Shown here: in pieces, positions 1 to 23,690 of the stretch
How positions within the stretch are numbered: the first letter of the stretch is position 1
Layout: each line of letters opens with the position of its first letter
Virus record (IMG/VR): IMGVR_UViG_3300007511_000154
Coordinates: 1 to 23,690 of that record
DNA from: a virus
Length of the DNA stretch: 23,690 nucleotides
Direction: 5' to 3' (one strand)
Position numbers and translations under genes: made by a program
The notes under the pieces: model-generated
What the model was told of the DNA's origin: nothing
What the model saw: only the letters and a program-made list of their open reading frames with translations
The model's database searches: none

Positions 1-38
1 TCGTTCGCGACGACTGCTTTCGGTCCGACCGTCCTCAC
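1..38 (-). CDS. Possible start of a further gene in the leftward operon (partial)
   Basis: Reading leftward, a GTG codon at 38-36 opens a frame that stays open to the window edge for about 12 codons (MRTVGPKAVVAN). It begins just downstream of the stop of the SbcC-like ATPase, at tight operon spacing. No convincing ribosome binding site precedes it, and the fragment is too short to assign a function. In phages an ATPase of this type is often followed by a nuclease or recombination gene, but nothing visible here shows that. Confidence 0.25.
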   Translation of the reverse strand, partial: MRTVGPKAVVAN

Positions 39-46
39 AAAACGCT

Positions 47-1408
47 TTAATCGCTCTTGTTTACACTTCTAACCGCTCCGTCTTCGATTATTACGCCGAC
101 TCGATCGCTTGATCCAACGACCTCGATCCAGACTTGGAAGTCCGCCGCCTTGGCGAGGTCGACGATGAGGGCGAGATTATCGTCGTCGAGGAGCGATCCG
201 TTGGCGATCCGGAATACCCGGAGCTTTGGGTTAAGCGCCATCGCGACCGCAACCGATACGCGGATACGTTCAGAGTCGGAGAGGGCGTCGAACGCCCGAC
301 CGTTGTAAAGGACTCCCTCGTCCGGGTCGTATCCCATACCCTCGATCGGGTAAGTCGCGTCGGCGATAGTCTGGCGATATTGATTATCTAACGCGCCGAT
401 CCGTTGCGTATGTCCGTCGGAGATGTTTTGACCGTTGCTAAGATCCGCCTCAAGATCGCCACGTCGAACCATTAGATCGAACTGTTCGTTCCACTCCGTT
501 GCCTCGTTCACCTCTTGAACCGTATTGCCAAGCTCCGGACGCTTACCGAGTTCGTCGTCGAGATCGAATTTCGCCGATTCGATGAGGGTCATTAATTGAT
601 TGAACGACTCGACGACGTCGTCGAAGATCCTAGCGTCGATCTTTAAGCCGAGGCCCGAATGGTCGGTCCAGTCGCGTTGCGCTTGTTTAACGTCGCGGAT
701 ATGCTCGTTGAGAGTTCGGTTGATCCCCGATAGGCGTAACCGTTCGTCGCCGTACTTGTCTATTTGCTTTTGAGCCTCGCTTTGTTTCTGGAGGAGTTCG
801 GTAAGGTCGACCGGTTCGACCGTCGCCTCCGCCTCTTCGCGTTCTTTAACCTCTGCGAGGAACTCTGGATCGTTCGATTCGAGGTTGTCGATAATTGACT
901 TTGTATCGGAGACGATTCGGTTCGACTCGGTCCGGGCGGCGTACACTTCATCTCGTTCGCTCTTGATCCCAACGAGGATATCTTCGATCCCAAGCAACTC
1001 GGTAAGCGTTTTGTTCCGTCGGTCCGAGGGCATTGAAGCGAACTCGAGCGGGTCCATCGTAACCGCGCCGACCAAGCCGTCGATTAACTGTTGAGGCGAG
1101 GCGTACTTCGCTTTTCCGTCGCCGTTCCAGACTTCGAGGTACGTGTCTTTCTCGGTCCAGGTTCGCTCGACGATTAGCTCGACCTCGTCGTCGCCGATCC
1201 AGACTTTTACCCGAGCCTTTGTCTCGCCCTCGCGGATCGGTCGTTTCGGGATCTTCTTTTTACCACTGAACGCCCAAAACAAACCATCCAATAGGCTCGA
1301 CTTACCCGCGCCGTTCTTACCAGACACGACGACCAGGTTCCGCTCCGGGTCCAGCTCGACCGCTTGGAGGCGCTTCACGTTCTCCGCTTCTAACCTGAGT
1401 ACTCTCAT
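47..1408 (-). CDS. Rad50/SbcC-like AAA ATPase (phage SMC-type)
   Basis: A 453-aa protein, probably a cytoplasmic ATPase acting in DNA end processing, recombination or replication. The Walker A motif GKNGAGKSS lies at about residues 30-38 behind a typical SMC/Rad50 N-terminus (RLEAENVKRL). A charged, probably coiled-coil region spans about 150-340. Near the C-terminus ALSDSERIRVSVAVAMALNP sits where the ABC signature is expected, followed by a Walker B-like strand ending in LLDDDN. It is much shorter than cellular Rad50/SbcC, has no zinc hook (CxxC) and fits the compact phage members of this group. The ATG follows the upstream stop within the string TAACATG, with a GGGACGG Shine-Dalgarno-like sequence, so it is probably translationally coupled to the helicase loader. 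The nuclease partner is not in the window. The family is clear; the exact role is inferred. Confidence 0.8.
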   Translation of the reverse strand: MRVLRLEAENVKRLQAVELDPERNLVVVSGKNGAGKSSLLDGLFWAFSGKKKIPKRPIREGETKARVKVWIGDDEVELIVERTWTEKDTYLEVWNGDGKAKYASPQQLIDGLVGAVTMDPLEFASMPSDRRNKTLTELLGIEDILVGIKSERDEVYAARTESNRIVSDTKSIIDNLESNDPEFLAEVKEREEAEATVEPVDLTELLQKQSEAQKQIDKYGDERLRLSGINRTLNEHIRDVKQAQRDWTDHSGLGLKIDARIFDDVVESFNQLMTLIESAKFDLDDELGKRPELGNTVQEVNEATEWNEQFDLMVRRGDLEADLSNGQNISDGHTQRIGALDNQYRQTIADATYPIEGMGYDPDEGVLYNGRAFDALSDSERIRVSVAVAMALNPKLRVFRIANGSLLDDDNLALIVDLAKAADFQVWIEVVGSSDRVGVIIEDGAVRSVNKSD

Positions 1409-1409
1409 G

Positions 1410-2144
1410 TTACCGTCCCTTCAGCTCGTTAGATCTTCTCTCTTTGCGATATGACTCACCGGCGAACGCGATAATCCGACCGTCGAATAAGCGATCGGTA
1501 AACGCTCGTGTCCCGGTCAATTCTTGTTCTTTGTTTCCCAACTGTTCCGGGTCAAGGTTGGATATAAATACGACGAACGATTCGGGGAACGACCGCAACG
1601 ATTCGAGTCTTTGTAACCAGTATTCAAAACCCCAAGCGGTCGGAGTCCGTCCGGTCTCGTCGACGAATAAAGGTTTAGGCCAAAAGTACGGGACGGTCCG
1701 GACCCGTTGGTCAACACCCTCCCCGATTGTCTCTTGGTACTGGCGGAATTGCCCGCCGTATTGCATCGCGAACCGGTCGGCGTCGTATTGGCTCATCGGA
1801 TGAGATCGCTCCGACGCGAACTTGTTATTCCTTATCACTTGGTCCCGGACGACCCGATCGACAACCCGGACGATCGACCGAGTAAAGAGATCTCGCTTCA
1901 TTGTTTCGGCGACAACAATCCCGGAGGCGAGGGATTTGCCGACGCCGTTTGGACCGAACCAGTATTGCAACCGGTCCCGCGACTGGATCGTTCGCTCGCC
2001 CGAAAGAATCCCTCTCCATTCGTCCCAAAAGTCTCGATCCCATTGTCCTCGATATTCCCAACCGTCGAACCCGTTCGCCGCTTGTAACGCGACGTCAGTT
2101 GTAAACCTCATCTCTGCTAACTTCTCGGCGATCCGTCTATCCAT
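1410..2144 (-). CDS. DnaC/IstB-like helicase loader ATPase
   Basis: A 244-aa AAA+ ATPase, probably loading the host replicative helicase at the phage origin (the role of lambda P or DnaC). Walker A GPNGVGKS is at about residues 64-71, the Walker B strand PLFVDETG at about 158-165, and a sensor-1 region with Asn (FVVFISNLDPEQL) at about 190-202. RAFTDRLFDGRIIAFAGESYR at about 213-233 resembles the arginine-finger segment that closes DnaC-type domains (EL.R..DR in cellular relatives). The start overlaps the end of the upstream initiator by 8 nt (ATGGATAG), a strong sign of coupled expression. Order on the transcript is initiator, loader, SbcC-like ATPase. IstB-type transposition helpers share this fold, but no transposase is nearby, so a replication role is more likely. 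Confidence 0.78.
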   Translation of the reverse strand: MDRRIAEKLAEMRFTTDVALQAANGFDGWEYRGQWDRDFWDEWRGILSGERTIQSRDRLQYWFGPNGVGKSLASGIVVAETMKRDLFTRSIVRVVDRVVRDQVIRNNKFASERSHPMSQYDADRFAMQYGGQFRQYQETIGEGVDQRVRTVPYFWPKPLFVDETGRTPTAWGFEYWLQRLESLRSFPESFVVFISNLDPEQLGNKEQELTGTRAFTDRLFDGRIIAFAGESYRKERRSNELKGR

Positions 2145-2925
2145 TCCACTCGCCTCCCTCGCTAACGTCTCTCAGCTCGTTTGCACGTTGGGCGGTTTGC
2201 ATATCCGCCTCAATCTCTTTCCATCGCTCGGCGCGACCGAACAGGTTCGTAACCTTGTAAGGATAATCGGTCGTCGCGAGGTCGGTCCTAATATAGAACC
2301 GAACCGCCCGTTCGATTTGTTCCGGATCTTCGCCTCGGACGATCGTGTTTTGGAGACTCCGTATCGCCCGGTCCCGGACTTCTTTCGTCGAGTACTTCGG
2401 AGGCCAAGTCGGGCGACTCTGGAGATAGAGGTCGACGAGATACTTTGCAATCCTAACAGCTCGACCCGGAGAGGTTTTGTTAGTTGTATCTTTCTCTCTG
2501 TTTGTTTCTGATCCATGAGGCGTTGACGCCTCATCCGATGAGCCGTTGTCGCCTCTTCCGGGTTCCTGTTGAGGCGTTCGCGCCTCTTCATGTTGAGGCG
2601 TTGGCGCCTCATCCGGGGCGTTATGAAAGGGGAGAGAGTATCGGGAGGCTTTGCCGGTCCGTTCCGTTGTAACCAGTCCGGCGCGGTTCAGTCGGGCGAG
2701 AGCTTTGTTAACGACTCCCCGGTCGACCGGTTGTTTCTGATCTTCGGCGAGCTGTTGGGCGAGGGTTGTTTGCTTGACGCGGATCAATCCATTCGCGCCC
2801 GCGTGTTCTTTCAATATCAGATAGAGGACGATCGCGGTTCCGTCCCGTCGAACCCGGACGAGCTCGCGAGTTTCACGTCTCGACAACATCTCGAACCGGG
2901 TTTGCTTTTGGTCCTCGGTGTTCAT
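2137..2925 (-). CDS. Lambda O-like replication initiator carrying internal iterons
   Basis: A 262-aa protein with three parts. Residues about 25-100 form a winged helix-turn-helix (TTLAQQLAEDQ, GVVNKALARLNRAGLVTTER, then a wing SRYSLP). Residues about 101-153 are a polar, low-complexity linker with repeats of the form EAxTPQ/H. Residues about 154-262 form a helical C-terminal domain likely to contact the helicase loader. The linker DNA holds four palindromic 20-mers and an AT-rich tract, the arrangement seen in the lambda O gene, whose linker encodes ori. The next gene is a DnaC-like loader overlapping by 8 nt, matching the lambda O-P order. The ATG at 2925 has only a weak ribosome binding site (AGATAGAAACT). 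Sequence similarity to lambda O itself is not claimed; the assignment rests on architecture and context. Confidence 0.72.
   Translation of the reverse strand: MNTEDQKQTRFEMLSRRETRELVRVRRDGTAIVLYLILKEHAGANGLIRVKQTTLAQQLAEDQKQPVDRGVVNKALARLNRAGLVTTERTGKASRYSLPFHNAPDEAPTPQHEEARTPQQEPGRGDNGSSDEASTPHGSETNREKDTTNKTSPGRAVRIAKYLVDLYLQSRPTWPPKYSTKEVRDRAIRSLQNTIVRGEDPEQIERAVRFYIRTDLATTDYPYKVTNLFGRAERWKEIEADMQTAQRANELRDVSEGGEWNG
2473..2514. other. AT-rich, pyrimidine-rich tract beside the iterons (candidate unwinding element)
   Basis: About 40 bp rich in T on the plus strand (TTTTGTTAGTTGTATC then TTTCTCTCTGTTTGTTTC) directly abut iteron 1. Flanking DNA is clearly richer in GC. In coding terms it specifies a polar segment (TNREKDTTNKT). 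In lambda ori an AT-rich tract lies next to the O-binding iterons and is where strands open; position and composition here match that plan. This is inference from layout. Confidence 0.5.
2515..2612. repeat. Four palindromic 20-bp iterons (candidate replication origin)
   Basis: Four copies of a near-palindrome lie at 2515-2534 (ATGAGGCGTTGACGCCTCAT), 2538-2557 (ATGAGCCGTTGTCGCCTCTT), 2569-2588 (TTGAGGCGTTCGCGCCTCTT) and 2593-2612 (TTGAGGCGTTGGCGCCTCAT). Starts are 23, 31 and 24 nt apart. Copies 1, 3 and 4 sit in the same codon phase and encode EA(S/R/P)TP repeats. Copy 2 sits in a different phase and encodes RGDNGSS, so its conservation is at the DNA level. They lie in the linker of the initiator gene and probably bind its product. 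Two more copies occur at 5120-5162. Confidence 0.85.
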
Positions 2926-3008
2926 AGTTTCTATCTGTCTCGTCTCATCGCGTTTTCGTGAAGGGACTCAGCTCGCGCCGCCTCGGTTCGTCACCGGGGC
3001 GGTACTTG

Positions 3009-3203
3009 TTACGGATCAACCTCTTTCCTCTCCCGATCATAAGCCTCGATCAGTTTGCGGCGGTTATCGCCTTGCGGCGTTGACTTGCCCGCTCTCCATC
3101 GCCGGACCGTTTGGACGTGGACGTCCGCAACGTCCGCTAGGTCGGCGGCGTGAGGGTATCGTTCGCCCAATCGCTCGAGCGCCTCTTCATATTTCGGTTG
3201 CAA
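3009..3203 (-). CDS. Small helix-turn-helix regulator
   Basis: A 64-aa protein whose residues about 19-40 (AADLADVADVHVQTVRRWRAGK) read as a compact helix-turn-helix, followed by a basic/acidic helix. It is probably a Cro- or repressor-type DNA-binding protein controlling the divergent promoter region directly upstream. I chose the TTG at 3203 because GAGGAGGAC lies a few bases upstream. An in-frame ATG at 3242 would add 13 residues (MLTFCIVRHRGGH) but has no ribosome binding site and runs through the promoter/operator region. It is first in the leftward replication operon, with an 83-nt gap before the initiator. Full-length CI-type repressors are longer, so Cro-like is the better analogy. 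Confidence 0.65.
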   Translation of the reverse strand: MQPKYEEALERLGERYPHAADLADVADVHVQTVRRWRAGKSTPQGDNRRKLIEAYDRERKEVDP

Positions 3204-3227
3204 ATGTCCTCCTCGATGGCGTACTAT
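3198..3227 (+). promoter_or_regulatory. Candidate sigma70-type promoter for the rightward genes
   Basis: TTGCAA at 3198-3203 and TACTAT at 3222-3227 are separated by 18 bp and each match 4 of 6 consensus bases. Transcription would begin near 3234, just at the dyad 3235-3252. The region is the only divergent intergenic space between the leftward and rightward gene blocks, which supports a promoter here. The -35 hexamer coincides with the TTG start region of the leftward HTH gene. Confidence 0.45.
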
Positions 3228-3234
3228 GCAAAAC

Positions 3235-3252
3235 GTGAGCAAACTAACTCAC
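3235..3252. promoter_or_regulatory. Dyad-symmetric candidate operator
   Basis: GTGAGCAAACTAACTCAC has 5-bp inverted half sites (GTGAG / CTCAC) with an 8-bp centre. It sits at the predicted transcription start of the rightward promoter and upstream of the leftward HTH gene, where a small HTH regulator would be expected to bind. Only one copy was noticed. Confidence 0.4.
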
Positions 3253-3264
3253 AAAAGCGGATCA

Positions 3265-3289
3265 AACAACCCGGAGGGAGTAGGTTGTT
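3265..3289 (+). promoter_or_regulatory. 5' leader hairpin presenting a Shine-Dalgarno-like loop
   Basis: AACAACC (3265-3271) and GGTTGTT (3283-3289) form a perfect 7-bp stem around an 11-nt loop containing GGAGGGAG. The right arm covers an in-frame TTG at 3285, 24 nt upstream of the ATG at 3309 that has its own GGAGGAC site. The hairpin could tune initiation at the first rightward gene, or be a DNA dyad bound by a regulator. Confidence 0.35.
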
Positions 3290-3308
3290 GTCCAACGAGG
3301 AGGACGAG

Positions 3309-3701
3309 ATGAGACAAGTAACCGGAGTATCGGCGAAGATTCTCCGCCTTTTTTACGAGGATCATTTGGACGAATCGTTCCAAGGCTGGATCTCGGAGAA
3401 CAAGATCCGGGAACGACTGAAACCCAAGTTCGAGTCTCCCGGCGCGGACGCCGGAGCGACCGAAGCGACCGAAGCGAAACGACTGTTCGACCAATGGGAG
3501 AAAGCAATGCTCCGGGATCAACGCGAGATCCCCGGCGCGTTGACCCGACTCGCCAAGCCGTCGGGCGCGGGAGGACACAACCCGCCGCTCCTAATGAAAG
3601 GGACGAACAGCTCGATCGGACATTACGACGGCGTCGCATTAACGCCAGAGGGCAAGGTCGCAATCGAGAAGCTCTTCGGAGGCGACGATGGAGCCGATTA
3701 A
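3309..3701 (+). CDS. Hypothetical protein, possible winged-helix, first rightward gene
   Basis: A 130-aa protein I do not recognise. The ATG at 3309 is chosen because GGAGGAC (3298-3304) lies at good spacing. An in-frame TTG at 3285 after GGAGGGAG is an alternative and would add 8 residues. The N-terminal half is helical and charged (LRLFYEDHLDESFQGWISEN). The C-terminus ends VALTPEGKVAIEKLF, and LTPxGxxxxxxL is typical of the wing and last helix of MarR/PadR-like winged helices, so DNA binding is possible. It overlaps the next gene by 14 nt. As the first gene of the rightward transcript it may be an early regulator, but that is inference. Confidence 0.65.
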   Translation: MRQVTGVSAKILRLFYEDHLDESFQGWISENKIRERLKPKFESPGADAGATEATEAKRLFDQWEKAMLRDQREIPGALTRLAKPSGAGGHNPPLLMKGTNSSIGHYDGVALTPEGKVAIEKLFGGDDGAD

Positions 3702-4152
3702 ACTTACCCGAGCCCAAGACGCCGCCCTCCTCACGATATGGCTCGACCAAATGTTCGCGAACGGGATTGGCGGTTCTCGTCGGCGGGTTTGCCCCGGAGT
3801 ACAGTATTACAAATATCGTTATTGGTTCCATCTCTACGGGATAAGGCGAGACGTAATCGGTCGATTGATCTCCGCCGGTATCCTCCAAGAGGGACGGATG
3901 AAAGTCGAAACGCTTTCCGGGTCGGTCGCGGGTCAACAGTCGTTCCAGACTTACCGCGACGAGAATCCCGCCTATTCATTCACTCCCGATGGAGACAAGT
4001 TTGTCCGATTGCAAATCCCGCGATGGATACGGGAGGGACGGATGAGCCAATACGACGCCGACGTCGGGTCGAATCTTGATTACAAGGAAAACGGAGGGAG
4101 TCGAAATGGCGAGCGAGCTGGAGTCGTATTACGTCAACGGTCGCGAGTATAA
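3688..4152 (+). CDS. Hypothetical protein, possible winged-helix
   Basis: A 154-aa protein of unknown function. The ATG at 3688 is preceded by GGAGGCGACG and overlaps the upstream gene by 14 nt. The middle is rich in aromatic and basic residues (VQYYKYRYWFHLYGIRRD), followed by a helix (VIGRLISAGILQEGR). AYSFTPDGDKFVRLQ echoes the TPEGK wing-like end of the neighbouring 130-aa protein, so the two may share a winged-helix fold. The C-terminal 15 codons overlap the following esterase gene by 47 nt, and that tail (GERAGVVLRQRSRV) is basic and may not be functionally constrained. Confidence 0.6.
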   Translation: MEPIKLTRAQDAALLTIWLDQMFANGIGGSRRRVCPGVQYYKYRYWFHLYGIRRDVIGRLISAGILQEGRMKVETLSGSVAGQQSFQTYRDENPAYSFTPDGDKFVRLQIPRWIREGRMSQYDADVGSNLDYKENGGSRNGERAGVVLRQRSRV

Positions 4153-5011
4153 GAGATACGTCCCGACCAATAGATCGGGGATCGTTTGCGTCGGGTTACA
4201 CGGGACCGACGGGACCGCCGAGGGATTCTTTGGTTCGGCGCAACTCCGAGAGATAGCGGACTCGACCGGATGGACTATCGTTTTACCGTTTGATCCGAGC
4301 GGCAAATGGTCGAAGAGCGATCTCCCGTATATCCATGAGGCGGCGCAACAAGAGGCGAACGGACCAATCGTCGTTTGCGGTCACTCCGCCGGTTCCGGGA
4401 TGGCGGTTCGTCTAGCATACGATTACAACGGTTATTATTGTGCGATTTGTTGCGTCCATTCTGGACTCCCGACCGGACTTGTTAATCGGTTCGATCCGGA
4501 CCAATACGAACACCCGATCAATATGCTCAAGATTTGCTCGGTTCACGACAAGCTCGACAATCACGACGACGGGTTACACTTCGCCCGGTTAGTCGCTTGG
4601 GCAAACGGACACGATCCAAAGCTCCCTCGGCGGAGTGGTCACGCCTCGCCAAAGGTCGAGGAGTTCAATTGGTTCAACGGCGTACCGGGCGGCGTTAACG
4701 AGGTCGGGTTCGTGTCGCTACACTGGCAACGGGACGGAGGAGTCCATACTTGGCCTCTCAAGTCGAAAGGTTCCGGGTACGACATAACGCGAGAGATGAT
4801 CGACTTTTTCTTACGCCATTTGAGCGGATCAGTCGCACCCGACGAACCGACGTTCACTATCCGAGCCGACGACCGATTCGGACCGGCGATTGTCCGGGAG
4901 TACGCCGACCGGGTCGAACGCTTCTATCCCGGCGCGAAACAAACGATCGCCGACGCGAGAGAACAGGCTAATAAAATGACGCTTTGGCAAGAGAAACACG
5001 AGACCGAATAA
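4106..5011 (+). CDS. Alpha/beta-hydrolase esterase (PHB depolymerase/LpqC-like)
   Basis: A 301-aa serine hydrolase. The oxyanion-hole motif LHGTDGT is at 31-37 and the nucleophile elbow GHSAG at 92-96 puts the catalytic Ser at 94. Asp151 in ICSVHDKLDNH matches the position of the acid in the HGTADP motif of LpqC-type esterases. His214 in GGVHTWP matches their GGHTWP motif. All triad positions are present. There is no signal peptide or membrane segment. The ATG at 4106 (site GGAGGGAG) is preferred over one at 4076. A C-terminal region of about 60 residues beyond the catalytic fold is charged and helical. The gene lies between regulatory and packaging genes, where lysis genes often sit. The substrate is unknown: cell-envelope ester, polyester or a small molecule are all possible. 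Confidence 0.78.
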   Translation: MASELESYYVNGREYKRYVPTNRSGIVCVGLHGTDGTAEGFFGSAQLREIADSTGWTIVLPFDPSGKWSKSDLPYIHEAAQQEANGPIVVCGHSAGSGMAVRLAYDYNGYYCAICCVHSGLPTGLVNRFDPDQYEHPINMLKICSVHDKLDNHDDGLHFARLVAWANGHDPKLPRRSGHASPKVEEFNWFNGVPGGVNEVGFVSLHWQRDGGVHTWPLKSKGSGYDITREMIDFFLRHLSGSVAPDEPTFTIRADDRFGPAIVREYADRVERFYPGAKQTIADAREQANKMTLWQEKHETE

Positions 5012-5030
5012 CGGGCAAGGAGACGAGACG

Positions 5031-5111
5031 ATGGCATTACTACCAACAGGAACGCCGAGCGATCGCGCCGAGTTCGGAATCCCGTTCAACACCCTCCGGG
5101 CGGGAGATTAA
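5031..5111 (+). CDS. Very small ORF (26 aa) after the esterase gene
   Basis: An ATG with the site AAGGAGACGAG opens a 26-codon frame (MALLPTGTPSDRAEFGIPFN, then TLRAGD) ending in TAA, 9 bases before the second iteron pair. The ribosome binding site and the position 19 nt after the esterase stop are in keeping with a real small gene. The motif-free sequence gives no function. It could be a remnant or a leader. Confidence 0.4.
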   Translation: MALLPTGTPSDRAEFGIPFNTLRAGD

Positions 5112-5119
5112 GGTTTGAG

Positions 5120-5162
5120 ATGAGGCGTTAACGTCTCATCGGATGAGGCGTCAACAGCTCAA
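5120..5162. repeat. Second iteron pair, intergenic
   Basis: Copies at 5120-5139 (ATGAGGCGTTAACGTCTCAT) and 5143-5162 (ATGAGGCGTCAACAGCTCAA) match the iterons of the initiator gene. The first is almost a perfect palindrome centred on GTTAAC; the second is degenerate in its right arm. Their 3-nt spacing (CGG between CTCAT and ATGAG) mirrors the CCG between copies 1 and 2 at 2535-2537. The site is non-coding, between a small ORF and the zinc-ribbon gene, so conservation cannot be due to protein sequence. Likely a second binding site for the initiator: an operator, an accessory origin or a handcuffing site. Confidence 0.75.
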
Positions 5163-5186
5163 CAGTTAGCGACAAGAGGTTAGCGA

Positions 5187-5429
5187 GTGATCCAAGAGCA
5201 ACTCCATCACAAGAACAGTCGCGACAACGATAAGCTCTTTACGATCAATTGCGATTTGTGTCGACGGCGGACCGTCCAGATCGGACCCGATCGAAAGACG
5301 ATCGACCGGGCGATGAGGGCGCTCGGATGGATGTTACAAAAGAACGGCGACGGTTGTCGTTGTACCCGTTGCCGAAAGAAACGAGGCGTCCCTTGGGGCG
5401 CGTGGAGAAAACGTTGTAACGAGTGCTAA
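5187..5429 (+). CDS. Small zinc-ribbon protein
   Basis: An 80-aa protein starting at GTG (5187) after AAGAGG. Cysteines form CxxC at 22-25, then C57-x-C59-xx-C62, and a C-terminal CNEC at 77-80. The first two clusters are spaced as in a zinc ribbon, and the domain between them (DRAMRALGWM) is helical. It is basic and probably nucleic-acid binding. The GTG lies 25 bp downstream of the second iteron pair, so iteron occupancy could affect its transcription. Proteins of this type are common in phage early or pre-packaging regions, but their role is unknown. Confidence 0.65.
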   Translation: MIQEQLHHKNSRDNDKLFTINCDLCRRRTVQIGPDRKTIDRAMRALGWMLQKNGDGCRCTRCRKKRGVPWGAWRKRCNEC

Positions 5430-5521
5430 CAGGAGGGCGGGGCGACGAGTGCGATGAGGGTTCGCAGTCGGGGAGCGTCTTAGGACGTGTCGTCCCGCAC
5501 TTTACAAACTGGAGAGATCGG

Positions 5522-5743
5522 ATGGATTACCGAGCGTTAACAGAGATTAAAAACGAGATCCGGATTGAACGGGAGCGGAACAATCGACTCTTGAAGTACC
5601 TCGCCGCGATTTGCACAAAAGCCAATATCCCGAAGATCGAGGAATACCTCGGCGCGGACTTGGACCAATTAGTCGACAAGACGCTCGACCCGCGACCAAA
5701 GCCGGAGGACGATCAGGAGACGAGCTCGGATGGCAAAGAATAA
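5522..5743 (+). CDS. Small acidic-tailed protein upstream of the terminase genes
   Basis: A 73-aa protein from ATG 5522, preceded by GGAG seven bases upstream. The frame extends upstream to a GTG at 5423, but that extension (LTGGRGDECDEGSQ) looks non-coding and lacks a good ribosome site. The N-terminal half is helical with a coiled-coil pattern (IKNEIRIERERNNRLLKYLA) and the C-terminal half is acidic and probably disordered. It overlaps the next gene by 14 nt. Small genes in this position occur in many Mu-like phages; I do not recognise a family. Confidence 0.6.
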   Translation: MDYRALTEIKNEIRIERERNNRLLKYLAAICTKANIPKIEEYLGADLDQLVDKTLDPRPKPEDDQETSSDGKE

Positions 5744-6287
5744 GCGAACTTTCTCGCAACGGGAGCACGATCTCCTCTTTGTCGCGAACTCAATCCTCGA
5801 GGGCAAGGGTCCGACCGAGATCACGGTCGAACTAAACGATCGGAACAAGTACGATCTTTGTCGTCAACAGGTCTCGTATGATATCCGGACCATTTGGAAA
5901 GAATGGCAAACCGAGCGCCTCAAGAACTTGGACGGATGGAAAACACGTCAAATCGCTATCCTCATGAAGATCGAGCGCGAAGCTTGGGAAGCTTGGGAGC
6001 TATCGAAAGACCCGGAGGTTTCGCGTGAAACAGGATCGACCTCGGCGGTTATCTCCGCCAAGACGGGCGCGATCGCGGTTCTCCCGGCGGAAAAGGTAAC
6101 GACTCGAGAGAACGAGGTCGGCGACCCGAAGTTCCTCCAAGTCGTTATCAAATGCGAGGAGCGGATCTCTCAAATCTTGGGGATTGATGAACAGCCAAAC
6201 ACCTCCCTCAATAAAGTTATCCAAGTTATTCTCCACTCCGACTCCGGACGAGACCTCTTGCCTGAGCCGGAACCGGGCAATCTCTAG
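5730..6287 (+). CDS. Terminase small subunit-like HTH protein
   Basis: A 185-aa protein with an N-terminal helix-turn-helix (LLFVANSILEGKGPTEITVE, then SYDIRTIWKEWQTER) followed by a long helix with KIEREAWEAWELSK. That helix closely resembles a segment seen in phage HTH proteins encoded just before the large terminase. It would recognise the phage DNA and hand it to the large subunit for packaging. The ATG at 5730 follows GGAGACGAGCTCGG. Its 3' end overlaps the large terminase gene by about 100 nt, an unusually long overlap. Immediate adjacency to the large terminase is the main support. Confidence 0.7.
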   Translation: MAKNKRTFSQREHDLLFVANSILEGKGPTEITVELNDRNKYDLCRQQVSYDIRTIWKEWQTERLKNLDGWKTRQIAILMKIEREAWEAWELSKDPEVSRETGSTSAVISAKTGAIAVLPAEKVTTRENEVGDPKFLQVVIKCEERISQILGIDEQPNTSLNKVIQVILHSDSGRDLLPEPEPGNL

Positions 6288-7623
6288 CGATCAGGTCAAG
6301 CGGTTAACCATCGCCGACAACTTCGCTCCGTTCTTTCGGGATCAGTCCCGGACGCTTTTATCTTGGGGCGGAGCCGGTTCGGCGAAGTCGCACTCCGCCG
6401 CTCAAAAGATTATCCTCCGGGTTAACCGGGCATTCGATCACAACCCGGAGAACGTCCATCGGTTCCTCGCCCTCCGTAAAGTCGGGAAGTCGGTTCGAAA
6501 GTCCGTTTTTCAATTGGTCCGCCATTACATCTCAGAGCTCGGACTTAACGACGTCGTCAAGACGAACCGGTCCGAGTTCTTTTTCGAATGGTCCAACGGG
6601 TCCGTTATCTATTGCGGCGGGATGGACGACCCGGAAAAGATCAAGTCGATCGAGGGTATTACTGGCATTTGGTGTGAGGAGTTTACTGAGTTCTCTCGGG
6701 ACGATTGGCTCCAACTCGACCTCCGATTACGCGGTAACCCTTGGGCATACAAACAACTGATCGGAACGTTCAATCCGATTCAGGTTACGAGCTGGATCGC
6801 GGAGGAATGGTTCGGGGACGATTCGTCCCTAATGCCGACCGGCGACGAGACTGAACTGGACGATCGTTATAAGCGAATAATCGACAAACAGGGAGAGGCT
6901 GTTTGCGCGTTTCAATCCAATTACGACGACAATCCATTCCTCGACGAACCTTACCTCCGCCGGTTGCGCGGACTCGCCGACGTCGACGAGTACTTTCATC
7001 GCGTCTATACGCTCGGACTTTGGGGGCATCCGAAAGGATTGATCCTCCGGAACTGGCGAGTAACCGACGCGGTCTCGACCGATCCGGAGTATTACGATCA
7101 AGTCTCGGCGGGCGCAGACTTCGGATATAACGACCCGGCGACTCTAATTCGTACCGGGATGAAAGACGGAGTCCTCCATATCTTCGGCGAGCCGATATTC
7201 CAAACCGAACTAATCACGAAACAGCTCGTCGAGGAATACCGGACGGCGGGACTCGGACCTCGCGAACGGGTTATCGCCGACTCCGCCGGGACCGAGCCGA
7301 TCCAAGCTATTAGACGCGAGCGGATCGTCGCCGGGATTCGAGCTTGCGAGAAGTATCCGAACATGATCGCGGACGATATCGACTATCTCCTCTCGTTGCC
7401 GGAGATTCTGATTCATCCGTCTTGCGTTAACACGATCCGCGAGTTCGGTTCGTGGAAGTGGAGAGAGGATCGTAAGGGTCGTATATTGGAGGAGCCGGTT
7501 GCTTACGACGATCACGCGATCGACGCGATCCGTTACGCGACTCAACGGTATCGCCGCGCCAAGGCGACGGGCGGCGGATTAGGGTATTCCGGGCGGTCGA
7601 TGAAAAACAGGAGAGGGCGATGA
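6187..7623 (+). CDS. Terminase large subunit
   Basis: A 478-aa packaging motor with ATPase and nuclease domains, PBSX/XtmB-like. A Walker A-type loop SWGGAGSAKSH lies at about 59-69 and the Walker B strand GIWCEEFTEF at about 160-169. RNaseH-like nuclease acidic residues lie in SAGADFGYNDPATLIR (about 307-322), VIADSAG (about 360) and AYDDHAIDAIRYA (about 439-451). I take ATG 6187 as the start, with TTG 6184 also possible; the site TTGGGG is weak. No start codon is seen between the end of the small-subunit gene and the first conserved block, so the long overlap with that gene seems real. The end overlaps the portal gene start by 4 nt (ATGA). Confidence 0.93.
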   Translation: MNSQTPPSIKLSKLFSTPTPDETSCLSRNRAISSDQVKRLTIADNFAPFFRDQSRTLLSWGGAGSAKSHSAAQKIILRVNRAFDHNPENVHRFLALRKVGKSVRKSVFQLVRHYISELGLNDVVKTNRSEFFFEWSNGSVIYCGGMDDPEKIKSIEGITGIWCEEFTEFSRDDWLQLDLRLRGNPWAYKQLIGTFNPIQVTSWIAEEWFGDDSSLMPTGDETELDDRYKRIIDKQGEAVCAFQSNYDDNPFLDEPYLRRLRGLADVDEYFHRVYTLGLWGHPKGLILRNWRVTDAVSTDPEYYDQVSAGADFGYNDPATLIRTGMKDGVLHIFGEPIFQTELITKQLVEEYRTAGLGPRERVIADSAGTEPIQAIRRERIVAGIRACEKYPNMIADDIDYLLSLPEILIHPSCVNTIREFGSWKWREDRKGRILEEPVAYDDHAIDAIRYATQRYRRAKATGGGLGYSGRSMKNRRGR

Positions 7624-9086
7624 ACGTACTCCAGAAACTGGGACGAGCGTTCCGGGCGGGCGCGAAACCGGAGACGATTCCGGATCGCGGGAGTCTCCTC
7701 GAGACCGTTGTCGGACCGACCCGATACGAGACGCAACGAACATATGTAACCGACGGGATCACGCCCGAGGATCTTACCTCGATCCTCAAGTCCGCCGATA
7801 CCGGACACGTCTCCCGCCAATCCGAACTATTCTCCGCCATCGAGGAAAAGGACTCCCGGATCGGCGGCGTACTCCAAACTCGCCGGGTGGCAGTATCTTC
7901 ACTCAAATGGGAGATAATTCCGGCGTCCAGCAAACCAGAGGACGAGGAACGCGCCGCACAAATGAGGGAGTATATCCAAGCGATCCCTCAACTCCGCGAA
8001 TCAATGACAACGCTCCTCGACGCGATCGGGCGAGGGTACTCCGGACTCGAGATCCATTGGGAGTATAAAGACAACCAGCTCTTGCCGAGCGAGTTGACTT
8101 GGGTCCATCCGTCGCGATGGACTTTCTACGGCGTTGATTCGAACGCCGCGAACCCTCTGATCTTTTACGGGACGCCTCAACTATTGACCGACGAGAACCC
8201 GTCCCTCGGTATCCCGCTCCAACCGTTCAAGTTTATTTTCCATCGTGCTCGCCATCGCGCCGGGTATCCGAACACCTCCGGACTTTGTCGGGCGCTTGTC
8301 TGGTATTGGCTCCTCAAGAACTACTCGCTCAAGGATTGGGCGGTATTGCTCGAGCGGTACTCAATGCCATTCCGTTACGCAACCTACCCGGACGGAACCG
8401 AGGACGACGAGAAGCTCGATATGATGAACGAGCTCGCTCAAATGGGTACGGACGGATTCGGTATTGTCCGGGACGACGCCGAGATCCATTTCGTCGACGC
8501 CTTGAATGCGGGACACACGACAACGAACAAAGAGTTCGCCGAGTACCTCGACAAAGAGATCACGATTCTCGTTCTTGGACACGCCGGATTGAGCGAGGGA
8601 ACACCGGGCAAGCTCGGCAACGAACAGGCGGCAAGCGACCTCCGCCAAGACTTACTCGCAGCCGACGCGATGCAATTGGAAGAGACGCTCAACGATCAGC
8701 TCCTCCTCCCGATCTCGATATACAATTTCGGCGAGGACGTCGCGCCTCCGCGCCTCCAATTCTCCGTCGACCCGCCGATCGACCTCCAACGCGAAGCCGA
8801 TCGCGATATCAAGATCCTCGGAACAGGGATTGCAACCTCGGAACGAGCATTTCGCGAAAAGTACAATATCCCGGCTCCGGAATCCGAAAAGGACGAGCTC
8901 GTTATCAAACCTCAATCGAACGGATTCGGAGGGCTCCCGTTCGAAGCGAAGCTCATTCGAGCCAACGCGGCGGACGACGACTCGTCCGAGCTGGATCGGA
9001 TCGAGGACGGTCAAAAAAAAAGAGTCCGGCGTACCTCGATCTCGTCAATGAGATTGAACTTCAAATCCGGGGATGGAACTCCCTAA
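7620..9086 (+). CDS. Portal protein, DUF935/Mu gp29-like
   Basis: A 488-aa portal forming the dodecameric ring for DNA passage. DUF935 hallmarks are the strand VLQTRRVAVSSLKWEI, YSGLEIHWEY, WVHPSRWTF and KDWAVLLERYSMPFRYATYP at about 237-256, then LGHAGLSEGTPG. The ATG at 7620 overlaps the terminase stop. The frame ends at 9086, and the last 22 residues after the A9 run (RVRRTSISSMRLNFKSGDGT and beyond) are basic and do not look like portal sequence. In the -1 frame the sequence continues directly into the F-like minor head protein. The natural product may therefore be this short form plus a portal-F fusion, or only the fusion if the A-run length in this sequence is wrong. Confidence 0.92.
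   Translation: MNVLQKLGRAFRAGAKPETIPDRGSLLETVVGPTRYETQRTYVTDGITPEDLTSILKSADTGHVSRQSELFSAIEEKDSRIGGVLQTRRVAVSSLKWEIIPASSKPEDEERAAQMREYIQAIPQLRESMTTLLDAIGRGYSGLEIHWEYKDNQLLPSELTWVHPSRWTFYGVDSNAANPLIFYGTPQLLTDENPSLGIPLQPFKFIFHRARHRAGYPNTSGLCRALVWYWLLKNYSLKDWAVLLERYSMPFRYATYPDGTEDDEKLDMMNELAQMGTDGFGIVRDDAEIHFVDALNAGHTTTNKEFAEYLDKEITILVLGHAGLSEGTPGKLGNEQAASDLRQDLLAADAMQLEETLNDQLLLPISIYNFGEDVAPPRLQFSVDPPIDLQREADRDIKILGTGIATSERAFREKYNIPAPESEKDELVIKPQSNGFGGLPFEAKLIRANAADDDSSELDRIEDGQKKRVRRTSISSMRLNFKSGDGTP
9013..9022 (+). promoter_or_regulatory. A9G slippery sequence: candidate -1 frameshift site
   Basis: Nine A then G. In the portal frame it reads CAA AAA AAA AGA; after -1 slippage it reads AAA AAA AAG AGT into the F-like frame. 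A AAA AAA in the zero frame fits the X XXY YYZ rule. It is followed by G AGT, as in E. coli dnaX. GAGG at 9003-9006 is a Shine-Dalgarno-like element, closer to the slip site than the 10-14 nt known in dnaX. A weak 5-bp stem (9039-9043 with 9050-9054) lies downstream. A homopolymer sequencing error is the competing explanation. Confidence 0.6.
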
Positions 9087-9901
9087 CCGACTATCCGTCG
9101 CTCACGATCTCCGACGAGGCGGTCCAGTCCCTCGCCGATCAATTGTATGAGTTCTCCGTCCTTTCCTATTTGACCGGCGGATATGCATTCCGAAAGCGCC
9201 ATCTCCCCAAGTCGCTCGAAGCGGCGGCGACTATCGAGGACGTATGGTCCGAACCGTTCCTCGAAGCGGTCGAGTTCTTTATTCGGAAAGGCGTAATCAG
9301 TCGCGCCGACTTCGATAAGTTACCCGACGCTCTGAAGGCGAAGTATTTCACGATCGCCGGGTTCGAGTCCGAGGATTTGATCGAGGCGGTCCAATTGGTC
9401 GTCCGCGACACGATCCAAGACGGAGCGACTCTGAACGAGTTTCGCAAGTCGCTCTCGGAGACGCTCGACCATCTCGGCGTCGGTCCGACTCGTCCTTGGC
9501 ATATCGACTTGATCTATTCGCAAAACGCCTCGAACAGTTATCACGCGGGTTTTTTTGAAACCTTGCACCAACCCGACGTCGTCGAGGAGTTCCCGTATCT
9601 CGAATATCTTTCGATGGACGACGACCGGGTACGACCCGCGCATATCGCTCTCGACGGTCGTATATTCTCTACGAGTGAGATCGGCGCGTTCTATCCGCCT
9701 AACGGATTCCGTTGTCGTTGTACTGTCGCGCCGCTATCGCGAGCCGAGGCCGAGGCCCGAGGAGTTGTCGGGCCTGACCAAATCCCCGAGACGATCACGA
9801 TTACTCTAGAAGACGGGACGGAGAGAACCTATCCGGTTGTACCGGACAAGGGATTCAACGCGGACCCGAGCGAGGCGTTCCGCGAACCTCCGGAGCGTTG
9901 A
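9014..9901 (+). CDS. Mu F-like minor head protein, read in the -1 frame after the portal
   Basis: From the slippery site this frame encodes about 295 aa ending in TGA at 9901. Features typical of the Mu F / SPP1 gp7 minor head family include FLEAVEFFIRKGVISRADFD, a stretch through AKYFTIAGF and DLIEAVQLVVRDTIQDG, the polar block LIYSQNASNSYHAGFFETLH, VRPAHIALDGRIF, and the C-terminal YPPNGFRCRCTV. No ATG or GTG occurs in this frame from about 8900 to the conserved core; the first canonical start is a TTG near 9142, inside the coding region and without a ribosome site. It is therefore most simply made as a portal-F fusion by -1 frameshifting. The last base pair overlaps the next gene (TGATG). 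Its role is head assembly, probably at the portal vertex. Confidence 0.82.
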   Translation, partial: KKKSPAYLDLVNEIELQIRGWNSLTDYPSLTISDEAVQSLADQLYEFSVLSYLTGGYAFRKRHLPKSLEAAATIEDVWSEPFLEAVEFFIRKGVISRADFDKLPDALKAKYFTIAGFESEDLIEAVQLVVRDTIQDGATLNEFRKSLSETLDHLGVGPTRPWHIDLIYSQNASNSYHAGFFETLHQPDVVEEFPYLEYLSMDDDRVRPAHIALDGRIFSTSEIGAFYPPNGFRCRCTVAPLSRAEAEARGVVGPDQIPETITITLEDGTERTYPVVPDKGFNADPSEAFREPPER

Positions 9902-11067
9902 TGAAACGCCGTCCCAATTCTAAGAACTTTGGAACCGAACCGCGTCGGCTCAAAGCCGATCACGGCGACGGGACTCCTCCCACAACCCTCCATCTCTTCC
10001 CGTTCGGGATGTTTCTCGGACACCCGGTCGGAGCCTTTGAAGTAACCGAACTCGCAGTCCAACAAATGATCGCGAACTTTTCAAAGTTCGATATCGACGT
10101 TGTCGTCGACTTCGATCACGCGACCGAGGAATGGTCGTCCGTCGGCGATACCGCCAAAGCGGCGGGTTGGATTAAAAAGATTTGGCGCGAGGACGACGGT
10201 TTATACGGCGAGGTCGAATGGAACGCCGACGCCGCCGAGGCAATTGCGGCGGGCGAATGGCGTTATATCTCTCCGTCTTGGTGGACTGACGCACAAGATC
10301 CAGTAACCGGCGACGCTATCGGATGGCGACTCGTTTCGGTCGGACTGGTTAACCGCCCGTACTTCGATGAACTCGGGGCGATAGCAAAAGACAAAGGAGT
10401 CGACGAAATGACGCTCGATCCAAAGACTATCGAGGCGCTCGGATTGAACGCCGACGCGACCGACGAACAGATTAACGAAGCTCTTACCAAACGCCTCGAA
10501 TCCGACTCGCAAGACGACGTCGCCAAGACGCTCGGTTTCGAATCGTTCGACGCGATGAAAGAGAAGCTCGCGGCGGAGTCAACCGACGAGCCGACCAACG
10601 AACCAACCGTCGACGAGACTAAGATCGTCTCGGACGAAGTCGCCTCAATGTTCGACCTCGAACCGGGAGCGACCGTTAGCGACGTCCGCGCCGCGAAGCT
10701 CAAGCTCCAGATCGGCGACGACACTATCGCGCAACGCCTCGCCAAACTCGAAGAGGATCGGGCAAACGAGCGGGTCGACGTACTCATCGCCAAGGCGAAA
10801 GAGGACGGTAAGATCACTCCGGCGACGGAGAAAGACTTCCGTATCCTCGCCAAGTCCAACCCGGAACAGGTCGAGAAGCTTTTGGCCTCGGCTCCTCGTG
10901 TTGTCGACTTGGATAATCACAACACGAACGACCCGACGAGCAACGGCGCGGAGACCTACGTTCTCTCCGCCAAGGACAAGAAAGTCGCCGCCTCGCTCGG
11001 ACACGATCTCGAAGTTCACGCGAAGCATTCCGCCAAGATCGAAGACGTTAAGGCGGGCAAGCGATAA
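9901..11067 (+). CDS. Mu I-like prohead protease with C-terminal scaffold
   Basis: A 388-aa protein. Residues 1 to about 165 match the Mu I-type maturation protease: LFPFGMFLGHPVGAFEVT, VVVDFDHATEEW, AAGWIKKIW, YGEVEWNADA, EWRYISPSWWTD, and SVGLVNRPYF. Residues about 170-388 are charged and helical, as expected of a scaffold (EALTKRLESDSQDDVAKTLG and RLAKLEEDRANERVD), with a low-complexity TDEPTNEPTVDE linker. The ATG at 9901 overlaps the F-like stop; an in-frame TTG at 9898 is less likely. In Mu, gene I encodes the protease and an internal start yields the scaffold Z; an internal start is also visible here. It would cleave scaffold and head proteins during prohead maturation. Confidence 0.88.
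   Translation: MKRRPNSKNFGTEPRRLKADHGDGTPPTTLHLFPFGMFLGHPVGAFEVTELAVQQMIANFSKFDIDVVVDFDHATEEWSSVGDTAKAAGWIKKIWREDDGLYGEVEWNADAAEAIAAGEWRYISPSWWTDAQDPVTGDAIGWRLVSVGLVNRPYFDELGAIAKDKGVDEMTLDPKTIEALGLNADATDEQINEALTKRLESDSQDDVAKTLGFESFDAMKEKLAAESTDEPTNEPTVDETKIVSDEVASMFDLEPGATVSDVRAAKLKLQIGDDTIAQRLAKLEEDRANERVDVLIAKAKEDGKITPATEKDFRILAKSNPEQVEKLLASAPRVVDLDNHNTNDPTSNGAETYVLSAKDKKVAASLGHDLEVHAKHSAKIEDVKAGKR
10408..11067 (+). CDS. Nested in-frame scaffold (Mu Z-like) from an internal start
   Basis: Inside the protease gene, ATG 10408 is preceded by AAAGGAG (10393-10399) at 8 nt, a stronger ribosome site than that of many genes here. The frame is shared and gives 219 aa beginning MTLDPKTIEALGLNADATDE, exactly at the protease-scaffold junction. 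This copies the Mu I/Z arrangement, where separate scaffold is made in excess over the protease-scaffold fusion. Expression is inferred from the ribosome site and the domain boundary. Confidence 0.65.
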   Translation: MTLDPKTIEALGLNADATDEQINEALTKRLESDSQDDVAKTLGFESFDAMKEKLAAESTDEPTNEPTVDETKIVSDEVASMFDLEPGATVSDVRAAKLKLQIGDDTIAQRLAKLEEDRANERVDVLIAKAKEDGKITPATEKDFRILAKSNPEQVEKLLASAPRVVDLDNHNTNDPTSNGAETYVLSAKDKKVAASLGHDLEVHAKHSAKIEDVKAGKR

Positions 11068-11081
11068 CCCTCGTCGGAGGG
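11068..11081 (+). terminator. Small hairpin after the protease/scaffold gene
   Basis: CCCTC (11068-11072) and GAGGG (11077-11081) pair around GTCG immediately after the TAA. There is no T-run, so it is more likely an mRNA-end or attenuating hairpin than a strong terminator. Confidence 0.3.
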
Positions 11082-11130
11082 AAAACGAAAGCTCATACGA
11101 GCACAAGTCCACTCCTAGGAGGGAGCTAAA

Positions 11131-11907
11131 ATGGCAGCACTCACCGAGTCTCGAAATACCGTCCTCCATTTGGGCGGGTTTGCATCGCCTCCGGCTCACG
11201 ACGCTCCGATGGCGGCGTCCGAGACAATCTACGGCGGATCAATGGTTTGCCGTAACGCCTCCGGGTACGCCGTATCGGCGGCGAATACCGCCGACTTTGT
11301 ATTCGCCGGGATCGCGAAAACCATTTTCGACAATTCGTCCGGAGCGGCGGCGGCGATGGACGCGGAGATTTATTACGGCGTCCCGTTCGAAATGACGATC
11401 GCGGGCGCGGCGCTTACCGACGTCGGTCGCCCGGTATTCATCACCGACGATCAAACCCTCTCGCTCTATGGCGGGAACGTCCCGGTCGGGCATATCTGGA
11501 AGTACATCTCCGCGACTTCGGTAATGGTTATGCCGGGTCCGGTCCGCTTCGGATATGTCGACATACCGGTCGCGTTGTCTGAGATCTCGGCGGACGCGGA
11601 CGTCGGCGACGGGATTACGGCGACGTTCAATTACTTGATTACAAAGACGAGTTTTCACGTCTTGACCAAGTCAACAGGAGCGGGCGCGGACGTCGACCTC
11701 AAGCTCGAGATCGGAACGACCGACGTAACCGGCGGAGACGTTACACTCACACTCGCAACGACCAACACGGCGGGCGACGTTGTGGACGGCGCGGCGATCA
11801 CGGCGGAGAACTACGTCCACGCGGGCGACGTCCTCCAAGTCGACGCGGATCATACGACTGACTTTACGGCGGGCGACGGACTCCTCCGGGTCCATTACGC
11901 CCGATAA
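11131..11907 (+). CDS. DUF2190-type capsid decoration protein with C-terminal beta domain
   Basis: A 258-aa protein between the protease and the major capsid gene, the usual place for a head-decorating protein. Residues about 1-135 fit DUF2190: an ESRNTVLHLGG opening, ETIYGGSMVCRNASGYAV, FAGIAKTIFDNSSGAAAAMD, a GVPFEM strand, and VFITDDQTLSL. Residues about 145-258 are a separate beta-rich domain (DVGDGITATF, VTLTLATTN, YVHAGDVLQVDAD) like the add-on domains often found at the ends of phage capsid and decoration proteins. The start is unambiguous (AGGAGGGAG, 8 nt, ATG). Expected role: binding the capsid surface to stabilise the filled head. Confidence 0.8.
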   Translation: MAALTESRNTVLHLGGFASPPAHDAPMAASETIYGGSMVCRNASGYAVSAANTADFVFAGIAKTIFDNSSGAAAAMDAEIYYGVPFEMTIAGAALTDVGRPVFITDDQTLSLYGGNVPVGHIWKYISATSVMVMPGPVRFGYVDIPVALSEISADADVGDGITATFNYLITKTSFHVLTKSTGAGADVDLKLEIGTTDVTGGDVTLTLATTNTAGDVVDGAAITAENYVHAGDVLQVDADHTTDFTAGDGLLRVHYAR

Positions 11908-11927
11908 GTAGTCCAGAACCAAAGAGC

Positions 11928-11951
11928 ACTCGTTTGGACGGACGAACGAGT
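11928..11951 (+). terminator. Hairpin between decoration and major capsid genes
   Basis: ACTCGTT (11928-11934) and AACGAGT (11945-11951) form a perfect 7-bp stem with a 10-nt loop. It lies 20 nt after the decoration stop and about 35 nt before the capsid start. There is no T-run. It could be an attenuator or an mRNA-processing or stabilising hairpin that sets the capsid mRNA apart. Confidence 0.35.
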
Positions 11952-11988
11952 TAGAGATACGACAACAACTCATTAAGGAGAACCGACG

Positions 11989-12864
11989 ATGATTCTCGGG
12001 ATCGAAGCAATCGAGGCCGTCCAGCGGGGACTCAATACGTCTTTTCAAGAGGCGTACAACCGAACCAAAGTCCTCTACGAACAACTCTCGATGGTCGTTA
12101 ACTCGACCGCCGGAGTTGAGGAGTGGCCTTGGTTTGATCTAACGGGCGATATGAAGGCTTGGAAATCCACGCTTCAGCTCGGACATATCAAGCTCAACGA
12201 TTGGACTATCACAAATGAGGATTATGAGAACTCGATCCTCATTCCGAAAAACGATATCGACGACGATAAGATCGGCGTTTACGGTCCGTTGTTCGATACA
12301 ATGGGAATGAACGCGAAGCGCCATCCGGACAAGCTCTTGTCCGACTTGCTCTCCGCCGGGTTTGACGACGATTGTTACGACGGGGAGAAGTTCTATTCCG
12401 CGACTCATCCGATCCCCGGATCGTCCGACGTTAACGACAACCTACACGCCGGAGCATTGGCGGCGGCGACGTTCCAAACCGCCCGCGCCGGACTGTTGAA
12501 AATGAAAGGCGGCGGGTCGAATTACTTCAATAACCCGGACGACTCTTTCATTCTCGCAGTCCCGCCCGAACTCGAATCGACCGCCGAGTCTATTGTAATG
12601 GCGGATTACTTGGCGAGCGGCGCGACCAACACGAACAAGGGAAAAGCGAGGGTCCAAGTAATGCCTCGCCTCGCGACGACTACCGAATGGCATTTGCTGA
12701 ACGAGTCGCTCCCGATCAAACCCTTGATAACTCAGATACGACTCGCGCCGTATGTCGATTACGACGCGCCCAAGACGTCGCTCGATGTTGTGTACTTCTC
12801 GCACTATCGAGGCGCTTGTGGGTACGGACTGCCAGTCCTTGCGATTGGTTCACCCGGAACCTAA
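11989..12864 (+). CDS. Major capsid protein, Mu T-like
   Basis: A 291-aa capsid subunit. Mu T-type features are the N-terminal block LNTSFQEAYNRTKVLYEQLS, WFDLTGDMKAWKSTLQLGHI, a long DYENSILIPKNDIDDDKIG segment, GEKFYSATHPIPGS, and LAVPPELESTAESIVMADYL. The ATG follows AAGGAGAACCGACG. Length is close to Mu gpT. It is flanked on both sides by hairpins, and a strong terminator-like element follows, which fits a highly expressed gene. There is no N-terminal delta-domain; scaffold is supplied by the upstream protease/scaffold gene. Confidence 0.92.
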   Translation: MILGIEAIEAVQRGLNTSFQEAYNRTKVLYEQLSMVVNSTAGVEEWPWFDLTGDMKAWKSTLQLGHIKLNDWTITNEDYENSILIPKNDIDDDKIGVYGPLFDTMGMNAKRHPDKLLSDLLSAGFDDDCYDGEKFYSATHPIPGSSDVNDNLHAGALAAATFQTARAGLLKMKGGGSNYFNNPDDSFILAVPPELESTAESIVMADYLASGATNTNKGKARVQVMPRLATTTEWHLLNESLPIKPLITQIRLAPYVDYDAPKTSLDVVYFSHYRGACGYGLPVLAIGSPGT

Positions 12865-12886
12865 GTCGTAACCGGGCAACACCTCG

Positions 12887-12902
12887 GAGGGAGCAATCCC
12901 TC
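12887..12902 (+). promoter_or_regulatory. GNRA-capped hairpin upstream of the capsid terminator
   Basis: GAGGGA (12887-12892) and TCCCTC (12897-12902) pair around a GCAA tetraloop. The GGAGGGAG at 12886-12893 is also fully complementary to CTCCCTCC at 12915-12922 in the following terminator stem, so the two structures can be mutually exclusive. Confidence 0.45.
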
Positions 12903-12911
12903 GTGTCCGAT

Positions 12912-12942
12912 AAGCTCCCTCCCTCATGTTGGGAGGGAGTTT
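12912..12942 (+). terminator. Rho-independent terminator-like hairpin after the major capsid gene
   Basis: CTCCCTCCC (12915-12923) and GGGAGGGAG (12931-12939) form a perfect 9-bp stem with a 7-nt loop, extended by AAG/TTT and followed by TTTCT. It lies about 50 nt after the capsid stop. The short T-run suggests partial termination, giving more capsid than tail mRNA. Confidence 0.7.
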
Positions 12943-12958
12943 CTACTTGGAGCCGACG

Positions 12959-13690
12959 ATGGCGTATTGCGACCGAGACGATATCATTATCGCGATCGAC
13001 GAACACGATCTCATCCAGTTACTCGACGATGAGCGTATTCTCGACGATTTGAAAGCGGGCAAGATATACCAATTCCAAGTCGACACGAACGCGACCTCCG
13101 GGCATTTCGAGACCTCGGGCGACGTCGCGGTTACGCTTGGACCCGGCAATACAGCGCCTCGTGTCCGGGCGAATAGCAAGTTCCGGCTCTCGTCCGGTTG
13201 GTATGAGATAACTTCGATCACGGACGACGGCGAAGCCGCCGACGAGGTCGCGGTTTCGACGTGTTATTATGGCGACGCCGTTCCCGATACTGGCGTTTAC
13301 ATCGTCGAGGAGATGGAGCCGGAAAAGGCGGAGGAACGACTCGATCGTTATATCGCCGACGCCGACGCTTGGATCGACACGGTACTCCGTCGCAACGGAT
13401 GGACGGTCCCGGTTACGATGGACGGTTCGTCCGACGCAAACACGATTCGGAACGTCGCGGTCGAGCACGTTAAGCGGAACCTCTTTACAAGGCGTAAAGG
13501 ATTCAATCCCGAGAAGTCGCCCTATACGTTGCGCGGCAACAAACAGCTCGAGGATATGTTGACGGCGCTCAAACCGTCTCACGCTTCCGATCTATTGACG
13601 ATTCAAAGCCGCGACGAGTATATGCAAGGACGGACCGAGACTCCGTTTTATCAACAGAATCGCTCGCGGGATAAGATGAGGGGTTGGTAA
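12959..13690 (+). CDS. gp36-like (DUF1320) connector protein with an inserted domain
   Basis: A 243-aa protein. DUF1320 connectors begin with a short helix and continue into a helical core. Here the opening MAYCDRDDIIIAIDEHDLIQLLDDERI is separated from the core (EKAEERLDRYIADADAWIDT and onward, VEHVKRNLFTRRKGF) by about 90 residues of beta-rich sequence (about 28-118; strands around FETSGDVAVTLGPG, FRLSSGWYEITSIT, TGVYIVEEM). The family is usually about 140-150 aa, so the insertion explains the extra length. ATG 12959 is chosen over an upstream frame extension because TTGGAG precedes it and the extension would run through the terminator. Its stop overlaps the next start (TAATG). Role: head-tail joining. 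Confidence 0.78.
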   Translation: MAYCDRDDIIIAIDEHDLIQLLDDERILDDLKAGKIYQFQVDTNATSGHFETSGDVAVTLGPGNTAPRVRANSKFRLSSGWYEITSITDDGEAADEVAVSTCYYGDAVPDTGVYIVEEMEPEKAEERLDRYIADADAWIDTVLRRNGWTVPVTMDGSSDANTIRNVAVEHVKRNLFTRRKGFNPEKSPYTLRGNKQLEDMLTALKPSHASDLLTIQSRDEYMQGRTETPFYQQNRSRDKMRGW

Positions 13691-14217
13691 TGGCGAGCGG
13701 CGATATCCATATTTCGGCGAACTTGATCGGAGCGAAAGAGCTCCAAGCGAAGCTCTCGAAGATTATTAGCAAAGGCGACGACTTGACTCGTCCGTTTCGG
13801 GATTCCGTTGTTCAAATGATCGGGTCGGTCCGCCGGAACTTTCGCGAGGAGGGACGTCCTGACCGTTGGCCAGAATCTCAACGGGTTATCTTGGGGCAAG
13901 GCGAACGGACGCTCCGGATCACTGGCGCTCTAATGAACTCGGTGAACGGGCGGGCGTCTAAGAGGCGAATGACGATCGGGTCAAATCTTGATTACGCGGC
14001 GATTCACCAATTCGGAGGATCAACGCCGCCTCATGTTATTGAGCCGGTCAACGCCAAGGCGCTCCGATGGTTCGGACCCGGCGGCGGAGCGATCTTCGCG
14101 AAGCGGGTTAACCATCCCGGAAGTGAGATCCCGGCGCGACGGTTCGCGATGTTCCATAAGGACGATCGTAAGTTTATTGTCGACCGGGTATCCCGACACG
14201 TCAACGGGAGGCGATAA
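13690..14217 (+). CDS. Mu G-like virion morphogenesis / tail completion protein
   Basis: A 175-aa protein. It carries the family pattern of an N-terminal helix (LIGAKELQAKLSKI), RPFRDSVVQMIGSVRRNFREEG with PDRWPES, LRITGALMNSV, then IGSNLDYAAIHQFGG and the C-terminal IPARRFAMF. This is the order of motifs in Mu gpG-type proteins that complete the tail or neck. The ATG at 13690 shares its A with the upstream TAA. An in-frame TTG six bases earlier is unlikely. It overlaps the next gene as TAATG, so gp36-, G- and gp37-like genes are one coupled block. Confidence 0.88.
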   Translation: MASGDIHISANLIGAKELQAKLSKIISKGDDLTRPFRDSVVQMIGSVRRNFREEGRPDRWPESQRVILGQGERTLRITGALMNSVNGRASKRRMTIGSNLDYAAIHQFGGSTPPHVIEPVNAKALRWFGPGGGAIFAKRVNHPGSEIPARRFAMFHKDDRKFIVDRVSRHVNGRR

Positions 14218-14678
14218 TGTCGTTAGGGCTGGATCTAATCGCCTTTGAGGAGGCAATTGAAACAAAGCTCGACGCGATCCTCCCCGACGCCTCGGTCGGT
14301 ACTTATGATACTTGGACCGAATTAAGGGATCGGGGAGAACCGATCAACGCGCCGTCCGTGTTCTTTGCATTCGACGGGATGGACCAAGAGGAGATCGGTA
14401 ACACGAACGCCGCGATCTTGGTCGAGGTAAACTTGAAATGGAATCTCTTGATCGTTGCCGAATCGTTCCGATCAGGTCGGGACAAGCGGCGCGAAACGGG
14501 CGAGGGATTGTACGATCTTTACGAGTTGATAATGGACGGATTGACCGGGTCGAACCTCGGGATCGACGCAACGATGGAGGCGACGCTCGGCGAGTTACGA
14601 CCGTTCGAGGTCGTCTTGGGGCAAGAGCTCATATATGAGCTCCCGGTATCGTGGATACATTATACCGTTAAGGAATAG
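14217..14678 (+). CDS. gp37-like (DUF1834) protein
   Basis: A 153-aa protein in the exact position of Mu gp37, after the G-like gene and before the tail proteins. It begins with a helix (LIAFEEAIETKLDAIL) and follows with strands (PSVFFAFDGM, AAILVEVNLKWNLLIVAESF), then GLYDLYELIMDGL and a C-terminal strand pair (ELIYELPVSWIHYTV), as expected of DUF1834. It probably acts as a head-tail connector or tail terminator. Start and upstream stop overlap by one base. Confidence 0.72.
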   Translation: MSLGLDLIAFEEAIETKLDAILPDASVGTYDTWTELRDRGEPINAPSVFFAFDGMDQEEIGNTNAAILVEVNLKWNLLIVAESFRSGRDKRRETGEGLYDLYELIMDGLTGSNLGIDATMEATLGELRPFEVVLGQELIYELPVSWIHYTVKE

Positions 14679-14687
14679 GAGCCGACG

Positions 14688-15980
14688 ATGGCAGTCGATA
14701 CAACTAATATCGCGTTCGGGACGGCGTTTATCAGGTTCCTCCCTCACCAAATAGGAGCGGACTATTCGTCGACGGGAGAGCCGTTCCTTGCGACAATGCT
14801 CGACTCGACGGTTTATATCGGTTTCACAACGAACGGCGGCGAAGTCCAGCTCGACGCGAACGTTCTCGAGTTTGAAGTTCAAGAGGAGACGTTCCCGGTT
14901 GGACTCGGTGTCGTCTCGGCGTCGACAAAAATATCGTTCGAGTCTCCCAATCTCGGGAACGAGTTACTCTTAGCCCGAACGCTCGGGTTGTTGGAGAACG
15001 AAGAGGAGACGATTAGCTCCAAGGAATACTATACAGCGACCGGGATCAAGGTAATTCCGCAAGGGTTCGGCGTGTTGATATCGCAACGTCGCCAAGACGG
15101 GAACGGGTTCGATCACATATACGCGCCGAACTGCCAGATCGACGCCTCGGATTGGGCGGTTACATATGCGAGGACCGAGCTCCGAAAAAAGACGATAACC
15201 CTAATCGCTCACGCGAGCGATCAGGCGGCGCTCCTCATGCCATTGCAAGGCGCGAATAAACACGCCTCAATCTCGTATCTCGAGCAAGCGGCGGCGACGG
15301 TCGAGTTTTCGAAATGTCTCCGACACGACGGGTCTCATACAACCGACAACCCGGTCCATATGTCTCACGGGTTAGGGATCGACGCCGGGGCGGCTGAGAT
15401 CACGACCGGCGGATACGGGAGCGTCGATCGTGATTCCGAACATATCGTCTCTCATGGCGAGTATATGATCCGTCTCTCGTCGGTAACTTCGGGAAACGAG
15501 GTATTTATTGCTTGCGGCGTACCGTCGGCCCTGGCGTCGACCGGAGCGTCGGAACATCATTGGAACCGAACCGCGTCGGCTCAATGGACGCTTGCGGCGA
15601 AACATATGACATATACCGCGCCAATGATTATCCGAGCGTTCGATATGGAGGGACAACTCCTCACGCCGACCGATATCACTTATACGGACGGAGCGCCGGG
15701 AGTCGGACAAATCGTCCTCGACTTTGCGTCCGCCGTCGCGGGTCGGGCGATCGTTTGTTTGACTGGACCGAACGGAGCGTTAACTGCGTCGCCAACACCG
15801 GCGACGACTTGGGTTATATCGGCGGCGGGTAATACCGATCATCTCCCGTTTATCTTTGCTTGTATGGATGGATCGAACAACCCGATCGAACCGCTCTCGT
15901 ACTCATACGACGGCGGAGCCGAAGAGTACACATTGAACTGGGGATCGTCTCAAGCGGGGACGTACCGCGCCATTTTTTAA
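14688..15980 (+). CDS. Tail tube-type protein with C-terminal extension
   Basis: A 430-aa protein. Residues about 1-195 read as a tail tube-like beta fold (VYIGFTTNGGEVQLDANVLE, SISFESPNL-like strand, YYTATGIKVIPQGFGVLISQ, IYAPNCQIDASDWAVTYART and KKTITLIAHASDQAA). The same block recurs in the next gene. Residues about 200-430 add repeated beta-sandwich-like sequence (FIACGVPSALASTG, APMIIRAFDMEGQLL, GAPGVGQIVLDFASAVAG) that could be Ig-like decoration on the tail surface. The start is clear (AGGAGCCGACG, ATG). Alternatives are a minor tube variant or a collar protein. Confidence 0.6.
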   Translation: MAVDTTNIAFGTAFIRFLPHQIGADYSSTGEPFLATMLDSTVYIGFTTNGGEVQLDANVLEFEVQEETFPVGLGVVSASTKISFESPNLGNELLLARTLGLLENEEETISSKEYYTATGIKVIPQGFGVLISQRRQDGNGFDHIYAPNCQIDASDWAVTYARTELRKKTITLIAHASDQAALLMPLQGANKHASISYLEQAAATVEFSKCLRHDGSHTTDNPVHMSHGLGIDAGAAEITTGGYGSVDRDSEHIVSHGEYMIRLSSVTSGNEVFIACGVPSALASTGASEHHWNRTASAQWTLAAKHMTYTAPMIIRAFDMEGQLLTPTDITYTDGAPGVGQIVLDFASAVAGRAIVCLTGPNGALTASPTPATTWVISAAGNTDHLPFIFACMDGSNNPIEPLSYSYDGGAEEYTLNWGSSQAGTYRAIF

Positions 15981-15995
15981 CAAGGAGAGAGAAAC

Positions 15996-16646
15996 ATGCC
16001 AACCTCACCGACTGGTATTCGTTGGGGACTCGACGCGGTAATGATAACCGCTCATACTGGCTCATTCGTGACTCCGGTATGGCAGGAGATCGCGTTCGTT
16101 GATCTTCTCGTCGACCTGTTGGCCGCCGAGACAACCTTGGACTTTGTCCATTCCGCCGAGCTCAAGATGGATCTCGAGAACGAGATGTTTGAGCTCACTA
16201 ACGAAATGTTCTCCGTCGGACACGGCGTCAAAACCGGTTCTTGTGAGCTTACATTGACTTGTGACGCGGGCGATATCAATTCCCTCGTTTGGGCGCTCGG
16301 AAAGTCCGGGTATCAAACCGAGGACAACGTGACCGGGACCGACGACTTTTATACGTTGACCGGCGGCGTTGTGATTCCGCAACGGGTCTCGATTCTGTTA
16401 AAGATCGACAACCCGCACGAGTCGACGTATAGCGATTACGTCTATCTCCCCAATTGCCAAGCAAAGGGGAACCTCGCGTCGTTAATGTTGTCCCGGAAAG
16501 AACGTCGGACCGTCGACGTCGAGTTCATTTGTCACGCTTCGAACCAACGCGCTGCGTCCGGAGACGCTCTCGATATGTGTATCGAAGCGTCGGGCGGAGC
16601 GACGAAACCGGGATCGCCGTTTAAGCTAATGACTCAATACGGATAA
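15996..16646 (+). CDS. Tail tube-type protein, short paralogue
   Basis: A 216-aa protein with a good ribosome site (AAGGAGAG). It aligns by eye with the preceding gene: FYTLTGGVVIPQRVSILLKI against YYTATGIKVIPQGFGVLISQ, YVYLPNCQAKGNLASLMLSR against IYAPNCQIDASDWAVTYART, and VDVEFICHASNQRA against KTITLIAHASDQAA. It lacks the C-terminal extension. It is probably the main tail tube subunit; no sheath gene is present, so the tail is probably non-contractile. A hairpin (16648-16664) follows directly. Confidence 0.65.
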   Translation: MPTSPTGIRWGLDAVMITAHTGSFVTPVWQEIAFVDLLVDLLAAETTLDFVHSAELKMDLENEMFELTNEMFSVGHGVKTGSCELTLTCDAGDINSLVWALGKSGYQTEDNVTGTDDFYTLTGGVVIPQRVSILLKIDNPHESTYSDYVYLPNCQAKGNLASLMLSRKERRTVDVEFICHASNQRAASGDALDMCIEASGGATKPGSPFKLMTQYG

Positions 16647-16647
16647 G

Positions 16648-16664
16648 TCCGGGAGAGTCCCGGA
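16648..16664 (+). terminator. Hairpin after the tail tube gene
   Basis: TCCGGGA (16648-16654) and TCCCGGA (16658-16664) form a perfect 7-bp stem around GAG, one base after the TAA. No T-run follows, so partial termination or mRNA stabilisation is more likely than full stop. Confidence 0.45.
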
Positions 16665-16690
16665 TCACATAGACGAGACGCGGAGGTATC

Positions 16691-17140
16691 GTGGATACTA
16701 TGTTCACAATCGACGGCAACGAGTACCGGATCGGTCGACTCGACGTCGGGATGTTTCAGGATATGGGAGTCTTGATCGGTTGCTTGAAGAGGCTCCCCAA
16801 AACCGAGCCGGATCAGGAGATCCAATTCGCCGACATAATGGAGACGATCCTCGCCGAGGGGATGTTGTCCGAAGTGTTAACGATTGTCCTCGAGCCGGTC
16901 GATCACGACGCGAAGTTCGATCCGAAGCGGGTCGACTTACCGATGGCGCTCGAGGTACTCGAGGGTTTTTTTACCTTGAACGTCGAGTTCTTGCGAGCTA
17001 TCCCGAGCTCTTTGCAAAGGATCGCGTCGACGATAATCCAGTTAGCGCCGAAAGTCGGGGCGAACGGAGGGGCCGCTCCATTCGCGGAAGTCTCGGGATT
17101 TTCAGAATCCTCGGACGTCCCGCCGAATACGAAGCAATAA
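16691..17140 (+). CDS. Tail assembly chaperone, zero-frame product (lambda G-like role)
   Basis: A 149-aa protein starting at GTG 16691 after GGAGGT; an ATG nine bases later is an alternative. It has a short strand opening (FTIDGNEYRIGRL) then mostly helices (MALEVLEGFFTLNVEFLRAI), with a low-complexity tail. Position between tail tube and tape measure is where tail assembly chaperones sit in siphoviruses. A -1 open frame overlaps its 3' part and runs on to the tape measure start, the usual G/GT design. Phe94-Phe95 lie in GGT TTT TTT ACC, a T7 slippery run. Confidence 0.7.
   Translation: MDTMFTIDGNEYRIGRLDVGMFQDMGVLIGCLKRLPKTEPDQEIQFADIMETILAEGMLSEVLTIVLEPVDHDAKFDPKRVDLPMALEVLEGFFTLNVEFLRAIPSSLQRIASTIIQLAPKVGANGGAAPFAEVSGFSESSDVPPNTKQ
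16966..16972 (+). promoter_or_regulatory. T7 slippery sequence: candidate -1 frameshift site
   Basis: The zero frame reads GGT TTT TTT ACC, so T TTT TTT fits the slippery heptamer rule and leads into the -1 frame (TTT TTT TAC). It is the only canonical heptamer I found in the overlap. Its distance from the end of the zero frame (about 170 nt) is larger than in many phages, so a slip nearer the 3' end cannot be excluded. Confidence 0.45.
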
Positions 17141-17352
17141 GGAGGCTCCCGCTCGACGTCGCGTTGGCGTATGTCGTTGAGACAATTAACGACTCGAAGC
17201 AAGACGGGTTCGCTCCGGAGGCTGGAGATGTTGGGCCTCGGACCGACGGCGCGTTCGATCCATTCGCTTTGATTCATCGACAAATTGAACTCGACAACCC
17301 ACAAGGCCCGAAGTCTAAGACGATCAACCTATCGGAGCTCGGCAATGGCTAA
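16966..17352 (+). CDS. -1 frame extension of the tail assembly chaperone (T-like part)
   Basis: An open frame without a usable start continues in -1 from within the chaperone gene to a TAA at 17350-17352. The part beyond the zero-frame stop is clearly protein-like (AEYEAIRRLPLDVALAYVVE, FDPFALIHRQIELDN). Its stop overlaps the tape measure start by 8 nt (ATGGCTAA), as expected if ribosomes translate through it. The fused product would be about 220 aa. The stretch encoded between the T7 and about 17090 in this frame (FAKDRVDDNPVSAESRGERR) is less convincing, which leaves the exact slip point open. Confidence 0.55.
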   Translation, partial: FFYLERRVLASYPELFAKDRVDDNPVSAESRGERRGRSIRGSLGIFRILGRPAEYEAIRRLPLDVALAYVVETINDSKQDGFAPEAGDVGPRTDGAFDPFALIHRQIELDNPQGPKSKTINLSELGNG

Positions 17353-19303
17353 ACAAACGGACACCCTCTTACTCGAGCTCCGAGCCGATATATCGGACCT
17401 TCAGTCCGACCTCAACAAAGCAACCCGCTCGATCAAGGGATTCGGTAAGCAAACGACCGGATCGTTTGGCGCTATTACCGCCGCCGCTAAACGGATGGCG
17501 GGACCACTCGCCGCTGCTTTCACGATTACCGGATTGACCCGGACCGTTAACCAGTTAGTCGACGCCGCCGATTCGATTGGGAAGTCCGCCGACAAGATCG
17601 GACTCTCGACAACCGAGCTTCAAGAATGGCGATACGCCGCCGAGAGAAACAGGGTCGCCGCTAATACTCTCGATATGGCGGTCCAGCGGTTTACCCGCCG
17701 AACAGCCGAGGCGGCTCAAGGGACCGGCGAAGCGAAAGCGGCTCTCGAGGAATTGGGGATCGAGCTCCTCGATACCGAGGGGAATCTTCGTCGACCCGAG
17801 GAACTCCTCCTCGATGTTGCCGACGCGATGGAAAAGGTAGAATCGCAAGGGGACCGGGTCCGTATTGCTATGAGGCTTTTCGACTCCGAGGGCGTTGCGA
17901 TGGTCAACGTTCTCCGGGGCGGATCGTCCGCTCTTCGTGAAATGAAACAGGAGCTCGCCGACGTTGGCGGGATCATTGACGAGGACTTGATTCGCAACAC
18001 CGAAGAGCTCAAGAACGCGACCGCCGAACTCGATACCGCTTGGCGCGGGTTCTCCTCAACCCTCATTCTCGAAGCGGCTCCGGCAATGGCAAGCGTGACT
18101 AATTGGGGGACTTGGCTCGTTCAGTCAATCGCCGGACTCAAAAATCTCGAAAAGCCCCAAGTCCTCCCCGATCTCGCTTTGATCGAAGAGGAGATGAGGA
18201 TTCGCCAAGAGATCGCTCGACTCGAAAAGATGGAGGCGGGGAATCGTAGTCGATGGAGCGCCGAGTATACCGCTCAACACGACGCGAGAAAAGCCGAGCT
18301 CCGTGAGGAACTCGAAGCTCACCTCGAACAGCAAACCGCCGAACAGCTCGCCCTCAAGGCAAAGCGGGAAGAGGAGGAGGCGGCGGCAAAACTCGCCGAT
18401 GAACTACGGCAACTCAACGAGGAACGCGCGGAGGCGGCGAAGTATATTCGTGAGTTCACGGCAGAGCTCCTAAAATCGCAAGAATTAGCTAAGGATATGG
18501 CGCGACCTACAGCCGATAGATTGGATCTTGAATATGAATCTCAATTACAGCTGCTAGGAGCAATGGAGGAGGTCGAAGCCGCCTTCGAGGGGCTCGATAT
18601 CTTTGATCGATGGTCGAAGCAACAGATCCGCGCCTTTAACAATATGAAGAGCGCGATCGAGTCGGGCTGGGAACAGTTGTGGGTATCGCTTGCTGACTCC
18701 GATATGACCGGGGCCGAGCGCTGGAAGGCTATACAAAACAGTATCCTTCAAGCCGGACTCCGCACCGCGTCAGAGCTGACTATCGCTTGGATAATGAGTG
18801 AAGAGACTCGGGCGATGTTTACGCAGGCCAATGTGGCGAAAGTTGTTGTCGCGATGGCGACCGAGATTAGCGCGAGGTTGTCGGCGGCGGCGGCGGCGAT
18901 CGCTCAGGCGATCGGAAGTTTGTTTGCATGGTTTGCGTCGCTTGGTCCTTGGGGTATCGCAGCGGCGACGGCTTCCGCCGCTGGATTGATAGCGACTTTC
19001 GCCGGGCTCAAGAGTCAGCTTGGATTCGAAAAAGGCGGACTCTTCGGTAAAGGGCAAACCGCATTCCTCGAGGGAGCCGGTCCCGAGCTTGTCGCGCCGG
19101 TCGGAGACTTCTTTACAGCGGTCGCCGGATTGACTGGCGCTCGCGAACGCGACCTCCGGGAGGGTCGTTCAGTCGGAGGCTCGTCGGGTCCGTCGATGGT
19201 ATTTAATATCACGGCAATGAGCGGCGCGGACGTACAACGGGCGGTCGAACGCGATGTTATCCCGGCGCTCAAGCGGGCGAGGAATCGCGGGAGGAATTGG
19301 TAA
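17345..19303 (+). CDS. Tape measure protein
   Basis: A 652-aa tail length ruler. It opens with LELRADISDLQSDLNKATRS, then AAAKRMAGPLAAAFTITGL and a conserved-looking tape measure segment (IGKSADKIGLSTTELQEWRY). A long charged coiled-coil region spans about 310-400 (EEEMRIRQEIARLEKMEAG and EEEAAAKLADELRQLNEERA). Hydrophobic segments lie at about 509-555, before a GGLFGKGQTAFLEGAGPELV motif common near the C-terminus of siphoviral tape measures. From the known ruler relation (about 0.15 nm per residue) the tail would be near 100 nm. ATG 17345 is favoured over an upstream frame opening at 17285. Codon use changes between about 18455 and 18570 (Leu as CTA, TTA, CTT, CTG), suggesting an exchanged segment. 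Confidence 0.88.
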   Translation: MAKQTDTLLLELRADISDLQSDLNKATRSIKGFGKQTTGSFGAITAAAKRMAGPLAAAFTITGLTRTVNQLVDAADSIGKSADKIGLSTTELQEWRYAAERNRVAANTLDMAVQRFTRRTAEAAQGTGEAKAALEELGIELLDTEGNLRRPEELLLDVADAMEKVESQGDRVRIAMRLFDSEGVAMVNVLRGGSSALREMKQELADVGGIIDEDLIRNTEELKNATAELDTAWRGFSSTLILEAAPAMASVTNWGTWLVQSIAGLKNLEKPQVLPDLALIEEEMRIRQEIARLEKMEAGNRSRWSAEYTAQHDARKAELREELEAHLEQQTAEQLALKAKREEEEAAAKLADELRQLNEERAEAAKYIREFTAELLKSQELAKDMARPTADRLDLEYESQLQLLGAMEEVEAAFEGLDIFDRWSKQQIRAFNNMKSAIESGWEQLWVSLADSDMTGAERWKAIQNSILQAGLRTASELTIAWIMSEETRAMFTQANVAKVVVAMATEISARLSAAAAAIAQAIGSLFAWFASLGPWGIAAATASAAGLIATFAGLKSQLGFEKGGLFGKGQTAFLEGAGPELVAPVGDFFTAVAGLTGARERDLREGRSVGGSSGPSMVFNITAMSGADVQRAVERDVIPALKRARNRGRNW

Positions 19304-19758
19304 TGCCATCGTCTTATTACCTCAAGCTCGAGTATCCTCACGACGCGGCGGTTACGGCGACTTGCGAGATAACTTCTTGCGCTCCCGAAATGCCTAACGA
19401 GATGGAACAGGAGATCGACCGGGTCCAGAAACGACACGAGTCTCGATCGGGTAACGTGCAAGTCCTCGATCTTGGGTCGGTCCGAACCCGGTTCTCCATT
19501 GTCCTCCCGTTCTTGTCCGAGGACGATAAAGAGGATCTCTTTAACTTTCTCAGCAAAGAAGCTCCGACCAACTGGAACGCCAACTATACGGGCGCGTCGA
19601 ACCCGCAAGTCGGCGGCGTCAAGTATTCGAAATATCCGTTTACCCTAACCTTTGCGTCCGGATGGTCCCGCGACGTTCGCTTGATTGGCGATATCCAACG
19701 AGCAAGAGCTCACTCGGAGCGATGGCGATACGAGTTCGAAGTGATCGACGAGACCTAA
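19303..19758 (+). CDS. Tail tip-associated protein (family not recognised)
   Basis: A 151-aa protein between tape measure and hub. ATG 19303 overlaps the tape measure stop (TAATG). It begins YYLKLEYPHDAAVTATCEIT and has a central charged strand-helix-strand (VRTRFSIVLPFLSEDDKEDL) and a C-terminal strand (SERWRYEFEVIDE). Position suggests a distal tail or tape-measure-associated protein, as in other Mu-like siphophages. I cannot name a family. Confidence 0.6.
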   Translation: MPSSYYLKLEYPHDAAVTATCEITSCAPEMPNEMEQEIDRVQKRHESRSGNVQVLDLGSVRTRFSIVLPFLSEDDKEDLFNFLSKEAPTNWNANYTGASNPQVGGVKYSKYPFTLTFASGWSRDVRLIGDIQRARAHSERWRYEFEVIDET

Positions 19759-19767
19759 GAGGGCGCG

Positions 19768-22116
19768 ATGTTTTCATTCCATGCCGACTTTCTCGCAAGA
19801 ATGGACGACGCCGGGATCGACCCGGTTGTTCTTGTCGAGATCGACTCAAATACGAGTTGGTACTTTAGCTCCCGACCGCTTACGTCCGGAATGGGAGCGT
19901 CGTATGCGGATTACGAACCCGTAATCGCCAACCTCTCTCCGGTCGAATGGGAGCTCCCTACCGGACGAATCGGTGTTGCTCTGATCTCCGATATCTCCCT
20001 CGTCCTCCAAAACATTGACACGGACCTCGTCGCGGCGATCCTTACAACGAGTCTCACCAATGATACTCTTGAGGAGAAAACGTTCGTCGTCAAGGTCGGT
20101 TTCATGCTCAAGACGACCGGGTCCGCTTATTCGATTGCGAACTTTAATACGATCTATGAGGGCAAGATCCGAGACTACACTTGGACCGAGCAAGAATTAA
20201 CGATCGTCGCTTATGACGAACGCGGGACAACGAACCCTCCGATCCCTCGGTATAAGCACGACGAGGACGATCCCGATTGTCACGAGGATATCCAAGGCGA
20301 ATACATTCCAATCCTTTACGGCGACGCCCAACACGCCCTCGCGATCCAAGCTAGCACGGCGCTCGGCGCTCAATCGTTTGCTTGTAACGCGCCAGGCGGA
20401 CTCGGGAACATCGGGTTAGCAGCGACAACGGTCGCAAATATCGACGTTAAGGTTTGGGACGACGGTTCTAAAAAGTGGTTGACGGTCGCTCATACGGACG
20501 ACGAGGGAGTCTCTGGCGCGGAGGAGTATACTTGGGGATCGACCGGGATCGACTTCGATGACGCGGCGAATCCTAACGCCGAACTCGGGAACGCTTTGTT
20601 CGTGTACGAGATCCATCCGATCGAGACAGTTACATATACGAGCGGCGACGTAACCAACCCGGATAACGTTTGGGACGACAATACGGCGACTTACGCTTTA
20701 TTTGAAACCGACAACCACGGACCGTCGAACGGGGCTCCGTACACTTTCCTCGCCGGATACATCGAATCGGGAGGGTACGAGGGCGGCGTTGCCGCAACCT
20801 ATCGCCTCCCGGCATTCCGGCAAACCAGAGGGAACCTCTTACACGTTTACGTTTTGCTCAAAGCTGACTCGGTTCCCGCTTGGCTAACTGATACCGGGAC
20901 TCCCGATATCCGATACGCTTTTGTCTGTTGTACTCCGAACCCGAATACTTGGGGTTATTTCGGCGGGCTGGAAAGCCGGGGCGAGATGTTTAGAATAGTT
21001 TCGCCATCGTACAACAACATCGACGGGACCGACGACGTTAACGATCACGACCTTGTAGGGATCTTCGCCGGGACTCCGGTTCCGGGGGGCGGGTACGGCG
21101 GCGCGAACTCGCGGTTCGGACAAACCGGACTCGCGACTTTGTCGGGCGCTTACATAATGGTCGGATCAATGTATTACCGGTACGCCCGCGAAGATCACGA
21201 CTTTAATTGTTACGAGGTTTATCTTCTCGTCTCGACTGTTATCAACTTCGAGGAGATCCCGCGTCTTTGTCTCGAGATTCAGGGACGATACTACTCGACG
21301 ACTTGGGACGGTCGGTATACGTCGACCGATCCGATCGAACGCGGCGTCGATATCTTCGAGGGGATGTTGCGACACGAGCTCGGATTGACCGGGTCGGAGA
21401 TTGATACGTCTCGGTTCGATACCGCCAGGTCGACCTCCGGCGCTTATATGAAAGGTGTTCTCTCGCTCTATGAGTCGGAGGACTGGTTAGAGATTAAGGC
21501 TCGAATGTGTGAGGGTCTCGCCGCCCGTTCTTGGCGGGAGATAGCTGGCAAGGAGGCGATATACGTTCAACCGTCGGCTCCATCGTCCGACGCCGATCTC
21601 ACCGAGGATCACATTATTTTTGAGTCGATGGACGTAAAGAAAACGCCGCTCGACGAATGTTATAACGAATGGATCGTTCGGTACAACTGGCAACCGATCG
21701 CCGATCGTTGGGGCGGGGAGCGATATGTCAACGCCTCGGACAATAATTTTACAACACTCACGACCCAAGGGAACGCCGCCGAGACCTTGTGTTCGTCTTC
21801 GGTAACGATCCTCGGACATACCCGAATCAAGGTAATCGAGAATCGGTTTGTCGACACGTCGGCTCACGCCGAGCGATTGCTGGACCGAATGATAAACCGG
21901 GAGCTCCGTCCGTTCCGCCATTGGGTCGCAACGTTCCGAACGATGTACGACGAGGCATTTGGGTTGGAGCTCTGCGATATAATCACGATCGACCATCCGG
22001 CGATTCCAACGGCGCTCCAAGGCGCGACTCATTATTGGGAAGTAACGCGGGTCGCTTACGATTGTCTCAACGCCGAACTCGAGATCGAGGCGGTTAGCTT
22101 GGAGGCGGACGATTGA
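19768..22116 (+). CDS. Large tail tip / baseplate hub protein with a central insertion
   Basis: A 782-aa protein in the place of the siphoviral hub/tail-tip protein. The N-terminal 180 residues are beta-rich (VVLVEIDSNTSWYFSSRP, ISDISLVLQNIDTDLVAAIL, YEGKIRDYTWTEQELTIVAY). Residues about 190-210 contain GEYIPILYGDAQHALAI, similar to the P.xYG segments of hub proteins. Residues about 280-510 look like an inserted beta-sandwich or carbohydrate-binding-type region (NPDNVWDDNTATYALFE, YRLPAFRQTRGNLLHVYVLL, FEEIPRLCLEIQGRYYSTTW). The C-terminal part returns to hub-like sequence (GVDIFEGMLRHELGLTGSEI and ATHYWEVTRVAYDCLNAELE). It starts at ATG 19768 after AAGAGGGCG. It probably forms the tail tip channel and may take part in host contact. 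Confidence 0.62.
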   Translation: MFSFHADFLARMDDAGIDPVVLVEIDSNTSWYFSSRPLTSGMGASYADYEPVIANLSPVEWELPTGRIGVALISDISLVLQNIDTDLVAAILTTSLTNDTLEEKTFVVKVGFMLKTTGSAYSIANFNTIYEGKIRDYTWTEQELTIVAYDERGTTNPPIPRYKHDEDDPDCHEDIQGEYIPILYGDAQHALAIQASTALGAQSFACNAPGGLGNIGLAATTVANIDVKVWDDGSKKWLTVAHTDDEGVSGAEEYTWGSTGIDFDDAANPNAELGNALFVYEIHPIETVTYTSGDVTNPDNVWDDNTATYALFETDNHGPSNGAPYTFLAGYIESGGYEGGVAATYRLPAFRQTRGNLLHVYVLLKADSVPAWLTDTGTPDIRYAFVCCTPNPNTWGYFGGLESRGEMFRIVSPSYNNIDGTDDVNDHDLVGIFAGTPVPGGGYGGANSRFGQTGLATLSGAYIMVGSMYYRYAREDHDFNCYEVYLLVSTVINFEEIPRLCLEIQGRYYSTTWDGRYTSTDPIERGVDIFEGMLRHELGLTGSEIDTSRFDTARSTSGAYMKGVLSLYESEDWLEIKARMCEGLAARSWREIAGKEAIYVQPSAPSSDADLTEDHIIFESMDVKKTPLDECYNEWIVRYNWQPIADRWGGERYVNASDNNFTTLTTQGNAAETLCSSSVTILGHTRIKVIENRFVDTSAHAERLLDRMINRELRPFRHWVATFRTMYDEAFGLELCDIITIDHPAIPTALQGATHYWEVTRVAYDCLNAELEIEAVSLEADD

Positions 22117-22553
22117 TTCGGGTCGGGATAGTTCGATACTTCAGCTCGGACCAAGGGTCGCCCGGAACGATATTCGGACCGGGGATCGGCGGCGATCGAG
22201 GCTTTTACGAAACACTCGAGCTCCCTTGGCGCGATAACCAAAGGTCGATTAGTTGTATTGCGGCGGGCGATTATGTCGTTAAGATTCGGCTCTCCCCGAA
22301 GTACGGCGCGATCTATTGGGTAACGGACGTCGCCGGTCGGAGCTGGATTTTAATACACTCCGGCAACTACGCCGGACGAGTCGATCTTGGTTTTCGGTCT
22401 CACGTTGAGGGTTGTATATTACTCGGTATGAATCACGGATCAATCCAAGGACAACGCGCCGTCCTAAACTCGCGTCGCGCCGTCCGGGGATTCTACGAGG
22501 AAACAGGCGGAGAGGACTTGCTCCTCTCAATTCGGAATCTTTGGGAGGATTAG
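22113..22553 (+). CDS. DUF5675-family protein with an L,D-transpeptidase-like motif
   Basis: A 146-aa protein. The start is a TTG at 22113, overlapping the hub stop (TTGA), supported by GGAGG seven bases upstream; no ATG is available. It carries the DUF5675 pattern: RYFSSDQGSPGTIFGPG, TLELPWRDNQRSISCIAAGD, then VAGRSWILIHSGN and EGCILLG. His82 (IHSGN) and the SHVEGC block with Cys101 are spaced roughly as the His and Cys of YkuD-type L,D-transpeptidases, so peptidoglycan binding or processing is possible. No signal peptide. It lies within the tail module, so it may be a virion component. The function is inference; the family assignment is from memory of its motifs. Confidence 0.65.
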   Translation: MIRVGIVRYFSSDQGSPGTIFGPGIGGDRGFYETLELPWRDNQRSISCIAAGDYVVKIRLSPKYGAIYWVTDVAGRSWILIHSGNYAGRVDLGFRSHVEGCILLGMNHGSIQGQRAVLNSRRAVRGFYEETGGEDLLLSIRNLWED

Positions 22554-22937
22554 ATGGCCGAGTACCGGGAACAAAACGAAAACGTCTCGATCGACGCCGG
22601 GAACAACGATATCGACATTACGGTCCGCCCGCTTATGTTGAACGAGGCGGACGTGCTCGAGGTCACTCAGTCGAGCGGATTAACGGTCGAGACTGTTGAT
22701 ATGTCCGTTTTGAATACGCCGTATTTTATTGATCTTATGAGGTGGATTCAAGACTCGGGCGACAAGTTCGCTTGTTGGAGTCCGGCGAGTATGAGAATTA
22801 CGATCGCGCCAACCGCCGGGACGCCGACGAACATCGATGTTAATTACTACGAGTGCGAGCACCTATTCCTCACACTCAAAACAACCGCGACCTCCGAGGC
22901 GACCGCGACACTATTCGCTCGAGTCCAAGGAGTCTAA
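22554..22937 (+). CDS. Small tail-module protein of unknown function
   Basis: A 127-aa protein with no recognised family. ATG 22554 directly follows the upstream TAG. It is acidic and beta-rich (VSIDAGNNDIDITVRPLMLN, YYECEHLFLTLKTTATSEAT). It has a polar helix with aromatics in the middle (FIDLMRWIQDSGDKFACW). Position between the DUF5675 and lectin-like genes suggests a tail tip or fibre-attachment role. Confidence 0.6.
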   Translation: MAEYREQNENVSIDAGNNDIDITVRPLMLNEADVLEVTQSSGLTVETVDMSVLNTPYFIDLMRWIQDSGDKFACWSPASMRITIAPTAGTPTNIDVNYYECEHLFLTLKTTATSEATATLFARVQGV

Positions 22938-22938
22938 C

Positions 22939-23682
22939 ATGAGCCGAGGTTCAACGCCTTACGGAGCTCTCGGGCGCGGAGCTCTCGCTTACGGGTCCAG
23001 TCGGCGAGGCGTCGGGTCGTTGGTTTGGCCTCCGCCTTATCAAGCGTATTGGACTTACGCTTACGATTGCCGGTTCAATTCGAATTGGTTAACCTTGACC
23101 GGGGCGTCCGTCGACATTTGGTCCTCCCGGTTGACGACTCGCAATATGCCCGGAAGCGGATCGACACGACCGACCGTCGCGGTTGGTACGGGTATGTATT
23201 TCGACGACGACGTCGGCGAGGCGGACTTCTTAATCAATACACAACTCGCGATCTCGCCGCCTTACTCGATCTTCGCCCTCACCAAACGAACATCTCAGAA
23301 TAACATCACGATCGGTCGCCCGGACAACGGGACTGCAGGTTCGTTTTTGGTTCGGTACGACGGGGCAAAGTATCGCCATCGCGCCGAGGAGGTAGAGGAC
23401 TTTGGCGTTACCGCGACCGGATTCGATCTTAACGAATGGCAAGCGGAGGGCGTTGTTTGCGACGGGTCGACGACCGACTTTTACGCGAACGGCGTTTATC
23501 AAGCGCAAGACGCCTCGCCGTCCGGGAATGACTTCTATCTCCAACGGTTCGGCGCTTGGAGCGGCGACACTTACAACGACTTCAATATGGCGCTCGTTCT
23601 AGTTTCGACAACCGACGCTCTCACTCAAACCGAGGGCGGGCGTCTCTGCGAATGGATGGAGAGGACTCATGCCCTTGCGTGA
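22939..23682 (+). CDS. Lectin-like (concanavalin A-fold) tail fibre protein
   Basis: A 247-aa protein from ATG 22939 after AAGGAG. A flexible Gly/Ser/Arg-rich N-terminus (RGSTPYGALGRGALAYGSSR) is followed by a LamG/ConA-type beta sandwich: SPPYSIFALTKRTSQNNITI, GRPDNGTAGSFLVRYDGAKY, EWQAEGVVCDGSTTDFYANG, then FGAWSGDTYNDFNMALVLVS and a C-terminal helix (GGRLCEWMERTHAL). The strand order and the ADFYANGVY-type turn are typical of carbohydrate-binding domains on phage fibres. It probably contributes to receptor binding. The 3' end overlaps the next gene by 14 nt. Confidence 0.68.
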   Translation: MSRGSTPYGALGRGALAYGSSRRGVGSLVWPPPYQAYWTYAYDCRFNSNWLTLTGASVDIWSSRLTTRNMPGSGSTRPTVAVGTGMYFDDDVGEADFLINTQLAISPPYSIFALTKRTSQNNITIGRPDNGTAGSFLVRYDGAKYRHRAEEVEDFGVTATGFDLNEWQAEGVVCDGSTTDFYANGVYQAQDASPSGNDFYLQRFGAWSGDTYNDFNMALVLVSTTDALTQTEGGRLCEWMERTHALA

Positions 23683-23690
23683 GATTAGCG
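23669..23690 (+). CDS. Start of a further gene (partial)
   Basis: ATG 23669 follows GGAGAGGAC and opens a frame to the window edge (MPLREIS). It overlaps the fibre gene by 14 nt, like other pairs here. Too short to identify. Confidence 0.4.

Follow-up and report, generated by a model that had tools for sequence, protein, structure and literature searches.

O proteins are dimers, and the iteron bound by O in phage lambda is a 19-bp imperfect inverted repeat that has been noted to form hairpins (PMC7466680). In lambda's own record four 18-bp iterons are annotated in the 299-codon O gene (starts 39034, 39054, 39078 and 39101), where they occupy codons 117-145 with a spacing of 20, 24 and 23 bp. 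After iteron 4 comes an A-rich stretch with the lowest stability of its region, and gene P overlaps the end of O. The origins of the Stx phages P27 and 933W have six iterons (PMC7466680). Iteron number varies in the O linker of Stx phages, adding or removing linker residues, as expected of a tolerant linker. In phage SPP1, gp38 binds oriL, which is inside gene 38, and oriR, which is in a gap of the late region; gp38 at oriR has been proposed to stall replication forks and to bring about the change to concatemer synthesis (PMC6316719, PMC3485210).

Here we describe a locus in the IMG/VR record IMGVR_UViG_3300007511_000154. Positions 2474-2612 of this record are very probably a replication origin of the lambda/SPP1 type located inside its own initiator gene, at which, we infer, the initiator is bound, the DNA is melted and the helicase is loaded. 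The architecture is already known; the iteron sequence is new.

The record and its gene order

The window, that is, the whole stretch of 23,690 bp that was analysed, is probably a fragment of a virus genome, and a tailed phage is the best explanation for its source. The minus strand encodes an SbcC-like ATPase (47-1408, phrog_1499), a DnaC-like helicase loader (1410..2144, phrog_3277, E=3.8e-8) and an O-like replication initiator of 262 aa (2137..2925). The loader gene lies directly downstream of the initiator gene, in the position of lambda P, and the two genes share an 8-bp overlap. The late genes are on the plus strand. They code for a PBSX-type terminase and for Mu-like portal, F-like, protease I-like and gpT-like head proteins (6184-14217), which are found here alongside a replication module of the O/DnaC type. 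The gene at 4106-5011, one of those preceding the terminase, codes for a protein with a weak resemblance to alpha/beta-hydrolases or esterases (best Pfam E=0.002). The proteins scanned, a subset of the ORFs, included no recognisable transposase, and searches for tRNAs and Rfam families in the window found none. The cumulative GC skew has its minimum at 2386, on a plateau at approximately 2.2-4.0 kb; this position is in favour of an origin at 2474-2612, although the minimum is confounded by the divergent directions of the genes.

The initiator gene was recognised by its match to PHROG_345 ('replication initiation O-like', E=3.7e-5), which is modest. The layout of the protein is a winged-helix N-terminal part, a linker (residues about 101-153) and a helical C-terminal part. 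A single-sequence AF2 model of low confidence (pLDDT 48) has the helix-strand order of a winged helix, and when this model was used in Foldseek the viral matches included replisome organizers and replication initiators. Searching solved structures gave chance matches only. No similarity to lambda O was detected by BLASTP, so there is more support for a protein that works in the manner of lambda O than for a lambda O homologue. Initiator and loader, when compared with annotated phages, gave no match.

Four iterons in the linker-coding region

Four 20-bp inverted repeats, all written on the plus strand, start at 2515, 2538, 2569 and 2593 (spacing 23, 31 and 24 bp, or 24, 31 and 23 bp in the direction of the gene) and correspond to codons 105-137 of the 262 codons of the initiator gene. 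The arms of copy 1 (ATGAGGCGTTGACGCCTCAT, 2515..2534) are paired at all 8 positions, those of copy 4 (TTGAGGCGTTGGCGCCTCAT, 2593..2612) at 7 of 8, and those of copy 2 (ATGAGCCGTTGTCGCCTCTT, 2538..2557) and copy 3 (TTGAGGCGTTCGCGCCTCTT, 2569..2588) at 6 of 8. The preliminary description, made from the letters of the sequence, had reported a four-copy palindrome in the linker-coding region of a winged-helix gene. This was borne out by a motif pattern search allowing up to 3 mismatches, which gave 11 strand-hits in the window as against 0.23 expected from shuffled sequences.

Copies 1, 3 and 4 share a codon phase (offsets 0, 54 and 78), whereas copy 2 has a different one (offset 23). It had been stated that copy 2 keeps the palindrome in spite of being out of phase; the phase difference holds, but the palindrome is weaker than was implied, as is that of copy 3. 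When the linker was recoded synonymously, four motif hits were obtained in none of 20,000 recodings, and the maximum, 3 hits, was reached in 10 of them. Together with the deviating phase of copy 2, this excludes that the repeats merely reflect a repeated peptide. The DNA of the linker region is either itself constrained or else was copied recently. Thus the earlier claim that the DNA rather than the peptide is conserved is right in that the DNA is more strongly patterned than the peptide demands, but recent copying would also fit: the sole relative found is 99.9% identical, and therefore selection on the DNA and recent duplication are not separable.

An AT-rich stretch beside copy 1

On the side coding for the C-terminal part of the protein, copy 1 is touched by an AT-rich stretch (2474-2513) that the preliminary description had overlooked. 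A nearest-neighbour stability scan ranked it second least stable among the non-overlapping 40-bp stretches of the record. On the initiator-sense (minus) strand it is A-rich and T-poor, with A at 24 of the 45 bases of 2470-2514, and we propose it as the DNA unwinding element.

A second cluster of sites

Scanning for the 20-mer had been suggested earlier, and on this record the scan yielded six sites. Four of them are inside the initiator gene, where all had been placed; the other two are new and form an intergenic cluster at 5120-5162. Site 5 (ATGAGGCGTTAACGTCTCAT, 5120..5139) is on the plus strand and site 6 (TTGAGCTGTTGACGCCTCAT, 5143..5162) is on the minus strand. Together they repeat the 43 bp of 2516-2558, the segment containing copies 1 and 2, in inverted orientation and with 86% identity. 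The second cluster is 2.6 kb from the first and is flanked by a short ORF and by the gene at 5187, ahead of the terminase genes. With a weight matrix derived from all six, a scan of 25.7 kb recovered those six alone, with scores of 28-31 bits, and the next best score, 14, was at the level of simulated maxima. The flanks of the second cluster are within the 2-4% least stable 40-mers, i.e. mildly unstable.

The second cluster may be an accessory site for the same initiator, such as a further origin or, in the manner of SPP1 oriR, a fork barrier; judging from the present analysis, we give this reading about even chances. Given how mild the instability of its flanks is, the cluster is at least as likely to be a barrier or to play an accessory part as to fire as a second origin.

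Relatives and database searches

Searches of IMG/VR with the initiator, loader, terminase and portal proteins found one relative only, 3300009378_000077, which differs from the record by 17 mismatches, none of them in the sites. The initiator found no relative among genome contigs, and the loader gave one weak match (E=6.5e-4) when 291 and 398 genomes were sampled from two phyla. Tandem arrangements of the motif were represented in IMG/VR by only three unrelated coding repeats, and in genomes by coding repeats and dispersed palindromes. The exact 18-mer was seen in other IMG/VR contigs as scattered single matches, at about chance level. The rep gene of TP901-1, scanned with similar settings, has no such array, indicating that the iteron array is not common to every DnaD/O-like gene.

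Palindromes of the GAGGCGTNNACGCCTC type were seen dispersed at loci of Planktothrix (L029, L044), Mucilaginibacter (L045) and Rhodoblastus (L038). Some of the palindromes at cyanobacterial loci have GTAG just before them, and these we take to resemble REP elements. In the literature consulted, the only match to a GAGGCG palindrome in cyanobacteria was a primer sequence.

Alternative explanations

The most serious rival to an origin is a dispersed host repeat, since Planktothrix has similar palindromes at 13 dispersed places and other genomes have a few copies. According to this explanation the palindromes would be a REP-like element of the host that landed in the tolerant linker and, in one case, between genes, and would have no role in replication. 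The occurrence of the 43-bp two-copy block at two separate places and in opposite orientations is what such an element could produce. However, there are only six copies in 25.7 kb, and four of them are where lambda has its iterons, beside the second least stable stretch of the record. Moreover, the TNNA that the Planktothrix repeat has at its centre is missing from copies 2-4, and the chance-level frequency of the exact 18-mer in other IMG/VR contigs also speaks against a dispersed element. We regard this explanation as improbable.

The two other explanations are weaker. A phage repressor could use the sites as operators or silencers, much as dispersed stoperators are used, and the small HTH protein encoded at 3009-3242 would be a candidate. 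Inverted repeats are typical of operators, an HTH_3 protein (E=6.5e-5) is indeed encoded nearby, and the second cluster is intergenic and upstream of late genes. Nevertheless, the divergent promoter region beside the HTH gene (approximately 2926-3310) contains none of the sites, and four clustered copies within a coding region, next to an unstable stretch, would be unusual for operators; we therefore think it unlikely that the sites serve a repressor. A function of the repeats as RNA or single-strand hairpins, for instance in translational control of the initiator mRNA, is very improbable: the initiator-sense RNA of 2500-2630 folds much better than shuffled sequences (z=-4.9), but any set of inverted repeats would do so and lambda iterons form hairpins as well (PMC7466680), the second cluster folds weakly (z=-1.9), there is no Rfam match, and the AT-rich neighbour is left unexplained.

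Comparison with known origins and proposed mechanism

The reading of the locus as an O-like origin, put forward in the preliminary description, is supported by the PHROG_345 match, by the DnaC-like loader encoded downstream and by the lambda-like layout of the iterons; from these we infer origin activity. As in the lambda ori, the central part of the initiator gene holds four inverted-repeat iterons of 18-20 bp at a spacing near 20-30 bp, an A-rich unstable stretch is found on the C-terminal-coding side, and the loader gene follows downstream with a short overlap. Unlike in lambda, the loader fits DnaC-like profiles, there are two additional sites outside the initiator gene, and the initiator has no BLASTP similarity to O. 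The iteron had been called unrelated to that of lambda and more symmetric. Its sequence is unrelated, but the difference in symmetry is small and symmetry as such is not new, since the iterons of lambda are imperfect inverted repeats too. The six iterons of P27 and 933W differ from the six sites found here in having lambda-type sequences and in being all inside gene O.

With respect to layout, the locus resembles SPP1 oriL/oriR, one repeat cluster being in the initiator gene and another in an intergenic gap near late genes. In SPP1, however, oriL and oriR are separated by 12-13 kb and each is accompanied by an AT-rich region, whereas the clusters described here are 2.6 kb apart and the second one consists of two sites with a weakly unstable flank.

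For an origin at 2474-2612 the following mechanism can be proposed. The initiator, probably as a dimer and through its winged-helix domain, would bind the four 20-bp inverted-repeat iterons, and its assembly would strain and open the A-rich stretch 2474-2513. The C-terminal part of the initiator would then recruit the DnaC-like loader encoded by the overlapping downstream gene, and the loader would load the replicative helicase, leading to theta replication. The same initiator may also bind the sites at 5120-5162, which would then serve as an accessory site.

An origin of this kind would place lambda/SPP1-style initiation in a divergent phage lineage, one that carries Mu-like head genes and for which no close relative turned up in the collections searched. 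A second cluster of initiator sites would make the SPP1 oriR idea, an initiator-bound fork barrier causing the switch to concatemers, testable outside Bacillus phages. Tentatively, and with more doubt than confidence, we suggest that the phage combines a Mu-like head module with a lambda/SPP1-style theta origin, that its other initiator-binding cluster, close to the terminase genes, serves as a late origin or as a barrier to forks, and that the iteron is unrelated to any described.

Other repeats in the window

Two exact duplications were noticed in addition. A 22-bp sequence is present in inverted orientation at 1776-1797 and 4041-4062, in two genes, and both copies encode the peptide MSQYDAD. 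A 25-bp direct repeat occurs at 9929-9953 and 15560-15584, in two late genes.

Follow-up and report, generated by a model that had tools for sequence, protein, structure and literature searches.

A probable recoding site at an A9 run in a Mu-type portal gene, with the portal C-terminal domain and an F domain in the -1 frame

The portal gene in a 23,690-base IMG/VR virus record, analysed here over its whole length (the window), appears to carry a maintained recoding site, at a probability of about 0.8. Comparison of related sequences suggests that this gene would specify two products, a short portal protein and a -1-frame fusion of the portal body, the portal C-terminal domain and the minor head protein F. 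The run of nine A residues at the junction is confirmed to be real and to mark the place where the Mu-type portal frame loses sense and the -1 frame gains it. The same transition, at A9 or A10 in the same position, is found in six diverged loci including the window, which supports the proposal of the initial annotation that portal and F are joined by recoding at the run.

The portal reading frame and the A9 run

The window contains a Mu-type head module consisting of terminase, portal, F, protease I and the major head protein gpT. The portal open reading frame (ORF) extends from 7620 to 9086, and its stop codon lies 71 nt past the first A of the run (Table 1). Residues 69–417 match Portal_Mu (PF06074) with an E-value of 1.9e-88 and a score of 297.4 bits, which exceeds the gathering cut-off of 23.9, and the protein also matches the portal family PHROG 113. 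Phmmer matches in the PDB include the portal of JBD30 (8rka_A, E 3.8e-45), which is the closest solved structure, and 9khx_X (E 1.2e-43).

The A9 run, read directly from the window and followed by GAGTCC, is the only homopolymer of at least 8 in the 23,690 bases. The zero-frame codons at the run are CAA AAA AAA AGA, and the heptamer in phase is A_AAA_AAA at 9014–9020. A second record, IMGVR_UViG_3300009378_000077, is 99.86–99.97% identical to the window and ungapped over the stretches compared, with scattered single-nucleotide differences, and has the same A9. Elsewhere in the window, a T7 run at 9550–9556 inside F (codons GGT TTT TTT GAA) forms an in-phase T_TTT_TTT heptamer that may be due to chance. 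A 25-bp sequence is repeated exactly and in direct orientation at 9929–9953 in the protease gene and at 15560–15584 in a tail-region gene, against 0 such repeats expected from 100 shuffles, the two copies lying in different reading frames.

Table 1. Features of the window around the portal–F junction
Feature	Position	Strand	Basis or remark
Body and linker of the Mu-type portal, zero frame, as far as the run	7620..9012	+	Portal_Mu, PHROG 113 and PDB phmmer matches
GAGG, Shine-Dalgarno-like	9003..9006	+	read directly; not conserved in relatives
A9 run, proposed recoding site	9013..9021	+	A9/A10 at the same place in 6/6 cut-short portal loci
Zero-frame tail of the putative short portal, RVRRTSISSMRLNFKSGDGTP, TAA at 9084-9086	9022..9086	+	about 21 residues after the run
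Portal C-terminal helical domain, -1 frame	9026..9181 (approximate limits)	+	alignment with the -1 frames of the other five loci
TTG, first possible usual start, -1 frame	9143..9145	+	falls within the portal C-terminal domain and lacks a preceding Shine-Dalgarno-like sequence
F domain (minor head protein), same -1 frame	9251..9901, stop 9899-9901	+	Phage_Mu_F, PHROG 220

The -1 frame after the run

In ordinary Mu-type relatives, a helical domain ends the portal ORF (L010: LLDSVHSLEEFRDRLMEAYPAMTTRQLADAMADGLAAASLAGRD) and F starts in another frame. This helical C-terminal domain is absent throughout the portal frame of the window, and the -1 frame gives AYLDLVNEIELQIRGWNSLTDYPSLTISDEAVQSLADQLYEFSVLSYLTGG followed by F; the -1-frame sequence past the junction at the run is SPAYLDLVNEIELQIR. 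The -1 frame is open from 8285, with no stop until after 9898, and upstream of the run it is an arginine-rich shadow of the portal frame. The six -1 ORFs align with one another, and the window and L018 are 46% identical over this ORF. When compared with ordinary portal tails, the stretch from the four other relatives gives an hhalign probability of 95.6% and an E-value of 1.2e-8 (shuffled maximum 1.2%); the same stretch from the window and L018 gives 4.7% (column-shuffled maximum 2.4%), and the window stretch alone matches weakly (HMM E 0.25 in a nine-sequence search). The C-terminal domain is helical in a low-confidence AlphaFold model of the -1 frame (mean pLDDT 58.3, which is poor). The F domain matches Phage_Mu_F (PF04233) at 9386–9727 with an E-value of 3.2e-13 and 50.8 bits, exceeding the gathering cut-off of 29.6, and matches PHROG 220 with an E-value of 3.9e-48. 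Four PDB matches to the F frame, which resemble chance or composition, were rejected.

Since the C-terminal domain sits in the -1 frame, is matched clearly in four relatives and aligns among all six, the run splits the portal itself, and recoding would add both the portal C-terminal domain and F to the body, giving a protein of about 760 aa in total. The initial annotation had described conserved sequence directly after the A9 run in the F-like frame; the conservation stands, whereas the first conserved part is the portal C-terminal domain rather than F. The idea that F merely lacks a start codon was likewise rejected, the -1 frame opening with that domain.

The run in relatives of the window

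Portal-profile scans covering IMG/VR and a set with one genome for each species, plus eight phage records, yielded 402 loci including the window, of which 228 are distinct by exact shared 400-mers, some of these still being close kin. When the F and the portal of the window served as single-protein queries, the near-identical record was the sole match among viral contigs, and genome contigs gave none; the relatives were reached by profile scans with narrower alignments, the first and most distant alignment being too diverse for patterns. F lies in another frame than the portal in 173 of the 228 loci, in the same frame in three (L075, L090 and L102), and is not found by the F profile in 52. The portal tail past the body is at least 92 aa long in 167 of the 173 and is only 27, 27, 33, 37, 44 and 55 aa long in the other six. 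In these cut-short loci, the portal is cut at an A9 (window, L126) or A10 (L018, L029, L218, L219) at the same protein position with a -1 continuation in every case, and the codon phase of the first A varies. The comparison of run length and frame that the initial annotation had proposed as a check agrees with its reading; relatives with a separate, well-started F, which it had named as contrary evidence, do exist, at 167 of the 228 loci, and none of the six cut-short loci belongs to these.

No other homopolymer of at least 9 is present in any of the six over the stretch covered for each locus. A run of at least nine A at the junction occurs in only one of the 167 separate-F loci (L168, with 35% GC and an intact portal), in one of the three in-frame fusions and in none of the 52 others. 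The expected number of such runs per 270 nt is 0.001–0.054 under a third-order Markov model of each locus, the sequences used to train these models having contained the runs themselves. Portal identity among the six, all of which are metagenome assemblies, is 41–74% in the pairs measured. In the tree, they fall into two branches within a fusion-rich group, the window and L018 in one and the other four together with L188 in the other. A single origin of the six is not rejected (p-AU 0.186), the window standing on a very long branch. Of the 167 other separate-F loci, the 109-row tree samples one in three (55 in all), and 7 loci of other classes are absent from it; a 47-row tree is a hand-picked part of this set.

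The remaining loci include portals of other arrangements. Four of the 52 loci without a profile F are cut by contig ends, and 20 of the 48 uncut ones have long portal ORFs; three of these that were tested (L019, L021 and L040) give weak Phage_Mu_F matches below the gathering score (E 7.6e-4, 6.3e-3 and 1.8e-3, respectively), suggesting that they are probably divergent in-frame fusions. At 25 distinct loci, the portal ends at most 60 aa past the body and no F is found by profile. These Mu-type portals without a C-terminal domain or a profile F nearby (e.g. L153, L182 and L190) come in many cases from delta-proteobacterial and Nitrospirae metagenome-assembled genomes (MAGs). In L075 (245–2890), the C-terminal part of the in-frame portal–F fusion also matches PBECR2, a nuclease-like domain, with an E-value of 1.7e-12. 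In L126, an in-frame TGA at 5585–5587 in F stands where relatives keep a Cys codon (NGFNC), and conserved sequence continues past it; this TGA would reflect a nonsense change, with selenocysteine or codon reassignment as further possibilities.

The putative short portal

The zero-frame tail is conserved within the subclade of L029, L126, L218 and L219, where it reads KKKIPIGSRLVEISD, KKKVPIGSRLVDLDE, KKKVLIPVGSRLLSSD and KKKIPIGSRLVSFR, with a stop after each. L188, which is a MAG contig and groups within this subclade, retains RKVRIPVGSRLIDFDPEIEA ahead of its stop although both the run and the -1 ORF are gone, so that its region at about 4700–4780 is a natural control with a zero-frame portal tail in the absence of the A-run and the -1 reading frame. 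Because the tail is kept in this subclade, even in L188, the short portal is probably a real product there. The zero-frame tails of the window and L018 are unlike each other, and since the tail is not conserved in that branch, the evidence for the short form is the reading frame itself.

These observations bear on whether the true gene is a single in-frame fusion, with a run that is mutable through phase variation at the DNA level or misread during assembly. A-runs are prone to indels, and in L090 an A10 at 3224–3233 lies in the same portal–F linker with the portal and F in one frame. However, all six loci are in the same -1 state despite their differing run lengths and codon phases, the two assemblies that are 99.9% alike agree on A9, and the zero-frame tail is kept in one subclade and in L188, which lacks the run, making this explanation very improbable. 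A sequencing error at the run was rejected on the same grounds.

Evidence for translation of the -1 frame

The -1 frame of the window has no ATG, GTG or TTG from 8863, 150 nt before the run, to 9142, so that the start-codon gap noticed at first is confirmed, with the first TTG at 9143, one nucleotide from the position given then. In L018, L126, L218 and L219, a -1-frame stop lies 1–45 nt upstream of the run; therefore, an upstream start of the -1 ORF is ruled out in these loci. Counted from the first A of the run, the earliest usual start downstream is a TTG at +130 in the window, an ATG at +33 in L018, a GTG at +143 in L029, a TTG at +203 in L126, a TTG at +147 in L218 and an ATG at +98 in L219; hence, five of the six loci have no usual start within 97 nt after the run.

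For the codons that lie after the zero-frame stop and before the first start, pS is higher than pN in each of the seven pairs, clearly so in five, although the counts are small (17–49 codons) and the pairs are not independent. The pS/pN values are 0.73/0.27 for L029–L218, 0.90/0.34 for L029–L219, 0.73/0.40 for L218–L219, 0.75/0.46 for L126–L218 and 0.69/0.49 for L029–L126. The difference is weak for L126–L219 (0.73/0.62), and the values hardly differ for the window and L018 (0.49/0.46 over 17 codons). As judged from these substitution patterns, the -1 codons upstream of any usual start evolve as if translated in one subclade, the L029 group.

It is improbable that recoding plays no part and that the C-terminal domain and F form a separate protein whose translation begins, once the short portal has terminated, at an unusual start codon or one further downstream. 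The TTG of the window could serve in this way, and in L018, which is an exception, an ATGATG overlaps the portal TGA and F could start by ordinary coupled initiation at that ATG. Across the six loci, however, the starts vary in kind and place and most lie inside the C-terminal domain, the conserved part of the -1 frame in the L029 subclade includes codons that precede the first usual start, and a separate start leaves the presence of a run of 9 or 10 in all six unexplained.

Polymerase slippage and ribosomal frameshifting

Two routes could yield the short portal and the fusion. Transcriptional slippage calls for a run of about nine or more A or T at the frame transition, and A9 or A10 is present in 6/6 loci; both the site and the direction of the transition are kept across these diverged relatives, all six being -1. 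Slippage of bacterial RNA polymerase in vivo is efficient on runs of 9 A or T and generates the dnaX products of Thermus (PMC5009743). Ribosomal -1 frameshifting is used by dnaX and by tail-chaperone genes (PMC5009743, PMC6316719), and a programmed shift on A_AAA_AAA, which is in phase in 6/6 loci, is a possible but somewhat doubtful source of the same two products. The initial annotation likened AAAAAAAAAG AGT to the dnaX site; this likeness does not hold, because the dnaX heptamer A_AAA_AAG, the stronger one, is out of phase in the window and in phase in 0/6 loci. The Shine-Dalgarno-like GAGG that it had pointed out upstream is indeed present in the window but is not conserved: GAGAGG is found near the run of L219 and none is evident by eye in the other four, suggesting that the GAGG is probably incidental. 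No unusual downstream structure was found in seven pseudoknot-free folds (z -0.94 to 1.10). A dnaX-like signal was accordingly rejected on phase, Shine-Dalgarno element and structure. Since the runs are always 9–10 long although the in-phase heptamer needs only 7, no conserved Shine-Dalgarno-like element is found and the folds are unremarkable, slippage by RNA polymerase appears to explain the sequences somewhat better than ribosomal frameshifting, by about 60:40.

Discussion

Under the recoding reading, a short portal of 488 aa, terminating shortly past the body, would result when the A9 run is decoded in the usual way. A -1 shift at the run in a fraction of expression events, arising from mRNAs with one extra A if slippage acts as in Thermus dnaX, would give the fusion of body, C-terminal helical domain and F. 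Both kinds of subunit would join one portal ring, and a few of the twelve subunits would hold F inside the head. The crown and wing of the JBD30 portal remain within the head (PMC11445458), and the portal C-terminal domain is assumed here to belong to this inner, crown or wing part. The occurrence of the shift, its mechanism and rate, mixed rings, and the set, sub-stoichiometric number of F domains suggested at the outset are what we infer from this scheme. Counting against recoding are the weak match of the window to the portal tail profile, the unlike zero-frame tails of the window and L018 and their nearly equal pS and pN, the ATG that L018 has of its own, the TGA in L126, and the origin of all six sequences in metagenome assemblies.

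The chances are about even for the more specific idea that, in a group of Mu-type phages, each head receives its number of F domains through slippage within the portal gene, short portals and a few fusions together making up a mosaic ring. The in-frame A10 of L090, where slippage would yield the short form, and the -1 arrangement would then be two ways to the same pair of proteins, each with the opposite default frame, a parallel to the evolution of dnaX. The Thermus thermophilus dnaX gene resembles the portal gene in having an intragenic run of 9 A/T, short and long forms with a common N-terminus, and no stimulator; unlike the portal gene, its long form is in frame and slippage produces the short one, and the gene and its role differ (PMC5009743). 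L090 shares this arrangement, with the long form in frame.

The fusion of portal and F had also been regarded as unusual for Mu-like heads. This view is not borne out, because in-frame fusions are present among the relatives, and portal–MuF single genes are already known in Microbacterium phages of clusters EA3, EA5, EA8 and EB (PMC7302621). The likeness lies in the covalent domain arrangement and does not imply that those portals are homologous to the Mu type; each of them is one uninterrupted gene that presumably places MuF on all subunits, whereas the window and its five relatives have two frames with an A-run between them. SPP1 likewise keeps an F-like protein, gp7, at its portal gp6 in few copies, but from separate genes and by binding rather than fusion (PMC6316719); a minority fusion would hold a few copies of F covalently instead. 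Recoding in phage head and tail genes is known as well: SPP1 17.1/17.1* and 17.5/17.5* and the capsid and tail shaft proteins of Listeria PSA gain a minority C-terminal extension in this way, their recoding being ribosomal, with no portal among the cases described in these sources (PMC6316719, PMC5009743). Ordinary Mu-type head genes, as in Mu and JBD30-like phages, have the same order of portal, F and protease and homologous domains, but the C-terminal domain is in the frame of the portal itself and F is started independently, in many cases overlapping with the end of the portal. Published recoding of a portal gene was not found in the open-licence PMC literature; the word "portal" is absent from the first 300,000 characters of PMC5009743 and from the available text of PMC3711429 and PMC10885494.

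Portals are twelve-fold rings, yet F- or gp7-like proteins are taken in as few copies. If the proposed recoding is true, a fixed slippage rate that produces a mosaic ring would be a simple genetic way for a symmetric ring to gain a minority partner, and the run length offers a handle for testing this idea. The portal would then join the phage structural genes that use recoding, and in phages of this kind gene callers would annotate the portal as truncated and either start F late or miss it.
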